From positions 62,001 through 126,000 of the forward strand of contig NZ_CANLEA010000014.1 of NCBI RefSeq assembly GCF_947489565.1: a stretch of 64,000 nucleotides of DNA, written 5' to 3'. The notes beneath the pieces were generated by a model. It did not search any database and was not told where the DNA came from. It was given only the letters and a program-made list of their open reading frames with translations. Origin of the DNA: an uncultured Kordia sp. Lineage in GTDB: Bacteria; Bacteroidota; Bacteroidia; Flavobacteriales; Flavobacteriaceae. Positions 1 through 64,000 of the stretch are shown piece by piece. Position 1 is the first letter of the stretch; each line of letters begins with the position of its first letter. The translations under genes and the position numbers were made by a program.

Positions 1-1
1 T

Positions 2-88
2 TTTAACAGCAAAGCAACCTTTAACAGAGTCTTTAAAAAACTGACGAACTTCTCACCTACGCAGTATTTGCAGTCGTTGGCTGGTTAG
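2..88 (+). CDS. AraC-family regulator, C-terminal fragment (cut by window edge)
   Basis: The last 28 codons of a gene that begins before the window, ending in TAG. The residues include FNSKATFNRVFKKLTNFSP, the second helix-turn-helix of AraC/XylS DNA-binding domains, where G-F-x-S-x-S/A-x-F-x-R-x-F-K-K is diagnostic. Only the DNA-recognition tail is visible, so the sensor part is unknown. Possible binding sites with a TCTCAAATCGTA core lie just downstream at 188-203 and before the DoxX gene at 1435-1502; that link is inference. Confidence 0.75.
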   Translation, partial: FNSKATFNRVFKKLTNFSPTQYLQSLAG

Positions 89-95
89 TTTATTT

Positions 96-146
96 TTGTT
101 GATTTGTTTCTCTGTTAATTTGTTGATTTGACTTTTTGTTGATTTG
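96..146. repeat. three copies of TTGTTGATTTG
   Basis: The 11-mer TTGTTGATTTG occurs at 96-106, 120-130 and 136-146, downstream of the AraC fragment stop codon. It is a small irregular tandem array with no coding potential that I can see. Confidence 0.7.
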
Positions 147-187
147 ATATTTACTTTTCTAAACATGTTTTGCCTTTATATTGAACG

Positions 188-203
188 TCTCAAATCGTAA
201 AAG
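188..203 (+). promoter_or_regulatory. possible operator, TCTCAAATCGTAAAAG
   Basis: This 16-mer shares 12 leading bases with 1435-1450 upstream of the DoxX gene (TCTCAAATCGTA). It lies about 60 bp before the start of the lipoprotein gene at 263. A role as a binding site is inferred only from repetition in two promoter regions. Confidence 0.35.
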
Positions 204-262
204 TGTCTTTTTTGAGTGTTTTTTGATACTTTTTACTGATATTTAATTTCTAATACGAAAAA

Positions 263-856
263 TTGAAAAAATCTGTCACCATCTTATTGCTAAGTTTTTT
301 TCTCATCTATTGTGAAAATACTCATAAAGACAACAAAATAGTGCAAGAAAAGCCTGTACAATCTTTTTTAACCTATCGCATGGAACAGCAAAAATTTGTT
401 GAGATAGATATTGATTTGCTTCAAAACTTTGGAGATATGCTCAATGTCATTGATACAACCGATTGTAGAAAAAATGCTTCTCTTTTCAAAATAGAAACGG
501 ATTCAACTATCTATAAAATTCAGCATTTACAGTTCTGCGAAAGTATCTTTGACTATAAATTAAAACAGATTATTTATATAAATACGGATAGTATTAAGGT
601 GAATGATGAACTTAGTTATCCAATTGACAATTTGGATGGGATTTTAAAAAATCATTTAGTTAACGAACAAAATGATGAAAACTATCCATCTACAGAGAAA
701 CGACTTATTAGCATACACATAGATGAATCAAAAAATATTAAAGAAGTCAAAAAATTACTCCTCAATATAATTTCTACTTTCAATAGTCTACAGATGAAAA
801 CAAACTTCGCTTTTATGTTTGATCGATATGGAATGATTAAAGAAGTTCCTTTTTAA
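263..856 (+). CDS. putative lipoprotein, unknown function
   Basis: 197 residues starting at TTG. The TTG start is chosen because it yields a full lipoprotein signal (basic MKKS, hydrophobic ILLLSFFLI, then Cys near residue 17), which the next in-frame ATG would lose. The mature part is hydrophilic and mixed alpha/beta in character, with the motif TEKRLISIHIDESKNIKEVK. I recognise no family. It stands alone, preceded by a possible operator at 188-203 and followed by a repeat-filled gap. Likely an outer- or inner-membrane anchored periplasmic protein. Confidence 0.7.
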   Translation: MKKSVTILLLSFFLIYCENTHKDNKIVQEKPVQSFLTYRMEQQKFVEIDIDLLQNFGDMLNVIDTTDCRKNASLFKIETDSTIYKIQHLQFCESIFDYKLKQIIYINTDSIKVNDELSYPIDNLDGILKNHLVNEQNDENYPSTEKRLISIHIDESKNIKEVKKLLLNIISTFNSLQMKTNFAFMFDRYGMIKEVPF

Positions 857-1303
857 ATTCGTGACCTTTAAAGGCAATAGGTTTTGGGAATTAGGAATTA
901 GTAGTGTTTCAAACCAAAAGCAATTTAAAAAGAAACAGATTGCTTCGTCATGAACTTCTTGCAAAGACGTATCTAAATATCCAATGGCGTAAGCCAATTC
1001 TAAAAGCGTTAGCGTTTCTAAGAAATCGAATAAACTTGTGCATTCGTGACCTTGAAAGGCATTAGGTTTTGGGAATTAGGAATTAGTAGTGTTTCAAACC
1101 AAAAGCAATTTAAAAAAGAAACAGATTGCTTCGTCATGAACTTCTTACAAAAACGTATCTAAGAAGTCTAACAAATTCGTGCATTCGTGATCTATAAAGG
1201 CATTAGGTTTTGGGAATTAGGAATTCGTAGTGTTTCAAACCAAAGATAATTTAAATAAAGAAACAGATTGCCACGTTGTAAACTCCTCGCAAAGACGTAT
1301 CTA
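857..1303. repeat. three diverged copies of a ~120-bp repeat
   Basis: Copies start near 857, 1042 and 1182. Each runs CATTCGTGACCT, then AAAGGCATTAGGTTTTGGGA, AATTAGGAATTAGTAGTGTT, TCAAACCAAAAGCAATTTAA, AGAAACAGATTGCTTCGTCA and CAAAGACGTATCT. Copies 1 and 2 are nearly identical and copy 3 has drifted. The inner part (AAACAGATTGC...) resembles the dispersed CATTGCGA/AAGCAATCTG repeat seen in reverse orientation at 21298-21385. No open frame persists across copies, so I read this as non-coding repeat DNA. Confidence 0.85.
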
Positions 1304-1434
1304 TGAAGTCGAACAGATTCATACTTGCATAGAAACAATTCTAAAAGCGAAGCACATCTAAAATTCTAAAAGCGTTAGCGCGTCTAAAGCAAAGCGTGTC
1401 TACATTTCGACAAGCTCAATGTAAAAATAAGACG
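1304..1434. repeat. dispersed AAGCGAAGC / GTCTAA repeat cluster
   Basis: Contains TTCTAAAAGCGAAGCACATC, TTCTAAAAGCGTTAGCGCGT and CTAAAGCAAAGCGTGTCTAC, followed by TTTCGACAAGCTCAATG. The same units recur at 13019-13083, 24553-24572 and (reverse orientation) 36359-36410. No gene is visible in this stretch. Confidence 0.75.
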
Positions 1435-1502
1435 TCTCAAATCGTACAATAAGCCGTCTCCGCACGTTTTAAGTCGCACAACAACGTTTCATATCGCAAA
1501 TT
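1435..1502 (+). promoter_or_regulatory. three direct repeats before DoxX operon
   Basis: TCTCAAATCGTACAAT (1435-1450), TTTTAAGTCGCACAAC (1467-1482) and TTTCATATCGCAAATT (1487-1502) fit TYTYAARTCGYAMAAY. Their starts are 32 and 20 bp apart, close to three and two helical turns, so a protein could contact all three from one DNA face. They end 33 bp before the DoxX start codon. This looks like an activator site; the AraC protein ending at 88 is one candidate. Confidence 0.45.
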
Positions 1503-1535
1503 TGTATTCAACAAAACGAAACAAATTTATGTATC

Positions 1536-2033
1536 ATGAAAACGATCAAAAGATACTTTTTACAACTTACTCAACCAATCACACAAAAACATTGGTTTGC
1601 AGATTTATTATTTGCCTTTATTAGAATTATTTGCGGATTATTACTCGCTATTGATTTTGGCGCAGGAAAATTTGGAATGCCTTGGACAGCCGAAAGTCAA
1701 AACTTAGGTTTGTTTGAAGTAGCCGCTTGGTTTCCTGAAGATGTTGCCAATTACGGTGGAATATTCGCCTTATTTCCTGTATTCTTCGCTTGGATGGGCG
1801 CATGTAGTGAAGCCGTTGGTGGAATTTTTCTCGCACTCGGATTGCAAACACGCATAGCTTCCTTCTTACTTATGTGTACCATGTTAGTAGCCATCTTTCT
1901 TCAAAAATGGGGACAATCTACTTGGGGAATGCTTCCTGCAATGGGATTCCTTTGGATTGCGATATACAACCTATACTTCGGATCAGGTCGTTTTGGACTC
2001 GATTATCTCATCAGTAAAAAAATAAAAGCCTAA
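1536..2033 (+). CDS. DoxX family membrane protein
   Basis: 165 residues with about four predicted membrane helices. The layout RIICGLLLAIDFGAGKFGMP, then a helix around ACSEAVGGIFLALGLQTRIA and a final aromatic-rich helix, matches the DoxX/DoxD-like fold. DoxX proteins are small inner-membrane proteins linked to quinone, thiol or sulfur redox chemistry; the reaction of this one cannot be told. It leads a same-strand group of four (to 3852) with gaps of 10-31 bp, the other three being exported. Probably controlled through the direct repeats at 1435-1502. Confidence 0.8.
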   Translation: MKTIKRYFLQLTQPITQKHWFADLLFAFIRIICGLLLAIDFGAGKFGMPWTAESQNLGLFEVAAWFPEDVANYGGIFALFPVFFAWMGACSEAVGGIFLALGLQTRIASFLLMCTMLVAIFLQKWGQSTWGMLPAMGFLWIAIYNLYFGSGRFGLDYLISKKIKA

Positions 2034-2064
2034 ACATTTTATCAATCACTAAAAATTTAAAATT

Positions 2065-2553
2065 ATGAAAACTCTTATCTCCGTATTATTCACAATGACA
2101 ATAACATTTTTTGCAAACGCACAAGAAAAAGTAAACATGTCAGACTTTACAAGTTTAGACAATACAAACTGGACTGGCGAACTCATGTATGTCAATTACA
2201 GCGATAGCAAAGAAGTAACCTTGCCAACAATGCTTCAAATCGAAATTAAAAAGAACAAAATCATTTTTAACACAAAATATACAACCGAAGAAAGCGCCAA
2301 CAATAAAAGCACTTTAAAAATTAAAAAAGACGGAACTTATATCGACAATCAAAAAATTATAAAAGTCAATCGATTGGCCGATGGAAGCCTAGAAATTGAA
2401 ACCATGTACGAAGGACAAGATGATAATAGAGCAGCAACTATCTACATTACTTATTTCTTCAGTGACACAAAACTTTCCATGAAAAAAGAAGTGGAATTTA
2501 AAGATGCGCCGGGGAAATTTATTCGCAATCAATACACCTATACAAAATCATAA
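2065..2553 (+). CDS. secreted protein, unknown function
   Basis: 162 residues with a clean SpI signal peptide (MKTLISVLFTMTITFFANA, cleaved before QEK). The mature part is beta-rich and hydrophilic. It reads like a lipocalin-like or copper-resistance-like small barrel (TNWTGELMYVNYSDSKEVTL early, a repeating IEIKKNKIIFNT / LKIKKDGTYID strand pattern later), but no diagnostic motif is present. It lies 31 bp after DoxX and 10 bp before the next lipoprotein gene, so it is probably co-transcribed. Confidence 0.7.
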   Translation: MKTLISVLFTMTITFFANAQEKVNMSDFTSLDNTNWTGELMYVNYSDSKEVTLPTMLQIEIKKNKIIFNTKYTTEESANNKSTLKIKKDGTYIDNQKIIKVNRLADGSLEIETMYEGQDDNRAATIYITYFFSDTKLSMKKEVEFKDAPGKFIRNQYTYTKS

Positions 2554-2563
2554 AAACGAACAG

Positions 2564-2947
2564 ATGAAACCATTATTTAGCATACTCGTACTCCTATTTC
2601 TAGTCAGCATTACAAGTTGTGTTCAAGAAACATACTTAAAAACCGTAACTGTAAAACTTGATATGAATGGTGTTTCTACAACCGAAAATGTTGGTGTAAA
2701 AGGAAACTTTACCAATCCATCATGGAAGCAAGTCATTCCGCTAACAGACGATGATCATGATGGAATTTTTGAAGCAACGCTTAGTCAAAAAACAGCAGTC
2801 AATGCCATTCAATTTAAGTTTGTAAATCAAGGGCAATACGAATTAAAAGATCAACCGAATCGTACATTAGAATTTAAATACAAGCCTGAAACGATAACGT
2901 ACGAAGCCATTTTTGATGTTCCAAAAGCAACCATCACAGTTCAATAA
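2564..2947 (+). CDS. lipoprotein with CBM48/AMPK-like beta-sandwich
   Basis: 127 residues. I start at ATG 2564 rather than at an upstream frame extension, because MKPLFSILVLLFLVSITSC is a complete lipoprotein signal and the extension overlaps the previous gene. The mature part (VGVKGNFTNPSWKQVIPLTD, DDDHDGIFEATL, IQFKFVNQGQYEL) follows the pattern of early-Set carbohydrate-binding domains (CBM20/CBM48-like), in which a G-x-F-x-x-W strand precedes D-G-x-F/W. The family is suggested, not proven. Third gene of the DoxX group. Confidence 0.65.
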   Translation: MKPLFSILVLLFLVSITSCVQETYLKTVTVKLDMNGVSTTENVGVKGNFTNPSWKQVIPLTDDDHDGIFEATLSQKTAVNAIQFKFVNQGQYELKDQPNRTLEFKYKPETITYEAIFDVPKATITVQ

Positions 2948-2958
2948 AAACTATACAA

Positions 2959-3852
2959 ATGAAAAATCTATCTATATTATTATTCCTTATCGGATGTACC
3001 GCAACTGCGCAAGTGAACGGAAACAAAAACCTCATCACACGTACATTTCCGCTTGAAAATATTCAGAAAATTAAGATTAATTTTTATGCGAAGGTTACCA
3101 TTGATCAATCTGCAACCACCGAAAGCATGACAATTACTACTGATGAAAATGTTATGGATTTAATCGCCAAAGAAGTAAACGGAACTACCTTGCAATTGGG
3201 ACAAATTGAATGGATTGAACCTTCAAAAGCAACGATTACTATTGGTGCGCCCAATCTTCGTCATGTTGTCACTGGAACGCACGATGTTACACGAATTGTC
3301 AATATAAACAACAAATATTTACAACTTACTGCGCCTATTGGTACCATTATTTTAGAAGGAAATACCAAAGAATTCCGTTTAGGTGTCGAATTGGCAACTG
3401 TTGATGCTTCAAAATTGGTGGCAGAAAATGCGATTGTAAACATTTGGAGCTGGGGAAAAGCAACGGTAAATGTTACTGATACATTAGATGCTGAAGTGAA
3501 AAATAGTGGAACGTTACGCTATGTCAATTCGCCAAAAAAGATCCATAAGAAAACACGAAAAGAAGGTCGTATTGTAAGTTCAGAAACGACTAATAGCATT
3601 AAAAACCCTGATGCGGAGTGGATTCATTTCAAAATAAAAAACAATAATTCGCGCAGAAATAACTTTTTTGTAGTTGGTCCAAAAAAAGATGGTTCAAAGT
3701 TTAGTTATGGTTTTCCAATGATGCCCAATTCAACACGAAAAGAAAATTGGACCGTTGGCACTAAAATATATAAAGTCAATGGTTTAGGGTTGCGAAAATT
3801 ATTAGTCACCATCAAAAAAGAAGATGCAGATTCAACCGTAAAATTATTTTAA
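2959..3852 (+). CDS. secreted GIN/DUF2807-like beta-helix protein
   Basis: 297 residues, signal peptide MKNLSILLFLIGCTATA before QVNGNKN. The first ~190 residues alternate short strands typical of the putative auto-transporter adhesin head domain (DUF2807): FPLENIQKIKINFYAKVTID, MTITTDENVMDLI, LQLTAPIGTIILEG, VTDTLDAEVKNSGTLRYV. The last third (from about residue 200) is Lys-rich and different, ending VNGLGLRKLLVTIKKEDADS. Such proteins are common, poorly characterised periplasmic or surface proteins of Bacteroidetes. Last gene of the group, followed by a hairpin terminator. Confidence 0.7.
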   Translation: MKNLSILLFLIGCTATAQVNGNKNLITRTFPLENIQKIKINFYAKVTIDQSATTESMTITTDENVMDLIAKEVNGTTLQLGQIEWIEPSKATITIGAPNLRHVVTGTHDVTRIVNINNKYLQLTAPIGTIILEGNTKEFRLGVELATVDASKLVAENAIVNIWSWGKATVNVTDTLDAEVKNSGTLRYVNSPKKIHKKTRKEGRIVSSETTNSIKNPDAEWIHFKIKNNNSRRNNFFVVGPKKDGSKFSYGFPMMPNSTRKENWTVGTKIYKVNGLGLRKLLVTIKKEDADSTVKLF

Positions 3853-3855
3853 AAA

Positions 3856-3890
3856 GAGGTTGCCTAAAAAACATTTTTTCAAGCAACCTC
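3856..3890. terminator. hairpin terminator GAGGTTGC...GCAACCTC
   Basis: Stem GAGGTTGC (3856-3863) pairs with GCAACCTC (3883-3890). On the minus strand the stem is followed by TTTTT, so it suits termination of the small gene at 3901-3987 as well as of the plus-strand operon ending at 3852. Confidence 0.75.
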
Positions 3891-3900
3891 AATCACAAAC

Positions 3901-3987
3901 TTAGAGAAGTACATTATCTTCAATAATGACTCCTCCAACTATTGATTGTGAATTTTCAATCTGATATTTAACTAAGTTTTCTAACAT
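3901..3987 (-). CDS. 28-residue Gly-Gly peptide (candidate)
   Basis: A short frame encoding MLENLVKYQIENSQSIVGGV followed by IIEDNVLL and TAA. It is too short for routine calling. Three things suggest it is real: it ends 11 bp before a hairpin whose minus-strand side has a T-run, it fills a gap that is otherwise empty, and it has a leader-like N-terminus with a Gly-Gly at residues 18-19, as in the longer precursors elsewhere in the window. It has no Cys, Ser or Thr in the part after Gly-Gly, so it would not be a lanthipeptide core; it could be a signalling or bacteriocin-like peptide. Function unknown. Confidence 0.4.
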   Translation of the reverse strand: MLENLVKYQIENSQSIVGGVIIEDNVLL

Positions 3988-4076
3988 AATAACTGATTTT
4001 ATGTTTATATACACACTAGTTCTTAAATAGTAAAAACGTTACCCAAAAAAAGAAGAACATCGATATTTACTACCAT

Positions 4077-4107
4077 AAAGAGACTTTTATAGTCTCTTTT
4101 TTTATTT
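4077..4107 (+). terminator. hairpin with T-run, no obvious upstream gene
   Basis: AAAGAGACT (4077-4085) pairs with AGTCTCTTT (4091-4099) and is followed by a long T-run on the plus strand. The nearest plus-strand gene ends at 3852 and already has a hairpin, so this one may end a small RNA or attenuate the transcript leading to the peroxidase gene at 4229. Confidence 0.6.
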
Positions 4108-4228
4108 TTTTAAAAAAATTTTAAACCATAGCGCAAGTTTTTAGTCCAAATAACATCTTATACTAAAACCACAATCAATTTGCCTATTGTAGAAATACTA
4201 CTTGCTAATATTAAAACACCTATACCTT

Positions 4229-5410
4229 ATGAAAAAGTATGTATTTCTATTTTCGATCCTATTATGTGCCTGCGCTTCTGATGAAGAAGTTTATACAGAT
4301 ATTCCTGAAGAAAATACTGAAACACCAACAATTCCTGACGATAATGATGTGAATGGAATTGATATGTCTGAGTATTTCTCCATTAATTTTAGCGATTTAC
4401 CTAATTACAGCAATCCTGAATATCCAATTCATTATGTAAACTCACTTGCTGATAATAATGAACCCGCTGACAATCAGGCTACAGATACTGGCGCAATTTT
4501 AGGAAGAATTCTATTTTTTGATAAACAGTTAAGTGTGAACGATGCTGTTTCGTGTGCAAGTTGTCACCAACAAGGTATTGCGTTTACGGACAATAACCGA
4601 TTTAGTACCGGAATAGATGGCGTAAGTGTGACTGGAGCACATTCCATGCGATTGTTAAATGCGCGCTTCTATGAAGACGGATCATTCTTTTGGGACAAAC
4701 GTGCTCAGACTTTAGAAACGCAAGTAACTATGCCCATAATGGACAGTGTAGAAATGGGCTTTGATGCGAGTAATGGTGGAATTGAAGCATTGATTACAAA
4801 GTTGAATACTATTGAATATTATCCTGCCTTGTTTGAATTGGCTTTTGGCGATGAAGCTATCACTCATGATAGAATTCAACGTGCTTTGGCACAATACATT
4901 CGTTGCATGGTTTCAACCGATAGTAGATTTGATCAGGCATTTGCACAAGTGTACAATCCGAATGTGCCAGGCGATGGTGTTGGACAAAATTTCCCAGGAT
5001 TTACCGCAGAAGAAAACTTAGGAAAGCAAATCTTTACCACAAATCAAGGTGGAATCAACTGTGCCACTTGTCATCAATTGCCAACATTCGCATTAAATAA
5101 TAACTCCAGAAGTATTGGTTTAGATGCTGGCGAAACGACTGTTTTTAAATCTCCTTCACTTAAAAATGTTGGGACTTCTGCACAATTCATGCATGACGGA
5201 CGTTTTGGTAGTTTAGAAGAAGTGGTAGAGTTTTACAACTCCGGAATTCAATTAGGACCATCTTTAGACAATCGTTTGATGCAAAACGGACAACCAAGAC
5301 GTATGAATTTGACACAAGCAGAAAAAGATGCGTTGGTAGCCTTTTTAAGAACACTTACGGATGAAACTGTAGTGAGTGATCCAAAATTCTCGGATCCGTT
5401 TATTAACTAA
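4229..5410 (+). CDS. diheme cytochrome c peroxidase (MauG/CcpA family) lipoprotein
   Basis: 393 residues from ATG 4229, which gives a lipoprotein signal with lipobox L-C-A-C at Cys15. Two CxxCH heme c sites are present: C109-A-S-C112-H113 and C278-A-T-C281-H282, each at the head of one half of the protein, as in bacterial diheme peroxidases that reduce hydrogen peroxide in the periplasm. FMHDGRF and 'SPSLKNVG' in the second half are family-typical. An acidic Thr/Pro tether (residues 16-45) follows the lipid anchor. It is a single-gene unit with its own terminator at 5434-5466. Confidence 0.9.
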   Translation: MKKYVFLFSILLCACASDEEVYTDIPEENTETPTIPDDNDVNGIDMSEYFSINFSDLPNYSNPEYPIHYVNSLADNNEPADNQATDTGAILGRILFFDKQLSVNDAVSCASCHQQGIAFTDNNRFSTGIDGVSVTGAHSMRLLNARFYEDGSFFWDKRAQTLETQVTMPIMDSVEMGFDASNGGIEALITKLNTIEYYPALFELAFGDEAITHDRIQRALAQYIRCMVSTDSRFDQAFAQVYNPNVPGDGVGQNFPGFTAEENLGKQIFTTNQGGINCATCHQLPTFALNNNSRSIGLDAGETTVFKSPSLKNVGTSAQFMHDGRFGSLEEVVEFYNSGIQLGPSLDNRLMQNGQPRRMNLTQAEKDALVAFLRTLTDETVVSDPKFSDPFIN

Positions 5411-5433
5411 AGTAACATTCGAATATATATGCT

Positions 5434-5466
5434 AAAAAGTCTGTTTATCTAAACAGGCTTTTTATA
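5434..5466 (+). terminator. terminator of the peroxidase gene
   Basis: CTGTTTA (5441-5447) pairs with TAAACAG (5450-5456), extended by AAAAAGT/GCTTTTT, giving a hairpin with a T-rich tail. Its end overlaps the next promoter's -7 box. Confidence 0.8.
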
Positions 5467-5470
5467 TTTG
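5463..5470 (+). promoter_or_regulatory. -7 promoter box TATATTTG
   Basis: Exact match to the Bacteroidetes TAnnTTTG -7 element, 20 bp before ATG 5491. Because transcription should start after it, the GTG at 5470 cannot be the start codon of the ATP-grasp gene. Confidence 0.6.
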
Positions 5471-5490
5471 TGACTATTAATTTTGTAGTT

Positions 5491-6387
5491 ATGAAATCCA
5501 TTGATGTAGTTATTTTGACAGACAATCGTTATACAAATCCTGTAGAGCGTGATGCATATATAGATAATGTAATGCTGGAAGATCAATTGGTGCAAAATGC
5601 GCTAGAAAAAGAAGGTTTAGTGGTAAAAAGACTTTCTTGGGACGATGCCAATTTTGATTGGAACACGACTAAATATGCGCTTTTCAGAACTACTTGGGAT
5701 TATTTTGATCGTTTCGAAGAATTCTCTGTGTGGCTCGCAAAAGTTACAGAGCAAACTACATTATTGAATTCTGCTAAAATGATCTATTGGAATATTGACA
5801 AACACTATTTACAAGACTTAGTCAAGAAAAAAGTCGCCATTGTTCCTACCTATTTTATTGAAAAAGGAGATACGCGTACACTTGCTGAAATTCATGAAGA
5901 AGTATCTTGGCAAGAAACCATTGTAAAACCTTGTGTTTCTGGAGCAGCAAGACATACATACAAATTGAATTCCTCAAATGTTCATGAGCATGAAACGATC
6001 TACAAAGAGTTGATTGCAAATGAAGCGATGATGTTGCAACCTTTTATGCATCAAATTGTGAGTAAAGGCGAAATTTCTTTGATTGTAATTAATGGAAAAT
6101 ATACGCACGGAATTTTGAAAAAAGCAAAACAAGGAGATTTCAGAGTACAAGATGATTTCGGCGGAAGCGTTCATCAATACACTCCATCACAAACTGAGAT
6201 TGAATTTGCTGAAAATGCTGTAAAAGCGTGTATTGAACCACCAATGTATGCACGTGTTGATATGATTTGGGATAATGAAGATGAGTTAGCCATCTCTGAA
6301 TTGGAATTGATTGAGCCTGAGTTATGGTTTCGTTTCAATAATGATGCGGCTACACAATTGGCCAAAGGAATTCGGAGTTTATTTTAA
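5491..6387 (+). CDS. ATP-grasp domain protein (RimK/glutathione-synthetase-like ligase)
   Basis: 298 residues. The start at ATG 5491 is set by the promoter box just upstream. Typical ATP-grasp features are the Lys strand and Gly-rich loop ETIVKPCVSGAARHTYKLN, then SKGEISLIVINGKYTHGILK, and the metal-binding ELELIEPELWFRFN near the C-terminus. The fold joins a carboxylate to an amine or thiol using ATP. Relatives annotated as prokaryotic glutathione-synthetase-like or DcsG-like ligases have similar length. The substrate is unknown. It converges with the YkgJ-like gene, leaving only 1 bp between stop codons. Confidence 0.75.
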   Translation: MKSIDVVILTDNRYTNPVERDAYIDNVMLEDQLVQNALEKEGLVVKRLSWDDANFDWNTTKYALFRTTWDYFDRFEEFSVWLAKVTEQTTLLNSAKMIYWNIDKHYLQDLVKKKVAIVPTYFIEKGDTRTLAEIHEEVSWQETIVKPCVSGAARHTYKLNSSNVHEHETIYKELIANEAMMLQPFMHQIVSKGEISLIVINGKYTHGILKKAKQGDFRVQDDFGGSVHQYTPSQTEIEFAENAVKACIEPPMYARVDMIWDNEDELAISELELIEPELWFRFNNDAATQLAKGIRSLF

Positions 6388-6388
6388 G

Positions 6389-7054
6389 TTAGCTCTTTGT
6401 TTTGTAGGCTATTTTTTGTTCAGGAATCATATATACACTTTTTAGTTGAATTTTTCGTCCCTGTAAATTCTGTTCAATCCATTCGGTATTGAGTTCCATT
6501 TTTTCAAAATTTGTCCAAATTCGGGTATCATCTGCACAACTATACTTTCGACATACTTTTGGACGATCGTTATAAATAGAACAACATTGTTTGTTTTCAT
6601 CTAAATGTGTACAATATCCTGTTGATTTTTGTCTGATGTAATACGGTTGTCCCAAATCCCATTTAGACTTTCCGCCTTCTATTTCATCTACAGAGAGTGC
6701 AAAATTGAGTTTACAGCATACACCTTTACAGATGTGCATACGTTCATCACAATTCACAGGAACAAAATCGTCTTTTGGTGCTTCTGCTCCATCTACTCTA
6801 ATGGCAATTCCTGCATGAAAATGTTCATTCCGTTCCAACGTTTCCATACGAACTTTTTGTACAACTGCTTCTAGTTTTTCTTTCTGAACTTTTCCATCGT
6901 CGATTAAGGTATCTATCAAACCATATAAGAACGATTCTATTTCATTGATACGTTCTGCTTGATTACTTAAAGAACTATGCGCAAAATAGCCTGAGCGCTC
7001 TAATTGACGTTCTAGTTCTTGTACAATTTTAAGATCTTGATTGAATGCGTCCAT
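6389..7054 (-). CDS. YkgJ-family Cys-cluster protein
   Basis: 221 residues with nine cysteines after residue 100: C102, C109, C113-C114, C148, C157-C158, C168 and C173. The pattern CKGVCC ... YCTHLD-x4-CCSIYNDRPKVCRKY is the YkgJ (CxxxCxxCC) zinc/iron-chelating domain, often annotated as an Fe-S cluster oxidoreductase. The N-terminal ~90 residues are a helical extension rich in Glu and Leu. Cytoplasmic, with no signal. It lies 9 bp downstream of the lipoprotein gene at 7064-7753 on the same strand and may share its transcript. Confidence 0.85.
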   Translation of the reverse strand: MDAFNQDLKIVQELERQLERSGYFAHSSLSNQAERINEIESFLYGLIDTLIDDGKVQKEKLEAVVQKVRMETLERNEHFHAGIAIRVDGAEAPKDDFVPVNCDERMHICKGVCCKLNFALSVDEIEGGKSKWDLGQPYYIRQKSTGYCTHLDENKQCCSIYNDRPKVCRKYSCADDTRIWTNFEKMELNTEWIEQNLQGRKIQLKSVYMIPEQKIAYKTKS

Positions 7055-7063
7055 TTCCTTTTG

Positions 7064-7753
7064 TTATTTGTTTTCTAAAACTTCTTTTAAACGTTCAATT
7101 TCAGCATCTCTTTTATCAAAATCTTGATAAAATGTCATGGGAATGCCTTTAATTTTTGAGATGTAGAAAGCTGCAAAATCTTTTACTCTATATTGATATG
7201 AGTTTCCTAAAGTTGCTTCTTCACTACCTTCATAAAAAATTTCACTATTGTCATAACTTAACAATTTTACTAAAGAAGGTATTGCTTTTTCTCCTAAGGA
7301 AACATAAAAATCGCCTAACTTACCTAAATCATTTTCTTCATATAACAATCCCCATAGATTCCCTACAATTCCATAAAATTTTGAATCACCCATAGTTGTT
7401 CTATGTAGAGCGTATCCGTAAGATTCTGCTATAATCTCATAAAATTCAACATCAATTTCAACATTATACTTCTTTAATATTTCCACAGTTAAAAATCTAG
7501 CTAAATGAGACGTATTTTCGCTATATGCAATACTTTTTAGCTTGTCTTTATTATTACCTTGATTCCATATTACTTTTTCTACAATATCATCATTACTTAA
7601 GAACAAATTCCTATATCCTGATTCTTCTATTTTTTTAATCAATATTGTATCTATATTCCTATCCATATTTTTTTCCTTTTTTCCACAAGTGATCAATATC
7701 AATGATAAAATAAATGCGGAGAACAATCTTACAAACTTATCTGTAGCTAGCAT
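7064..7753 (-). CDS. lipoprotein with HEAT-like helical body; possible immunity partner
   Basis: 229 residues from ATG 7753, giving the signal MLATDKFVRLFSAFILSLIL then I-T-C lipobox. The start lies 17 bp inside the end of the upstream DUF4157 gene, implying translational coupling. The body is alpha-helical and charged, with a stretch LGDFYVSLGEKAIPSLVKLL reminiscent of a HEAT repeat. The family is unknown. A membrane-anchored protein coupled to a DUF4157 protein would fit an immunity or partner role, but that is inference from position only. Confidence 0.65.
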   Translation of the reverse strand: MLATDKFVRLFSAFILSLILITCGKKEKNMDRNIDTILIKKIEESGYRNLFLSNDDIVEKVIWNQGNNKDKLKSIAYSENTSHLARFLTVEILKKYNVEIDVEFYEIIAESYGYALHRTTMGDSKFYGIVGNLWGLLYEENDLGKLGDFYVSLGEKAIPSLVKLLSYDNSEIFYEGSEEATLGNSYQYRVKDFAAFYISKIKGIPMTFYQDFDKRDAEIERLKEVLENK

Positions 7754-9314
7754 CTTTATTAACCAGTTCTTGTGACACATAGCCTCTAATTAAATCTCCT
7801 GTCATTACTGCAGCTCTTCCATGTCTATTCAAAACAATATCAGGCTGATTCTTATTTAATTGTACATATAACCAATTTGAAGAATCATTTAAGACAGTTA
7901 ATTTTGTACCTGTTGGTAAATCTGCTAAAATTTGTGAGTTAACTGATTGCCCAGTTCTTAAAGCTGCTAAAGGTGTATTATGAATTGTCCCTGGCCATTG
8001 AACAGGTAAATCCAGTGTATCAGCTCCTGTAGAATTTTTTGAAGTATTCCAAATGGATGCAGCTTTCATAAACGTTGGACTAGGCAAATCTTTATCGAGA
8101 ACTTTGAAAGGAATTAAAGAATGTACTCCTTTTGCATTAGTTTCCCAACCCCATCTAACTGAACCATAATACATACCTTCTTGATTTCCTTTTATAGCTA
8201 AAGCAGTAGTTTCAAAAATTTGAGAAGAATTTTTACTCATATTGACACTTCCTACACTTGGAGCATCAGATATAATTGCATCTTGATTTCTTTTTTTCCC
8301 TGTTCCGTCAGTATAGTGAAAACCTAATTGATAAGTTGCATTTGCTGTTGGATCCAACCTAGTTAAACCAACATTTGTTGGATTAGCTGTAGAATTATTA
8401 TCCATAGGAGTATCTTGTAAAGTCTCTCCAGCATTCATTATTCTAGATCCGTATATAGGATTGTTTCTTGCTTTTAAGCGATCAATATGAGTTCCCTCAT
8501 TTGACACTCCTTGATCTGCCAAATTTGTTGCATCACCACTTTGGATAGCATGACCTTTATAAAAATTATCAGAATTTAAATAAAAAGGCGAACCATTATT
8601 AATTGCATGATGAGTTTGTGTAAGTCCAATCATTTCTGCATCTACTATGTTTTTTGGTTCAAACCTTAATACTATATCTAATCCTCTACGACCACCAGTT
8701 CCAGAAGTAAGCGCATAAGTATCATCATAAAATTTTCCAAAAGTTGTTTCTTGCATTGCCATCTGAACAACATTACTCTTTGCCTGTGCAGTTCTGACTG
8801 AGCTTCGAATTCCCAATCCCGCCGAACGATATTTAGACACAGCTTCTCCTCTAGCCGCTTTTTTGCCAAAAGTATCTGCTTCACTTTCCAAGCTTTTGTC
8901 ATCATTCACCATTACTCCTTTTTTCAAGGCTTTGGTCGGTTTTACAACACCTGCGCGTTGCTGTGCAATGTGTGTAAACTCGTGTCCAATTAAATTTTGA
9001 CCAGAAGTTGAACCTGGATTGAATTCTCCTGGTGCAAAATGTACTTGTTCGTTTTGTGTAAATGCACGCGCATTCATTTGAACCGCTTTCTGAGAATTTG
9101 TCTGTATGCCTACACTTGAAAAATCGTGTCCAAGCGAAGTTTCCATGTTAGACTGCAATTTGCTTGGCAAGCTTTTATGTTGCTTTCCAGAAGTAGATGG
9201 TGGTGAAAATTTTGTAGTATCGCCCACAGGCTTTACAAAAGAACTACCTTTCTTCTTCTGAATAATATTTTTTGTGCCTTTATCTTGATGTTGCTGCTTT
9301 TTCTCTGACTTCAT
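7737..9314 (-). CDS. DUF4157 (eCIS-core) protein with C-terminal SH3-like domain
   Basis: 525 residues. Residues 47-125 form a DUF4157 domain: LPSKLQSNMETSLGHDFSSV, NARAFTQNEQVHFAPGEFNP and the metal motif H111-E-F-T-H115 followed by IAQQR. DUF4157 is widespread in Bacteroidetes and often found with extracellular contractile injection systems, as effectors or accessory metallopeptidase-like domains. The N-terminal 45 residues are a disordered Lys/Gln/Ser tail. Residues ~180-440 are an unrecognised domain. Residues ~455-520 (QSVNSQILADLPTGTKLTVL...WLYVQL...GYVSQELV) look like a bacterial SH3 module. No contractile injection genes are visible here. Confidence 0.8.
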   Translation of the reverse strand: MKSEKKQQHQDKGTKNIIQKKKGSSFVKPVGDTTKFSPPSTSGKQHKSLPSKLQSNMETSLGHDFSSVGIQTNSQKAVQMNARAFTQNEQVHFAPGEFNPGSTSGQNLIGHEFTHIAQQRAGVVKPTKALKKGVMVNDDKSLESEADTFGKKAARGEAVSKYRSAGLGIRSSVRTAQAKSNVVQMAMQETTFGKFYDDTYALTSGTGGRRGLDIVLRFEPKNIVDAEMIGLTQTHHAINNGSPFYLNSDNFYKGHAIQSGDATNLADQGVSNEGTHIDRLKARNNPIYGSRIMNAGETLQDTPMDNNSTANPTNVGLTRLDPTANATYQLGFHYTDGTGKKRNQDAIISDAPSVGSVNMSKNSSQIFETTALAIKGNQEGMYYGSVRWGWETNAKGVHSLIPFKVLDKDLPSPTFMKAASIWNTSKNSTGADTLDLPVQWPGTIHNTPLAALRTGQSVNSQILADLPTGTKLTVLNDSSNWLYVQLNKNQPDIVLNRHGRAAVMTGDLIRGYVSQELVNKDASYR

Positions 9315-9487
9315 AAACTTTAGCTTTTATTCTGATTTTCACAGAATTAATACGTTTACAAGTTACTAATTGCACAAAAAATAGCACAGGGGAAAAACAC
9401 GGTATTTCCTGTCTTTACTTTACTTTTCATGAAATATTCACGTACTTTAGGTAGTGAAAAAATTCACATCTAAAAAAATGATGCATT

Positions 9488-11863
9488 TTGATTAAAGTAG
9501 ACAGACATAAAATTGCAATACCAGCTTTCTTTTCTTCTAAAGAATATGAACAGTTGCAGCAAGAAATTAATGATTTTTACAGCTTGCATAAAAACTCACG
9601 TGCACAACGTACGTTTACGGAAGGATATTTGCCAAATGAAGTTTCCGATATGCTAGCAGAACTCTTTGATCATAAATGTGCTTTTTGTGAATCGCATTTG
9701 CGGAGAGGAAAACCTGGTTATGAAAGTTACCTAAATCGTTTCCGCCCTACTAAAAATTCGCAAGGATTTGATACTAAAGAAATTGATCAAGATCATTATT
9801 GGTGGCTTACGTATGAATGGGAGAATTTATATATGATTTGTCATGCTTGCCAACGTTTTAAATCGAATGTATTTCCTGTAGAAGGCAAACGTGCTACGAT
9901 GAAAACATCGTACGATCAAATCTCAAAAAAGGAAAATGCTTTTTTAATTGATCCTTGTAACGAAGATCCTAGTCAGTTTTTTGATTTTAATCTTTCAACA
10001 TTAGAAATCATACCTAAACAAACATATTCATACCCTGACTTTTTATTAAAAAGTACAGACTTTTCAGAACAGCTGGAAGCCAATATACAAAGAGCTGAAG
10101 CCACTATACAAATTTTAGGGCTCAATCGTACGGATCTGATTGATGAACGAGAAAATATTGCCAGAGAAATACAAAAAGAACTCAATAGCTTACAAACAAT
10201 AGATGCACACTCAAAAACTATTGCCGAAGATTGGAATGAAATTATTATGGGAAAATCCCATAAAAATCATCTGGCATTCCGAAAAAAATATATAGATAAT
10301 GAGTTAAAAGATCCAGATCTTTTAGAAATTGTTTCAAATCTAATTAATCCCGCACGATCAGATTCTAAACAAAATCAACAACAGCAAAACATACAACAAC
10401 AAATGCCGCCAAGTCCTTCGGCACAACAAAATGTCAAAGGTGGAGATATTTTTGAATCTTTGTCTTTTCCGCTAGAAGAAACAGCAGAAGGAATGTCAAG
10501 AGATAAAACAAAACCACCAAAAACTAGGAAAGCAATATTTAATAAAAAGGACGATACGTATTACGCTAGCATTTTAAAGAATGTATATCTCGATCGCATT
10601 GAATTGAAGAATTTTAAATGTTTTTCTAATCTCACGATACAATTGCCTAGTTACGCTGATGATACTAGTGTAGAACCTTGGTTGGTTTTCTTAGGAGAAA
10701 ATGGTGTGGGAAAAAGTTCGGTGCTTAAAGCCATTGCCATTGCATTGATGGGACAAGAATATTTGGACGTTCTCGGAATTACGGTCAAAGATATTTTGAA
10801 ATATAATACCTATAGCGGACACATTAAAGTATTTGGAAAAGGCAATGAAGAAGTATATAGTGTAACATTCAATAAAAGAAAGAATGAAATTAAAGCGAGT
10901 ATTGAAAAACCGCCAGCCTTTATTATTGGGTATGGTTCTACACGTTTGTTGCCGATTGGGAATTTACAACCCGAAAAAGATCATCCGAGTTATTTAAAGA
11001 TTAAAAACTTATTTGATCCGTCAGTTTCGTTATCAAGTGCCAAAGAATGGTTTTTAAATACCAATCGAAAAACCTTTAATCAAGTGTCTAAAACACTGAA
11101 AAACTTGTTATTGTTAGACGATTTAGATTCCATCAAAAGAAGTCCAAAAAAGGGAGAAATTTTCATCAAATATCATAAATCGGGCGATAATATCAATATT
11201 GATCATTTGAGCGATGGTTATAAGTCCATTTTTGCAGTAGCTATTGATATGATTTATACGCTTTCGCAAGAAAATGTCGTGTACGAATTGGCAGAAGGTA
11301 TTGTCTTGATTGATGAAATTGGCACACATTTACATCCGCGTTGGAAAATGGAAATTATTGAACGTTTACGCAATACATTCCCTAAAATTCAATTCATCAT
11401 TACCACACATGAACCTTTGTGTTTGCGTGGTTTAAAAGAACATGAAGTCGTCGTTTTAAAACGCGATGAAGAAAATGCGATTGTTGCTATAAGTGATTTG
11501 CCTGATCCAAGTACGTTGCGAATTGATCAACTATTAACTTCCGAATATTTTGGATTGAATAGTACGATGGATTCTAAAACAGAAAAAGAATTTGAACGCT
11601 ATTATGAATTGCTTGCCATTGAAGAGACAGACAGAACAGCCGCAGAAATCGCAGAAATAGAAGCCTTACAAAAAGTGCTTCCACAAAAGAAACGTTTGGG
11701 ACAAGATGCTCGTGAAGATTTGATGTATCATGCCATTGACGAGTTGTTGGCTAAGAAAATGAAAAGTAAAAAACTTAAAATAGTTGACGACGATATTAAA
11801 CAAGAAACCATTTTAAAAGTACAAGATATTTGGAAAAATATCTCCGCAAAGAATAAATTATGA
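9488..11863 (+). CDS. HNH-like domain fused to SMC/ABC-type ATPase (PtuA-like, Septu-type defence)
   Basis: 791 residues. The start is TTG, because no in-frame ATG precedes MIKVDRHK; an ATG at 9478 opens only a five-codon frame (MMHFD, stop) overlapping it. Residues 60-130 form an HNH-like zinc domain (C64-x2-C67, NRFRP 82-87, HYWWLTYEWENLYMICHACQ with C118-x2-C121). A Gln-rich linker spans ~290-315. From ~365 comes an OLD/SMC-type ATPase: IELKNFKCFSNL, Walker A GENGVGKSS (403-411), signature LSDGYKS (574-580), Walker B GIVLIDEI (604-611), HLHPRW and the H-loop ITTHEP. The ATPase part resembles PtuA. The domain carries Arg84 where the partner nuclease has His. It overlaps the next gene by 4 bp. 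Confidence 0.85.
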   Translation: MIKVDRHKIAIPAFFSSKEYEQLQQEINDFYSLHKNSRAQRTFTEGYLPNEVSDMLAELFDHKCAFCESHLRRGKPGYESYLNRFRPTKNSQGFDTKEIDQDHYWWLTYEWENLYMICHACQRFKSNVFPVEGKRATMKTSYDQISKKENAFLIDPCNEDPSQFFDFNLSTLEIIPKQTYSYPDFLLKSTDFSEQLEANIQRAEATIQILGLNRTDLIDERENIAREIQKELNSLQTIDAHSKTIAEDWNEIIMGKSHKNHLAFRKKYIDNELKDPDLLEIVSNLINPARSDSKQNQQQQNIQQQMPPSPSAQQNVKGGDIFESLSFPLEETAEGMSRDKTKPPKTRKAIFNKKDDTYYASILKNVYLDRIELKNFKCFSNLTIQLPSYADDTSVEPWLVFLGENGVGKSSVLKAIAIALMGQEYLDVLGITVKDILKYNTYSGHIKVFGKGNEEVYSVTFNKRKNEIKASIEKPPAFIIGYGSTRLLPIGNLQPEKDHPSYLKIKNLFDPSVSLSSAKEWFLNTNRKTFNQVSKTLKNLLLLDDLDSIKRSPKKGEIFIKYHKSGDNINIDHLSDGYKSIFAVAIDMIYTLSQENVVYELAEGIVLIDEIGTHLHPRWKMEIIERLRNTFPKIQFIITTHEPLCLRGLKEHEVVVLKRDEENAIVAISDLPDPSTLRIDQLLTSEYFGLNSTMDSKTEKEFERYYELLAIEETDRTAAEIAEIEALQKVLPQKKRLGQDAREDLMYHAIDELLAKKMKSKKLKIVDDDIKQETILKVQDIWKNISAKNKL

Positions 11864-12759
11864 TTTTCATTGATAGAGCTTCGGTTGAAACTCCAGAGAT
11901 TCTTAAAGATGGAAGTGAAAAACTGAAGAAAGAATTAGAAGAAGCTATAAAGCATTACACAAATCCAGATCCAGAAAAACGAAAGAAAGCGTTTAAATTC
12001 AAAGTGTACGGTAACGCCAAAGTGAAAGAAGCTTTGATTAAAATGGGTAAAGGAAAATGTGCGTATTGCGAAAGCGATATTTTGGCAACATACGTTGGTG
12101 ATATTGAACATTTTCGACCAAAAGGAGAAATTGAAGAACTGAAAGCCACTGGCAATTCAAAACCAGGCTATTATTGGTTGGCTGCCGATTGGGAGAATTT
12201 GTTGTTTTCCTGTAGAAACTGCAATCAGAAATCCAAACAAGCAACCGCATTTGTAGAAGAAGCAAAAAGCATGGGGAAAATGAATCAGTTTCCGTTATTT
12301 GATGAAACCAAGCGTGTGCGTTCTCCTGAAGGCGATTTTAAAGGCGAAGAAAAAGTACGTTTGTTATTGAATCCATGTATTGAAAACCCTGAAGATTATT
12401 TTAAATACGATATTGAATCAGGTGTTATGAAACCCAAAAAGCGCAAAAAGTTTTTAAAACAACGTGCCTTATCTTCTATTAAAGTATTTGCCTTGCAACG
12501 TGTTCCTTTAGTGATGGAACGAGAAAAAAGAGCCATTTTGATTAGTGCGCAAATGCAACGTGTAGAAGAAGCTTTTGTCAATTATAATGACTTCATCAAC
12601 GATCCGCAACGCTCTGAACGATTTGCCAAAGTACTCCAACGCGAAATGGAAACGTTACAAGGTTTTTTAGATCCTACACAAGAATATTTAGGCATTGCCA
12701 GACAAATGATTGGGCATTTTATGATGAAGAATTTTCAAGTGGATATCAATGCGGCTTGA
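11860..12759 (+). CDS. HNH endonuclease (PtuB-like, Septu-type defence)
   Basis: 299 residues, beginning inside the ATPase gene's ATGA overlap. Residues 64-150 hold a full HNH core of the retron/Septu type: CAYCE (C67, C70), DIEHFRPKG (His84), YYWLAADWENLLFSCRNCNQ (C118, C121, N122) and the closing FPLFDE. The C-terminal ~130 residues are a helical extension with DPTQEYLGIARQMIGHFM. In Septu, the PtuB nuclease acts with the PtuA ATPase against phage; that role is carried over here by family and gene order, not shown. The catalytic residues look intact. Confidence 0.85.
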   Translation: MIFIDRASVETPEILKDGSEKLKKELEEAIKHYTNPDPEKRKKAFKFKVYGNAKVKEALIKMGKGKCAYCESDILATYVGDIEHFRPKGEIEELKATGNSKPGYYWLAADWENLLFSCRNCNQKSKQATAFVEEAKSMGKMNQFPLFDETKRVRSPEGDFKGEEKVRLLLNPCIENPEDYFKYDIESGVMKPKKRKKFLKQRALSSIKVFALQRVPLVMEREKRAILISAQMQRVEEAFVNYNDFINDPQRSERFAKVLQREMETLQGFLDPTQEYLGIARQMIGHFMMKNFQVDINAA

Positions 12760-13085
12760 CTTCGACTTCGCTCAGTCCGCGCCATGGTTTTATGTATTAA
12801 TTTAAAAGTACTCCAATTTGATGATTTTGGTGTTCGCTTTTGCTCTATATGCCTTTTTGTTGTTTTGAATTTCAATTGTCATTCCTGCGTAGGCAGGAAT
12901 CCATACAAATTTTTATAGTAGATTTCACATCAAGCGCGAAATGACACTCGTCCTATTTAATAAGTATTTTTTTACTGATGAGATACTGAATCAAGTTCTG
13001 CATGACGTTTCAGAAAATTCTAAAGCAAAGCGTGTCTAACATTCTAAAAGCGAAGCAAGTCTAAAAAGCAAAGCGCGTCTAAACA
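12760..13085. repeat. gap filled with four dispersed repeat types
   Basis: No gene is visible in 326 bp. It holds CGACTTCGCTCAGTCCG (about 12772), the inverted unit GTCATTCCTGCGTAGGCAGG (12878-12897), GATACTGAATCAAGTTCTGC ATGACG (about 12981-13006) and a cluster of AAAGCAAAGCGTGTCTAA / AAAAGCGAAGCAAGTCTAA units (13019-13083). All resemble widespread bacterial intergenic palindromic or dispersed repeats. They sit between the defence pair and holA. Confidence 0.75.
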
Positions 13086-14090
13086 CTAATTCATAATCTT
13101 CACCATCAATTCTTTCAGCAAATCGCCATTGGATAAGTTTGTCGCACCAACTCCTTTACTTTTAACATCCATTTCACGTAAAGTTGCCACAATACCGCTC
13201 ACTTTTTTCATAGGATAATTGCGCGCAGCAGCTTGATATTCTTTAACAAAATATGGATTGATACGCAATGCAGAAGCTACATTTCGAGGATTTTGATCGC
13301 GCAAACCATGATATTGCAATAATTGTGAAAAGAAATTAAACAGCAACGAAACCGTAACTACTGTCGGATTGTCTTTTGGATTTTCTGAGAAATACGTAAT
13401 AATTCGGAATGCCTTTTTTACATCTCTATCGCCAATGGCTTTTCGCAACTCAAAATTGTTGTAATCTTTGCTGATTCCGATGTTTTCTTCAATGATTTCT
13501 GGAGTAATTTCGCTTCCTTTTGGTAAAATCAGTTGTAATTTTTCAAGTTCATTATTGATTTTACTCAGATTCGTTCCTAAAAACTCCACCAACATTTGCG
13601 CGGCTTTCGGTGTAATTTGATATTTCTTACCTCCTAAAACTCTTCGAATCCAATCGGCTACTTGATTCTCATACAACTTCTTACTTTCGTAAATGATTCC
13701 GCTTTTAGCAGCAGCTTTGTACAATTTTTTATTCTTAGCAATCTTTTTGTATTTATAACAAATCACTAAAACCGTGGTTGGTTGCGGATTTTCAAAATAG
13801 CTAACTAGTTTATCAATCGTACGCGATAAATCTTGTGCTTCTTTTACAATCACAACTTGGCGTTCTGCCATCATCGGATAGCGTTTTGCATTGGCAACAA
13901 TATCATCTACAGAAACATCGCGTCCGTACAATACCATTTGATTGAATCCTTTTTCTTCTTCTGCCAACACATTCTTTTCAATATATTCAGCAATTTTATC
14001 GACATAATAGGCTTCTTCACCCATTAAAAAGTAAATAGGTTTGATGTTTCCTTTCTGTATATCGATGACGATTTGTTTAGCTTCTTCCAT
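13086..14090 (-). CDS. holA: DNA polymerase III subunit delta
   Basis: 334 residues from ATG 14090 (MEEAKQIVIDIQKGN); a longer frame exists but the extension is not family-like. Matches HolA: PIYFLMGEEAYYVDKIAEYI at the N-terminus, then YPMMAERQVVIVKEAQDL, TTVLVICYKYKKIAKNKKLY and the C-terminal helical collar domain with SDLLLK-like NGDLLKELMVKI. Delta opens the beta clamp during clamp loading at the replication fork. It is divergent from the HsdR_N-like gene, 59 bp apart, an arrangement common in Flavobacteriia. Confidence 0.92.
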   Translation of the reverse strand: MEEAKQIVIDIQKGNIKPIYFLMGEEAYYVDKIAEYIEKNVLAEEEKGFNQMVLYGRDVSVDDIVANAKRYPMMAERQVVIVKEAQDLSRTIDKLVSYFENPQPTTVLVICYKYKKIAKNKKLYKAAAKSGIIYESKKLYENQVADWIRRVLGGKKYQITPKAAQMLVEFLGTNLSKINNELEKLQLILPKGSEITPEIIEENIGISKDYNNFELRKAIGDRDVKKAFRIITYFSENPKDNPTVVTVSLLFNFFSQLLQYHGLRDQNPRNVASALRINPYFVKEYQAAARNYPMKKVSGIVATLREMDVKSKGVGATNLSNGDLLKELMVKIMN

Positions 14091-14149
14091 TGTTTTGACA
14101 AATGCGAAATTGTATTGGTTTTCGACGCACGAATCGTTAGTTTTGTGCC

Positions 14150-14596
14150 ATGGAACTCTTGAATTTTCCAAAATATTCGTTCCGCTTCAAAAATAGGGAA
14201 AATAAAATCTATATTTTTGATGCTATTCGGAAAAAGTTTGTGGTGTTAACTCCTGAAGAATGGGTTCGACAGCATACCGTGCAGTTTCTAATCCAAGAAA
14301 AAAACTATCCAATCAGCCTGATTAATGTAGAGAAAGAACTCATATTCAACGATTTAAAAAAGCGATATGATATTGTGATTTTTAATTCGGATGGAAGTAT
14401 TTTTTTGGTGGTCGAATGTAAACGCAGTAAAATTACGATCAATCAACAAACATTTGATCAAATTGCACGTTATAATATGATTTTAAATGCAGAATATTTA
14501 ATGGTGACCAACGGATTGAACCATTATTATTGTACGATGGATTATGAAGCGCAACAGTATCATTTTTTAAGGGAAATTCCAGATTATAAAAAATAG
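14150..14596 (+). CDS. HsdR_N-like PD-(D/E)XK nuclease-fold protein
   Basis: 148 residues matching the small 'type I restriction enzyme R protein N-terminal domain' family (HSDR_N_2). The nuclease core is visible as E62, D74 in KRYDIVIFNSDG, and E89-C-K91 in IFLVVECKRSKI, followed by QIARYNMILNAEYLMVTNG. It is a solitary conserved protein of Flavobacteriia beside holA, not part of a restriction system: no HsdM or HsdS is nearby. Its role is unknown but the nuclease residues appear intact. Confidence 0.8.
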   Translation: MELLNFPKYSFRFKNRENKIYIFDAIRKKFVVLTPEEWVRQHTVQFLIQEKNYPISLINVEKELIFNDLKKRYDIVIFNSDGSIFLVVECKRSKITINQQTFDQIARYNMILNAEYLMVTNGLNHYYCTMDYEAQQYHFLREIPDYKK

Positions 14597-14616
14597 TAAA
14601 AAGAATCATTTTCAGC

Positions 14617-15609
14617 ATGAACATCGCCGTCGTCATACTCAATTGGAATGGAAAACAGTTATTGGAACAGTTTTTACCAAAGGTATTGGCATTTTCCAAT
14701 GATGCTACTATTTATGTGGCTGATAACGCTTCCGCAGATGATTCCATAGCCTATGTAAAGGATAATTTTCCAACGGTGAAAATCATACAAAATGCTGAAA
14801 ATGGCGGCTATGCCAAAGGTTATAATGATGCGTTGCCATTTGTGGAGGAAGAAATTTTCTGTCTATTAAATTCTGATATTGAAGTTACTGAAAACTGGCT
14901 CGCTCCTATTCAATCGGAATTTGAAGCAACTCTTGAAACGGCGATCATTCAACCGAAAATTCTAGATTTTAAACAAAAAACACATTTTGAATATGCTGGT
15001 GCTGCTGGCGGATTCATTGATAAGTATGGATACCCATTCTGCCGCGGACGTATTTTCCACACCTTAGAAGAAGATACTGCACAATACAATGATGCTATAG
15101 AAATCTTTTGGGCTTCTGGCGCTTGTTTATTCATCCGAAAACATGTTTTTTCTGTATTGAATGGTTTTGACGAAGACTTTTTTGCGCATCAAGAGGAAAT
15201 TGATTTATGCTGGCGCGCGTTTAATAAAGGGTATAAAGCTAAATATATTGCAGAAAGTGTAGTGTATCATGTTGGTGGTGCTACATTGGATAGCGCAAAT
15301 CCTAGAAAAACGTATTTGAATTTTAGAAACTCCTTGTGTATGTTGGCGAAGAATCTTCCGAAAGGAAAATTAGTTCCCATTATCTTTTCGCGTTTGGTGT
15401 TGGACGGAATTGCGGGAATTCAGTTTTTAATCAAATTCAAATTCAAGCATTTCTTTGCCATTATCAAAGCTCATTTTCACTTTTATGGTCGCTTGTTAAA
15501 GATGGTTAAAAAGCGTGAAAAGGTGCAACAAAAAAAGTATTTTGGTCAGAAATCTATTGTCTATTCCTATTTTATAAAAGGGAAAAAACGATATTCTGAC
15601 TTACTTTAA
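14617..15609 (+). CDS. family 2 glycosyltransferase
   Basis: 330 residues. GT2/GT-A motifs in order: IAVVILNWNGKQLLEQFLP at the N-terminus, YVADNASADDSI, the donor/metal site CLLNSDIEV, and the acceptor-side GFDEDFFAHQEEIDLCWRAF. This is the rhamnosyltransferase-like branch that adds a sugar to a lipid-linked or surface glycan. The C-terminal ~60 residues are basic and amphipathic, suggesting peripheral membrane association. It starts 20 bp after the HsdR_N-like gene and its stop directly abuts the next start. Confidence 0.88.
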   Translation: MNIAVVILNWNGKQLLEQFLPKVLAFSNDATIYVADNASADDSIAYVKDNFPTVKIIQNAENGGYAKGYNDALPFVEEEIFCLLNSDIEVTENWLAPIQSEFEATLETAIIQPKILDFKQKTHFEYAGAAGGFIDKYGYPFCRGRIFHTLEEDTAQYNDAIEIFWASGACLFIRKHVFSVLNGFDEDFFAHQEEIDLCWRAFNKGYKAKYIAESVVYHVGGATLDSANPRKTYLNFRNSLCMLAKNLPKGKLVPIIFSRLVLDGIAGIQFLIKFKFKHFFAIIKAHFHFYGRLLKMVKKREKVQQKKYFGQKSIVYSYFIKGKKRYSDLL

Positions 15610-16443
15610 ATGCATTCATTACAAAAGACAATCTTTCTCGCATTCCTGTTTTTGAGCTTTCTTATTAAAGCGCAAGAACAATCTTCCCAAGCTGTTTTAG
15701 ATCAATATAATGAGCTTACCAATTATATACCTAAAAGTCTTGAAAATGATACTATTTACAATCCTGAAATTCGCATTTCAGAAGTAACTTTCAATTCAAT
15801 CATAAATACTAGACTTCATTATCGCTTAAAACATTTTGCGAAATTTACTCCAAAAGAAATTGCATGGATGGAAGAAAAAATCACAAAACTTGCCACTGCC
15901 TTACATGCAGAAGGAATGTATATTTTATTAGGTCAAAGAGGCGGTTATAAAGGTTGTATGGGAGAAAATAAGATAGAAAAAATTCATTTAAACACTATAA
16001 AAATTATCCGTTTGAATTTCTGTTATGGATGTCATGATAGTCATTATGATAAAGATTTTATCAAAATTTTCAATGCAAAAATGTATCAATTACTACAAAT
16101 CAAACCGCCTGATTACAAGACACGCCATTTTTACGGAACATTCAGAGGAAAAGGCGAACAACGTTCCAAAGTTGAATTGATATTAACTTATGAAAGAACA
16201 TTTACATTAAAGATTCAAAAAAAGAATACTATAGATTTTTCGGAAGGTTTGTGGGAGAATGAAAATGATACACTCATCTTAACATCAAAAAAAATTACAT
16301 CTTCAAATGATGGAAATAGTCTGGTTTCTAATGGAAATTGGCTTGAATTGAACGCTGTAAAGTTTCGATTAAAATCTCGACTTAAAAGAAGTAAATTAAT
16401 CTCACTTGAACCTAAAAAGTGGAAATTGAAAAAAGTTTTATAG
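15610..16443 (+). CDS. secreted protein, unknown function
   Basis: 277 residues with signal peptide MHSLQKTIFLAFLFLSFLIK before AQEQSS. The start codon follows the glycosyltransferase stop without a gap. The mature part has a conserved-looking central stretch (KYKGCMG-like GGYKGCMGENK, NFCYGCHDSHYDKDF). The latter contains C-Y-G-C-H, a CxxCH heme c consensus, but only one and in a helical context, so heme binding is uncertain. C-terminal half beta-rich. Family not recognised. Confidence 0.65.
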   Translation: MHSLQKTIFLAFLFLSFLIKAQEQSSQAVLDQYNELTNYIPKSLENDTIYNPEIRISEVTFNSIINTRLHYRLKHFAKFTPKEIAWMEEKITKLATALHAEGMYILLGQRGGYKGCMGENKIEKIHLNTIKIIRLNFCYGCHDSHYDKDFIKIFNAKMYQLLQIKPPDYKTRHFYGTFRGKGEQRSKVELILTYERTFTLKIQKKNTIDFSEGLWENENDTLILTSKKITSSNDGNSLVSNGNWLELNAVKFRLKSRLKRSKLISLEPKKWKLKKVL

Positions 16444-16459
16444 AGCTATCCATAAAAAA

Positions 16460-16489
16460 CTGCCTAAAAAATAATATCTAATTAGGCAG
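16460..16489. terminator. bidirectional terminator
   Basis: CTGCCTAA (16460-16467) pairs with TTAGGCAG (16482-16489) between the convergent genes ending at 16443 and 16502. Confidence 0.75.
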
Positions 16490-16501
16490 CTTTCTAGTTT
16501 T

Positions 16502-16696
16502 TTACTCTGGTACCGTAGGACAAGCTGCTGCACATCTTACAAACACGCTTGTTGCTCCGCATAAAAGAGGTCCAACAGATACGGGGCAGTCACAAAGAGT
16601 TACCCAAGATCCACCTTTAATAGCATTGGTGTTGCTTTGTAATTTCGAAATAGATTTTTTGTTAAGATCTAATGTTTTTAGGTTTCTTTTTTTCAT
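16502..16696 (-). CDS. RiPP (class I lanthipeptide-like) precursor
   Basis: 64 residues. Leader MKKRNLKTLDLNKKSISKLQ...KGG ends in Gly28-Gly29, the pattern of Bacteroidetes class I lanthipeptide precursors (L-x-L-x-K-x-x-I-x-x-L ... GG). The core (SWVTLCDCPVSVGPLLCGAT, SVFVRCAAACPTVPE) has five Cys plus Ser/Thr residues that could form thioether rings. No LanB, LanC or exporter is in the window, so it is an orphan precursor. A near-palindrome at 16766-16785 lies 70 bp upstream, matching the element seen before other precursors. Confidence 0.75.
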   Translation of the reverse strand: MKKRNLKTLDLNKKSISKLQSNTNAIKGGSWVTLCDCPVSVGPLLCGATSVFVRCAAACPTVPE

Positions 16697-16765
16697 AAAG
16701 CTTATAATTGATTTGATTTGTTATTGAATGTAATCGTATTTTATGGATAAAAATAGAAGCAGCAA

Positions 16766-16785
16766 CTCAAATTTATCAATTTGAG
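16766..16785. promoter_or_regulatory. palindromic element before precursor gene
   Basis: CTCAAATTTATCAATTTGAG, palindromic except at the two central positions, 70-89 bp before the precursor start at 16696. It resembles TCAATTTATAAATTGA at 48405-48420, which lies 67-82 bp before another precursor. Confidence 0.45.
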
Positions 16786-16934
16786 GAATCAATAATTCAA
16801 GAAAAATCATTTGAAGAAATCGAAAATAGATACAATATTTTCAATAAAAAGGAGTTCTTTTTGAAATGTTAAAAAAACGAGGATTCATATCTTTAAAAGT
16901 TTGTTAATCCTTGTAAATTCCATATCATTTTTAA

Positions 16935-16942
16935 TACTTTTG
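16935..16942 (+). promoter_or_regulatory. promoter: TTG (16911) and TACTTTTG -7 box
   Basis: TACTTTTG matches TAnnTTTG. TTG at 16911-16913 is 21 bp upstream, acceptable for the -33 element. The ompA-like start is 50 bp downstream. The rest of 16697-16991 holds only the palindrome at 16766. Confidence 0.55.
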
Positions 16943-16991
16943 GTTAAAATTTTGAAAAAACCGTTTTAATTATATATAAAATACAAGATTT

Positions 16992-17852
16992 ATGAAGAAG
17001 ATCCTCTTATTGGCAGCGACAGCTACCATTGTATTATCCTCATGTGTTTCTAAAAAAGATTTTGCTGATTTAGAAGCAAGACACAAAGAGACCAAAGATT
17101 TATTAAATTCTGCAACTGTAAAGTTAAATGCATGTTTGGAGGAGAAAGCTTCTGCTACGGCAAAAGCGAACGCTCTAGAAGATCGTGTCGCAGATTTAAA
17201 GAAAACGAATAATGATTTGATTGAAAACACGAAAGAAATGACTGTTTTGACAGCAAAAGGTGCTGACAATCTTGAGAAATCATTAGAGAGCATGAAGGAG
17301 AAAGATTTAAAGATTACACGTCTGCAAGATGCTCTAAACAAGAAAGATAGTGTGACTTTAGCGATTGTTTCTAGCTTGAAGAAAGCTGTTGGAATTGACG
17401 ATCCAGACATTGAAATTAATGTAGAAAAAGGTGTTGTATTTATCTCTATTGCTGATAAGTTATTGTTTAAAAGCGGAAGCTATAATGTAACTTCTAAAGC
17501 AAAAGAAGTACTTGGAAAAGTAGCGAAAGTAGTAAACAGCAAGCCTGATTTTGAATGTATGGTGGAAGGTCACACAGACAATGTACCATACAAAAAAGGA
17601 GTTTTGATTGACAATTGGGATTTGAGTGTGAAACGTTCTACGTCTATCATTCGCGTATTACAAGAATTAGGCGTGAATCCTGGGCAGTTAATCGCAGCCG
17701 GAAGAAGTCATTATGTACCATTGGTAGAAAACGATACTGCTGAGAATAGAGCTATTAACAGACGAACGCGTATTGTGGTATTGCCAAAAATTGATCAGTT
17801 CTACGATATGATTGAAAAAGAAATGAAAAACCTTTCTGCGGAAGGAAAATAA
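16992..17852 (+). CDS. OmpA-family lipoprotein
   Basis: 286 residues. Lipoprotein signal MKKILLLAATATIVLSSC (Cys18), then a coiled coil (~20-125; DLEARHKETKDLLNSA, LEDRVADLKKTNNDLI). The C-terminal OmpA peptidoglycan-binding domain (~145-280) holds LLFKSGSYNVTSKAKEV, VEGHTDNVPY, NWDLSVKRSTSIIRVL and NRAINRRTRIVVLP. It tethers the outer membrane to peptidoglycan; the coiled coil would act as spacer. Single-gene unit with its own promoter (16935) and terminator (17881). Confidence 0.9.
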   Translation: MKKILLLAATATIVLSSCVSKKDFADLEARHKETKDLLNSATVKLNACLEEKASATAKANALEDRVADLKKTNNDLIENTKEMTVLTAKGADNLEKSLESMKEKDLKITRLQDALNKKDSVTLAIVSSLKKAVGIDDPDIEINVEKGVVFISIADKLLFKSGSYNVTSKAKEVLGKVAKVVNSKPDFECMVEGHTDNVPYKKGVLIDNWDLSVKRSTSIIRVLQELGVNPGQLIAAGRSHYVPLVENDTAENRAINRRTRIVVLPKIDQFYDMIEKEMKNLSAEGK

Positions 17853-17880
17853 TATAGTTTTAGGCAACTAATTTAAAAAA

Positions 17881-17910
17881 GCGTTCAAGGAAATCTTGAA
17901 CGCTTTTTTT
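17881..17910. terminator. strong bidirectional terminator
   Basis: GCGTTCAAG (17881-17889) pairs with CTTGAACGC (17895-17903), flanked by A-run and T-run, between convergent genes. Confidence 0.9.
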
Positions 17911-17926
17911 TGTTTATTGAGTTTTC

Positions 17927-18922
17927 TTAGCTCTTCTTATTCTTTTCCTCCAGTTTTTTAATTTCTTCCTCTGTTAAAGGTTGATCAATTCTATCATAAT
18001 AATCTTTCGGTTTTAGATTGAAATTAGCTAATCCTAAAGGAATGTTTTTAACCAATCTATAATCTTGAAATGCTTCTTTCCATTCATTAGGAAACCAAGC
18101 TATTCCATTGTAATAAATATGTAGTTGTTCAAATTCTGATATTTGAGCTCTTAAAAGTGAGATATATTCATATTTTTCTTTGACACTTAAAAAATCTTTA
18201 TCTAAAATAAATTTTACAGTTCTATGCAAATGTCTATAGTAATTACTTAAATCGTCTACATTTCCTTTAAAGTAATTATATATTATATTACTATTTTCCA
18301 GTTCTAAGCTTTTATTTCCTTTCTTTAGATATTCTCTAGCATTTTCTATAATTTTTTTCTCTTTTTCATCTAATTTTTTAAAATAAAATTGCTCTGACTG
18401 TTCTCCAATTCCATGAAAAAAAACTTGATAAGCTAATTTTAATATTCTTTCATCAGGATCTTCAAAAGGAGAAAAGTCATTATTTTTGTTTTCTATAAAT
18501 CCATCATATATTTTCTCAATCCTAGAATAACATTCTTTTAATTCTGAATACATTACTTTAAAAGCTTTTCTTCCTTTGATGGATGCATGAACCGAAGTTT
18601 CATTAGCGTGTTCTTTATAAAGTCTTAGCATTTCATAAAACCGATTTTCAAATCTTTCAATTTGAATATCTTTTCTAAGCTGCTCATTTGCTTTGTATTG
18701 AATCCAGAATGCCAAGAAAGTTAGAGCCGCTGCTATTATTGCAATAAATGGTCCTGCTATTCCTCCAATGGTATCACCAATATTTCCTGTTTTTGTAAAA
18801 TCTATTATTGAAAAATAATTCTGAGTTAAAAGAAATGGTATTAATAGAATTATTAAAATTATTATTACGAACCATTTTGTAATTTTTCTAAATTGTTCAT
18901 CAAAGGGATTATCTTTTTTCAT
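17927..18922 (-). CDS. putative phage abortive infection protein (PutAbiC-like)
   Basis: 331 residues. Two N-terminal membrane helices (about 15-37 WFVIIILIILLIPFLLTQ and 48-72 GGIAGPFIAIIAAALTFLAF), then a cytoplasmic helical domain with ERFENRFYEMLRLYKEH, YYRHLHRTVKFIL and YISLLRAQISEFEQLHIYYN. This is the layout and motif set of the putative phage abortive infection family (PF16872). Defence activity is by family assignment only. It lies 5 kb from the Septu-like pair, and the neighbouring terminators make it a separate unit. Confidence 0.75.
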   Translation of the reverse strand: MKKDNPFDEQFRKITKWFVIIILIILLIPFLLTQNYFSIIDFTKTGNIGDTIGGIAGPFIAIIAAALTFLAFWIQYKANEQLRKDIQIERFENRFYEMLRLYKEHANETSVHASIKGRKAFKVMYSELKECYSRIEKIYDGFIENKNNDFSPFEDPDERILKLAYQVFFHGIGEQSEQFYFKKLDEKEKKIIENAREYLKKGNKSLELENSNIIYNYFKGNVDDLSNYYRHLHRTVKFILDKDFLSVKEKYEYISLLRAQISEFEQLHIYYNGIAWFPNEWKEAFQDYRLVKNIPLGLANFNLKPKDYYDRIDQPLTEEEIKKLEEKNKKS

Positions 18923-19036
18923 TAGATTGTTAGTTTGATTGTAAAATTACTAAATTTCACAAGTAAATAAGAGAAAATTCTTTTTTGAAAAAGCAGAAAA
19001 TATATACTATCATCATAAAAAAACTATAAAAGATAA

Positions 19037-19060
19037 AAAGCGCTCCAAATAGAGCGCTTT
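19037..19060 (-). terminator. terminator of the 684-aa gene
   Basis: AAAGCGCTC (19037-19045) pairs with GAGCGCTTT (19052-19060); on the minus strand the stem is followed by TTTATCTTTT, downstream of the gene ending at 19086. Confidence 0.75.
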
Positions 19061-19085
19061 GTCAGTATGTATTACGTTTTGAATT

Positions 19086-21140
19086 TTAAGAATCTAAAGA
19101 ACTTCCGTCTTCAAATCGTATAAATTGTGTGATGTCAAAACTATCACCCAAATCAAAAGGTCTGTCAATGATATCTGTAGTTAATATTGGTTTTAACAAA
19201 TCTTCGTCTTCAAAAATAATTCCTGAATCTGTATCTTCAACTATAGGTTCATCTTCAAAATCTAAAATATCTGTGATGATTGCTGTACATTCTTCCAATT
19301 TGCTGTTTTCAAACAATTCAATGAAGTAAGAAGGATCGAAGTTCATTTCTTCTACAGGCACTAAATTCGTGCGACTTTCCGCAATGAATCCTAAAAATTG
19401 TTCAACATCAGCCGAGATATCTTGTCCATTGACAATACTGTTTTTGATACCATTCAGTAAATGATCAGCAGTATTCACAAACTGATGTACGCCATGCTGC
19501 TGTGCTAACAATCCTGGCGCCATATCAAATCGTCCAATATCTGATTTCAAATTCTCCAACGTATGTTCCAAATAATTGATCGCTTCGTTTTCTCTGCCCA
19601 ATTCGCTTAATGGAATCAATACATCTTCTACAGATTCTACCACAAAACTCAATTGTACCGTAATGACAGCAGTAGCACCTGCATCTCCTCCACTCGCATT
19701 CACGGTAAATTCTACTTGTTGTTGTGCTTCTTGTGGTTTATTTTCTAACTGAATTACTTGTGTAAAAGTTCCGAAATCATCAAAAGTTGGATCGTTTTCA
19801 ACAGCAACAATTTTAAGTTCAGTCGTAATTGCTGCAGCAGCATTTGAAACGGTTTCATCGGCTATAAAAACATTTACTTTTGTCGCTCTGTTTCCTTTTC
19901 TATCGACTACAATTCCTTGCGATTGATCGCCAATGGTAAAATCGAAATTCCAATCGTTTCCAATGCCTTTTCCTTTGATTGTGATAGCATCTACACGCGT
20001 TCGTATATTGTTTTGCGTACTGATGTATGGAATGGCTTGGTTCGGATCTTGCAACCAGCGTAATCCATTCTCTAATTCTCGCAATCGGAAAGGAATTCTG
20101 AATCCGAAAAACCACTTTAATAAAGCAATTAAACGCAACAATCCGCTTAAGTTTGTTAGAATTCCCAATAAGTCTTTTATGTCTTTCAGCAATTGTTTTA
20201 TATCATCAATGATGGCTTTAAAATCTTTGATTAATCCTGCAATAGCGCCAATAATTTGATTCAATCCATTTACCAAAGCGTCTAGAATTCCTGTTTTGTC
20301 CAACACAAATTTCAACAAGTCTTTAATTCTCGATTTTTCTATAATGAAATCAATAATGCCTCCAATGAATTTTAAAATATCAATAATGAATCTAGCACCT
20401 GGAATCTTTTTGATGGCATTTTCAATTTCTTTGATGATCCAGTTTACGGTATCCGTCACCTTTTCTATTTCTTTGAGCCAATCGTTTAAGAAATCGAATT
20501 GACTCTTTAAATCGTCTACAATTCGTTGTAAACCCAATAATTTCTTAGTGAATGCAAGCAATGCATCCAAGATTTTCTTTGTGAGTTTTGTAATACTGTC
20601 AAGTGGTTTTGTAATTGCTTTGACCAAATCCCACAATCTTTTAATAAATGCTGGAGGCAAAATTTTCTCCAACCATTTTTGTTGCTTTTCTAAGAGTTTT
20701 GCTAACTCTTCTACTTCTTCTGCTTTTTTACGAAGTTTCTTTAGTAGTTTCCCTAAAAGTTTTTGTAAAAATCGTGCGCCTCCATTATACTTCAAAACTA
20801 ATTTTAAGTCTTTTACAGCCTTATTAAATGCTGTAATTAGTTTTTGAAATTGTGATAAAGCTTTGCTTAAAACATTCAGAATTACCCGAAGTGGTTTTAT
20901 AATTGCCTTTAAAGGTCCTGCAAATCTTCCGACTCTTTTTAACACGCTGTTAATCGCTCCAATTATTTTCCGAATAAAAATTAATGCACGTCTAGACAAT
21001 GTTAACAGTGTCTGGATTGATTTTAGAAATACACTTAACGCTGTCAATGCAACGCCAAGATTTTTGACAATGAGTTCCGCGTTACGTATTGCTTTACGTA
21101 CTGCACTCGCCTTTTTTTCGATAGCTTTGAATACTGCCAT
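19086..21140 (-). CDS. large amphipathic Lys/Leu/Ile-rich protein, unknown function
   Basis: 684 residues from ATG 21140 (MAVFKAIEKKASAVRKAIRN); a 17-residue upstream extension is possible. Residues ~1-370 are long amphipathic helices rich in Lys, Leu and Ile, with heptad-like spacing and hydrophobic GAIAGLIKDFKAIIDDI-type segments. Residues ~390-510 form a beta-sandwich-like part (VDAITIKGKGIGNDWNFDFT, TVNASGGDAGATAVITVQLS). The C-terminal ~170 residues are acidic and helical. No signal peptide. It recalls tape-measure or pore-forming helical proteins, but I find no diagnostic motif. It stands alone with its own terminator. Confidence 0.7.
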   Translation of the reverse strand: MAVFKAIEKKASAVRKAIRNAELIVKNLGVALTALSVFLKSIQTLLTLSRRALIFIRKIIGAINSVLKRVGRFAGPLKAIIKPLRVILNVLSKALSQFQKLITAFNKAVKDLKLVLKYNGGARFLQKLLGKLLKKLRKKAEEVEELAKLLEKQQKWLEKILPPAFIKRLWDLVKAITKPLDSITKLTKKILDALLAFTKKLLGLQRIVDDLKSQFDFLNDWLKEIEKVTDTVNWIIKEIENAIKKIPGARFIIDILKFIGGIIDFIIEKSRIKDLLKFVLDKTGILDALVNGLNQIIGAIAGLIKDFKAIIDDIKQLLKDIKDLLGILTNLSGLLRLIALLKWFFGFRIPFRLRELENGLRWLQDPNQAIPYISTQNNIRTRVDAITIKGKGIGNDWNFDFTIGDQSQGIVVDRKGNRATKVNVFIADETVSNAAAAITTELKIVAVENDPTFDDFGTFTQVIQLENKPQEAQQQVEFTVNASGGDAGATAVITVQLSFVVESVEDVLIPLSELGRENEAINYLEHTLENLKSDIGRFDMAPGLLAQQHGVHQFVNTADHLLNGIKNSIVNGQDISADVEQFLGFIAESRTNLVPVEEMNFDPSYFIELFENSKLEECTAIITDILDFEDEPIVEDTDSGIIFEDEDLLKPILTTDIIDRPFDLGDSFDITQFIRFEDGSSLDS

Positions 21141-21623
21141 GATTAAAATATTTAAAATAGTTAGTAATACATCTAAACTACTTTTAATCAAACAGTTGCA
21201 AAAGAGTTAAAAAGCCCTTTTGAATAGGTGTAAAGTATTGCTATACAGGAAAACTCCTGTGTTTTATTTAGAAAAGTGTGAGCAGGAATTTGATATGTCA
21301 TTGCGAACAAAATGAAGCAATCTGTTTCAAAGAAAATTCAAATTTTACTTCGTTGCAGACTACCGTGTCGTAAACTCTTCTTAGTGAAACCTCTAAGATC
21401 TTTATTAAAAGTACTTTTGATCGAAGATGTAAAAGTGATTAGTGTATTCATAAAAGATATACTGACTTGCTAATTGCATCTTAAAATTGAAAATGATTTT
21501 GACTTTGAGTAAGAAAATTGTAGTTTTAAAAATAATCAAATTCTTAAAGGAAAATGGGTTTGGTTATAGTAGAAATAACTGGAATTCCTGTTATATTTAT
21601 GTTGTGTGTCATTAAAAAAATAA
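21141..21623. repeat. gene-free stretch with dispersed repeat
   Basis: Holds GTCATTGCGAACAAAATGAA GCAATCTGTTTC (about 21298-21330) followed by TTACTTCGTTGCAGACTACCGTGTCGTAAACTC. This is the dispersed CATTGCGA/AAGCAATCT repeat, in reverse orientation to the copies inside 857-1303. I see no RNA gene or small frame worth calling. Confidence 0.65.
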
Positions 21624-21941
21624 ATGATAGAATTAAGTAAAAAAGTAACATTTTTAGTTTTAGTCTTAGTTGGACTAAGTTCCTGTAATGAATACGTGGA
21701 ATATAAACCACACTATTTGAGTAACAATAATGAGCATAAATATTACGGAAAGCCTGAACTCGATTCTGCTGAATTTCATAATACTATTCAAGTATTGGTG
21801 TATTATGAAGAAACGTTTAAAACTAAAAATAGTAACGTGATTTTAATCACTAAGCAACTATCAAATGATTGGGAACTCCTATGGAATTATACTACTAAGG
21901 CTCAAGACGAAGATTGGTTGAAAACGCATAAAAAAGAATAA
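21624..21941 (+). CDS. small lipoprotein, unknown
   Basis: 105 residues, lipoprotein signal MIELSKKVTFLVLVLVGLSSC with Cys21. The mature part is short and polar (NEYVEYKPHYLSNNNEHKYY), then IQVLVYYEETFKTKNSNVIL. No family recognised. First of four same-strand orphan genes (21624-24396). Confidence 0.6.
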   Translation: MIELSKKVTFLVLVLVGLSSCNEYVEYKPHYLSNNNEHKYYGKPELDSAEFHNTIQVLVYYEETFKTKNSNVILITKQLSNDWELLWNYTTKAQDEDWLKTHKKE

Positions 21942-22024
21942 AACGAACACACAACAAAACCTAAACTGCATTAAAACGCAGCTTAGCCAAAACGTTACCA
22001 AAAAGCTGAATAAAAATCCTGCTA

Positions 22025-22771
22025 ATGAAACAACTTTCTACTGAACACTTAAATCTTCTACCAAATCCAAGAGAATTAAAAAGGATTTGTAAATCTATTT
22101 CAGCTTTAGAAGCAATCATTTGTCCTGAATGGGAATTTAGATATTATTCCTACCAAAAAGATTGGAGCGAAACCGAAGAATGTTGTGAAATGAGAGATGG
22201 AACAGGAAATCAAATGCTTATTCTTTTTACAAAAAAAGGAACGTGTATAAACGGGTTTGCAAATGAAAGTAAAATGAATGGTTGGAAAAGCATTCAGATA
22301 AAAGAAGAAAAAACCTTTGTAGAAAAACTATTTGATTCTAAAAAAGAAATCAAAACGGAATTAATTCAAGAAATTGCAAATGGAGTTCTTAATGAATTAC
22401 CACAAGAATTTAATGAATTCATATTTGGAGAACCTATCAAAAGTATTGGAACAACGTTTTGTATTTGGCAGACTAAAACAGATGAAAATTGGAAAATAGG
22501 GAAAGTCGAATTGCCTAAAGACGAATACAAAGATGGTTCAAGCGATTTACTTCAATTATTAGACGGAAAACCTCTAACTTACAAAAACTGGGCAGAAGAA
22601 TATTACGAAGAAAATTTTGAGGAAAACGAACTTAAATTGGAACTTGTAGAAAAAATATTTGGCGGAGTAGTAATTACGAAAGAGTTAGTTATTGAAATAA
22701 ACCCTGAATTAAGCGATTTCGAACAACTTAAATCAAATTTGGACGAAATAGGATATGAACATAAAATATAA
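22025..22771 (+). CDS. conserved-looking hypothetical protein
   Basis: 248 residues, cytoplasmic (no signal). Opens MKQLSTEHLNLLPNPRELKR and has a Trp/Tyr-rich segment ICPEWEFRYYSYQKDWSETE followed by ECCEMRDGTGNQMLILFTKK. It recalls proteins of unknown function found as orphan cassettes or immunity-like genes in Bacteroidetes, but no domain is identifiable. Spacer to the previous gene is 83 bp and contains the short inverted unit CTGCATTAAAACGCAG. Confidence 0.6.
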   Translation: MKQLSTEHLNLLPNPRELKRICKSISALEAIICPEWEFRYYSYQKDWSETEECCEMRDGTGNQMLILFTKKGTCINGFANESKMNGWKSIQIKEEKTFVEKLFDSKKEIKTELIQEIANGVLNELPQEFNEFIFGEPIKSIGTTFCIWQTKTDENWKIGKVELPKDEYKDGSSDLLQLLDGKPLTYKNWAEEYYEENFEENELKLELVEKIFGGVVITKELVIEINPELSDFEQLKSNLDEIGYEHKI

Positions 22772-22833
22772 AAGCCAGTTGGGAACACCCTATATAAAAA
22801 ATTGCTATTTTAGGCTAAATCAAAGATCACGAA

Positions 22834-23451
22834 TTGATTAAAAAAAGAACTCTTATTTGCATAGTAATCATTTGGATTTTAATAACTCTAGTAAATTACT
22901 ATTATACAAACTTTTTCATCCTTGTATTTATTCGGTTAGGATTAAATATTACATTATTAATTGGAACAATTATTCAAATTATAAAACTGGTTAAAGAGCA
23001 AAATAATTTGACGCGATTTAGGGTTATAAAACTTATTACGTTTGGACTTTTATTAATTCTCACGTTTTTTAAAAATATCCCAAATAATCTGATTGAAAAA
23101 GTTGATTGGGTGATTTTAAAAGGAAAACGAGTTGAAATTATTGAGCAAATTAAGAGTGGAAAATTAGTTGCAAACGGAAAAAACAATAACGGAATTTGTG
23201 AATTACCTTTTGAATTTCCGATTGTGTCTAATGGAGGAAATGATGTTTGGATAATCCGAAATAATGAAAGTGATAAACTGACTGTTCGCTTCTTTGTATT
23301 TAGAAATTTCTTTGACTCACCTTCAACGAAATTTGTATTTACTGAAGATAAAAAAACAATCGAAGCGTTTGAAAAACGAATTAAGGAGCAACCTGAAAAC
23401 AATTGGAAACTTGATGATAATTGGTATCGTATTTATGGAGAAGTATATTGA
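22834..23451 (+). CDS. three-helix membrane protein, unknown
   Basis: 205 residues from TTG 22834, chosen because it keeps the first membrane helix; no ATG serves. Helices at about 7-27, 29-50 and 66-82, then a soluble domain with a Gly/Asn-rich turn (GKLVANGKNNNGICELPFEF) and FFVFRNFFDSPSTKFVFTED. No family recognised. The soluble part likely faces the cytoplasm or periplasm as a small sensor-like domain. Confidence 0.6.
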   Translation: MIKKRTLICIVIIWILITLVNYYYTNFFILVFIRLGLNITLLIGTIIQIIKLVKEQNNLTRFRVIKLITFGLLLILTFFKNIPNNLIEKVDWVILKGKRVEIIEQIKSGKLVANGKNNNGICELPFEFPIVSNGGNDVWIIRNNESDKLTVRFFVFRNFFDSPSTKFVFTEDKKTIEAFEKRIKEQPENNWKLDDNWYRIYGEVY

Positions 23452-23556
23452 AAAATAACATGCTACAACAGAAAGCATAAAAAGGAAATGGAAAAGCATA
23501 CCTTTACTTGATTGGTAAAAAACCTAGCGCACAACAATGCCTATAAGTAATTCATT

Positions 23557-24396
23557 ATGAAAAAAAATATTTATCATTTACTAATTCTATGTTTGACGAC
23601 AAGTTTTAGCTTCTCTCAAATTCCTGTTGAAAAATACCGTGCAGAAATATCACAACTAAATACAGATAACGAATTAAGGGAATATTGGAATCGTATAGAC
23701 AAAATTGACCAAGAAATTTTAGTGAATACAACTGATATAAAAACAGCAGATAGTATTTCTGTAGCAAACATGATAAAGACTGCATTAATTTTTGAAATTC
23801 ACGGAATTGATGCTTACAAACCAAATAATCACATTCCAATTACGAACCTATCTCATAATTACATAGGGAAAAGTCAAATTGCATTTTGGCCAATAATTGA
23901 ACTTTGTGCAAAAGTTGGAGGAGTTATAAGCAGTTTTGGAGGCAACTATCCTGCTTATGAACTTGAATGCGTATCGCAAACTTTCTATAATTATTCTTTA
24001 ATCAATCAAGAACCAAAATACTCACAGCTATTAGGTAAATTAAGCAAAATTAAAACGGACAATATTGTTGATGAACTTTTAAAGGCATACGAATATCAAA
24101 ATAATTTACGTGAATTAAGTGAAGTTAAAGTTTTGCATAATTGGTCTTTACAGTCATTCAAAAACAGAAGTGATGAAGGTGTGTTTTCATTTGTGAAGAT
24201 GTCCGATGATAATATATATTTAAAAAGATTCAGACGAATTCAAAAACTTGAACTTGTTAAAAAAAATGATGCATCCATAGTGTATAGATTGGAAAACGAA
24301 CCTTTTGGTTGGAGTTATATTTACAGAAATGACGGAAGCTTAACTTTAATTGACAGCGAGAAAAACGAGTTAATTAAATACACTTTGGTGAAATAA
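23557..24396 (+). CDS. secreted protein, unknown function
   Basis: 279 residues with signal peptide MKKNIYHLLILCLTTSFSFS before QIPVEKY. Mature part mostly helical (YRAEISQLNTDNELREYWNR), with a beta-rich C-terminus (EPFGWSYIYRNDGSLTLIDS). It is preceded by a spacer containing GCGCACAACAATGCCTATAA, which resembles the recombination-site-like spacers seen between orphan genes in this phylum; that link is tentative. Confidence 0.6.
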   Translation: MKKNIYHLLILCLTTSFSFSQIPVEKYRAEISQLNTDNELREYWNRIDKIDQEILVNTTDIKTADSISVANMIKTALIFEIHGIDAYKPNNHIPITNLSHNYIGKSQIAFWPIIELCAKVGGVISSFGGNYPAYELECVSQTFYNYSLINQEPKYSQLLGKLSKIKTDNIVDELLKAYEYQNNLRELSEVKVLHNWSLQSFKNRSDEGVFSFVKMSDDNIYLKRFRRIQKLELVKKNDASIVYRLENEPFGWSYIYRNDGSLTLIDSEKNELIKYTLVK

Positions 24397-24552
24397 CAAA
24401 TACTAACTACTTACATAAAAGCATGTCGATTTTTGTAAGATCGCTAAATTCTAAAAGAAAAACACATAGAACAACTTAAAAACTCGGCTTATGTTTCATT
24501 CGAATTATAGCCGCTTTTATTCAACGTAACTTTTCATATACAAGACTGTTAT

Positions 24553-24622
24553 CCAAAAGCAAAGCGCGTCTAAAAATCTAACAATCTAACAATCTAATAA
24601 TCTAATAATCTAATAATCTAAG
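24553..24622. repeat. AAGCAAAGCGCGTCTAA unit and six octamers AATCTAAN
   Basis: After the dispersed unit AAAAGCAAAGCGCGTCTAA (about 24555-24573) come six tandem copies of AATCTAAC/T/G from 24575 to 24622. The same octamer in reverse orientation (TTAGATTG) is repeated at 36411-36434. The rest of 24397-24636 shows no gene. Confidence 0.85.
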
Positions 24623-24636
24623 CAGTCTAAAAAAGT

Positions 24637-26100
24637 CTACACAGAAATACTCTGCGGATGCTGAATGCGATTGTCTGGATCGAGTTGCTTTTTGATCGCT
24701 TTCAACTCTGGAAGATACTTTCCGTAATACGCCGTTTCAAAATCTTTAAAATTAATATCAGGATAATTGCGATAATGCGCTCGAATTCCATGATTGTAGA
24801 AACGATCTTGTACTTCTTTAAATGCTGCTAATCGACTTGCCTCTTGCGATGGTTTGTCCCAATACGATTGCAATTCAGACAAATACGGATAGCTTCTGTG
24901 TGGATATACCGAACGTTTTTCAGAAGCTGCTGAGTTGATGTTTCCACCAAGCGTGTTTATTTGATAAATCAATCCTCGTGAAGAAATCACTTTGGAAATA
25001 ACATCATCAATACAACCTTCTATTTCAGAGAAGTCTTTGTACAATCCTGCGCAAGCGTTTTTAAAATAAATTGGATTCTGCACGCCATAAAATGTCTTCA
25101 AAGCTTTTGGTAATGGTCGTTTACTGCCAATCGTTGCTTTATCTGAGATTTCTTTCAGCGCATTGTACATGTCCATGACGCCTTTATTGTCGTTTGAATA
25201 ATTTGTGATGAGAATCGTTAAGGTTTTTCCATTCAATACAAAGGCCGCAAAAGCAGTATTGGGAAGATTTTTGGTGTAACGAAACCATGTTTCTAATAAT
25301 TTCTTAGCGCGTTTCGTGTCTAGTTTATAAGCTTTGCAACGATACGCTTGGAAAAAACTAGGCGCTTGATAGGTTCTAAACTTCATTTTAGTAACAATAC
25401 CAAAGTTCCCATTTCCGCCACCTTTACAAGCTTTTAAAATTGCTGAATTGCCACTTTCGTGACGAATGTTTCCTTGGCCATCTACAATTGTAATTGCTTG
25501 TAAACTATCGCAAGTCAAACCATATTTTCGACTGAAAAAACCGTATCCACCGCCAAGTGTTAAACCTGCAATTCCTACCGTAGCACAGGAACCTGATGGT
25601 AAAATGCGTTGTTTTGGTAGCATTTCATTGTACAATTCTTTTAATACACAACCTGTTCCAACTGTGAGACTGTGATCTGGTGTCCATTCCATAGATTTCA
25701 TGGCAGAAACATCAACCACCAAACCATCGTTGGTACTGGAAAATCCTTCAAAGCTATGTCCGCCACTTTTCACCACTACTTTTAAATCTTTGTAATTGGC
25801 AAATTGTACTGCATCTGCAACACCTTGCGTCGTGAAGCATTGTGCAATGTATGTTGGCGATTGTTGGAAACGCTTGTTAAATCGAATTGCCAATTCTTGG
25901 TATTCGGCATCTGCTTTTTGATACAGTTTTATATTTTCTGCTAGCAATTCCGGCATTTTCGGAGCTACTTTCTTTTCCGTTTCTGTTTTTGTTCCTGTCG
26001 ATGTATTTTTCTTAGCATCATCTGCACAAGAAAAAATCGTGTAACCAATTCCGCCTAAAACGACGAGTTTTGCAAAGTCTCTTCTATTATAATTAGCCAT
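24637..26100 (-). CDS. FAD-linked oxidoreductase (berberine-bridge-enzyme type), exported
   Basis: 487 residues. N-terminus NYNRRDFAKLVVLGGIGY then IFSC suggests a Tat signal joined to a lipobox. FAD_binding_4 (PCMH) domain: VQFANYKDLKVVVKSGGHSF EGFSSTNDGLVVDVS, then GSCATVGIAGLTLGGGYGFF. C-terminal BBE motif YRNYPDINFKDFETAYYGKY. The family oxidises sugars, alcohols or plant-type alkaloids with bicovalent FAD; His in GGHS is one expected attachment residue. Substrate unknown. It overlaps mltG by 1 bp. Confidence 0.88.
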   Translation of the reverse strand: MANYNRRDFAKLVVLGGIGYTIFSCADDAKKNTSTGTKTETEKKVAPKMPELLAENIKLYQKADAEYQELAIRFNKRFQQSPTYIAQCFTTQGVADAVQFANYKDLKVVVKSGGHSFEGFSSTNDGLVVDVSAMKSMEWTPDHSLTVGTGCVLKELYNEMLPKQRILPSGSCATVGIAGLTLGGGYGFFSRKYGLTCDSLQAITIVDGQGNIRHESGNSAILKACKGGGNGNFGIVTKMKFRTYQAPSFFQAYRCKAYKLDTKRAKKLLETWFRYTKNLPNTAFAAFVLNGKTLTILITNYSNDNKGVMDMYNALKEISDKATIGSKRPLPKALKTFYGVQNPIYFKNACAGLYKDFSEIEGCIDDVISKVISSRGLIYQINTLGGNINSAASEKRSVYPHRSYPYLSELQSYWDKPSQEASRLAAFKEVQDRFYNHGIRAHYRNYPDINFKDFETAYYGKYLPELKAIKKQLDPDNRIQHPQSISV

Positions 26101-27143
26101 TAGCGAAAGATTTTACGTTCGTTTAACGCTTTGTGATATTTGCGCGCATTGATTTCATGTTGACGATTTGTTTTTGCAAAATTGGAATAACCTGAAAAAT
26201 CTTCTTTCGCACAGAAAAAGATATAATCGTGCTTTTCATAATTCAACACAGCGTCAATATATTGTACAGAAGGAATGTAAATAGGTCCTGGCGGCAAACC
26301 TCTGTTTTTGTATGTGTTATATGGTGACTCTAATTCTTTGTGCTTATTCAACACTCTTTTAATGGTAAAATCGCCCAAAACCCAAACCAATGTAGGATCA
26401 GCATCCAATGGAATTCCTCGTCTCAATCTATTCACATAAACTCCTGCAATCTTTGGCGCTTCGTCCATTTTAATTGTTTCACACACCACAATAGAAGCTA
26501 AAGTTGAGACTTCTGTTTGTGACATCTTTAACGCTTTGGCTTTCGCTTTCCGTTCTGGCGACCAAAAACGCTTGTATTCTTTCGCAAGTTTCGCAATTAA
26601 ATCTTCCGCAGAAATATCCCAATATACATTGTATGTATTTGGAATAAACATTGTATTGATGGTTGTTGGTGTAAAACCATATTTGCTGGTAAACTTTTCG
26701 TCGGTAATTAGTTTTAGAATATCATCAGCCGATAATTCTACCGTAGCGGCAATTTTTTCAGCCAATTCTATCTTTGTACGCGCATTGTTAAACGTAACTT
26801 TTGCTTCTTTTTCTCCATTTCCTTGGCGTAAATCTTCCACAATTTTGCTGTACGCTACATTTTTAGGAAATACATATTTTCCGGGTTCTATAGTGCTTTC
26901 TTTTAAATTTCGAACAGAAGCATATTCTTTAAAATTTTCGACATTTTCTATGATTCCTTTAAATTCTAAACTCCTCAAAACTTCTTCAAACGTAGTACCT
27001 GTTGGTACATAGAACGCAGTTTCTTTTTCAATACTAGCTGTTTTATTTCCGTAGAAATACATAGAAGCTTTTGGATATATATATATTCCTACTGCAATAA
27101 CAGCAATAAGCAGTATAAGTCCTATGAGTTTAAATTTCTTCAT
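26100..27143 (-). CDS. mltG: endolytic transglycosylase MltG
   Basis: 347 residues. One N-terminal membrane helix (about 5-24) then LysM-like and YceG domains. Catalytic region ASIVVCETIKMDEAPKIAGV YVNRLRRGIPLDADPTLVW, keeping the Glu-Thr of the usual SIVxKET motif. C-terminus YNTYKNRGLPPGPIYIPSVQ is family-typical. MltG cuts nascent glycan strands at the inner membrane and helps set glycan length. It lies 19 bp downstream of the TsaC-like gene and overlaps the oxidoreductase gene by 1 bp. Confidence 0.92.
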   Translation of the reverse strand: MKKFKLIGLILLIAVIAVGIYIYPKASMYFYGNKTASIEKETAFYVPTGTTFEEVLRSLEFKGIIENVENFKEYASVRNLKESTIEPGKYVFPKNVAYSKIVEDLRQGNGEKEAKVTFNNARTKIELAEKIAATVELSADDILKLITDEKFTSKYGFTPTTINTMFIPNTYNVYWDISAEDLIAKLAKEYKRFWSPERKAKAKALKMSQTEVSTLASIVVCETIKMDEAPKIAGVYVNRLRRGIPLDADPTLVWVLGDFTIKRVLNKHKELESPYNTYKNRGLPPGPIYIPSVQYIDAVLNYEKHDYIFFCAKEDFSGYSNFAKTNRQHEINARKYHKALNERKIFR

Positions 27144-27162
27144 AAATATGTAAAATCTGTTT

Positions 27163-27786
27163 TTAAAGAATGCTTTCTATATCTCCTTTTCCTTCGCGAA
27201 TAACTTCAGGTTCATCTCCTGATAAATCAATAATAGTAGAAGCAATATTGTCTCCATAACCGCCATCAATTACGGCATCCACTAGGTTATCCCATTTTTC
27301 TAAAATCAATTCCGGATCGGTTGTATATTCAATAATATCATCTTCATCACGAATAGAAGTAGATACTATAGGATTTCCCAATTCTCGTACCAAAGTTCGA
27401 ATGATGTTATTATCTGGCACACGAATTCCGACTGTTTTTTTCTTTTTAAATACTTTTGGCAGACTGTTATTTCCTGCTAAAATAAACGTAAACGGACCTG
27501 GCAATGCCTTTTTTAGAATTTTGTAGGTACTCGTATCAATCTGGCGAATATAATCGCTAATATGACTCAAATCGTTACAGATAAACGAGAAGTTTGCCTT
27601 TTCGAGTTTAACGCCTTTTATTTTCGCTATACGTTCTAAAGCGCGTGTGTTTGTAATATCACAACCCAAACCATATACGGTATCCGTGGGATAAATGACC
27701 AAGCCGCCATTACGTAGAATATCCACGACTTTTTTGATTTCCCTTGGATTTGGATTTTCGTTATATAGTTTGATAAATTCTGCCAT
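27163..27786 (-). CDS. tsaC: L-threonylcarbamoyladenylate synthase (Sua5/YrdC/TsaC)
   Basis: 207 residues, a stand-alone YrdC domain without the Sua5 extension. Motifs: LRNGGLVIYPTDTVYGLGCD, ALERIAKIKGVKLEKANFSF ICNDL, ALPGPFTFIL, VGIRVPDNNI and PIVSTSIRDED. It makes threonylcarbamoyl-AMP, the first step of t6A modification of ANN-decoding tRNAs. Expected to be essential or near-essential. The end of the protein (PEVIREGKGDIESIL) is complete. Heads a three-gene minus-strand run with mltG and the FAD enzyme. Confidence 0.9.
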   Translation of the reverse strand: MAEFIKLYNENPNPREIKKVVDILRNGGLVIYPTDTVYGLGCDITNTRALERIAKIKGVKLEKANFSFICNDLSHISDYIRQIDTSTYKILKKALPGPFTFILAGNNSLPKVFKKKKTVGIRVPDNNIIRTLVRELGNPIVSTSIRDEDDIIEYTTDPELILEKWDNLVDAVIDGGYGDNIASTIIDLSGDEPEVIREGKGDIESIL

Positions 27787-27960
27787 GCAATACTTAGAAT
27801 TAAGTCTTACAAAAGTAATTGATTTTTAGTAATAATACGCATTGCTTCTTGAATCTGTATTTTATTGATATAAATCACTGTACATCTGTTAATTAAGGCA
27901 GAACCGTAAGTGATTGCTATTTTATTTTTATACCTTCTTTACTAACCAAAACTTTATATC

Positions 27961-28152
27961 ATGTTAAAATCAATTTTAGACCTAAAAGGTGTTTCTGTAC
28001 TTAACAAGAAACAACAAAAAAGTACCCAAGGAGGTAGACTTTTAATTTCAACTGTTTGTACTGCAAGTACACAAGGACAACCGTGCGGACCGCCACATTG
28101 CCCAGGATTATGTGGACGTCTTAATGGCAATCCATATTGTTGGCCATATTAA
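27961..28152 (+). CDS. Gly-Gly-leader RiPP precursor, Cys/Pro-rich core
   Basis: 63 residues. Leader MLKSILDLKGVSVLNKKQQK then STQGG (Gly24-Gly25) matches the ILxLKGVxxLxKxxQ..GG group found at 40993, 41439 and 47804. Core holds five Cys within Gly/Pro/Asn turns (QPCGPPHCPGLCGRLNGNPY, CWPY). Single-gene unit ending in a hairpin at 28164. A weak TTTATTGATATAAATCACTG at 27861-27880 resembles the element before other precursors. No processing enzyme is close. Confidence 0.7.
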   Translation: MLKSILDLKGVSVLNKKQQKSTQGGRLLISTVCTASTQGQPCGPPHCPGLCGRLNGNPYCWPY

Positions 28153-28163
28153 AAAGCTTGTAG

Positions 28164-28203
28164 CTGCTGGTAGTTGAATTACATAAAACGCCAGCAGTTT
28201 TTT
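28164..28203 (+). terminator. terminator of the precursor gene
   Basis: CTGCTGG (28164-28170) pairs with CCAGCAG (28191-28197), followed by TTTTTT. Confidence 0.8.
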
Positions 28204-28341
28204 GTAATTTATCATCGTTTTATTGCTGTTTAAAACTCTGATTACAAGACTTTAAACCAACTATAAATTTTAAGTCAAAATTAAGATTTGTGCATACTTT
28301 TTTTTCAGATATTGCGTTATAACTAGCATTAACCCTTTCTT

Positions 28342-29214
28342 ATGAAAAAGTCATTCTTTCTTGGTGTTTTGAGTCTGTTTATTTTGGTGAATTATTCGTG
28401 TAGTTCTGATGATTCAGATTTAAATATCACGCCAACGCCAAACAATCCATCCACAGTAGCCGCAGTAACTACACTCGATATTTCGTATGGTTCGGATGCT
28501 GATCAGAAATATGACTTGTATTTGCCACAAAACAGAACCCTGGATACGAAAGTCATTATTTTAATCCATGGCGGCGGTTGGACTGCTGGCGATAAAGCAG
28601 ATATGTCAAATTTTGTAGAATTGATTCAAACGGATTTGTCTGAATACGCCATTGTGAATATGAATTACCGTTTGGCAAATGATACTACTTCTCCTTTTCC
28701 AATGCAATTAGACGATATTACAACGCTTATTGATGAATTGAAAGCACGTAATGAAGAATATATTATTTCGGAAGATTATGCCTTTTTAGGAACGAGTGCT
28801 GGCGGACATTTATCTCTTTTATGGAGTTATGCTTACGATACACAAGGTGATGTAAATATGGTTGCAAGTATTGTTGGACCTACCAATCTCACCGATGAAG
28901 CTTATTTGAATAATGCAGATCCTACAATTCAAGCCTATTTTGATTTGTTTGGTGAAGAATTAGTAATTCCTTTTTTAGAAACGTATAGTCCATTTCACAG
29001 AGTTACCAATGCAGCACCACCAACTTCACTTTTTTATGGTGGACAAGATCCTCTGATTCCAAATTCGCAAGGAAGCGGTTTAAGCGATCGTTTGACGGAA
29101 CTTGGTATTACACATGAGTTTACTTTTTATCCTGAAGAAGGTCACGGTTGGGGCGGACAGAATGCTATTGATACTTGGAATAAGTTTACGGCTTTTGTGA
29201 ATGAGTATCATTAG
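28342..29214 (+). CDS. alpha/beta hydrolase lipoprotein (carboxylesterase-like)
   Basis: 290 residues. Signal MKKSFFLGVLSLFILVNYSC with Cys20, then a Ser/Asp/Pro-rich tether. Hydrolase motifs: oxyanion HGGGW (ILIHGGGWTAGDK), nucleophile elbow GTSAGGHL, acid in YGGQDPLIP and His in EEGHGWGG. This is the BD-FAE/esterase-lipase branch that removes acyl groups, often acetyl or feruloyl, from sugars or small esters. Anchored on the cell envelope. Single-gene unit followed by a heptamer repeat. Confidence 0.88.
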   Translation: MKKSFFLGVLSLFILVNYSCSSDDSDLNITPTPNNPSTVAAVTTLDISYGSDADQKYDLYLPQNRTLDTKVIILIHGGGWTAGDKADMSNFVELIQTDLSEYAIVNMNYRLANDTTSPFPMQLDDITTLIDELKARNEEYIISEDYAFLGTSAGGHLSLLWSYAYDTQGDVNMVASIVGPTNLTDEAYLNNADPTIQAYFDLFGEELVIPFLETYSPFHRVTNAAPPTSLFYGGQDPLIPNSQGSGLSDRLTELGITHEFTFYPEEGHGWGGQNAIDTWNKFTAFVNEYH

Positions 29215-29220
29215 GTTTTA

Positions 29221-29248
29221 GGTATTAGGTATTGGGTATTGGGTATTA
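29221..29248. repeat. four tandem heptamers GGTATTR
   Basis: GGTATTA, GGTATTG, GGTATTG, GGTATTA, beginning 7 bp after the esterase stop codon. Similar heptamers follow stop codons near 51140 and 58075. Confidence 0.85.
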
Positions 29249-29446
29249 GGAAGTTGTTTTTTCTACTTTTCGTTTCAAAACATAAACTACGAAACTTATA
29301 AACCTTTAAACTTTATCGTTGTTTGAAACAATCAAAAATCAGCAATCGTTATCTTCGTTCTGAAATCAACAATTCTTAAAGTTTTCTTAAAATGGTATGA
29401 AACTTGATTGTATAGACTCCAAACTTTAGTCTCAAAAACCGATTTT

Positions 29447-32400
29447 ATGAAACATTTTATCTCATTCGTGTGGATACTGTTGTTTACCGCAATTAGTACT
29501 GCACAAAATGCGCCAATTTTAAAAGTTGGCAACACACAAGTAGGTCTAAATTCCTTAGACATTTCTGTAGAAATTATTGGCAATAAAGCCACCACAACTT
29601 TTGATATGTTGTATTACAATCCGACAAATCAAGTATTGGAAGGCGAATTGTCATTTCCGTTAGGAGAAAATTTTAATGTCTCTCGCTTTGCACTCGATGT
29701 AAACGGCAAACTCCGAGAAGCTGTTGTCGTTGATAAGGAACTTGGAAGAATCGCTTTTGAAGAAGTGGTTCGCCGAAGAGTTGATCCTGCGTTGCTTGAA
29801 AAAGGCACTGGAAACAATTACAAAGCCCGCATCTACCCTATTCCAGCGAAAGGAAATAAACGCGTTGTGCTTGCTTACGAACAAGAATTACTGTACAAAG
29901 CAGATGGTTATTATTTTGATTTGCCATTGCATTTTAAGAATCAACTGAAAAAGTTCAATCTGGACATTACTGTTTTTGAACAAGATGATGCACCTGTGAT
30001 TGAAAAAGGAAAAGTTTCTGGATTGAATTTCAAGAACTGGAAACGCAATTACCGAACGCAACTGGAAAAGGTGAATTATATTCCGAATAAGAGTCTGCTG
30101 ATCAAAATTCCCACGAAAGTGAATACACAAAAATTAATGGTTTCAGACGATTATTTTTATTCACATTTGATCTTAAATCCAGAAAAGAAATTACGCAAAA
30201 AAGCTAGCAAAATCACATTGCTTTGGGATACTTCTCTTTCCATGAAAGATCGTGATATTGATAAAGAAATTGCATTGTTAGACACTTATTTTTCGTATCT
30301 GAATGATGTCAAAGTATACTTGAAAACCTTTAGTAATGAATTGATTTTAGAGAAAACTTTTACTATCAAGAATGGAAATTGGAATACACTTAAAAGTGTA
30401 CTTAAAAACTCAGTATGTGATGGTGGAACCAATTATTCATTCTTAAATTCTAAAATAAAAAATTCAGACTTAATTTTATTATTTTCAGACGGAATTCAAT
30501 CGCTTAGTGATGCCAAATATTATGGTAAAACACCTGTAATTGTTGCCAATAGCGTAAAAAAATCGAATCATGCTGCATTGAAAATGATGGCAGAATCTTC
30601 TAGTGGAAGTTATGTTAATTTGACGGTGAAATCTGCCCAAGAAGCTTTTAATGATTTAAAGTATCAACAGTATCAATTTTTGGGCTATAAATCATATGTA
30701 AAAAATATAGACGTTTATCCTAGAGCTTCTGTAAATATTGATAATACGTTTTCGATCACAGGAAAAAATTTAAATAATTATGAAGATATCGTTTTGTATT
30801 TCGGATACGATTCTGAAATTACAGAAAGCATCACGCTCAACTTGAAAGAAGCACAAAAAGGAACTACAAATATTCCGCGTTTATGGGCACAAAAACGATT
30901 GGCTTTTCTGCAACAAAATTCCAAAGCAAATAAAAAAGATATTATACAATTAGCCACTAAATACGGTTTGGTGACAGATTATACTTCTTTAATTGTTTTA
31001 GAACTTGTTAGTGATTATGTACGCTATAAGATTGAGCCACCAGCAGAATTGTTGGAAGAATACAATCGATTATTGGCAGAAACGGAACGTGATAAAAGTA
31101 AGAAAGAGACGTTTATTGATGTTAGACAAGAGCAAATGGATGACGAAGAAATGATAATTACCGATCAAGTCATGGAAGTCAGTAACAATCGACTTTCTAG
31201 AACACCAATGCAAATTAGAGATAATTTAGGCATGAGCAACGAATCTGAAATCATCCCCGTAGAAGATGTAGAAGTCATGGAAGATGTTGAAATTATAAAA
31301 GAAATTGCAGAAGTTGAGGAATCTATTGAAGAAATTCCGTTTATGATTATCGAAGAAGCTCCCATATTTCCAGGTTGTGAAGGATCTAGAAATTCCAATG
31401 AACGAAAAAAATGCTTTTCAAACAAGGCTCAAGAAATTATATCACAGAATTTTAATGTCTCTATTTTCAATGATTTAGGCTTCCCTGAAGGAATACAACG
31501 TGTATATACGATGTTTACAATAGATGAAAAAGGTCGTATAAAAGATATTAGAATTAGAGCTCCTCACAAAAATATTGAAGCAGAAGTACGACGTGTACTA
31601 CGTTTGTTCCCAACAATGCTTCCTGGAAGGCAACGAGGCAGAAATGTAAATGTACGTTATACACTCCCTATTATTCTTAGAGCTAATGCTGATGGAAAAG
31701 TGTTTCAAAGTACAAGTAACACTACAAGAACGCCTCAAACTATTACAGAAACTCGACCTACTCCTCCTGTTAGTAAACATCAACATAAAGGGACATTGCA
31801 AGTCGCTGACCTTAGACTTAATACACCTTATATTCAGGAATTACGACAATTTAAAACTGTATATGAAGCGTATGATTTTTACTTGTTGCAGCGCACAAAA
31901 TATGAAGAAACGCCAGCGTATTATGTAGATGTTTCAAGCTTTTTTAGAAATGAATTTGAAGCTATAGAAACGTCAAATCGTATTTTGTCTAATATAGCTG
32001 AGACCGATTTTGATAATTACGAATTGTTAAAAGTCTACGGTTATCAATTACAAGCGACCAATGCACATAAATTAGCTTTGTTCATTTTTAAACGTATTTT
32101 GGAATTGCGTACCGAAGATGTACAATCATATCGTGATTTGGCGTTGGCCTATGAAAATGTAGGCGATTGTCAGGAAGCTTTTAATATTCTGAATGATATT
32201 CTTTCTGGAAAGATTTATGAGCAAACCCACAGACGTAATTTTGCAGGTTTGAATCCTATTGTTATGAATGAAATGAATCATTTGCTGGAAAAATACAAAG
32301 GCGATATTGATACGAGTAAGCAAAGTTCTCTTGTCTTTGAACCAGAAACCTATGATGTCCGTATTGTGGTCGATTGGAATCATAACGATACCGATATAGA

Positions 32401-32713
32401 TTTGCATATTATTGATCCAAATCGGGAAGAATGTTCGTATAAAAATACACATACCAAAATTGGCGGAAGCATCTCAAAAGATATGACACAAGGTTTTGGA
32501 CCTGAAGAGTTTACTTTGAAAAATGCTATAAAAGGTGATTATTTTATAAAAGTGAATTATTATGGAGATCGCTATCAAAAGATTGAGAATCCGACCTTTA
32601 TGAAAGTCACGATGTATTCTCATTACGGAACACTGAAACAAACCAAAGAAGTTAAAATCATTCGTTTAACAAAGTCCAGAGACAATTTGGTTGTGGCGAA
32701 GATGAGTTTTTAG
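29447..32713 (+). CDS. VIT-VWA-TonB_C-TPR-DUF2135 multidomain exported protein
   Basis: 1088 residues from ATG 29447, the start that gives signal peptide MKHFISFVWILLFTAISTAQ. Domains in order: VIT (~25-160, FDMLYYNPTNQVLEGELSFP); VWA-like with a MIDAS-type LLWDTSLSMKD (~250-420); a TonB C-terminal-like domain (~630-750) introduced by PIFPGCEGSRN and containing QRVYTMFTIDEKGRIKDIRI; TPR-like helices (~850-930, SYRDLALAYENVGDCQEAFN); and a DUF2135-like end (~960-1065, IVVDWNHNDTDIDLHIIDPN). VIT-VWA proteins are marker or adhesion proteins; the internal TonB-like domain is unusual. Probably periplasmic or surface. Confidence 0.85.
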   Translation: MKHFISFVWILLFTAISTAQNAPILKVGNTQVGLNSLDISVEIIGNKATTTFDMLYYNPTNQVLEGELSFPLGENFNVSRFALDVNGKLREAVVVDKELGRIAFEEVVRRRVDPALLEKGTGNNYKARIYPIPAKGNKRVVLAYEQELLYKADGYYFDLPLHFKNQLKKFNLDITVFEQDDAPVIEKGKVSGLNFKNWKRNYRTQLEKVNYIPNKSLLIKIPTKVNTQKLMVSDDYFYSHLILNPEKKLRKKASKITLLWDTSLSMKDRDIDKEIALLDTYFSYLNDVKVYLKTFSNELILEKTFTIKNGNWNTLKSVLKNSVCDGGTNYSFLNSKIKNSDLILLFSDGIQSLSDAKYYGKTPVIVANSVKKSNHAALKMMAESSSGSYVNLTVKSAQEAFNDLKYQQYQFLGYKSYVKNIDVYPRASVNIDNTFSITGKNLNNYEDIVLYFGYDSEITESITLNLKEAQKGTTNIPRLWAQKRLAFLQQNSKANKKDIIQLATKYGLVTDYTSLIVLELVSDYVRYKIEPPAELLEEYNRLLAETERDKSKKETFIDVRQEQMDDEEMIITDQVMEVSNNRLSRTPMQIRDNLGMSNESEIIPVEDVEVMEDVEIIKEIAEVEESIEEIPFMIIEEAPIFPGCEGSRNSNERKKCFSNKAQEIISQNFNVSIFNDLGFPEGIQRVYTMFTIDEKGRIKDIRIRAPHKNIEAEVRRVLRLFPTMLPGRQRGRNVNVRYTLPIILRANADGKVFQSTSNTTRTPQTITETRPTPPVSKHQHKGTLQVADLRLNTPYIQELRQFKTVYEAYDFYLLQRTKYEETPAYYVDVSSFFRNEFEAIETSNRILSNIAETDFDNYELLKVYGYQLQATNAHKLALFIFKRILELRTEDVQSYRDLALAYENVGDCQEAFNILNDILSGKIYEQTHRRNFAGLNPIVMNEMNHLLEKYKGDIDTSKQSSLVFEPETYDVRIVVDWNHNDTDIDLHIIDPNREECSYKNTHTKIGGSISKDMTQGFGPEEFTLKNAIKGDYFIKVNYYGDRYQKIENPTFMKVTMYSHYGTLKQTKEVKIIRLTKSRDNLVVAKMSF

Positions 32714-32740
32714 TTGTTGGTTAAGAAAAAACACTTTTCA

Positions 32741-32796
32741 ATTTAGCATTTAGCATTTAGCATTTAGCATTTAGCATTTAGCATTTAGCATTTAGC
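32741..32796. repeat. eight perfect tandem heptamers ATTTAGC
   Basis: ATTTAGC is repeated eight times without error between 32741 and 32796, 28 bp after a stop codon. Perfect copies suggest recent expansion and probable length variation between strains. Confidence 0.97.
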
Positions 32797-32810
32797 ATTA
32801 AAATTAAAAA

Positions 32811-32851
32811 AAACGCCAGATTGTAAATAATATACAATCTGGCGTTTTTAT
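32811..32851. terminator. bidirectional terminator
   Basis: AACGCCAGATTGTA (32812-32825) pairs with TACAATCTGGCGTT (32833-32846), flanked by A- and T-runs, between convergent genes ending at 32713 and 32867. Confidence 0.92.
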
Positions 32852-32866
32852 TTTTTCGCATCAAAA

Positions 32867-34060
32867 TTAGTCTTCATAAATGATCAATAATTCCACTTCT
32901 CGTTCTGCTTTTGTGAGTTTTAAACCTATTTTGGCTAACGCTACTTTGAAAGAGTTTTTCTGTTGCGGATCAAAGACAAAATCGATATCCATAAGTTCCA
33001 TATAACCAGTTTCATCGACCACAGGAACTGGCGTTTCATTTTCTATATAATCTGAAAAATCTGCCATACGAATCTTTTTAGCATGAAACTCATAACCTCT
33101 GAATTCTAAACTACGCTCAGCCGTTTTCGATTTTAGGCTTTTTAATTTTGATCTATCAATTACATTTAATACATACACTGGTATTTTACGTGTTGACAGT
33201 TTTGCTTTTACGGGAAACGTTGCTTTCAGTTTTGCAATTCCAAGTGCATACATGCTGCCATCAGCATTTTTAGTAATGATATCCAAACAGTATTTATTTT
33301 TAGGATTTTTATAACTGTACTTTTCTTCATCAATTTCAAAAACTGTTCTCGTATAGGTCTTTTGATACAAATTTCTATACATACTAGGAATGGTTTGATT
33401 GATGATAGTGACTCGCCTTCCATTAAACGTTTTGTCTTTTAAATAGCCTTTTGAATAGGAAGCTACGCCTTCAAATCCGCTTTTCAGCAATACGCGCTCT
33501 GCAGTTACATCTTTTGCAGGAAATGGATCGGCTTCATAATCAAATTCGGTGTTTTCTTGTTTGAATGGCAATGAAATTTCGGTTCCTGCTTTTACAGCTT
33601 CTATAACTTCTTTGGTGATATTATCTGTTGCGGTAATGGCGACAATTTTTCCTTTTGGATCAATGATGATGGCATGTGATAAAATTCGATAGGGAAATAA
33701 TTTTTCAAATGCTTCTGTTTGCAAACCAAACCACACTTTGGAAGGCGAATTGTCAATAAATCGTTGCAAACGTTCTGGTTTGTCTTCCGCAATTCCTATG
33801 ACTTGAATATCGTTTGGAAATTCATCCTGTAGTTTGATTAAGTTTTTCATCGCAGGAATGCACGGTCCGCACCAAGTAGCCCAAAAATCAAGAATCACAA
33901 TTTTGCCTTTCAATGCTGATAATGAAGTTTTTGAATCTGATGCATTCAGTAAATTAGAAAATTCGACATTCGGAACTGTATCTCCTATTTCTAGTTTGGT
34001 TTGCGCGTAGGTTATGCTGGTTAATGCCATAAGCATCAACAATATTGTTAGTTTTTTCAT
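32867..34060 (-). CDS. TlpA-like thioredoxin fused to TIGR03435-like domain
   Basis: 397 residues. Signal MKKLTILLMLMALTSITYAQ; redoxin domain ~21-165 with LDFWATWC64-G-P-C67IPAMKN. The C-terminal half (~190-397) resembles the TIGR03435 domain: KIRMADFSDYIENETPVPVV DETGYMELMDIDF, then ALAKIGLKLTKAEREVELLI. The redox half should act on disulfides in the periplasm; the second half is of unknown function. It is last in a minus-strand run behind an ECF sigma factor, anti-sigma-like protein and exported protein, spaced 16 bp. Confidence 0.82.
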   Translation of the reverse strand: MKKLTILLMLMALTSITYAQTKLEIGDTVPNVEFSNLLNASDSKTSLSALKGKIVILDFWATWCGPCIPAMKNLIKLQDEFPNDIQVIGIAEDKPERLQRFIDNSPSKVWFGLQTEAFEKLFPYRILSHAIIIDPKGKIVAITATDNITKEVIEAVKAGTEISLPFKQENTEFDYEADPFPAKDVTAERVLLKSGFEGVASYSKGYLKDKTFNGRRVTIINQTIPSMYRNLYQKTYTRTVFEIDEEKYSYKNPKNKYCLDIITKNADGSMYALGIAKLKATFPVKAKLSTRKIPVYVLNVIDRSKLKSLKSKTAERSLEFRGYEFHAKKIRMADFSDYIENETPVPVVDETGYMELMDIDFVFDPQQKNSFKVALAKIGLKLTKAEREVELLIIYED

Positions 34061-34076
34061 TTTGTAATTGGTTAAT

Positions 34077-35240
34077 TTATTTGTTGTAGAATAATGTTAT
34101 GAAACCGTGGATTAAATCGAGTTTGAACATGTTTTTTCTGTTTTCTTCAGTATCTTTTCCACGTGTAAACATCTTTTGCTTCCTTCCTTCCTTATTAGGT
34201 TGCATGATGATTTTTGCTTTACCATCTTTCAAAATTGCATTGTGTCCTACAGCTTCCATATAATATTTTTGATCTTGATCGATATACATTTTAATGTCTG
34301 AATACTCGCACATCATGGTAATCAACTTAAAATCATTAGCCAAATTATAGAAGAAGAAATCACTTTTAAAATCCTTGAATTGTAAATTCTTTCCAGCCTT
34401 TCCAATACTAATTTTTGAAAACTCAGTATTCATCAACAGACTTTCAATTTCTCCAAATAAACCGAAGGTGACATTTCTAAAATAATACGTTCCTCCTATT
34501 AACTTCTTTACTCTTACCGATCCGTTCATAAATTGAATGCTGTTTCCTTCATTATTTAGCTCATCAGCAGTCAATTCACTTTCTTGAAAAACGCCACGTA
34601 TTACATTGGTAAAAGTTCCATCAAAATCAACTTGTGCCTGACTAACATTGATATCTATCTCCAAATAACTTGGTAGGTAAATTTCATATTTAGATCGAAT
34701 TCGCAACACACCTTTGTGATTACTTTTATCAACATCTTTTAATGCTATGCTTTCATTTTCAAAGATAATATGACCTTCCATGGCATTAAAACCATCATAA
34801 CTTTTCGAGATTTCTTTATTGATATCTTGTACGGTACGATATCGATTGGGTTCGTTTTTGTCCGTTAAAAAATTTTCGATACTAATTTTTCCTCCTGAAA
34901 CTTGATACGATAATCTTCCGATAGAAGTCGCAGATGCATTTCTAATTTGTAAATAATTCATATCGCCCATGGAAGTTTCCATTTGGGCAGACATGATAAT
35001 TCCATCTGAAATTTTCTTTATTTCTTCTTCAGAATAATTCTTAAAATCTACGGTAAAATCTACTTTTACTTCATCTCTATCCCAAGTTTTAAAAGTCACA
35101 TCAATATTCTGTGTTTCAAACAATAACTTAGTATTCTTGTCTACCCTAAACGTTTTTTGATACTTTTTTTCTGTTTGTGCTATCAGTCCAAACGAACCAA
35201 TTAAAAACAGGATAAAGGTTTTATATATTTTGTTGCTCAT
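34077..35240 (-). CDS. exported beta-rich protein in ECF sigma operon
   Basis: 387 residues. Signal MSNKIYKTFILFLIGSFGLI before AQTEKKYQKTF. The mature part alternates strands like DUF4097/GIN-type adhesin heads (DKNTKLLFETQNIDVTFKTW, YLEIDINVSQAQVDFDGTF, FGLFGEIESLLMNTEFSKIS). Its start overlaps the upstream anti-sigma-like gene by 20 bp, so the two are translationally linked. Such proteins commonly sit in RpoE-type operons of Bacteroidetes. Specific function unknown. Confidence 0.7.
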   Translation of the reverse strand: MSNKIYKTFILFLIGSFGLIAQTEKKYQKTFRVDKNTKLLFETQNIDVTFKTWDRDEVKVDFTVDFKNYSEEEIKKISDGIIMSAQMETSMGDMNYLQIRNASATSIGRLSYQVSGGKISIENFLTDKNEPNRYRTVQDINKEISKSYDGFNAMEGHIIFENESIALKDVDKSNHKGVLRIRSKYEIYLPSYLEIDINVSQAQVDFDGTFTNVIRGVFQESELTADELNNEGNSIQFMNGSVRVKKLIGGTYYFRNVTFGLFGEIESLLMNTEFSKISIGKAGKNLQFKDFKSDFFFYNLANDFKLITMMCEYSDIKMYIDQDQKYYMEAVGHNAILKDGKAKIIMQPNKEGRKQKMFTRGKDTEENRKNMFKLDLIHGFITLFYNK

Positions 35241-35745
35241 CTTTTAATCGTTTTAAATGTTGTTGAATTTCCTGCAAAAGAGTTAAGCGCATTTGCAAGT
35301 TTTTAATCATTTTCTCCAGCGTAGTTAAGCTATTCTTTTCTACCAAAAACACTTCTTTCAATTCTTGATACGATTCATCTAAGTTTTGCAAGCGTTCTTC
35401 ATACTTTTGTACTAAACCAGCATCTGTTGCTGTGAGTTGAAATGATTCCCATTCGGAAGCAATGTCTTGTAAATACTTGTCTTCAATTGACTTCATCTCT
35501 GTAAACAAAGAAGTTTGCTTCGTTTCTTTTCCGCCATCATTGGTGTATACAAAAGCTCCAATTCCTAAAAGCAATACGCATGCTGCAGCAATAGCACGCC
35601 AATAGTTAAATGGTGGATTTGATGTGGAAATCGTTTCGGTTGCTGATAATTTTTCTAAAAATTCAGCGCGATGTCCTTTCGGCAGTTTTGGTGTCTCTCC
35701 AGAAACATCGTTTTCATTTAAAATGTCTTTTATATTTTTCTTCAT
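35221..35745 (-). CDS. putative anti-sigma factor (single-pass membrane protein)
   Basis: 174 residues. Short cytoplasmic N-terminus (MKKNIKDILNENDVSGETPK LPKGHRAEFLEKL), one membrane helix (about 48-66, WRAIAAACVLLLGIGAFVY), then a periplasmic helical coil (LQNLDESYQELKEVF). The start overlaps the sigma factor stop by 4 bp. Size, topology and position match the membrane anti-sigma regulators paired with ECF factors in Bacteroidetes, though no anti-sigma motif is obvious. Confidence 0.75.
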   Translation of the reverse strand: MKKNIKDILNENDVSGETPKLPKGHRAEFLEKLSATETISTSNPPFNYWRAIAAACVLLLGIGAFVYTNDGGKETKQTSLFTEMKSIEDKYLQDIASEWESFQLTATDAGLVQKYEERLQNLDESYQELKEVFLVEKNSLTTLEKMIKNLQMRLTLLQEIQQHLKRLKDEQQNI

Positions 35746-36293
35746 GATATTTTATGTTTAAAATGATCATTTAATAGATTCTTCAATTTTGTTTTTCCGC
35801 GCATCAATTGTGTCCGTGATGTTCGAACAGGAATCTCTAATATTTCTGAGATTTCTTGATGATCGTAACCTTCAATCAAATACAATTGTACTACATATTT
35901 GTATTTAACAGGCAAACTTTCAATAGCTTGAATAATTTCTTGTTTGGTAACGTTTATATCAACTTCCCATGAAACTTCGTCAGCTACAATTGTCATGGTT
36001 TGATCGTTCATTTCTTCGTATACCAACGATCGTTTCTTTAAGGTATCAATACATTGATTGATCATAATTCGCTTTAACCAAGCGCCAAAAGCAACTTCGC
36101 CTTGGTATTGCGACAGTCGTGTAAATGCTTTTAAAAATGCTTCTTGCATCACATCTTTGGCATCTTCCCTATTGGAAATATAACGACACGTAATGATGTA
36201 CATGGCATCTGCATATAAATCGTAGAGCTTCATTTGTGCCTTCCGATTTCCTTGCTTACATTTTTTTAGTATTCCTAAATGCTGTTGGCTCAT
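35742..36293 (-). CDS. ECF-type RNA polymerase sigma factor
   Basis: 183 residues. Sigma70 region 2: YDLYADAMYIITCRYISNRE DAKDVMQEAFLKAFTRL, with FGAWLKRIMINQCIDTLKK; region 4.2: IESLPVKYKYVVQLYLIEGY DHQEISEILEIPVRTSRTQL. Transcribes an envelope-response regulon under control of the next gene. First of a four-gene operon to 32867. Cytoplasmic. Confidence 0.93.
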   Translation of the reverse strand: MSQQHLGILKKCKQGNRKAQMKLYDLYADAMYIITCRYISNREDAKDVMQEAFLKAFTRLSQYQGEVAFGAWLKRIMINQCIDTLKKRSLVYEEMNDQTMTIVADEVSWEVDINVTKQEIIQAIESLPVKYKYVVQLYLIEGYDHQEISEILEIPVRTSRTQLMRGKTKLKNLLNDHFKHKIS

Positions 36294-36697
36294 TAGTTTT
36301 GTTTGTGTTCTATTGTAAAGACGACATTAAAATTGGAGCGTTTCATTTTTTTTAGATTTATTAGATTTTTAGACTCGCTATCGCTTTTAGACCGCTAACG
36401 CTATTAGATGTTAGATTGTTAGATTGTTAGATTGTTAGAAGGTAATTAATAAAATAATGTTTTCAAATTAACGAATCTAATATATTCCAAACGTCAGTTC
36501 GAATGTTTTTTGATAAAAAATGTATCGAGAACAGCTTTGAATCTAGATTTTGCAATACTTCTCAATATAAATTTGCTTCATAAATTCATTCGAAGTGACG
36601 CTTCAGTTTATTTAATTCATAATTCTGAATTGTGAATTCAGAATTAATTAAAAATATGTCGTAATTTCGTTATGATGCTACAAAATAGTACAATCAT
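36294..36697. repeat. gap with reverse-oriented GTCTAA/GCG units and TTAGATTG octamers
   Basis: Contains AGACTCGCTATCGCTTTTAG ACCGCTAACGCTATTAGATG (36369-36410), then TTAGATTG three times in tandem (36411-36434). Further on, TATCGAGAACAGCTTTGAA (about 36522) and CATTCGAAGTGACG (about 36589) are dispersed units also seen near 51210-51245. Promoters for the divergent sigma and meaB genes must lie here, but I cannot place them. Confidence 0.8.
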
Positions 36698-37783
36698 TTG
36701 AATTCAAAACCAAAACATACATCAGCACTACACGAAAAAGATGGCGTTACACAACCCGATTTTATTAGCAAATCGTCGGTAGCTTCTATCAAAAAAAATA
36801 GAAGAAAACAGCCTTCTGTAGATGAGTTAGTTGCTGGAATTTTGAATCAAGATAAAGTAGCGCTGAGTCGTGCTATTACTTTGATTGAAAGTAAAAGCAC
36901 CAAACACCTGGCGAAAGCAACGGAAATTATTGAAAAGTGCTTGCCACATGCCAATAATTCTATTCGTATGGGAATTACAGGTGTCCCTGGTGTGGGAAAA
37001 AGCACGTTTATTGAAGCATTTGGAACCTATTTGACTGGTTTGGGCAAAAAAGTAGCAGTCTTAGCAGTAGATCCAAGTAGCTCTATTTCGAGCGGAAGTA
37101 TTTTGGGAGATAAAACACGTATGGAAGATTTGGTGAAAGATGAAAACGCTTTCATTCGTCCGTCTGCTTCTGGAGATTCACTTGGTGGTGTCGCTCGAAA
37201 AACCCGTGAAACCATTATTTTATGCGAAGCCTGTGGCTTTGATACCATTATTATTGAAACCGTTGGTGTTGGGCAAAGCGAAACGGCAGTGCATAGTATG
37301 GTAGATTTCTTTTTGTTGTTAAAACTGGCTGGCGCTGGAGACGAATTGCAAGGAATTAAACGCGGAATTATTGAAATGGCAGATGCTATTGTAATTAATA
37401 AAGCCGATGGCGATAATGTAAAACGTGCACAAATGGCGCGAACGGAATTTAAGCGTGCATTACACTTATATCCGCAGAAAGCTTCAGAATGGCTTCCTAA
37501 AGTGATTACAGCTTCTGCTTTGAAGCAACAAGGAATTGACGACGTTTGGCAAATGATTGAAGCATTCCGCGAAAGCACAAAAGCCAACGATTATTTTGAA
37601 ACGCATAGAAAGCAACAAAACCGTTTTTGGTTACTACAAACCATTGAAGAACGCTTGAAACATAATTTCTACACGAATCCGAATGTAAAAAAAGAATTGG
37701 ATACTTACTTAGAAGCTACTGAAAACAGTACTATTTCTCCATTTAATGCAGCGCAACAGTTGTTGAAGTTGTTACAGAAGTAA
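36698..37783 (+). CDS. meaB: methylmalonyl-CoA mutase-associated GTPase MeaB
   Basis: 361 residues from TTG 36698; no in-frame ATG precedes the conserved part. G-protein motifs: GVPGVGKSTFIEAFG (P-loop), AVDPSSSISSGSILGDKTRM, FIRPSASGDSLGGVARKTRE, ETVGVGQSE and NKADGDN. MeaB (ArgK family) guards and reloads adenosylcobalamin in methylmalonyl-CoA mutase, which interconverts succinyl-CoA and methylmalonyl-CoA. The mutase genes are not in the window. It converges with a lipoprotein gene (1 bp between stops). Confidence 0.93.
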   Translation: MNSKPKHTSALHEKDGVTQPDFISKSSVASIKKNRRKQPSVDELVAGILNQDKVALSRAITLIESKSTKHLAKATEIIEKCLPHANNSIRMGITGVPGVGKSTFIEAFGTYLTGLGKKVAVLAVDPSSSISSGSILGDKTRMEDLVKDENAFIRPSASGDSLGGVARKTRETIILCEACGFDTIIIETVGVGQSETAVHSMVDFFLLLKLAGAGDELQGIKRGIIEMADAIVINKADGDNVKRAQMARTEFKRALHLYPQKASEWLPKVITASALKQQGIDDVWQMIEAFRESTKANDYFETHRKQQNRFWLLQTIEERLKHNFYTNPNVKKELDTYLEATENSTISPFNAAQQLLKLLQK

Positions 37784-37784
37784 C

Positions 37785-38207
37785 TTATAATTCTTCTTGC
37801 TTTATATACTTTTCACTACAACCTTCAATACAAGGATAGTAAATAATTAAATTTCCTTCGTTAGATGTCTCAAAACGAATTGCTAAAGGTGAAGCATTAG
37901 GACAATTTGGCACATCAATTATTCCTGTAGTTGTTGAATACGTTCCGCTACTCGGTTCAGGATCAACTATTACAAGCATATTACACAGTGAATAGTTTGA
38001 AGTAATTTCTCCATTTGAATTAAAAGTTAGCGTTTTATCACTTGTAATTGCAATATATTCACCGCTTCCATCTCCGGGATCAGCAAGATATTCTACCAAT
38101 CTCCAATTTCCTAAAAGTGAAACTTCTTGCGATATTGGTGCATCATCATTCGTATTACAAGAAATGAAAAGTGTTGCTATAACTAAAAGTAAGAGTAATT
38201 TTTTCAT
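37785..38207 (-). CDS. lipocalin-like lipoprotein
   Basis: 140 residues. Signal MKKLLLLLVIATLFISC (Cys17) and an Asn/Asp tether. The domain begins SLLGNWRLVEYLADPG and has ITSDKTLTFNSNGEITSNYS, the G-x-W start and beta pattern of lipocalin-like proteins of Bacteroidetes (META/DUF4923-like). Two Cys pairs late in the protein (PNCPNAS, PCIEGC) could form disulfides. Function unknown, probably envelope-anchored. Confidence 0.75.
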   Translation of the reverse strand: MKKLLLLLVIATLFISCNTNDDAPISQEVSLLGNWRLVEYLADPGDGSGEYIAITSDKTLTFNSNGEITSNYSLCNMLVIVDPEPSSGTYSTTTGIIDVPNCPNASPLAIRFETSNEGNLIIYYPCIEGCSEKYIKQEEL

Positions 38208-38277
38208 GGTTTTAATGTTATGTGAATATCATCTACTCCGTAGATGCAGATTTTACAATTTGGTTGCGTCTATAAAA

Positions 38278-38298
38278 AAAGCGAACCGAAGTTCGTTT
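38278..38298 (-). terminator. small hairpin with T-run on minus strand
   Basis: GCGAAC (38281-38286) pairs with GTTCGT (38291-38296) around a CGAA loop; on the minus strand it is followed by TTTTTTT. It directly follows the decayed precursor leader and may also end the PAP2 transcript. Confidence 0.65.
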
Positions 38299-38356
38299 AA
38301 TTGTTGCAAATTGATTTTTTGTTCAGTTATAATAGGTTTACATTTTGTTTTTTCAT
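38297..38356 (-). pseudogene. decayed lanthipeptide-type leader
   Basis: From ATG 38356 the frame reads MKKQNVNLL, stop, LNKKSICNN, stop. Aligned without gaps to the leader at 16696 (MKKRNLKTLDLNKKSISKLQ), the stop falls at the Asp10 position and LNKKSI is identical. No core peptide remains before the hairpin. I read it as the remnant of a former precursor gene; a chance match is possible given the short length. Confidence 0.5.
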
Positions 38357-38482
38357 GATATAAAATTTTTAAATTGATAATATCATAAAGTTATTGAAGT
38401 ATTTTCTACACAAGAAATATTGCAAATACTTTAGCTAAATATAAACACCTATTTACTTTTTTAAAATGTAAAACATGATAAA

Positions 38483-39052
38483 TTAGGCAAACTTCCGAAT
38501 CAAAAATTGTCGCAATTTAAAAATCATTGTTCCATAAATGGTGCCTACAATCATTCCTGTGAGTACATCGCCTGGAAAGTGCACACCGATATAAATTCGG
38601 CTGTAGCCAACAAATACAGCCCAAATTAATAGTAAAGGAAAGATATATTTGAAATGTTTTCGCAAGATTAAACCAATAAATACTGCCAACGCCATTGCAT
38701 TGGAAGCATGTCCTGAGAAATACCCAAATGCGCCGCCACAAGAATCTTTTACCAGACGCATATGTTCCATTAAATCTTCTGTATAACACGGTCTTGAACG
38801 CAAAAAGAGTGTTTTTTTAAACAAATTTGCTGTTTGATCGGTAATTGTAATGAGCAAAGCAACCAATACCAAGGTGAAAATTATCTCTTTCTTTTTGTTC
38901 GTTTTAAGAATCAGAATTAGTAAAAACGCATAAAGCGGAATGGCATAATATTTATTGGTAATAAACATCCAAAAACCGTCCCAAGTTGGCGTTCCAAGTC
39001 CATTTAAGAATAGAAATACTTCTTTATCAAATTGTATTAGTTGATCAATCAT
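38483..39052 (-). CDS. PAP2-family phosphatase
   Basis: 189 residues with about five membrane helices. The three-part acid phosphatase motif is complete: KKTLFLRSRPC (K-x6-RP), YFSGHASNAMA (SGH) and SRIYIGVHFPGDVL (SR-x5-H-x3-D). Acts on lipid phosphates such as phosphatidate or undecaprenyl diphosphate at the outer face of the inner membrane. Substrate not determinable. Single gene. Confidence 0.9.
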   Translation of the reverse strand: MIDQLIQFDKEVFLFLNGLGTPTWDGFWMFITNKYYAIPLYAFLLILILKTNKKKEIIFTLVLVALLITITDQTANLFKKTLFLRSRPCYTEDLMEHMRLVKDSCGGAFGYFSGHASNAMALAVFIGLILRKHFKYIFPLLLIWAVFVGYSRIYIGVHFPGDVLTGMIVGTIYGTMIFKLRQFLIRKFA

Positions 39053-39153
39053 AATAGATAAAATTAATTTACGGTCGCTCAGAAAGTATTTAAAAGAAAT
39101 TCAGTGTTATGTGTAGACATGCGTTCGCTAATTTTAAATCTCGATTATCGAGT

Positions 39154-39381
39154 TTAGTCTTCGTAACGTGCTAATTCACGATCGTAAAAATCATTTGCCG
39201 CTTGAAATAAGTTTTCAGCTTCAGAAGACAATTCTTTTTCGTCTTCTTTATCAAATTCTTCCAACCATTCTACTTCATCATTTTCTAGATTGATAATAAA
39301 TCTTGGAAATTCGGTATGTACGATAAAAATCGCGTTTGGATAATCGGTATTATCGCCCAATAAAAATTTAGGAAGCTCCAT
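39154..39381 (-). CDS. small acidic conserved protein
   Basis: 75 residues, acidic (YPNAIFIVHTEFPRFIINLE then NDEVEWLEEFDKEDEKEL). No signal or membrane helix. It overlaps the upstream MATE gene end by 14 bp, so it is translated from the same message. A plausible small soluble protein found next to MATE genes; function unknown. Confidence 0.7.
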   Translation of the reverse strand: MELPKFLLGDNTDYPNAIFIVHTEFPRFIINLENDEVEWLEEFDKEDEKELSSEAENLFQAANDFYDRELARYED

Positions 39382-40759
39382 GAGTTGTTTGCTTATTAAT
39401 AAGTTTTTTTGATAAATAATTAAATCTAATATACAATAATATTGCAGAAGTCGTCAATCCTGCCAAGAGTCCAATCCAGATGCCCGTACTTTTGTATTCA
39501 GTATATAATCCGAGATAGTAAGAGATTGGAAAACCAATGACCCAATAGGCAACAAAGGTAATTAATGTTGGAATTTTTACATCTTGTAAACCACGTAAAA
39601 TACCTAAACCAACGACTTGTATTCCGTCAGAAAGCTGAAAGAAAGCAGATACTAATAAAAGTTTTGCTGCAATCATGATTACTTCTTGATTGTCTACCAA
39701 ATTGGTAATATCATTTTCATCTACGTATAAGGTTGGAAACCAATTGTTCAATAGCATAAACATAACCGCAAAAATGATGTCAATAATCAACACCAATAAA
39801 AATAGTGAAAGTGCAATTCTACGCAATTCCGAAAAACGTTTCAAACCTTTCTGATTTCCCACACGAACTGTGGCAGCAACACTTAATCCCATAGCAACCA
39901 TAAAGGTCATTGACGATAGATTTAATGCTATTTGATTCGCTGCTTGCGAGTTTTTCCCTAAAATACCAGATAACCATATAGCAGCAGTGAAAATGGCTAC
40001 TTCAAACAGCATTTGTAATGACGAAGGAAATCCTAAGGAAATGATTTTTTTGAGTACTGACTTTTTAATTTCTTTAAAATTAAAATTGGTCACATAGGCT
40101 TTAAATTTTTGCTTGTAACGCAATAACAACCAAATAAATAGTAACATCACCACACGAGATGCCAACGTTCCTACAGCGGCACCAATGATGCCCCATTTAG
40201 GAAAAATCCAGATTCCGAAAATCAAAAAATAGTTGATAACAATATTGACCACATTTGCCAATAATGTTGCCCACATAGCATATTTTGTTTGCGACAAACC
40301 ATCTGCAAATTGCTTAAATGCTTGAAACATGATTAAAGGAATCAACGAAGCAGCCACCAAATTTAAATACGGCATTGCCAATACCACTACTTCCTCAGGT
40401 TGTTTCATTTCATACATTAGCGGTTTTGCTAGCATAACTCCTAAAAAAACTGCAATTCCTATACCTGTACAAAGTATCAAACCGTGTTTTAAAGCACTTT
40501 TGACTTTCAATTTATCTCCAGTAGCATCTGCTTCGGCAACCAGCGTAGTAATTGCTGTTGAAAATCCAATTCCTAAGGACATTGCAATGAATAAAAAACT
40601 GTTTCCAAGTGATACAGCGGCTAACTCTGCAGGTCCTAATTGTCCCACCATAGCATTGTCTACAAAAGCCACAAAAGTATGTCCCAACATTCCTAAAATA
40701 ATAGGCGATGCTATGGTAAGGTTATATCGGAATTCCTTTGTGTAATTCTGTAAGGTCAC
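39368..40759 (-). CDS. MATE-family efflux transporter
   Basis: 463 residues with about 12 membrane helices in two homologous halves. MATE signatures: IASPIILGMLGHTFVAFVDN AMVGQLGPAELAAVSLGNS near the N-terminus and GFPSSLQMLFEVAIFTAAIW at the start of the second half. Exports cationic drugs or metabolites in exchange for Na+ or H+. The start is 233 bp from the first RiPP precursor of the 41-kb module, divergently oriented, so it could export a product, but this is speculation. Confidence 0.92.
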   Translation of the reverse strand: MTLQNYTKEFRYNLTIASPIILGMLGHTFVAFVDNAMVGQLGPAELAAVSLGNSFLFIAMSLGIGFSTAITTLVAEADATGDKLKVKSALKHGLILCTGIGIAVFLGVMLAKPLMYEMKQPEEVVVLAMPYLNLVAASLIPLIMFQAFKQFADGLSQTKYAMWATLLANVVNIVINYFLIFGIWIFPKWGIIGAAVGTLASRVVMLLFIWLLLRYKQKFKAYVTNFNFKEIKKSVLKKIISLGFPSSLQMLFEVAIFTAAIWLSGILGKNSQAANQIALNLSSMTFMVAMGLSVAATVRVGNQKGLKRFSELRRIALSLFLLVLIIDIIFAVMFMLLNNWFPTLYVDENDITNLVDNQEVIMIAAKLLLVSAFFQLSDGIQVVGLGILRGLQDVKIPTLITFVAYWVIGFPISYYLGLYTEYKSTGIWIGLLAGLTTSAILLYIRFNYLSKKLINKQTTHGAS

Positions 40760-40838
40760 TGGTTTGTTTTTTAACGTGGCAAATATAGAGCTCTTTTACG
40801 GTAAACACTTATACTTTAGAGTGAATTTATCCTTTCTG

Positions 40839-40855
40839 TTTTATAAATTGAACAG
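40839..40855. promoter_or_regulatory. shared precursor-gene element TTTTATAAATTGAACAG
   Basis: This 17-mer is repeated exactly at 41982-41998. It ends 138 bp before the precursor start at 40993 and 53 bp before a TAAATTTG -7 box. Candidate activator site. Confidence 0.55.
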
Positions 40856-40907
40856 TCTGTTTTTTAAATCAGAAATACTACTCTTTTTTTCTAGCTACCT
40901 GTCCTCT

Positions 40908-40915
40908 TAAATTTG
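40908..40915 (+). promoter_or_regulatory. -7 promoter box TAAATTTG
   Basis: Matches TAnnTTTG; 78 bp before the precursor start at 40993. Confidence 0.5.
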
Positions 40916-40992
40916 TGAATATAAATTGTAGAGTGGCTTAATACAAAAGCAATTTATAGATTAAGATTATTAACTTATTAAAACTTAAAATT

Positions 40993-41196
40993 ATGAAGAA
41001 AAACATTTTAAACATCAAAGGTGTTTCTGCAATTTCTAAACAAGAACAAAGCCAAATTAATGGTGGTGCAGGATTCCCTGGAGCTGGAAGCTATCAAGGT
41101 TGCGGATGCGACTGTGCAGGACGCGTAACTGGACCAAAATATTGCGAATGGCTTATTGCTTGTCCTCAAGTATACACTTGTGGAGACGATATATAA
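40993..41196 (+). CDS. Gly-Gly-leader RiPP precursor (paralogue 1)
   Basis: 67 residues. Leader MKKNILNIKGVSAISKQEQS QINGG (Gly24-Gly25). Core with six Cys: GCGCDCAGRVTGPKYCEW then ACPQVYTCGDD. The core is shared with the next gene (CGCDCAGRVTG and ACPQVYTC identical), so the two are a tandem duplication. Cys-rich with few Ser/Thr, which fits disulfide-bonded or sactipeptide-like products as well as lanthipeptides. No maturation gene is nearby; the TPR-AraC regulator at 42005 is the likely controller. Confidence 0.78.
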   Translation: MKKNILNIKGVSAISKQEQSQINGGAGFPGAGSYQGCGCDCAGRVTGPKYCEWLIACPQVYTCGDDI

Positions 41197-41268
41197 ACAT
41201 ACAATTTAAAAGCGAACAAATAAATGAAAATGTAGTTAATTCATAAGCTAACTATATTTAGGGGAAAG

Positions 41269-41301
41269 AAAGGGCTTCTGATGTATATCATGGAGCCTTT
41301 T
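41269..41301 (+). terminator. terminator after precursor 1
   Basis: AAAGGGCTTC (41269-41278) pairs imperfectly with GGAGCCTTTT (41292-41301). Confidence 0.6.
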
Positions 41302-41392
41302 CGAGCTTTGAATATACCTACCATACTACTTTTTTGTGATGAATCGTTTTCAAAAAAAAACAACTATAATTTTTTAACCTAAAAGGTGTTCC

Positions 41393-41416
41393 CTGAAAAA
41401 CCTGTAATAGAGTAAG
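41393..41416 (+). promoter_or_regulatory. conserved leader CTGAAAAACC-TG-TAATAGAGTAAG
   Basis: CTGAAAAACC followed by TAATAGAGTAAG (41405-41416), 22 bp before ATG 41439. The same pair occurs at 47471-47493, also ending 22 bp before the ATG at 47516. Conserved position relative to the start codon suggests a role in the 5' leader. Confidence 0.5.
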
Positions 41417-41438
41417 GACTAACTAAACATTTTTAATC

Positions 41439-41645
41439 ATGAAAAGTATATTAAATATTAAAGGAGTTTCAAAAATTTCTAAAACAGAACAAAGTCAAAT
41501 TAACGGTGGTGCTGGATGGCCAGCTCCAGGTAATCTTAATTGTGGATGCGATTGTGCAGGACGTGTAACAGGTGGTATTGCTTGTTATTTTGCTAATTTT
41601 GCTTGTCCACAAGTATATACTTGCGACGATTCGCAAACATCTTAA
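41439..41645 (+). CDS. Gly-Gly-leader RiPP precursor (paralogue 2)
   Basis: 68 residues. Leader MKSILNIKGVSKISKTEQSQ INGG (Gly23-Gly24). Core has six Cys in the same order as the gene at 40993 (CGCDCAGRVTG, ACPQVYTC), with a changed middle (GIACYFANF) and a longer tail. It has its own leader sequence and terminator, so it is separately transcribed from paralogue 1. Same unknown maturation route. Confidence 0.78.
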   Translation: MKSILNIKGVSKISKTEQSQINGGAGWPAPGNLNCGCDCAGRVTGGIACYFANFACPQVYTCDDSQTS

Positions 41646-41680
41646 TTTTAGTAGTTATTAGGTTACAAACACTCATCAAA

Positions 41681-41712
41681 AAAGGCTTCTTGTTTGGTTG
41701 CAAGAAGCCTTT
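41681..41712. terminator. bidirectional terminator
   Basis: AAAGGCTTCTTG (41681-41692) pairs with CAAGAAGCCTTT (41701-41712), between a plus-strand precursor and a minus-strand precursor. Confidence 0.9.
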
Positions 41713-41733
41713 GAATACATTTTATTTTTTAGA

Positions 41734-41910
41734 TTAATTAGCAGTATCACAATGTGTATTGTGGGAAGTAGATTGAGTTCTTCCTCCTTTAGGCGTACGT
41801 GATTCTTCTGCGGCACAATCTATATTTGTTCCTTTTCCAAGTATATTAAACGCGTCTACTCTTGCTATTTTTATTTTTGTAAATGTTAGTATTTTTCGCT
41901 CTGCTTTCAT
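41734..41910 (-). CDS. short RiPP precursor downstream of TPR-AraC regulator
   Basis: 58 residues, MKAERKILTFTKIKIARVDA FNILGKGTN then IDCAAEESRTPKGGRTQSTS HNTHCDTAN. The leader follows the basic L-x-x-K-x-x-I-A-x-L/V layout of the precursor at 48111, and the core is rich in Ser, Thr and Cys, which suits lanthionine formation. The canonical Gly-Gly is absent at the expected cleavage point (Gly-Lys-Gly instead); a GG occurs later. It lies 94 bp downstream of the regulator gene on the same strand, the arrangement repeated at 48 kb. Confidence 0.65.
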   Translation of the reverse strand: MKAERKILTFTKIKIARVDAFNILGKGTNIDCAAEESRTPKGGRTQSTSHNTHCDTAN

Positions 41911-41981
41911 TGTAAGTATATTTATTAGTTTTTATTCAAGATACGTAACACCAGTTATGATTGCTATATAAAGTGTTGCCA

Positions 41982-41998
41982 TTTTATAAATTGAACAG
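41982..41998. promoter_or_regulatory. shared precursor-gene element TTTTATAAATTGAACAG
   Basis: Exact copy of 40839-40855, lying between the regulator stop codon and the precursor start at 41910 (72-88 bp upstream of it). Confidence 0.55.
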
Positions 41999-42004
41999 AC
42001 TTAT

Positions 42005-43687
42005 TTAGCGAATCTTTTTTAGATAAGTAGATGGGTTTTCGCCTGTTTTAGCTTTAAATGCTCTTGAAAAAGACCCATGGCTTTTGTACCCGACTTCTTT
42101 GGCAATTGCTTTGATCGTGTACATACGAAATTTCTTATCTTCTTCTAATCGATTCAGCGTATATTGAATACGAAGATTGTTCAAGTACTCCGTAAATGTC
42201 ATCTTTTTGTGCGTATTCAAAATGGTAGACAAGTATGTTGTATTGGTATCTATTTTCTTGGCGGTTGCATATAAATTATACTTAGGATTGAGGTAAAATT
42301 CCTGCGCTTCTAAGTTTTTTAACTTTTGCAGAATATCATCAACCGTTTTATCGCTCTTAATTGCTGTTTGTGATGAAGTCTTTTCTTTTTTAACCGTCAC
42401 AACTTCTTGCGCGGTTTCTTCAAGAATTACTGGATTTTTTTTCTTTTTGAATTGTTTGTACAATAAAAATCCAAATACTGCAATCACAACAATCGCGACG
42501 CTTAAGAAAATATAAAAACGTTTTTCGTCTTTTTGATGTTGTGCTTCAAACTGATTTTTGATTTTTTCAATCTCATATTGTGTAGCTGTTTGAAAAACTG
42601 TTGCTTTATTTTCCTTGGCTAAAATGTTTGTGTTAACTTCTGCAGATTTTTGTCGATACACAGACTCTTGCTCAAAATCCTTTCTGTTTTTGTGTACGTT
42701 TGCTTTTAGCACTAAAACGTCATAATAATCGGTTTCTAAAAGTTGATTTTTTGTATATCGAATTTCCAGCTCACTTAATAAATTCAATGCTGCTTCGGTT
42801 TCCCCTTTTTGAAAGTGATAATCGGCTAATAAATACATGATTTTAGAAATCTGCTTATCATTTTTCAGCTGTGTGAAAATTTCTTTAGATTCGGTCAAGT
42901 TTGCATATGCTTCTGGGAAAATTCCCTGTGCCGTTTTCGTTTTTCCTTTCAATTCAAACAAATAGGCTTTTCCTTCAATATCCTTGTAATAATCGGCAAT
43001 GATGATTCCTTTATCAATGTATAGCATGGCAGAATCGAGCAATTTTTCCGCTTGATACGCTTTGGCTAAAAACATATGGTAGTTGATATAATCTTCTACA
43101 TAATTGATGGAATCTTTTGCGATCAAATCTTTTTCTTCAATGGTAGTAATCGCTTCCGTAAAACTCTCTTTTGCTTCTTGAAAATTGTTTAAATCCAAGC
43201 TTAAAATCCCCATATTTCCATTAATATGAATCAATTGCATGGTGCGTTTGTTACGTTGTGCTACTTCATACGCGTCTAATAGTATTTCTCCAGCTTTGTA
43301 TTTGTTTCCTAATTCAATTTCTGTGGTGGCAATCGCTAATTTCGTTTGCACGTACCGAGCACTATCGGCATCATCTGAAATATTTTGCAAAGCATTGTCA
43401 TATTCAGTCATTGCTTCTTTATAAATTCCGCGGCTTTGGTAAAATGCTCCTAAATAAAAGTGTGCTCGATAGGTATGTACAGAATCATTGAACGTCGTTG
43501 CTTTATGGAAATACTCCATTCGAAGTTGCATCATTGTATCTGTTTCAATGCCTTGATAATTGAGCAAAGCTTCTTCGGCTTCTTCCAGTATTATTTTCAC
43601 ATTATTGTTTGTGCTTGATGACGAAGAAGTATCTGCACAAGCATAGATTAAAATAAATAAAAGACAACAGTGAAAAAAACGGTTCAT
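42005..43687 (-). CDS. membrane-anchored TPR regulator with AraC DNA-binding domain
   Basis: 560 residues from ATG 43687, giving signal MNRFFHCCLLFILIYAC with lipobox Cys. A long periplasmic TPR-like region (~40-370; YVQTKLAIATTEIELGNKYK, AYLFELKGKTKTAQGIFPEA) is followed by one membrane helix (~397-417, FYIFLSVAIVVIAVFGFLLY), a linker with KTVDDILQKLKNLEAQEFYL, and an AraC HTH pair (GYKSHGSFSRAFKAKTGENP). It is a one-component transmembrane sensor whose C-terminus closely matches the protein at 48430. Likely regulates the neighbouring precursors through the elements at 40839 and 41982. Confidence 0.88.
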   Translation of the reverse strand: MNRFFHCCLLFILIYACADTSSSSSTNNNVKIILEEAEEALLNYQGIETDTMMQLRMEYFHKATTFNDSVHTYRAHFYLGAFYQSRGIYKEAMTEYDNALQNISDDADSARYVQTKLAIATTEIELGNKYKAGEILLDAYEVAQRNKRTMQLIHINGNMGILSLDLNNFQEAKESFTEAITTIEEKDLIAKDSINYVEDYINYHMFLAKAYQAEKLLDSAMLYIDKGIIIADYYKDIEGKAYLFELKGKTKTAQGIFPEAYANLTESKEIFTQLKNDKQISKIMYLLADYHFQKGETEAALNLLSELEIRYTKNQLLETDYYDVLVLKANVHKNRKDFEQESVYRQKSAEVNTNILAKENKATVFQTATQYEIEKIKNQFEAQHQKDEKRFYIFLSVAIVVIAVFGFLLYKQFKKKKNPVILEETAQEVVTVKKEKTSSQTAIKSDKTVDDILQKLKNLEAQEFYLNPKYNLYATAKKIDTNTTYLSTILNTHKKMTFTEYLNNLRIQYTLNRLEEDKKFRMYTIKAIAKEVGYKSHGSFSRAFKAKTGENPSTYLKKIR

Positions 43688-43864
43688 AATGAGCATTTAT
43701 ATCCTATGGGAAAATATAGTTTTTTTAAAAATATGACAAAGCATTCTGTTTACTTTTTTTAGAAACATTAAAAATTACACTTAGCGCACATGTAATTAGG
43801 CTCTTAACATCCTTATAGCTTGCTTTTTAACTTGATTTTAAGACAGAAAAATTTCGTAAAAAGT

Positions 43865-43872
43865 TACATTTG
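43865..43872 (+). promoter_or_regulatory. -7 promoter box TACATTTG
   Basis: Matches TAnnTTTG, 37 bp before the metalloprotease start codon. Confidence 0.5.
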
Positions 43873-43909
43873 GGAATTATTTAACAATCCGAAAAATTAA
43901 AAATTTAGT

Positions 43910-46528
43910 ATGACATTAAAATCACAATCAAAAAGCAACATATTTTTTGTCTTGATTTTATTGTTTGCATTCCTAGCTTCTCCAGACGCAAATGCACAAC
44001 GTAAAAAAAGAAAAAAAGACAAAAAAGGAAGTACTGAAACAGTAATTCCAAAGAAAAAATCTAGTGAAAAATCTATTGCAGATTTAACGAAGAAAAGTAA
44101 AAAGATAGAAGGTCTTTTTACCATTTATCAAGATACCATCACCGGAACACTTCAAATGGTGGTTTCTAAAGATCAATTAGAAAAAGAATTCATTTATTTT
44201 AGTCAAGTTAAAGACGGAGTCTTGGATGCTGGCGCTTTTAGAGGTGCATATCGAGGTTCTAAAATCTTTACGGTTAAGAAATATTTCAATAAAATCGAAT
44301 TTGTAGCCAAAAACAATGCTTATTATTTCGATCCTGAAAGCGCTTTAGCCAAATCTGCAGATGCAAATATTAGCGAAGGCGTTATGGCGAGTGTCAAAAT
44401 TGAGGCAACCGATGATGAAAAAGGTTTGTATTTAATTAAAGCTGATGGCATCTTTTTAAAAGAAACATTTTCACAAATTAAACCGCCTCGTTTCCCAGGA
44501 CAAGGGCCTCTTGCGTTTACTTTAGGTAGTTTAAATAAAGCTAAGAGCAAAGTAAATGCGATTAAAAATTATCCTGAAAATACAGATTTAGTGATTGAGT
44601 ATGTATACTCAAAACCTTCTGTATTGAATAATGGATCAAAAGCTGTAACTGATGGAAGAAATGTAACCATCAAAGTAAATCACAGTTTGATTGAGATTCC
44701 AGAAAATACATATATGCCACGATTTGATGATCCAAGAGTTGGATATTTTACAACGGAAGTTACTGATATGACTACGCCAAGTAATACACCTTTTAGAGAT
44801 TATGTACACAGATGGCACTTAGAGAAAAAAGATCCGAATGCAGCAATTTCAGAGCCTGTAGAGCCAATTACTTGGTGGATTGAGAATACAACACCTCTTA
44901 AATACAGAGAAACCATCAAAGAAGCTGTATTGCGTTGGAATATAGCCTTTGAAAAAGCTGGTTTTAAAAATGCAATGGTTGTAAAAGTACAACCAGATGA
45001 TGCCGAATGGGACGCGGGAGATATTCGTTATAATGTTTTGCGATGGACTTCTTCTCCAAAACCGCCTTTTGGTGGATACGGACCAAGTTTTGTAAACCCA
45101 AGAACAGGTCAAATTTTAGGTGCTGATGTAATGTTAGAATATGCACATCAAACAAATAGAGTTCGTTACAACAGAATTTTCGAAGCATTGAGCGCCTATT
45201 CTTTAGATGATTTAGAAGACGCTGAAAATGAGTGGCAAAACTTTAAAGATGACCATCAACATTGTTCTTTGGGACATTTAATGCAAGAAAATAGTGTGTT
45301 TGGAACTACTGCTTTGACTATTATGAATGCTTCAGAAGAAGAAAAAGAAGTATTGCGTAATGAAGGATTGACACATTTAATCATGCACGAAGTTGGACAT
45401 ACTTTAGGATTGAATCACAATATGAAATCGAGTCAGTTGCACTCACCAGCGCAATTAGCCGATAAAGAATATATTAAAGGAAAAGCCTTAACAGGTTCTG
45501 TAATGGATTATGAAGCAATTAATGTTACGAATGACAGAACGCAACAAGGACACTATTTTACAACTACTTTAGGCCCTTATGATCTTTGGGCAATTGAGTT
45601 TGGATACAAGCCTGTAAAGACCTTAAAAGAATTGGACGACATTTTAAAAAGATCTACCGAGCCAGCATTGATTTTTGGTAATGATGCTGATGATATGAGA
45701 AGTCCTGGAAAAGCAATTGATCCAAGAGTGATGGTTGGTGATTTATCTAACGATCAAATTACGTATTCTGTCAATAGAATTAAGTTGGTGAATGATATGA
45801 CAAAAAATCTTCGTTCAAAATACAACGATTACGGAAAGTCGTACCAAAACTTAGTTGTTGCCTACAGCATTCTGCAAAGTCAAAAATCTAGTGCCGTAAA
45901 TGTAATTTCTCGTTTTATTGGTGGCGTGTATGTTGATAGAGCTATGCAAGGACAAGCCGGAGGAACACAACCGTATACTCCTGTGAGTTACGAAGATCAA
46001 AAAAGAGCCATGAAAGCTTTAAAGGATTATTTGTTTGCGCCAAATGCAAATGATATTCCTGCAGACTTGTATACGCACTTAGCGAGACAACGTAGAGGAT
46101 TTAATTTAGGACGCGGTACAGAAGATCCAAAAATTCACAATCTTACGTTAGGAAGACAGATGGGCGTTTTACGTCACTTATTACATCCAAATACCTTGCA
46201 ACGTATTGTTGATTCTGAGTTATACGGAAATAAGTATAAGATTCAGGAGTATATGAGAGACTTGAACAAAGCCATCTTTAATGCAGATATCAATACTGCT
46301 GTGAATTCTTTTAGACAAAATTTACAGATTGAGTATACAAATATGTTGATTCAAATGTTGACAGGAAGATCGAAAGGACGTTTTAACAATGTTGCACAAT
46401 CTATGGCGATTTACAACTTAAAATCTATCCGCAGATTTGCTGTGAATGGAGCAGGTGATTTAGCGACAAAGGCGCACAAATCGCACTTAAAAACATTGAT
46501 TGACAATGCGATGAAAGAAATTAAGTAG
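43910..46528 (+). CDS. exported zinc metalloprotease (DUF5117/DUF5118 type)
   Basis: 872 residues. Signal peptide ending at ANAQ, then a basic stretch (RKKRKKDKKG). Zinc site HEVGHTLGLNHN (~493-504) with the M10/M12-like HExxHxxGxxH pattern, followed by GSVMDYEAINV (Met-turn). Upstream motif ITWWIENTTPLKYRETIKEA is typical of this family, found in many Bacteroidetes. Secreted or periplasmic endopeptidase of unknown target. Single gene, terminator at 46605. Confidence 0.88.
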   Translation: MTLKSQSKSNIFFVLILLFAFLASPDANAQRKKRKKDKKGSTETVIPKKKSSEKSIADLTKKSKKIEGLFTIYQDTITGTLQMVVSKDQLEKEFIYFSQVKDGVLDAGAFRGAYRGSKIFTVKKYFNKIEFVAKNNAYYFDPESALAKSADANISEGVMASVKIEATDDEKGLYLIKADGIFLKETFSQIKPPRFPGQGPLAFTLGSLNKAKSKVNAIKNYPENTDLVIEYVYSKPSVLNNGSKAVTDGRNVTIKVNHSLIEIPENTYMPRFDDPRVGYFTTEVTDMTTPSNTPFRDYVHRWHLEKKDPNAAISEPVEPITWWIENTTPLKYRETIKEAVLRWNIAFEKAGFKNAMVVKVQPDDAEWDAGDIRYNVLRWTSSPKPPFGGYGPSFVNPRTGQILGADVMLEYAHQTNRVRYNRIFEALSAYSLDDLEDAENEWQNFKDDHQHCSLGHLMQENSVFGTTALTIMNASEEEKEVLRNEGLTHLIMHEVGHTLGLNHNMKSSQLHSPAQLADKEYIKGKALTGSVMDYEAINVTNDRTQQGHYFTTTLGPYDLWAIEFGYKPVKTLKELDDILKRSTEPALIFGNDADDMRSPGKAIDPRVMVGDLSNDQITYSVNRIKLVNDMTKNLRSKYNDYGKSYQNLVVAYSILQSQKSSAVNVISRFIGGVYVDRAMQGQAGGTQPYTPVSYEDQKRAMKALKDYLFAPNANDIPADLYTHLARQRRGFNLGRGTEDPKIHNLTLGRQMGVLRHLLHPNTLQRIVDSELYGNKYKIQEYMRDLNKAIFNADINTAVNSFRQNLQIEYTNMLIQMLTGRSKGRFNNVAQSMAIYNLKSIRRFAVNGAGDLATKAHKSHLKTLIDNAMKEIK

Positions 46529-46604
46529 TTGTTAGCTGGTTGTTAGCACTTTCGATTGACAATTCAGTTAGTATTTAATACTTTTTAGAAAGAACTTTAA
46601 TTGA

Positions 46605-46639
46605 AAAGCGGAATTTTAATTTTATTAAAATTCCGCTTT
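46605..46639. terminator. long perfect hairpin
   Basis: AAAGCGGAATTTTAAT (46605-46620) pairs perfectly with 46624-46639 around a TTT loop, between convergent genes ending at 46528 and 46681. Confidence 0.92.
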
Positions 46640-46680
46640 ATTCGTTCATAAGCTATATATATTTATTTTCTAAAAACTTT

Positions 46681-47088
46681 TTAGTTTTCAAAAAATAATA
46701 AATTGCCATCATAGCATTCTTGTGAAAGACTAATTTTTCCTGAACTTAACTCATCAAGAATAAGTGCTCCATATTGTCGTGTGTCAATTTGAACAGTTAA
46801 ATTATCACCATAATCACATTGACCATCTACTAAAGTATAACTATAACTTCCTGCGGGTAATACAGGACTATCTATTCCTTGCTGCGTTTCAATAGTTATA
46901 GTCATATTGGTAAAATCGAATGTCCATAAAATTTGATTCGGTGTATAGAAATTTGATGCCCCTTGTTCTGGCGCATAATAATCTCTCAAAAGAGAAAATG
47001 TCATTACGTCTGCACTTGTTGCATCGTCATCGTTATTACAAGAAACTAGCATGAATAGCGCTAGTAGTGGTAAGAATATTTTTTTCAT
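46681..47088 (-). CDS. small lipoprotein, unknown
   Basis: 135 residues. Signal MKKIFLPLLALFMLVSC with Cys17 and an NNDDDA tether typical of Flavobacteriaceae. A compact beta-rich domain follows (ILWTFDFTNMTITIETQQGI, SYTLVDGQCDYGDNLTVQID) ending near LSQECYDGNLLFFEN, with two cysteines. No family recognised. Sits at the left border of the 47-50 kb RiPP module. Confidence 0.72.
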   Translation of the reverse strand: MKKIFLPLLALFMLVSCNNDDDATSADVMTFSLLRDYYAPEQGASNFYTPNQILWTFDFTNMTITIETQQGIDSPVLPAGSYSYTLVDGQCDYGDNLTVQIDTRQYGALILDELSSGKISLSQECYDGNLLFFEN

Positions 47089-47263
47089 AATTATGTTTTT
47101 AAATATTAATGTTACTCCAAAAGTACTTCATTAATCTATTGAGAAAAAGAAAATTTAGTGCGCTTTTATAAAACATCACAACTTAACTTCACAAAAAAAG
47201 ACAAAACTTCGCTTCTCTTGAGTACTGTAAAATAGCGAATTAACTCTTTACATACTTCAAAAA

Positions 47264-47329
47264 CTACTGTTTCAAAAAAGAAACTACGTTCTCCTCTATG
47301 CTATTTAAAATATTAAAACCTTTAAGCTA
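47264..47329 (-). pseudogene. purC: fragment of the purC 3' end
   Basis: Read on the minus strand it encodes [16 protein letters not shown] then TAG; the intact purC at 50168 ends [16 protein letters not shown]. At DNA level 47272-47314 matches 50176-50218 at 40 of 43 positions, in the same orientation. Similarity fades upstream of 47329. The fragment cannot encode a protein by itself and marks a past duplication or insertion at this locus. Confidence 0.82.
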
Positions 47330-47360
47330 TAAATACGGTTTAAAAGTATCGTTAACTGCT

Positions 47361-47377
47361 CTCAATTTATAAATCTG
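47361..47377. promoter_or_regulatory. shared element CTCAATTTATAAATCTG
   Basis: Within AACTGCTCTCAATTTATAAA (47354-47373), which matches AACTGTTCTCAATTTATAAA on the minus strand at 48407-48426 with one change. It ends 139 bp before ATG 47516, the same distance as the element before the precursor at 40993 (138 bp). Confidence 0.55.
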
Positions 47378-47470
47378 CAATGCCAATTTTTAAATCGAGT
47401 GTAACTCCGTTTTTTTTCAACTATTTCCTCCAATACTTTTATCTCATAATTGCTAGCAGTGAGGCGGATT

Positions 47471-47493
47471 CTGAAAAGCCTTAATAGAGTAAG
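47471..47493 (+). promoter_or_regulatory. conserved leader CTGAAAAGCC-T-TAATAGAGTAAG
   Basis: Matches 41393-41416 and sits at the same distance (22 bp) from the start codon. See that entry. Confidence 0.5.
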
Positions 47494-47515
47494 AATAATA
47501 TTTAATCATACGATT

Positions 47516-47731
47516 ATGAAAAAAAAGAGTTTAAATTCCTTAAAACTGAACAAGGAAAAAGTCAGTTTCGTTGGCATAACAAAAGAAATTGTTCGCGGAG
47601 GTTTGGCTAGTTGGAGAGGAGTTTCTTGCGTATCTCGTTGTATATGTCCTTGTGAGTATAGTGATAGTTGTCCGATACGTTTAAAAACTAATGAAGGTCC
47701 ATGTCCAGATGGAACTGAAGGATGCGTTTAG
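47516..47731 (+). CDS. Gly-Gly-leader RiPP precursor, seven Cys
   Basis: 71 residues from ATG 47516; a longer frame upstream would translate the conserved leader and is rejected. Leader MKKKSLNSLKLNKEKVSFVG ITKEIVRGG (Gly28-Gly29), the L-x-L-x-K class like the gene at 16502. Core has seven Cys (GVSCVSRCICPCEYSDSCPI and CPDGTEGC). It is followed 72 bp later by another precursor on the same strand. Right-hand module, convergent with the precursor at 48111. Confidence 0.75.
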   Translation: MKKKSLNSLKLNKEKVSFVGITKEIVRGGLASWRGVSCVSRCICPCEYSDSCPIRLKTNEGPCPDGTEGCV

Positions 47732-47803
47732 TCTACTATCATAAATAGATACTTTTTAAAATCATCATCATTTATTTAATACTAATTTTTTAATTTTTAT
47801 ATC

Positions 47804-47989
47804 ATGAAAAAAAACATTTTAAACTTAGAAGGAGTTCAGGAAATCAACAAACAGCAACAAGCTAAAATCAATGGAGGTTTTGGCAATATGGCCTGCTATA
47901 ATAGTAATGATTGTAGTATTCTTAATTCTATACCAGGGATGGAATATGAGCGTTTCTTTTGCTATTGGGGATATTGTCAGATAGCTTAA
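47804..47989 (+). CDS. Gly-Gly-leader RiPP precursor, aromatic-rich core
   Basis: 61 residues. Leader MKKNILNLEGVQEINKQQQA KINGG (Gly24-Gly25) is nearly the same as at 40993. The core (FGNMACYNSNDCSILNSIPG, MEYERFFCYWGYCQIA) has four Cys and many aromatic residues. No separate promoter is evident, so it may be read from the upstream precursor's message. Terminator at 48059. Confidence 0.75.
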   Translation: MKKNILNLEGVQEINKQQQAKINGGFGNMACYNSNDCSILNSIPGMEYERFFCYWGYCQIA

Positions 47990-48058
47990 TGCAACAGTGA
48001 GTATTGATGGTAAATCTCCATTTTTTCCATCGTATTAATTAAAAACTTTTCAAAATAG

Positions 48059-48086
48059 AAATAGGCAGAAGCACTGCCTATTTTTT
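48059..48086. terminator. bidirectional terminator
   Basis: ATAGGCAG (48061-48068) pairs with CTGCCTAT (48074-48081), with flanking A and T runs, between convergent precursor genes. Confidence 0.85.
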
Positions 48087-48110
48087 GTTTACATATAAAA
48101 TTCTAAGTAA

Positions 48111-48338
48111 TTAGGCATATTCACACGTTACACATGTATAACAGTATGTTTTTTCTTGAGATTGTAAATAATACGTCGTGCCACTTGTTGTTTCTCCTGT
48201 CCCAAGAGATTGTGAACATGTATGAGATTCTTGACAATCCAAGGCATTACTTCCAACTATTCCGCCTTTGATCGCTGCATATTTTAATGCAGCTATTTGT
48301 ACTTTCTTTAGCTTCAAATTCTTGTATGCTTTTTTCAT
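48111..48338 (-). CDS. lanthipeptide-like precursor downstream of TPR-AraC regulator
   Basis: 75 residues from ATG 48338 (MKKAYKNLKLKKVQIAALKY AAIKGG, Gly25-Gly26). Core rich in Ser/Thr with five Cys (DCQESHTCSQSLGTGETTSG, TTYYLQSQEKTYCYTCVTCE), the composition expected for class I lanthipeptides. It lies 91 bp downstream of the regulator at 48430 on the same strand, mirroring the 41734/42005 pair. A perfect palindrome lies 67 bp before its start. Confidence 0.78.
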   Translation of the reverse strand: MKKAYKNLKLKKVQIAALKYAAIKGGIVGSNALDCQESHTCSQSLGTGETTSGTTYYLQSQEKTYCYTCVTCEYA

Positions 48339-48404
48339 AATATAGCGTTTAAATGTTTGGAGCAAAGTACTCGAAAAAAGAGCGCCAACACCTGTGATTT
48401 GCGC

Positions 48405-48420
48405 TCAATTTATAAATTGA
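48405..48420. promoter_or_regulatory. perfect 16-bp palindrome TCAATTTATAAATTGA
   Basis: Perfect inverted repeat, 67-82 bp before the precursor start at 48338 and just after the regulator stop codon. Together with the sites at 16766, 40839, 41982 and 47361 it forms a family around CAATTTATAAAT. Likely operator of the neighbouring TPR-AraC protein (inference). Confidence 0.6.
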
Positions 48421-48429
48421 GAACAGTTT

Positions 48430-50070
48430 TTAAGGAAGTTTTTTAATGTATTCAGAAGGATTCATTCCTGTTTTAGCTTTAAAAGCTCTGGAAAAAGGAC
48501 TGTGACTTTTATAACCGACTTCTTCAGCAATAGCTTTTACCGTGTATTGTCTGAATTGTTCATCAGTTTGTAATCGATGTATAGTATACGTAATCCGTAA
48601 TTCATTTAAATACTCCGTAAAGGTCTTTTTTTGATGTACATTTAAAATCGTAGATAAATAGGTTGTATTGGTGCCTATTTTTTTAGCCGTAGCGTATAAA
48701 TTATATTTCGGATTCAAAAAGAATTCATCTTCTTCAAGTTTCTGAAGTTTCTTTAAAATATCGTTTACAGTTTTATCATCTTTTAAGGGTTGAGGAGACG
48801 ATTTTTTAGAGATGGTTTTCTCTTTGGTTACTTTTCGATACTTATAAGTAATAAAAACAAATACACTGATAATGGCAAACAGTATTCCTAGCATCCAATA
48901 CAACTGCTTTTTCTTAGCTTGTTTTTGTTTTTCAACATCGCTTTCAGCTTTTTCATAATTATATTTTGTCGTTAAATATAATTTTTGATCTCTTCCTTTT
49001 TTTAGTTCTATTGAATCTTTTAAGTCTTCTGATAAAGCCGTATACCGAGTCGCTTTTTTATAATCTCCAAGTTCTCTGTAGGTATTTCTGGTAAGTTTTA
49101 AAACATCATAAAATAAATCATCTGGCATATAATTGGACAGCTTTCTTAATTCTATATCTTCCAATACAGATAATGTTTTTGTATAGCGTTTATTTTCATA
49201 ATGACATTCCGCTATATGTAGTAATACCGTTGAAACTTGCGTCTCATTTTGATCTAAAACAAATATTTTTTTTGCTGCTTCATAGTTTTCAAGTGCTTTA
49301 GAAAAATCTTTCTGCTTTTGATAGGCTTTCCCTTTTTGAATTAATAAATTAGCTTTACAATCTTTAAATCTTCCATTATTTTTATTTGCTTCTAGTCCTT
49401 TTTCCACATATATAAATGCCGAATCTACTATCGCTGCTTTGTTATAAGCTTTTGCAATAAGTGTATGTAAAACAACGAAGTGCTTTTGATATGTATACGG
49501 CTTTTTTACGATCAAATCATTTTCCAAAATATACCGAATCCCGTCTTTGAAAATTTTAACGGATCTAGCCAATTTATTTTCTTCAAGATTTAGATATCCC
49601 ATATTGACTTTAATCGTAAAAATGAATCGCTGTAGATTATTTCGTTCTGCTATTTTATTCGCTTCATAAAATATTTCTGCAGCTTTTCCATAATTTTTTA
49701 AATGTACATAGGTTAATGCTATATTCATTTTAGTTTGTACATATCGTGCGCTATCTTTATCGACTGTAATAACAGCCAATGTCTTTTCATACTGCTCAAT
49801 AGCTTCTTCATACAAGTTTTTTTTGGCCAAAAACGCTCCTATTTTAAACTCAGACCTGTATACATGTACGGGATCATTGTATTGCTTTGCTTTAGAGGAA
49901 TAATCTAACGTTAGTGGCAACAAAGAATCTAGTGAAGTTTGAGCATTTACTAAATCTTCGGCTTTTTTTAAAATGGCTTGTATTTCTTTTGCTTCAGTTG
50001 ATGATTCTTTCGAATGCTTGTTGCAACCAACAATTAAAAATAGAATTAGTAAAAATAAAAAACGACTCAT
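48430..50070 (-). CDS. membrane-anchored TPR regulator with AraC DNA-binding domain (paralogue)
   Basis: 546 residues from ATG 50070, giving lipoprotein signal MSRFLFLLILFLIVGC. TPR-like region ~45-365 (YVQTKMNIALTYVHLKNYGK), one membrane helix (~387-406, YWMLGILFAIISVFVFITYK), linker KTVNDILKKLQKLEEDEFFL, and AraC HTH pair (TNTTYLSTILNVHQKKTFTE; GYKSHSPFSRAFKAKTGMNP). The last ~110 residues are closely similar to the protein at 42005, so the two are recent paralogues. Separated from purC by a terminator. Likely controls the precursors at 47.5-48.3 kb. Confidence 0.88.
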   Translation of the reverse strand: MSRFLFLLILFLIVGCNKHSKESSTEAKEIQAILKKAEDLVNAQTSLDSLLPLTLDYSSKAKQYNDPVHVYRSEFKIGAFLAKKNLYEEAIEQYEKTLAVITVDKDSARYVQTKMNIALTYVHLKNYGKAAEIFYEANKIAERNNLQRFIFTIKVNMGYLNLEENKLARSVKIFKDGIRYILENDLIVKKPYTYQKHFVVLHTLIAKAYNKAAIVDSAFIYVEKGLEANKNNGRFKDCKANLLIQKGKAYQKQKDFSKALENYEAAKKIFVLDQNETQVSTVLLHIAECHYENKRYTKTLSVLEDIELRKLSNYMPDDLFYDVLKLTRNTYRELGDYKKATRYTALSEDLKDSIELKKGRDQKLYLTTKYNYEKAESDVEKQKQAKKKQLYWMLGILFAIISVFVFITYKYRKVTKEKTISKKSSPQPLKDDKTVNDILKKLQKLEEDEFFLNPKYNLYATAKKIGTNTTYLSTILNVHQKKTFTEYLNELRITYTIHRLQTDEQFRQYTVKAIAEEVGYKSHSPFSRAFKAKTGMNPSEYIKKLP

Positions 50071-50112
50071 ACAGCTTTGGAATGCTTTTTCTTGATGATA
50101 GTTCAAAGTAAC

Positions 50113-50150
50113 AAAAAAGAGACATTCATACAGGATGAATGTCTCTTTTT
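50113..50150 (-). terminator. terminator of purC
   Basis: GAGACATTCAT (50119-50129) pairs with ATGAATGTCTC (50135-50145), flanked by A and T runs, just downstream of purC on the minus strand and ahead of the regulator gene. Confidence 0.88.
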
Positions 50151-50167
50151 ATAATTTTTATAACAGT

Positions 50168-51118
50168 TTATTTGCTCAAAAAAGAAACGACGTTCTCCTC
50201 TATTCTATTCAAAATATTGGAAACATCAGCTTTTTCAAAGGTATCACCCGTAATGTTTTCGTATAATTCAATATAACGATCAGAAACAGACGTTATATAT
50301 TCGTCACTCATAAAAGGTACTTCTTGTCCTTCTTTCCCTTGAAAACCATTGCTGATTAACCATTGACGCACAAATTCTTTTGACAATTGCTTTTGCGGTT
50401 CTTGTTTTGCTTGCAATTCTTCATAAGTATCTGCATAGAAATAACGAGAAGAATCTGGTGTGTGAATTTCGTCGATTAAAACAATCTTACCATCTTTTGT
50501 TTTACCAAACTCATATTTGGTATCCACTAAGATTAATCCACGTTCTTTCGCAATTTTTGTACCTTCTGCAAACAGTAAACGTGTATAGTCTTCTAATTTA
50601 ATATAATCTTCTTCTGATACAATTCCTTTTGCTAAAATGTCTTCACGAGAAATATCTTCATCATGTTCGCCCATTTCTGCTTTGGTAGCAGGCGTAATAA
50701 TTGGCGAAGGAAATTTGTCATTTTCAATCATTCCTTCTGGCATTTCCACTCCACAAAGCATGCGTTTTCCAGCTTTATATTCGCGTGCAGCATGACCTGA
50801 TAAATATCCACGAATCACCATTTCTACCTTAAAAGGCGTACAATTGTGGCCAATCGCTACATTTGGATCTGGCGTTGCAATCAACCAATTTGGCACCAAA
50901 TGTTCGGTAGCTTTCATCATTTTGGTCGCAATCTGATTCAAAATTTGTCCTTTGAATGGAATTCCTTTTGGCATTACTACATCAAAAGCAGACAAGCGAT
51001 CGGTAGCAATCATGACCAATAGATCGTCATTAATTGTATACACTTCGCGTACTTTTCCTGTGTATTTTGCGGTTTGATTCGGAAAATTAAAATTCGTTCC
51101 CGTAATTGTATTACTCAT
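50168..51118 (-). CDS. purC: phosphoribosylaminoimidazole-succinocarboxamide synthase
   Basis: 316 residues, full length. SAICAR synthetase motifs: [28 protein letters not shown] is the family N-terminus; [42 protein letters not shown] and [13 protein letters not shown] follow. Condenses CAIR with aspartate in de novo purine synthesis. The last 16 codons are copied at 47264-47314 in a non-coding fragment, pointing to an insertion or duplication at the 3' end of this gene. Confidence 0.95.
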
Positions 51119-51139
51119 TGTTGTTGTGTTGTTGTTGGG

Positions 51140-51245
51140 TCTTTGGTCTTTGGTCTTTGGTGTTTGGTGTTGGTGTTATTATTTTTTGCTTCTACTTCAT
51201 AGTACTTCTCGATACTATTTTCTGTGAAAATCACTCGAAGTGACG
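51140..51245. repeat. heptamers TCTTTGG and dispersed repeat
   Basis: TCTTTGG three times (51140-51160), then TGTTTGG and TGTTGG. At about 51207-51245 come CTTCTCGATACTATTTTCTG and CACTCGAAGTGACG, a dispersed unit related to 36522-36602. No gene in this 160-bp gap. Confidence 0.8.
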
Positions 51246-51278
51246 TTTAAAAATTTAACATTCAACATTTATAATTTC

Positions 51279-52232
51279 CTAGTTCTGATGTTCAATGCTC
51301 TTATACGCTTCAATCACTTTCTTTACCAATCTGTGACGTACCACATCTTTATCATCCAAATAAATGATTCCAATTCCTTTGATATCTTTTAAGACTAATA
51401 ATGCTTCTTTTAATCCTGAAATGACTCTTCTTGGCAAGTCAATTTGTCCCGGATCGCCCGTTAACATGAACTTTGCATTTTTTCCCATACGCGTTAAAAA
51501 CATTTTCATTTGCGCATGTGTGGTGTTTTGTGCTTCATCCAAAATCACAAAAGCATTATCTAAAGTACGACCACGCATAAATGCCATTGGCGCAATTTGA
51601 ATGGTTCCGTCTTCTATATATTTGGCTAATTTTTCTGGTGGAATCATATCGCGCAATGCATCGTACAACGGTTGCATATACGGATCGAGCTTTTCTTTTA
51701 AATCTCCTGGTAAAAATCCTAAACTTTCTCCAGCTTCTACCGCAGGACGCGTTAAAATGATTCGTTTTACTTCTTTATTTTTTAAAGCTCTCACTGCCAA
51801 AGCAACTCCTGTATAGGTTTTTCCTGTTCCAGCAGGTCCAATAGCAAATACCATATCATTCTTATTCATCAACTCCACCAACTTACGCTGATTGGCTGTA
51901 ATAGCTTTGATTAGTTTCCCGTTAGAACCATGTACTAAAGTTTCTCCACTTGCTTCAGAAGTATCATAATCTTTAGTGCTTTCACTCGTAAGTACACGTT
52001 CAATGACATTTTCATCAATTTTATTGTACTTACTAAAATGCTCCATAAGCATCGTTAATCGCTTATCAAATTCTTCCAATAAAGCTTCATCGCCGTAGGC
52101 TTTAATCTTGTTTCCTCTGGCAACGATTTTAAGTTTTGGGAAGTATTTTTTAAGCAATTCTATGTTGGTATTTTGTTGACCAAAAAACTCTCTTGGACTG
52201 ATCTCAGAAAGTTCAAAAATAATTTCGTTCAA
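51279..52232 (-). CDS. PhoH-family ATPase
   Basis: 317 residues. N-terminal KH-like/PhoH-associated part, then the PhoH P-loop domain: NDMVFAIGPAGTGKTYTGVA (Walker A GPAGTGKT), RIILTRPAVEAGESLGFLPG DLKEKLDPYMQPLYDAL, VILDEAQNTTHAQMKMFLTR (Walker B) and KFMLTGDPGQIDLP. PhoH proteins are RNA-linked ATPases, thought to act in ribosome or RNA quality control under stress. Cytoplasmic. Divergent from the SAM hydrolase gene. Confidence 0.92.
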   Translation of the reverse strand: MNEIIFELSEISPREFFGQQNTNIELLKKYFPKLKIVARGNKIKAYGDEALLEEFDKRLTMLMEHFSKYNKIDENVIERVLTSESTKDYDTSEASGETLVHGSNGKLIKAITANQRKLVELMNKNDMVFAIGPAGTGKTYTGVALAVRALKNKEVKRIILTRPAVEAGESLGFLPGDLKEKLDPYMQPLYDALRDMIPPEKLAKYIEDGTIQIAPMAFMRGRTLDNAFVILDEAQNTTHAQMKMFLTRMGKNAKFMLTGDPGQIDLPRRVISGLKEALLVLKDIKGIGIIYLDDKDVVRHRLVKKVIEAYKSIEHQN

Positions 52233-52340
52233 AAGCGACTCGTATTAAAGATTAGATTTCCGTTTTGTTTTTTTAGATTTGCAAAGCAAACTTACCATTT
52301 TTTAATAGATTAAATTTAAAAAAATATCAACAATTCGCCA

Positions 52341-53171
52341 ATGGCAATTATTACATTGACAACTGATTTTGGGGAGAAAGACCATTTTGTAGGCGCAGTT
52401 AAAGGAGCTATTTACAGTGAGCTGCCTGACGTTCGTATTGTTGATATCTCACACAGCATAAATCCTTTTAGCATTACGGAAGCAGCTTATATTATTCAAA
52501 ATGCGTTTAATAGCTTTCCGAAAGGCAGTATTCACATCATTGGAATTGACTCTGAGTTGAATCCTGAAAATAAACATATCGCACTTAAATTGGACGGTCA
52601 TTTTTTCGTTTGTGCAGACAACGGAATCATGAGTTTGATTGCTTCTGAGATTGTTCCTGAAAAGATTGTAGAAATTAATATTCACGATCGTATCGAGACA
52701 AATTTTCCTGTATTGGACGTTTTTGTTCAAGTTGCCTGTCATATTGCACGCGGCGGAACTTTGGAAGTGATCGGAAAAACCATTCAGGATATTAAACATT
52801 TAACAGGTCTTAAACCTGTTGTAAATACCGATGAATCTCAGATTATTGGAAATGTAATTTATATTGACAATTACGGAAACGTAGTGTCAAATATTACCCG
52901 AAAACTGTTTAAAGATGTTGGAAAAGGTCGCAATTTTGAGATTTCGGCACGTAATTATAAGTTTAAAACCATTCACGAGTGTTATAGCGATGCTATCAAT
53001 TTTAATTTGGAAAAACACAAACGTGAAGAAGATGGGAAAAAGTTAGCGCTGTTTAATTCAGCAAACTTTTTAGAGTTGGCCATTTACAAAAGCAATCCGC
53101 AAACGGTTGGAAGCGCTTCTACCCTTTTCGGTTTGCGATTTAGAGATACCATAACGATTAATTTTATATAA
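52341..53171 (+). CDS. S-adenosyl-L-methionine hydrolase (DUF62/SAM hydroxide adenosyltransferase)
   Basis: 276 residues. N-terminus ITLTTDFGEKDHFVGAVKGA IYSELPDVRIVDISHSINPF is diagnostic of the fluorinase-like DUF62 family; FFVCADNGIMSLI and VIYIDNYGNVVSNI follow. The enzyme splits SAM into adenosine and methionine using water. A TAGATTTG box at 52274-52281 may be its promoter. The next gene starts 3 bp after its stop. Confidence 0.9.
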   Translation: MAIITLTTDFGEKDHFVGAVKGAIYSELPDVRIVDISHSINPFSITEAAYIIQNAFNSFPKGSIHIIGIDSELNPENKHIALKLDGHFFVCADNGIMSLIASEIVPEKIVEINIHDRIETNFPVLDVFVQVACHIARGGTLEVIGKTIQDIKHLTGLKPVVNTDESQIIGNVIYIDNYGNVVSNITRKLFKDVGKGRNFEISARNYKFKTIHECYSDAINFNLEKHKREEDGKKLALFNSANFLELAIYKSNPQTVGSASTLFGLRFRDTITINFI

Positions 53172-53174
53172 TGT

Positions 53175-53471
53175 ATGTTTGTACGCATAGTTAAAATGAG
53201 TTTTCACTCGAAATATATTCCTGATTTTTTAGCGATGTTTGAAGAAAAAAAACAGTCTATCAAAGATCGTGAAGGTTGTGAGTTTTTAGAGTTATATCAA
53301 GATAAAAACAATCCTGAAATTTTCTTTACGTACAGCCATTGGAAACATGTAGACGATTTGGAAGCGTATCGAAACTCCGAATTATTTAAAAACGTGTGGA
53401 AGCAAACCAAAGCTATGTTTAACGACAAACCGTATGCCTGGAGTGTTGATAAATTAGTGAGTTTATCCTAA
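53175..53471 (+). CDS. ABM-domain monooxygenase-like protein
   Basis: 98 residues, a ferredoxin-like dimeric alpha-beta barrel of the antibiotic biosynthesis monooxygenase family: MFVRIVKMSFHSKYIPDFLA, REGCEFLELYQDKNNPEIFF TYSHWKHVDDLEAYRNSELF. Members act as quinol monooxygenases or heme-degrading enzymes; the substrate is not readable. Start at ATG 53175, 3 bp after the SAM hydrolase stop, hence probably co-transcribed. Confidence 0.85.
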   Translation: MFVRIVKMSFHSKYIPDFLAMFEEKKQSIKDREGCEFLELYQDKNNPEIFFTYSHWKHVDDLEAYRNSELFKNVWKQTKAMFNDKPYAWSVDKLVSLS

Positions 53472-53574
53472 GAAAAATACTAGAATTAAGAACCAAACGT
53501 TACACATTCATAGTTTATGTCAATTACCTTGGAGCAAGCTCACGAGTCATTGAGAAAAAACAGTTAAAACATAT

Positions 53575-54390
53575 ATGTTAAGATCATTATATTATCGCTT
53601 ATCGCCCAAACAACGATTACTACTGAGAAAAGTAGTATACGCGCCTATTGATCTTTTTAGAAAACGCCACGAACTCGAACCGCCAAAAGGATACGTGTAT
53701 ACAGGTCCTGGAAATTATATCGAAATTGGAAAACTTTTCTTTGATTATTTTAAAAAATACGGAAACATTCAACCTACGAGCCGAGTGTTAGATATTGGTT
53801 CGGGAATTGGTCGTATGGCAATTCCTTTTACAGATTTTTTAAACGAACAAGGAAGTTATAAAGGTTTTGACGTCGTTGCACAAGGTGTCGATTGGTGTAC
53901 AGAACATATTACGTCCAAATATCCAAATTTTGTATTTACGCATACACCCTTAAAGAATGATTTGTACAACTTAAATACACATGAAGAAGCTAAGGATTTT
54001 ACTTTTCCGTATGAAAATGCAAGTTTCGACTTTGCGTTTTTAACTTCTGTATTTACGCACATGATGCCTGCGGATGTTTTACATTACTTGGGAGAAATTA
54101 ATCGCGTGTTGGATCGTGAAAAAATATGCTTGGCAACGTTCTTTATTTTGGATGAAACGTCTCGCAAACATATGTCGTCTAGTAAAATGAACTTTAAAGT
54201 CGATCGTGAAACTTATGCATTGATGGACGAAAAAGTAAAGGAAGCCAATGTCGCTTTTGATAAAGACTATATTTTTGAGCAGTTTACAGCAAAAGGCTTT
54301 GAAATTGTCAACTATTTTCCGGGCGAATGGTCTGGAAGAACCGAAAACACCTTATCGTATCAAGATATAATTGTATTAAAAAAGAACTAA
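53575..54390 (+). CDS. class I SAM-dependent methyltransferase
   Basis: 271 residues. Motif I VLDIGSGIGRMAIPFTDFL (SAM-binding Gly loop), then FDVVAQGVDWCTEHI, and the post-motif region FDFAFLTSVFTHMMPADVLH YLGEINRVLDREKICLATFF. Rossmann-fold methyltransferase of the methyltransf_25/11 type. The N-terminal ~60 residues (LSPKQRLLLRKVVYAPIDLF) are a basic extension found in surface-glycan methylases. Its stop abuts gldF, so it may be in the gld transcript. Confidence 0.85.
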   Translation: MLRSLYYRLSPKQRLLLRKVVYAPIDLFRKRHELEPPKGYVYTGPGNYIEIGKLFFDYFKKYGNIQPTSRVLDIGSGIGRMAIPFTDFLNEQGSYKGFDVVAQGVDWCTEHITSKYPNFVFTHTPLKNDLYNLNTHEEAKDFTFPYENASFDFAFLTSVFTHMMPADVLHYLGEINRVLDREKICLATFFILDETSRKHMSSSKMNFKVDRETYALMDEKVKEANVAFDKDYIFEQFTAKGFEIVNYFPGEWSGRTENTLSYQDIIVLKKN

Positions 54391-55116
54391 ATGTTAGCCA
54401 TACTTAGAAAAGAAATCAATTCCTTTTTTTCCTCGTCGATAGGATACTTGGTAATTGCCTTATTTTTAATTCTCAACGGATTATTCTTATGGTTTTTTAA
54501 AAGTGAATTCAATATTTTCAATTACGGATTTGCAGATTTAACACCATTTTTCACCTTAGCACCGTGGATTTTAATCTTTTTAATTCCTGCCATTACCATG
54601 CGTAGCTTTTCGGAAGAAAAACGCTTAGGAACGCTTGAATTGTTATTGACCAAACCTATTTCTGGTTGGCAAATTGTTTTAGGAAAGTATTTTGGTGCTT
54701 TCGTCTTAATTCTATTAGCATTGATTCCAACACTTTTGTATGTATACACCGTTTGGAGTTTAGGAAATCCTAGTGGAAACCTAGATGTAGGAAGTACGCT
54801 TGGCTCCTATTTTGGATTGCTCTTCTTAATTGCAGCCTATACAAGTATTGGTATTTTTACTTCTACGCTTTCGCAGAATCAAATTGTGGCATTTATTGCT
54901 GCCGTATTTATCTGTTTTCTAATGTATTTTGGATTTGAAGGTATGGCTTCTGCAGATATTTTTGGAGACTTAAATCCTACCATTGAAAAAATAGGAATGA
55001 AAGATCATTTTGATAGCATCTCACGCGGAGTTATTGATACAAGAGATATCATTTACTTTGTAAGTGTCACTGTCTTCTTTTTATTCTTAACTGTAGTACA
55101 ACTAAAAAAACGATAA
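54391..55116 (+). CDS. gldF: gliding motility ABC transporter permease GldF
   Basis: 241 residues with six membrane helices. N-terminus MLAILRKEINSFFSSSIGYL VIALFLILNGLFLWFF and IPAITMRSFSEEKRLGTLEL LLTKPISGWQIVLGKYFGAF match GldF of the GldA-F-G transporter required for Bacteroidetes gliding. The ATPase gldA is not in the window. Start abuts the methyltransferase stop; the next gene is gldG, 2 bp on. Confidence 0.93.
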   Translation: MLAILRKEINSFFSSSIGYLVIALFLILNGLFLWFFKSEFNIFNYGFADLTPFFTLAPWILIFLIPAITMRSFSEEKRLGTLELLLTKPISGWQIVLGKYFGAFVLILLALIPTLLYVYTVWSLGNPSGNLDVGSTLGSYFGLLFLIAAYTSIGIFTSTLSQNQIVAFIAAVFICFLMYFGFEGMASADIFGDLNPTIEKIGMKDHFDSISRGVIDTRDIIYFVSVTVFFLFLTVVQLKKR

Positions 55117-55118
55117 GC

Positions 55119-56798
55119 TTGAAAAAAGAAATTCATACTAGCACTAAAAAAGAAATCCATATCAGCATCAAAATTGTGTTGGTTCTTGCTGGATTGATCA
55201 TTTTAAATGCCATTGCAAGCAGTATATTTGCTCGTTTTGATTTGACACAAGACAAACGTTATACACTTTCAGAAGCTTCTAAAAATACACTTGTTCCTGT
55301 AAAATCTCCGATCAATATTACTATTTTTCTAAAAGGTGATTTGCCTGCGGAATATAAGCGTTTGGCTGACGAAACCGAGCAATTGTTGGCAGAATTTGCA
55401 GCGTACAATGACAATGTTGAATACACTTTTGTAGATCCAATTGAAGAAAATGCAGTCGATTTTCTAAATGAAAACGACATGAAACCTAGATATATTACAG
55501 AAGAAGCGGCAAATAAAGTTTCTCGAGAAGTTGTATATCCTTGGGCAATTGCTATTTATGATAAAAAGCTAGTGAAGATTCAATTGTATAAAAACAATAT
55601 TGCAAATTCAGATGAAGAAAAAATTGCAAGTTCTGTACAACATTTGGAATATGCCTTTGCAGATGCATTCAGTAAGTTAACCATCAAGCAGAGACAGCGT
55701 GTTGCTATTTTGAGAGGACATAATGAACTTGATGATATCTTTATTTACAGTTTTCAAAAAGCACTAGTTGAATATTACAATCTTGGATCTTTTGACATCA
55801 CAGCTTTCCCTGATGATCCAGAAAAAACATTGAAAAACTTAGAACGTTTTGACTTATTAGTCGTTCCAAAACCAACTAAAAAGTTTTCTGATAAAGAAAA
55901 GTATATTCTCGATCAATACACTATGCGCGGAGGAAAGTCCTTATGGTTGATAGAAACAGCTCAGGCAGAAATGGACAGTATTCGCGAAAAGGGAAAAACA
56001 CTCGCATTTCCAAGAGATTTAGGCTTGCAAGACTTCTTTTTTAGTTACGGAATTCGTATCAATCCAAAATTAGTCAATGACATGCAATGTGCTGCCATAG
56101 GAATGGAATTTGGAGAAGGCAACAACGCTCAATATTTGCCTGTACAATGGCGCTACAATCCGCTAACACAAACCGATCTTAAGCATCCAATAACAAATAA
56201 TACCAACTTGGTACGTTTTGAATTTGCCAATCAGATTGATGTTTTAAAAAGTGGTCCAAAGAAAACAGTATTATTAAAAAGTTCGCCACAGTCTAAATTA
56301 ATCGGAATTCCTAAAGAAATTTCATTAAACATCATAGAAAACGAACCAGCTCCAGAAACGTATCAAGGAAAAGGTGGACAAAATTTGGCAGTTTTATTAG
56401 AAGGAACGTTTGAATCTGTGTATGCAAATCGTGTGAAACCATTTGAATTATCAGGTGCAAAAAATCAAGGAGAATCCAAAATGTTAGTCATTGCTGATGG
56501 TGATGTGATTAAAAATCAAGTCTCGCGTGGACAGCCACAAGAATTGGGTTATGATATCATCACAAAACGTCAATATGGAAACAAAGAATTCCTAGTAAAT
56601 TCTGTAAATTACCTTTTGGACAACAACGGACTTATAAACATTCGATCGAAAGAATTGAAATTAGCCTTCTTGGACAGTCAAAAAGTAACGGACGAAAAAT
56701 CGTACTGGCAATGGATAAACATTGGCTTTCCGTTGGCTATTCTTGTAATTTTTGGTGTCGTATTCACGTATATGCGCAAACGTAAATTTGCCAAATAG
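55119..56798 (+). CDS. gldG: gliding motility ABC transporter substrate-binding protein GldG
   Basis: 559 residues starting at TTG 55119, 2 bp after gldF. One N-terminal membrane helix (~20-40, IVLVLAGLIILNAIASSIFA), the ABC_transp_aux region (RFDLTQDKRYTLSEASKNTL, FLKGDLPAEYKRLADETEQL LAEF), and a C-terminal membrane helix (WINIGFPLAILVIFGVVFTY). Periplasmic partner of GldF. TTG as start is plausible for tuned translation after gldF. Confidence 0.92.
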   Translation: MKKEIHTSTKKEIHISIKIVLVLAGLIILNAIASSIFARFDLTQDKRYTLSEASKNTLVPVKSPINITIFLKGDLPAEYKRLADETEQLLAEFAAYNDNVEYTFVDPIEENAVDFLNENDMKPRYITEEAANKVSREVVYPWAIAIYDKKLVKIQLYKNNIANSDEEKIASSVQHLEYAFADAFSKLTIKQRQRVAILRGHNELDDIFIYSFQKALVEYYNLGSFDITAFPDDPEKTLKNLERFDLLVVPKPTKKFSDKEKYILDQYTMRGGKSLWLIETAQAEMDSIREKGKTLAFPRDLGLQDFFFSYGIRINPKLVNDMQCAAIGMEFGEGNNAQYLPVQWRYNPLTQTDLKHPITNNTNLVRFEFANQIDVLKSGPKKTVLLKSSPQSKLIGIPKEISLNIIENEPAPETYQGKGGQNLAVLLEGTFESVYANRVKPFELSGAKNQGESKMLVIADGDVIKNQVSRGQPQELGYDIITKRQYGNKEFLVNSVNYLLDNNGLINIRSKELKLAFLDSQKVTDEKSYWQWINIGFPLAILVIFGVVFTYMRKRKFAK

Positions 56799-56837
56799 TT
56801 GTTAATAAGTTTCCTTTCTTTACTACAACATTTAAGA

Positions 56838-56845
56838 TATATTTG
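56838..56845 (+). promoter_or_regulatory. -7 promoter box TATATTTG
   Basis: Matches TAnnTTTG, 104 bp before dnaN; no clear TTG -33 at ideal distance. Confidence 0.45.
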
Positions 56846-56949
56846 TAAGAATATAACAATGTGATTCTTTTCGCATGAATTTAGCGCTTAAAAGCTATGC
56901 AAATTGATTGAGAAGAATTATTTTTGAACATTAAATAGAACACAAACAC

Positions 56950-58068
56950 ATGAAATTTATTGTATCAAGTACATATCTATTAAAACAACTTCAAGTTTTA
57001 GGAGGCGTAATTAATAACAGTAACACTTTACCTATTTTAGATAACTTCCTTTTTCAACTCAACGAAAATGAATTGAAAGTATCTGCTTCTGATTTAGAAA
57101 CCACGATGTCATCGGTTTTAACTGTTGAATCAGACAGTTCAGGAAATATTGCCGTTCCTGCAAAGTTATTATTAGATACTTTAAAAACATTTCCAGAGCA
57201 ACCATTAACGTTTGTTGTGGAAGATAATAATACGGTTGAAATTAGCTCTAATCATGGTAAATATGCGTTAGCGTATGCAGATGGAGATGAGTTTCCTGCT
57301 TCGGTAGAATTGAAAGAACCTAGTTCAACAACGATTGAAGGACATGTGTTGGCTACGGCTATTAGCAAAACAATTTTTGCTTCTGGAAACGATGATTTAC
57401 GTCCGGTAATGAGTGGTGTATTTTTCCAGTTTTCACCAGAAAACTTAACGTTTGTTGCTACAGATGCACACAAATTGGTAAAATACCAACGTACGGACTT
57501 GAGCGCTTCTCAAGTAGCAGAATTCATTATGCCAAAGAAACCTTTAAATCTTTTAAAAGGAATTTTAGGCGGAAGCGAAGAAGAAGTATTGATTGAGTAT
57601 AATGATAGCAATGCGAAGTTTACATTTGACAATACAGTATTGGTTTGTCGCTTGATTGATGGAAAGTATCCAAACTACGAAGCGGTAATTCCGAAAGAGA
57701 ATCCAAATAAATTAGAAATCAACAGAAATCAGTTCTTAAACTCTGTACGTCGTGTGAGTATCTTCTCAAACAAGACAACGCATCAAATTCGTTTGAAGAT
57801 CGCTGGAGCTGAATTGAATATTTCTGCAGAAGATATCGATTATTCAAACAAAGCAGAAGAGCGTTTGACGTGTGATTACCAAGGTGATGACATGCAAATT
57901 GGCTTCAACTCACGTTTCTTAACAGAAATGATCAACAACTTAGGTTCGGATGATGTTTCTTTAGAAATGTCCTTACCAAATCGTGCAGGAATTTTAACTC
58001 CAATTGACGGATTAGAAGAAGGCGAGCATATTACCATGTTGGTGATGCCGGTGATGTTGAATAACTAG
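56950..58068 (+). CDS. dnaN: DNA polymerase III subunit beta (sliding clamp)
   Basis: 372 residues, full length. Family motifs: MKFIVSSTYLLKQLQVLGGV INNSNTLPILDNFLF, FVATDAHKLVKYQR, the third-domain DGKYPNYEAVIPKENPNK, SIFSNKTTHQIRLKI and C-terminal ITMLVMPVMLNN. Forms the ring that tethers the replicase to DNA. dnaA is not in the window, as is common in this phylum. Followed by heptamer repeats and a terminator. Confidence 0.96.
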   Translation: MKFIVSSTYLLKQLQVLGGVINNSNTLPILDNFLFQLNENELKVSASDLETTMSSVLTVESDSSGNIAVPAKLLLDTLKTFPEQPLTFVVEDNNTVEISSNHGKYALAYADGDEFPASVELKEPSSTTIEGHVLATAISKTIFASGNDDLRPVMSGVFFQFSPENLTFVATDAHKLVKYQRTDLSASQVAEFIMPKKPLNLLKGILGGSEEEVLIEYNDSNAKFTFDNTVLVCRLIDGKYPNYEAVIPKENPNKLEINRNQFLNSVRRVSIFSNKTTHQIRLKIAGAELNISAEDIDYSNKAEERLTCDYQGDDMQIGFNSRFLTEMINNLGSDDVSLEMSLPNRAGILTPIDGLEEGEHITMLVMPVMLNN

Positions 58069-58074
58069 AATTTA

Positions 58075-58102
58075 GGTATTTGGTTTTGGGTATTTGGTGT
58101 TA
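58075..58102. repeat. four tandem heptamers GGTxTTx
   Basis: GGTATTT, GGTTTTG, GGTATTT, GGTGTTA, starting 7 bp after the dnaN stop codon; same family as 29221-29248. Confidence 0.8.
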
Positions 58103-58146
58103 ACCAATGATCCCAGAACATTTTGAGAATACATATTTTATATAGA

Positions 58147-58180
58147 AAAATCCGTTATGCAATTGCGTAACGGATTTTTT
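58147..58180 (+). terminator. terminator of dnaN
   Basis: AAAATCCGTTATGC (58147-58160) pairs with GCGTAACGGATTTT (58165-58178), T-tail follows. Confidence 0.9.
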
Positions 58181-58290
58181 TATTACATGAAATTTCATCA
58201 ATTATATAACTATAAAAATCATATGAATATTCTTTTTTAACTTGTAGTCTTTAACATTATTTAAAAACAATCACTAATAATGCCCACACT

Positions 58291-59529
58291 ATGAAAAATA
58301 TTCTGGTCCTATTCTTTATTTTATTTTTTCAGTTATTTTTTGCGCAAACTCCAGAAAAAATAAACTATCAAGCTGTTATGCGTGATACAAATGGAGCTAT
58401 TATAGCGAATCAAAATATAAGTTTGGAAATTTCTATTATTGAAAATTCTATCTCAGGGACATCTGTCTATACTGAAACACATAACTTAACAACTACTGCA
58501 ACAGGATTGATTACACTCCAAATTGGTACAGGAACCACAACAAGTAGTTTTTCCACTATTCAATGGAGCGAAACCAATCATTTTTTACAAGTCTCCATCG
58601 ATCCTAGCGGCGGTTCAAACTATACCATGATAAGCACACAGGAACTTGTGACAGTTCCTTACGCTTTTCACGCAAATACAAGTGTGAGCTCTAAGAGTCT
58701 CCAAGATACGGATGCCAATACCAAAATTCAAGTAGAGGAAACTACCAACGATAATATCATTCGTTTTGACATTGCTGGACATGAATCTGTTCGATTAAAG
58801 CACAGTACTTCAAACTATCCAATTCTTGAATTTATTCAAAATCCTAGCAGCATCTTTTTAGGTCGAAACGCAGGAGAAAACACCAGCGTAACAAATGGAA
58901 ATAATATATTTATTGGTGATCAAACAGGAACAAACAATACCACAGGAATTAATAATGTCTTACTAGGAAGTGCCGCGTTAAGTATGAGTCAGAGCAGTTC
59001 AAATGTAACAGCAGTTGGACAAGGGTCTGGAGTAAATGCTACTGGAGACGGACATGTATTTTTAGGATATCAAGCAGGAAGTGATGCTTCTGGTAATAAT
59101 AAATTATATATAGAAAATTCCGCTTCACAAACACCATTGATCTATGGCGAATTTGACAATGATTTGGTGAGAATCAATGGAACTCTAGAAACAACTTCAA
59201 ACACTACAATTGAAGGCGATTTAACAGTTAATGGTTCCATTACCAACAGCGCGGGCTATTCCACAGCAACCATTATTAAAGCTTCTATATTTAGAAATGT
59301 GATTCCTATACCGGCTAACTTTCCTTTCCGCTTACAGGATTTCACGATTCTTGGAGCAGAACTTGGAGATGTCGTTTATGTAACACCAAGTGGGCAATTA
59401 GATAGAGATATCGTTATTGGGCAAGCTTGGGTTATTTCGAATGATACTGTTCGAGTACGATTTGTAGGGGCGCAAAATACGGACCCTGACGGTTTAGGAC
59501 TTACCTATCATTTTGTAATTATTAAATAA
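58291..59529 (+). CDS. exported fibre-like surface protein
   Basis: 412 residues. Signal MKNILVLFFILFFQLFFAQ; then the Bacteroidetes-typical opening TPEKINYQAVMRDTNGAIIA NQNISLEISII. A middle region of Gly/Asn turns with LGRNAGENTSVTNGNNIFIG DQTG and FLGYQAGSDASG repeats, as in phage tail-fibre-like and adhesin proteins, ends with a small beta domain (SIFRNVIPIPANFPFRLQDF to LTYHFVIIK). No T9SS C-terminal signal. Probably surface exposed. Single gene. Confidence 0.78.
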   Translation: MKNILVLFFILFFQLFFAQTPEKINYQAVMRDTNGAIIANQNISLEISIIENSISGTSVYTETHNLTTTATGLITLQIGTGTTTSSFSTIQWSETNHFLQVSIDPSGGSNYTMISTQELVTVPYAFHANTSVSSKSLQDTDANTKIQVEETTNDNIIRFDIAGHESVRLKHSTSNYPILEFIQNPSSIFLGRNAGENTSVTNGNNIFIGDQTGTNNTTGINNVLLGSAALSMSQSSSNVTAVGQGSGVNATGDGHVFLGYQAGSDASGNNKLYIENSASQTPLIYGEFDNDLVRINGTLETTSNTTIEGDLTVNGSITNSAGYSTATIIKASIFRNVIPIPANFPFRLQDFTILGAELGDVVYVTPSGQLDRDIVIGQAWVISNDTVRVRFVGAQNTDPDGLGLTYHFVIIK

Positions 59530-59568
59530 TACTAATACCCAAAAGCGAAGTGCCCCAATACCTAGCTC

Positions 59569-60714
59569 CTACTCCATTTCCTTTACCAATTTTTCCAGTA
59601 TTACAACACAACTGTCTAATTGTTCTTGTGTTACAAACTCATTGGCTCTATGTGCTTGGTCTATACTTCCTGGCCCACAGATAATACTTTCATATCCACC
59701 TTCATGAAACTGTCCGGCTTCGGCAGCATACGCAACTGTTTTCCAAGTATAATTTCCAGTCAATTTTTGTACGAGTCCCACAATACTATCCGTTTCTTTG
59801 GTGTCTAACGCAGGAACTGGCGGATGTATTAAGGTATTTGTAATCTTAAAATTTGGAAACTTTTTTTGTACTTCTACTTCTCTTTCTGCACAAAAAGCAT
59901 AGTAATCTTCAAATATTTGGTAAATATCATCTTTTGGAATCACGCGAATATCCCATTCAAAACTACAATAATCTGCTACAATATTTGTGGCAACACCACC
60001 ATGAATCTGTCCAACATGAATGGTAGAATGTGGTGGCGTGAAACGATCGTCTACGGAAGTTGCAGCTATCGTTTTCATTTTATTTTCCAGCCACAGTATT
60101 AATCGTGTACTTTCATGAATGGCACTTATTTCTTTATGAATTCCGCTACTATGTCCCGCAGAACCATTGACTTCTGTTTTTACATAACAAACTCCTTTTT
60201 TTCCAATTACAGGTTCCAACATTGAAGGTTCGCCAATAATTGCATATTTGGGAGTTTCTGTATACGTTTTTTGCATATGTTTAATCAAATCAGGCGCTGC
60301 CAAACAACCAATTTCTTCATCATAACTAAATGCAAAATAGATCGGCTTTTTTAAATCGGTCTCAATCATTGTTGGTAAAGTTGCCAAACAACAAGCTACA
60401 AAACCTTTCATATCACAGCTTCCGCGTGCATACAATATTCCTTCTTTTTCGGTTAAGACAAACGGATCAGTATCCCATTTTTGTCCTTTTACAGGAACGA
60501 CATCGGTATGTCCCGAAAGAATCACACCGCCATCTACCGCAGGTCCAATTCTACAATGCAAAGAAGCTTTAGTATTTTCTTCATTAGGAACCAATGTTGT
60601 TGGTATTCCATGTGATTCAATATATTCTTTAATCCAATGAATAATACTCAAATTACTTTCGCCTCCCAATACAGGAAAACTTACTAAATGACTTAATATT
60701 GTTGTTGCGTTCAT
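59569..60714 (-). CDS. argE: M20-family deacylase, acetylornithine deacetylase (ArgE-like)
   Basis: 381 residues. M20 zinc motifs: SGHTDVVPVKGQKW, ARGSCDMKGFVA, SYDEEIGCLAAP and GEPSMLEPVIGKKGVC; dimerisation part GSAGHSS. ArgE-type enzymes remove acetyl from N-acetylornithine; other M20A members act on dipeptides or succinyl-diaminopimelate, so the substrate is not certain. Start is 2 bp from the stop of the carrier gene, so the two form one operon, suggesting uptake and hydrolysis of an N-acylated amino acid. Confidence 0.85.
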   Translation of the reverse strand: MNATTILSHLVSFPVLGGESNLSIIHWIKEYIESHGIPTTLVPNEENTKASLHCRIGPAVDGGVILSGHTDVVPVKGQKWDTDPFVLTEKEGILYARGSCDMKGFVACCLATLPTMIETDLKKPIYFAFSYDEEIGCLAAPDLIKHMQKTYTETPKYAIIGEPSMLEPVIGKKGVCYVKTEVNGSAGHSSGIHKEISAIHESTRLILWLENKMKTIAATSVDDRFTPPHSTIHVGQIHGGVATNIVADYCSFEWDIRVIPKDDIYQIFEDYYAFCAEREVEVQKKFPNFKITNTLIHPPVPALDTKETDSIVGLVQKLTGNYTWKTVAYAAEAGQFHEGGYESIICGPGSIDQAHRANEFVTQEQLDSCVVILEKLVKEME

Positions 60715-60716
60715 AG

Positions 60717-62120
60717 TTAATTATAACCTATTAATACTGCTATTACGAGTGTAATTGCTGAAAAAATAAATACTGTAATGGCGACTGGAAGTATGAATCG
60801 AAACCAACGATCTATAGAGACACGACACATACTGAGCATCGCGATTAATCCGCCAAGTGTTGGATTGATTAAATTAGAAACTCCATCGCCTATTTGAAAT
60901 GCTAAAATAGTAGTTTGGCGTGTTAAACCAATGACTTCTCCCGAAGGAATCATTACGGGTAACGTTGCTAATGCTTGTCCACTTCCGGAAGGTATAAAAA
61001 AGTTAATCACACTTTGTGATATGGACATTCCTACCGCAGAAACATGCAAAGGCAAATCTTTTAATAACTCAGATAAATGAAATGAAATTGTATCACTAAT
61101 ATGTCCCATTTCTAACAAGACTTTGATCGTTGTTGCAAAACCTACCATAAAAGCGCCTGGTGCTACATAAGCTACCGATTTTAGTAAGGTATCACTAAAA
61201 GTATTGGCGTCCATTCTTCCTATAATTCCTGCAGCGATGGCAACCATTAAAAATATAGCAGAGATTTCATTGAGATACCAATTCAGATTAAAAACGCCAT
61301 ATAAAATGGACGCTAAACCAATGATGAATGCAGAAATTACTAGCCAATTATTGATCGACATTGTATAATCCTTAATAGGTTTGGAAAGTGAAATTCCATC
61401 TATATTCAAACCTTTTCCAAGACTTTTGTCTGGATTTTTAGTAATCTTTTTTAAATATCTAACATTGTAAAAAGCTAAAAACCCAAGTGCACTTATACAT
61501 AAAATACTTCGCAATAAAGCGCCTGAAAATAACGGAAGTTCTGCAATTTTATGTCCAACACCAACCGTGTAAGGGTTTATGGGTGAAAGTCCAAATCCAA
61601 TAGTAATGGCTCCTACTGAAATTCCCGCGGCTAATAGCAAATCGCCTCCAAGTGCTAAGGCAACTACTGCTGCAATAGGAACCATGGCGATATTGTGTTC
61701 ATATCCCACAAAAACTCCCAAAGCACCGTAAATAAAGGTCATAATGACTACAGCTAGGTATTTATTTTCTTGCCCAAGTGTCTTTACAAACGTTCCCACA
61801 GCATTTTCAATAGCTTTTGTACGTTCCATAATTCCAAACATAATTCCTCCGGCAAGGACGACAAATATAACTTCTATCGCGGCTTTAAATCCTAAAGGAA
61901 TCGCTTTAAACATGTCTAAAAAACCTATCGGTGTATTGGGAATGGTTTCGTAAGAATTTGGAATTACGCGATTGCGACCGTCTATTAACATACGTTTAAA
62001 TTCTCCCGCAGGAATCAAATACGTTAGTAAGGTTACAAAAACGATAATGAAGAATACGATCACTACGGCATGAGGAATATGTTCATACCATCGCTTTGAT
62101 TTTTTTGATGTTGTATTCAA
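60717..62120 (-). CDS. YfcC-family (C4-dicarboxylate/arginine-type) carrier
   Basis: 467 residues with about 12 membrane helices. Opens YEHIPHAVVIVFFIIVFVTL LTYLIPAGEFKRM, and includes EVIFVVLAGGIMFGIMERTK and NFFIPSGSGQALATLPVMIP (the conserved SGSGQA hairpin motif), as in YfcC/ArcD-related DcuC-superfamily carriers. Likely an amino-acid or dicarboxylate transporter. Coupled to the ArgE-like deacylase, it may import its substrate. Confidence 0.85.
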   Translation of the reverse strand: MNTTSKKSKRWYEHIPHAVVIVFFIIVFVTLLTYLIPAGEFKRMLIDGRNRVIPNSYETIPNTPIGFLDMFKAIPLGFKAAIEVIFVVLAGGIMFGIMERTKAIENAVGTFVKTLGQENKYLAVVIMTFIYGALGVFVGYEHNIAMVPIAAVVALALGGDLLLAAGISVGAITIGFGLSPINPYTVGVGHKIAELPLFSGALLRSILCISALGFLAFYNVRYLKKITKNPDKSLGKGLNIDGISLSKPIKDYTMSINNWLVISAFIIGLASILYGVFNLNWYLNEISAIFLMVAIAAGIIGRMDANTFSDTLLKSVAYVAPGAFMVGFATTIKVLLEMGHISDTISFHLSELLKDLPLHVSAVGMSISQSVINFFIPSGSGQALATLPVMIPSGEVIGLTRQTTILAFQIGDGVSNLINPTLGGLIAMLSMCRVSIDRWFRFILPVAITVFIFSAITLVIAVLIGYN

Positions 62121-62279
62121 TGTTTTATCTTATTTATATATAGAAGACGGTAATTTACTTAAATTATTTAGAGAACACTGTATTCTGTGGATTGCATTTT
62201 AAAATTTATTTACCATTTAAAATAGGTTTTCTTTTCTAAAAGATTCCTGCCTTCACAGGAACAAGCCAAACATATTCCC

Positions 62280-62287
62280 TATTTTTG
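62280..62287 (+). promoter_or_regulatory. -7 promoter box TATTTTTG
   Basis: Matches TAnnTTTG, 15 bp before ATG 62303, so the upstream TTG at 62285 is part of the promoter, not a start codon. Confidence 0.6.
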
Positions 62288-62302
62288 CACAAATTTTACA
62301 CT

Positions 62303-63694
62303 ATGATTCCAAATGATACGATTGTGGCGTTGGCAACACCTTCTGGTGCTGGTGCTATTTCTGTGATTCGAGTTTCGGGAAAAGATGCTATTACGATTTG
62401 TGAACCACTTTTTAAATCGATTCGTAATAAGAAGCTGACCAAACAGAAGTCGCACACCATTCATTTAGGTCATATTATAGATGAAAACCGTTATTTGGAT
62501 GAAGTGTTAGTGTCTTTGTTTAAAGGACCTCACTCCTACACGGGCGAAAATACCATCGAAATTTCGTGTCATGGTTCTGTATACATTCAGCAGCAAATTA
62601 TTCAATTATTATTGCGTAATGGTTGCCGAAATGCCAATGCTGGAGAATTTACCTTGCGTGCTTTTTTGAATGGAAAACTCGATTTATCGCAGGCGGAAGC
62701 TGTGGCAGATTTGATTGCGAGTGACTCGGAAGCTTCACATCAATTGGCAATGCAACAAATGCGTGGCGGATTTAGCAATGAAATTAAGAACTTGCGTGAA
62801 GAGCTGTTAAACTTTGCTTCACTTATAGAATTGGAACTTGATTTTGCAGAAGAAGATGTAGAATTTGCCGATCGTACGCAGTTTAAAACCTTAGTACAGC
62901 GCATTCAATTTGTCTTAAAACGCTTGATTGATTCGTTTGCTGTTGGAAACGTAATTAAAAACGGAATTCCTGTTGCGATTGTTGGTGAGCCGAATGTTGG
63001 AAAATCCACCTTATTGAATGCTTTATTAAACGAAGAACGCGCTATTGTTTCGGACATTGCCGGAACCACTCGTGATACCATTGAAGATGAATTGGTAATT
63101 GATGGAATTTCGTTCCGATTTATTGATACTGCTGGAATTCGGGAAACCAAAGATGTCGTAGAAAGTATCGGAATTCAGAAAACATTCGAGAAAATTGAAC
63201 AAGCACAGGTTGTTATTTATTTGATAGACAGTTCTCAATTGACAGAGGAACGTTTAGCACTGCTGAAAACTGAAATTGGGAAGATTAAAAATAAGTATCC
63301 GCAAAAGCCATTGGTAATTGTGGCGAATAAGATTGATATGCTTGAAGAAGCACAAATTGCCCAACTGAAAGCTGAAATTGAACAAATACATATCCTTTCT
63401 GCCAAAGAAAATATTGGTGTCGATTCATTAAAAGATAAACTCGTTTCCTTTGTAAATACTGGCGCTTTGCGTAACAATGAAACCATCATCACAAATACAC
63501 GTCATTACGATGCTTTATTAAAAGCTTTGGAAGAAATTGATAAGGTTCATTACGGATTGGAATCTGGATTGTCTGGTGATTTGATGGCGATTGATATTCG
63601 TCAAGCTTTATATCATTTTGGAGAAATTACTGGAGAAATTACAAGTGATGATTTGTTAGGAAATATCTTTGCTAATTTCTGTATTGGGAAATAA
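62303..63694 (+). CDS. mnmE: tRNA uridine-5-carboxymethylaminomethyl modification GTPase
   Basis: 463 residues from ATG 62303 (start set by the promoter box). N-terminal formyl-THF-binding domain (DTIVALATPSGAGAISVIRV SGKDAI; HGSVYIQQQII), helical domain, and an inserted G domain: GEPNVGKSTLLNALLNEERA IVSDIAGTTRDTIED, DTAGIRETKDVVE and NKID. Ends NIFANFCIGK, with the catalytic Cys of MnmE. Works with MnmG to modify wobble uridines of tRNAs. Confidence 0.96.
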   Translation: MIPNDTIVALATPSGAGAISVIRVSGKDAITICEPLFKSIRNKKLTKQKSHTIHLGHIIDENRYLDEVLVSLFKGPHSYTGENTIEISCHGSVYIQQQIIQLLLRNGCRNANAGEFTLRAFLNGKLDLSQAEAVADLIASDSEASHQLAMQQMRGGFSNEIKNLREELLNFASLIELELDFAEEDVEFADRTQFKTLVQRIQFVLKRLIDSFAVGNVIKNGIPVAIVGEPNVGKSTLLNALLNEERAIVSDIAGTTRDTIEDELVIDGISFRFIDTAGIRETKDVVESIGIQKTFEKIEQAQVVIYLIDSSQLTEERLALLKTEIGKIKNKYPQKPLVIVANKIDMLEEAQIAQLKAEIEQIHILSAKENIGVDSLKDKLVSFVNTGALRNNETIITNTRHYDALLKALEEIDKVHYGLESGLSGDLMAIDIRQALYHFGEITGEITSDDLLGNIFANFCIGK

Positions 63695-63735
63695 TTTATA
63701 AAAGAATTGCTACTGAAATCTTAAATTGTACAGCA

Positions 63736-64000
63736 ATGAAAAATCTTCTTCTTTTCTCATTATTATTCACTGCAATTTGTTTTTCACAAGAAGAAAACCA
63801 AGAACTGATACAACTTGAAAAAAACCTCAACAATGCTGCAACAAATACTGAAAAGATTCAAGCCTTACTAGACTTGGGTGAATACGAGCTGGATCATAAT
63901 TTTGGCAAAGCTGAATTTATACTTCAAGAAGCATTTCAACTCACACAAAACGATCAAAATATTGCTCCAAAATATAGTGCGTTAGTAGCGGTACAATTAG
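63736..64000 (+). CDS. exported TPR-like protein, N-terminal part (cut by window edge)
   Basis: 88 residues visible: signal peptide MKNLLLFSLLFTAICFS before QEENQELIQLEKNLNN, then helical repeats (ATNTEKIQALLDLGEYELDH NFGKAEFILQEAFQLTQND) typical of periplasmic TPR sensors of histidine kinases or AraC/LuxR-type regulators in Bacteroidetes. The output domain lies beyond the window. Confidence 0.7.
   Translation, partial: MKNLLLFSLLFTAICFSQEENQELIQLEKNLNNAATNTEKIQALLDLGEYELDHNFGKAEFILQEAFQLTQNDQNIAPKYSALVAVQL

Follow-up and report, generated by a model that had tools for sequence, protein, structure and literature searches.

Introduction

RRNPP sensors are known as cytoplasmic proteins without a membrane segment, and genomic islands of the SGI1 type are integrase-borne. 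Riemerella anatipestifer, from which a genomic island has also been described, is a member of the Flavobacteriales. SGI1 and its kin are reported as islands integrated at the 3' end of trmE (PMC8409611), the 10K genomic island of R. anatipestifer as having an integrase and a perfect 53 bp direct repeat (PMC6764341), and Bacteroidales RiPP clusters as containing genes for TPR-domain and HTH proteins close to GG precursors (PMC10352776). We found no description of paired TPR-AraC genes and GG-leader peptides in the open-licence literature, covered mainly as titles and the beginnings of abstracts. A word-start literature search for integration at purC, which also matches words such as 'purchased', led to a paper with that word and, in the passages covered, no purC gene. 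Here we describe a 64,000-nucleotide stretch of DNA from an uncultured Kordia sp. (the window), in which a stray 43-base purC end suggests that an extra set of peptide and regulator genes was recently added beside purC, where the examined relatives have one.

Results

The purC gene (50168..51118, minus strand) is intact and encodes 316 amino acids. A stretch inside its 3' end (50176..50218, minus strand) has a counterpart at 47272..47314, likewise on the minus strand and detached from any gene; the two are identical at 40/43 bases, with a start-to-start spacing of 2904. This confirmed the same-orientation direct repeat proposed in the sequence-only reading of the window, including the reading frame on the purC strand, which encodes a short stretch of residues and ends in a TAG stop. 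The E value of the repeat was 2.7e-13 in a scan of the window and 3.7e-11 in the 6.4-Mb genome, the second-ranking ungapped match to the 43 bases within the window reached 26/43, and at E≤0.001 the 6.4-Mb genome held these two copies and no third. The repeated block ends 8 bases short of the purC gene end (stop codon counted), and beyond the 43 bases no homology to the genome's own purC rose above shuffled sequences on the two sides (213/300 and 160/300 shuffles equal).

The extra purC end looks recent, judging from its sequence, because it differs from the resident gene at 3/43 bases, while fourfold sites compared between this genome and the sister species G008 have diverged at 414/919, or 0.45. 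The copy matches congener purC ends at 28–38/43 bases, the closest being that of G003 (38/43), two bases below its own purC. In a sliding comparison made to see whether purC is chimeric, the last 120 bases of purC were 80% identical to G008, versus 86–92% elsewhere, the G008 tail itself being divergent. Compared to learn which of the two purC ends is native, the 3' flanks of purC aligned poorly between species: the downstream side of the fragment showed a weak likeness to the flanks of G002, G004 and G008 (16, 17 and 25 of 300 shuffles equal), and the present purC flank a weak likeness to those of G008 and G009 (13 and 15 of 300).

None of the purC regions of 10 congeners contained a second purC end; for G001 and G008, in which a genome-wide search matched not even their own purC end, this exclusion applies within 19-kb regions. 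The different cargo between repeats that the earlier reading had suggested looking for in relatives was therefore not seen. The small lipoprotein gene to the left of the repeat (46681..47088, minus strand) had been taken as a fixed flank, with the suggestion to look for strains that carry it beside a single purC end; none of the 10 congeners matched this gene at E≤0.001, and for that reason the search for such an empty site found none.

Between the repeat copies lie two plus-strand precursor genes, one minus-strand precursor gene and a TPR-AraC regulator gene, as the earlier reading had stated; we refer to this set as cassette B. An operator-like site of B type, TTTATAAATTGA-GA-GCAG (47356..47373, minus strand), lies 41 bases past the purC-end copy and 142 bases ahead of preB1 (47516..47731, plus strand), which encodes 71 aa with a GG-type leader and a Cys-rich core. 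It is followed by preB2 (47804..47989, plus strand; 61 aa), whose leader is akin to preA1 in the neighboring cassette A (42% over 57 aa), and by preB3 (48111..48338, minus strand; 75 aa), which has a GG-type leader. The second B-type site, TTTATAAATTGA-GA-ACAG (48409..48426, plus strand), is situated between the preB3 start and the stop of the regulator gene TPRb (48430..50106, minus strand), the likely start of which is the ATG at 50073. No modifying enzyme was noticed among the genes read beside the precursors.

TPRb combines a lipoprotein-type N terminus, a TPR domain, a long helix with a hydrophobic stretch and a C-terminal AraC-type HTH; the lipobox-like start and the hydrophobic stretch, near residues 390–415, were both recognized by eye. 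With an HTH_18 score of 58.4 bits against a Pfam cut-off of 33.6, it qualifies as an AraC-type regulator. Its TPR part forms a superhelix in the predicted structure (pLDDT 86.9), for which Foldseek returned generic TPR proteins, Rap among many, and a sequence search of the PDB with TPRb gave no match at E≤1e-6.

Cassette A lies less than 4 kb from cassette B and shares its layout: a pair of precursors on the plus strand, a small gene on the minus strand, a TPR-AraC regulator of membrane type and a pair of operator-like sites. It comprises an A-type site, TTTATAAATTGA-ACAG (40840..40855, plus strand), 137 bases ahead of preA1 (40993..41196, plus strand); preA2 (41439..41645, plus strand); a small ORF in the preB3 position (41734..41910, minus strand), which has no canonical GG and does not align to preB3; a second A-type site (41983..41998, plus strand), directly beyond the TPRa stop; and TPRa itself (42005..43696, minus strand), a regulator found in 11/11 Kordia genomes examined. 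The B-type sites correspond to the A pattern plus two bases. Across the 11 genomes, 10 of them with hits, the operator pattern occurred at 18 sites and its reversed control at 0. Four of these sites are in the genome under study, two per cassette; 16/18 fall in these cassettes, and each of the remaining two has a GG-type small ORF nearby, at distances of 56 and 97 bases.

A tree was built from 31 rows. Besides TPRb and the 11 TPRa it took in 19 further sequences selected by length and motif; the remaining TPR-AraC genes were not included. TPRb and the 11 TPRa formed one clade (SH-aLRT 100), within which the 11 TPRa formed a clade of their own (99). TPRb is a deep sister of Kordia TPRa, with an identity of 133/385 (35%) in the TPR part and 88/122 (72%) in the HTH. 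The TPRb branch was flagged as long, and TPRb could be a fast-evolving copy. Beside purC it was absent in 10/10 congeners. Outside the genus, 394 genomes of the family gave no hit to it at E≤1e-50 and 138 relatives none at E≤1e-45, in searches that scored the best 3 and at most 9 candidates per genome, and a pattern scan of genome contigs also yielded no relative. In 4/10 congeners (G003, G005, G007 and G010) no large gene separates TPRa from purC, so that purC looks like the home of the clade. Related genes are common in Kordia, with 14 to 45 matches to the regulator per genome at E≤1e-20; in 17 stretches of the present genome, 26/30 TPR-AraC genes had a GG-type precursor within 2 kb, a 5.9-fold density.

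The precursors have partly different histories. The nearest relatives of preB1 (51–57%) include ones that, in G003 and G007, adjoin different TPR-AraC genes, the nearest relatives of preB2 (72–78% in DNA) belong to another locus in G001, G008 and G009, and preB3 gave no alignment with the small ORF of cassette A. Because these histories differ in part from that of the regulator, cassette B may be a mosaic, and its likeness to cassette A is weakened from that of a sister cassette to that of a sister regulator in the same layout.

We surveyed 495 ORF tails of 120 bases each, of which 189 came from 11 purC loci, 189 from 16 TPR-AraC regions of this genome, and 117 from 7 precursor regions and one G006 region overlapping a purC locus. 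The purC gene alone had a nearby same-strand intergenic copy of its last 50 bases. Two further same-strand intergenic matches lay at least 80 bases inside the tail (L017, 13288-13327, 80% over 41; L066, 4130-4165, 86% over 36); of the rest, two were on the opposite strand and the others linked ORF to ORF, mostly in paralogous genes. The survey gives no support to the idea that cassettes of this kind copy gene ends as a rule.

Discussion

The regulator of cassette B is a diverged sister of the regulator already resident at this locus. The layout is shared and the operator-like sites are related, and together these features suggest an allelic origin for what may be a composite cassette. Our tentative preference is that recombination anchored in purC brought in a purC-linked B cassette from a related strain, and, held just as tentatively, that B is a second-specificity version of a peptide/regulator cassette whose home in Kordia is the 3' side of purC. 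DNA from a putative donor, some related strain or species that has a B-type cassette at its purC, would have entered this genome and recombined within purC on one side and by end-joining on the other. Cassette B would thereby have been placed next to A and not have replaced it, and one of the purC ends would have been left stranded where the left junction lies.

A less probable explanation, in line with the earlier reading, is that B is a small non-autonomous island which a tyrosine recombinase supplied in trans inserted at the 3' end of purC, with purC restored and its old tail displaced. A direct repeat of a gene's 3' end, an intact purC and sporadic presence would all be consistent with this, a precursor mosaic would suit mobile cargo, and the recombinase could come from one of the 13 PF00589 matches found on other contigs. 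However, the contig has no PF00589 match, bearing out the earlier statement that the locus has no integrase, and the block stops before the purC end. Virus-borne carriage also found no match, the 27-base purC-end pattern being exact in no viral contig. Neither the 16 other regions of this genome with TPR-AraC genes nor 8 further regions showed another copied gene end, and the regulator of B is the sister of the one already resident there. Of the earlier suggestion that an insertion had restored purC, the whole purC, the lack of TPRb beside purC in all 10 congeners and the recent-looking extra end hold up; the description of the cargo as an island remnant is not supported, given the diverged sister regulator, the shared layout and the related operator-like site.

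It is improbable that an ancient tandem duplication of A, with a breakpoint in purC, preceded the radiation of the genus and was followed by loss of B in other species. Such an event would account for the same layout at the same locus and for the sister regulators, and an end point inside purC would yield exactly this order. Against this, the stranded copy is too well preserved: it would be as old as the TPRa/TPRb split (43%), yet it matches at 40/43 while fourfold sites stand at 0.45 to the sister species. At least 4 losses would also be needed on the TPRa subtree as rooted by the other regulators, or 2 if the root lies beside the pair formed by this genome and G008. An independent short duplication of the purC end, having nothing to do with how the cassette arrived, would fit a copy of only 43 bases whose flanks have no clear further homology, but is hardly probable for a copy that lies 41 bases ahead of the first operator-like site of B, derives from the gene at B's opposite edge and is without parallel among the 495 gene ends surveyed.

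The activity of cassette B can be postulated from its parts. TPRb would reside in the membrane, where its TPR part, outside the cytoplasm, may read exported mature peptides or a linked signal, and it may sense its own peptides. The HTH would bind the B-type sites and switch on preB1/preB2 and preB3, and the two extra bases in these sites may help to separate TPRb from TPRa. More speculatively, the purC side of Kordia may be a pheromone-type specificity locus at which this genome took up a second, orthogonal type, giving two insulated peptide circuits with operators that differ by a two-base insertion; under that doubtful reading, each lineage would have its own membrane TPR-AraC receptor, secreted peptides and operator. 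Cassettes A and B bring together, in a single genome, a pair of sister receptors whose operator-like sites are related and nearly exclusive. The pair makes it testable what these regulators bind and how sister circuits stay apart, and suggests one route by which a bacterium gains a second circuit.

Like the Kordia locus, SGI1-type islands combine insertion at a gene 3' end with sporadic presence, and their expected footprint is a gene end repeated in direct orientation; those islands, however, are large and plasmid-mobilised, whereas here 2.9 kb without an integrase carries a regulator that is sister to the resident one. The repeat of the 10K island is similar in length to that of Kordia, which is imperfect at 40/43 and comes without an integrase. 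The precursors resemble the TIGR04149 GG-leader peptides of Bacteroidetes in their MKK start, short leader to GG and Cys/Ser/Thr-rich core, and class I lanthipeptide-type leaders are of a comparable kind; against the TIGR04149 profile, preA1 and preA2 scored 14.7–15.2 bits, below the cut-off of 25, and preB1–3 gave no hit at E≤0.1. RRNPP sensors such as Rap (PDB 8rsv and 6t3h, both matched) have a peptide-capable TPR superhelix, as may TPRb from its predicted structure, and adjacent small peptide genes, as TPRb does. TPRb appears to differ from them in its lipoprotein-type start and hydrophobic helix, as judged by eye, and in its C-terminal AraC HTH, and the fold match is generic. Bacteroidales RiPP clusters, as described, have separate TPR and HTH genes together with enzymes, whereas Kordia has a single fused TPR-AraC gene.

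A purC end stranded beside a second cassette

The direct repeat of the purC 3' end claimed in the sequence-only reading was borne out: positions 47272-47314 match 50176-50218, inside intact purC, at 40 of 43 bases on the same strand, with an E-value of 3.7e-11 in a search of the whole source genome (G000, a 6.4-Mb draft in which the window spans C14:62001-126000). Across the 11 Kordia genomes searched (G000 and ten congeners, G001-G010), purC ends occurred twice in G000 and once, at purC, in each of eight others; G001 and G008 gave no matches, and even purC's own end was missed there. Outside the 43 bases, the fragment has no homology to the present purC on either side, and comparison of both sets of flanks together with sliding purC identity singled out neither end as native. 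In a scan of 495 gene tails, purC alone had a same-strand copy of its final bases in intergenic DNA.

Three of the fragment's 43 bases differ from the G000 purC end, and congener purC ends match it at 28 to 38; because the nearest of these, in G003, reaches 38, the preference for the G000 purC amounts to two bases only. G008 is the sister species of G000 (support 100/99), and 414 of 919 fourfold sites differ between the two, such that an unconstrained fragment older than that split would be expected to have lost its likeness. On these sequence comparisons, we conclude that the fragment belonged to a functioning purC until recently, in the G000 lineage or in a donor.

Cassette B (preB1, preB2, preB3 and the regulator TPRb; 47356-50106) has two precursors on the plus strand and, on the minus strand, a small gene and a TPR-AraC gene, repeating the layout of the resident cassette A (preA1, preA2, a minus-strand small ORF and TPRa; 40840-43696). 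An operator-like site lies 137 bases (A) or 142 bases (B) ahead of the first precursor, and a second lies 6 bases (A) or 3 bases (B) beyond the regulator stop. The site reads TTTATAAATTGA-ACAG for cassette A and TTTATAAATTGA-GA-RCAG for cassette B. The window holds exactly four such sites, versus 0.01 in shuffles. Across the 11 genomes the joint pattern gave 18 hits, none of them in G009, compared to about 1.4 expected from base composition and 0 for the reversed control, and 16 of the 18 fall inside TPRa or TPRb cassettes. Under a strict ORF filter, 15 sites were within 0.37 kb of a GG-type small ORF (its leader ending in GG) and three, in G005, G006 and G007, were at 0.8 to 1.7 kb, with preA-like matches closer to them than the filtered ORFs. 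Within the A cassettes, sites that depart from the pattern at one or two positions are also common. Two A-type sites stand away from the purC locus, at L111:4460 (G001:C44) and L112:4400 (G004:C134), 56 and 97 bases, each under 100, from a GG-type small ORF; they may be distant members of the TPRa regulon.

The cassette precursors appear to be a mosaic. The preB2 leader is related to preA1 (42% over 57 amino acids), and its nearest DNA relatives (78, 76 and 72%, in G008, G001 and G009) are at another locus. The best relatives of preB1 (57, 53 and 51%) are in G003, G007 and G009, those of G003 and G007 each following another TPR-AraC gene, from which one more small ORF separates them. No alignment was obtained between preB3 and the small ORF of cassette A, and weak leader matches to preB3 occur at the corresponding position in G001 and G010. 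Given these mixed relatives, what has been shown of a sister relation between A and B concerns regulator and layout, not each of the peptides. The preB2-relative locus (L103, L104, L105) common to G008, G001 and G009 carries varied GG-type precursors next to a gene that, judged by eye, resembles dihydrolipoamide dehydrogenase.

The purC locus in congeners

The gene order purC, phoH, SAM-hydrolase gene is kept in nine of the ten congeners, and in G004 the contig stops at purC. TPRb was beside purC in none of the ten, where the best matches were TPRa at 42-44% identity. The 3' side of purC holds TPRa in G003, G005, G007 and G010, and a DUF5117 metzincin gene in G001, G002, G004, G008 and G009; this DUF5117/DUF4953 gene (window 43910-46528) lies between TPRa and purC in G000 and five congeners; in the remaining five, no such gene was found at this place. 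In G006 the 3' side is rearranged; there (L016) a block of MATE and precursor genes is inverted, and a long tandem repeat lies beyond purC. Small extra genes, read by eye, occupy the 3' gap in G004 (a precursor), G001 (a precursor and a protein of about 110 amino acids), and G003 and G008 (the latter protein again), and these differences indicate that the gap is a variable place. The protein of about 110 amino acids, of unassigned kind, has an NKSKNYINV-like start in all three congeners (L017, L022, L025), and a Pfam search of the G001 copy gave zero matches. An exact empty site, which the earlier reading had proposed seeking in relatives, was not found in the congeners because the lipoprotein gene that flanks the repeat on its left (46681-47088, minus strand) is matched in none of the ten.

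Origin and possible working of cassette B

TPRb and TPRa share 43% identity overall, with values of 35% for the TPR part and 72% for the HTH part. Together with 11 TPRa sequences, TPRb formed one clade (SH-aLRT 100) in a tree of 31 rows; the TPRa sequences grouped inside it (99), and the TPRb branch was long and flagged as such. No match to TPRb outside the genus was seen at E<=1e-50 among the best three candidates scored per genome in 394 family genomes, or at E<=1e-45 among the best nine or fewer per genome in 138 relatives. TPRb is the only other member of the TPRa clade found, and it lies where the clade has its home, next to purC, like TPRa in four congeners. Since a sister of the resident regulator is not expected in random island cargo, cassette B most likely derives from the DNA of a relative with a B-type, purC-linked cassette. 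Once taken up, such DNA would have recombined through purC at one edge and been end-joined at the opposite edge, so that one purC end stayed behind at the left junction. The outcome would look no different had an integrase acted in trans; 13 PF00589 matches lie elsewhere in the G000 genome and none on the contig carrying cassette B.

Cassette B probably works by export, sensing and operator binding, each step of which we infer. The precursors would be exported and cut at GG, the TPR part of TPRb, held at the membrane, would read them or a linked signal, and the TPRb HTH would bind the candidate B sites and raise preB expression; the two-base site difference, along with the HTH changes, would keep A and B apart. 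TPRb has a lipoprotein-type start and a membrane stretch, both read by eye. In 17 stretches of G000, made up of the window and 16 regions picked for holding TPR-AraC genes, a GG-type precursor lies within 2 kb of 26 of 30 TPR-AraC genes, and precursor density near these genes, under a filter of our own, is 5.9-fold (56 in 139,922 bases versus 14 in 206,792). Several of the 16 regions (L064-L079) have TPR-AraC genes adjacent to precursor arrays. Two further GG-type precursor ORFs in the window, 16505-16696 (minus strand) and 27961-28149 (plus strand), are far from its two TPR-AraC genes. Kordia shows a strong expansion of TPR-AraC genes, each genome giving between 14 and 45 matches at E<=1e-20.

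In the titles and abstract openings of listed open-licence papers on Kordia lanthipeptides, RiPPs or TPR proteins, and on TPR with AraC and peptides in Bacteroidetes or Flavobacteria, there was no description of TPR-AraC/peptide pairs. The AlphaFold model of TPRb (mean pLDDT 86.9, pTM 0.62) predicts a TPR superhelix, a long helix and an AraC HTH. Its best solved Foldseek matches are TPR domains, many of which come from LGN in complex with partners; Rap sensors rank lower, and the matches are generic TPR ones. PMC10734526 reports that Kordia has a wealth of biosynthetic clusters, one of them proteusin-like.
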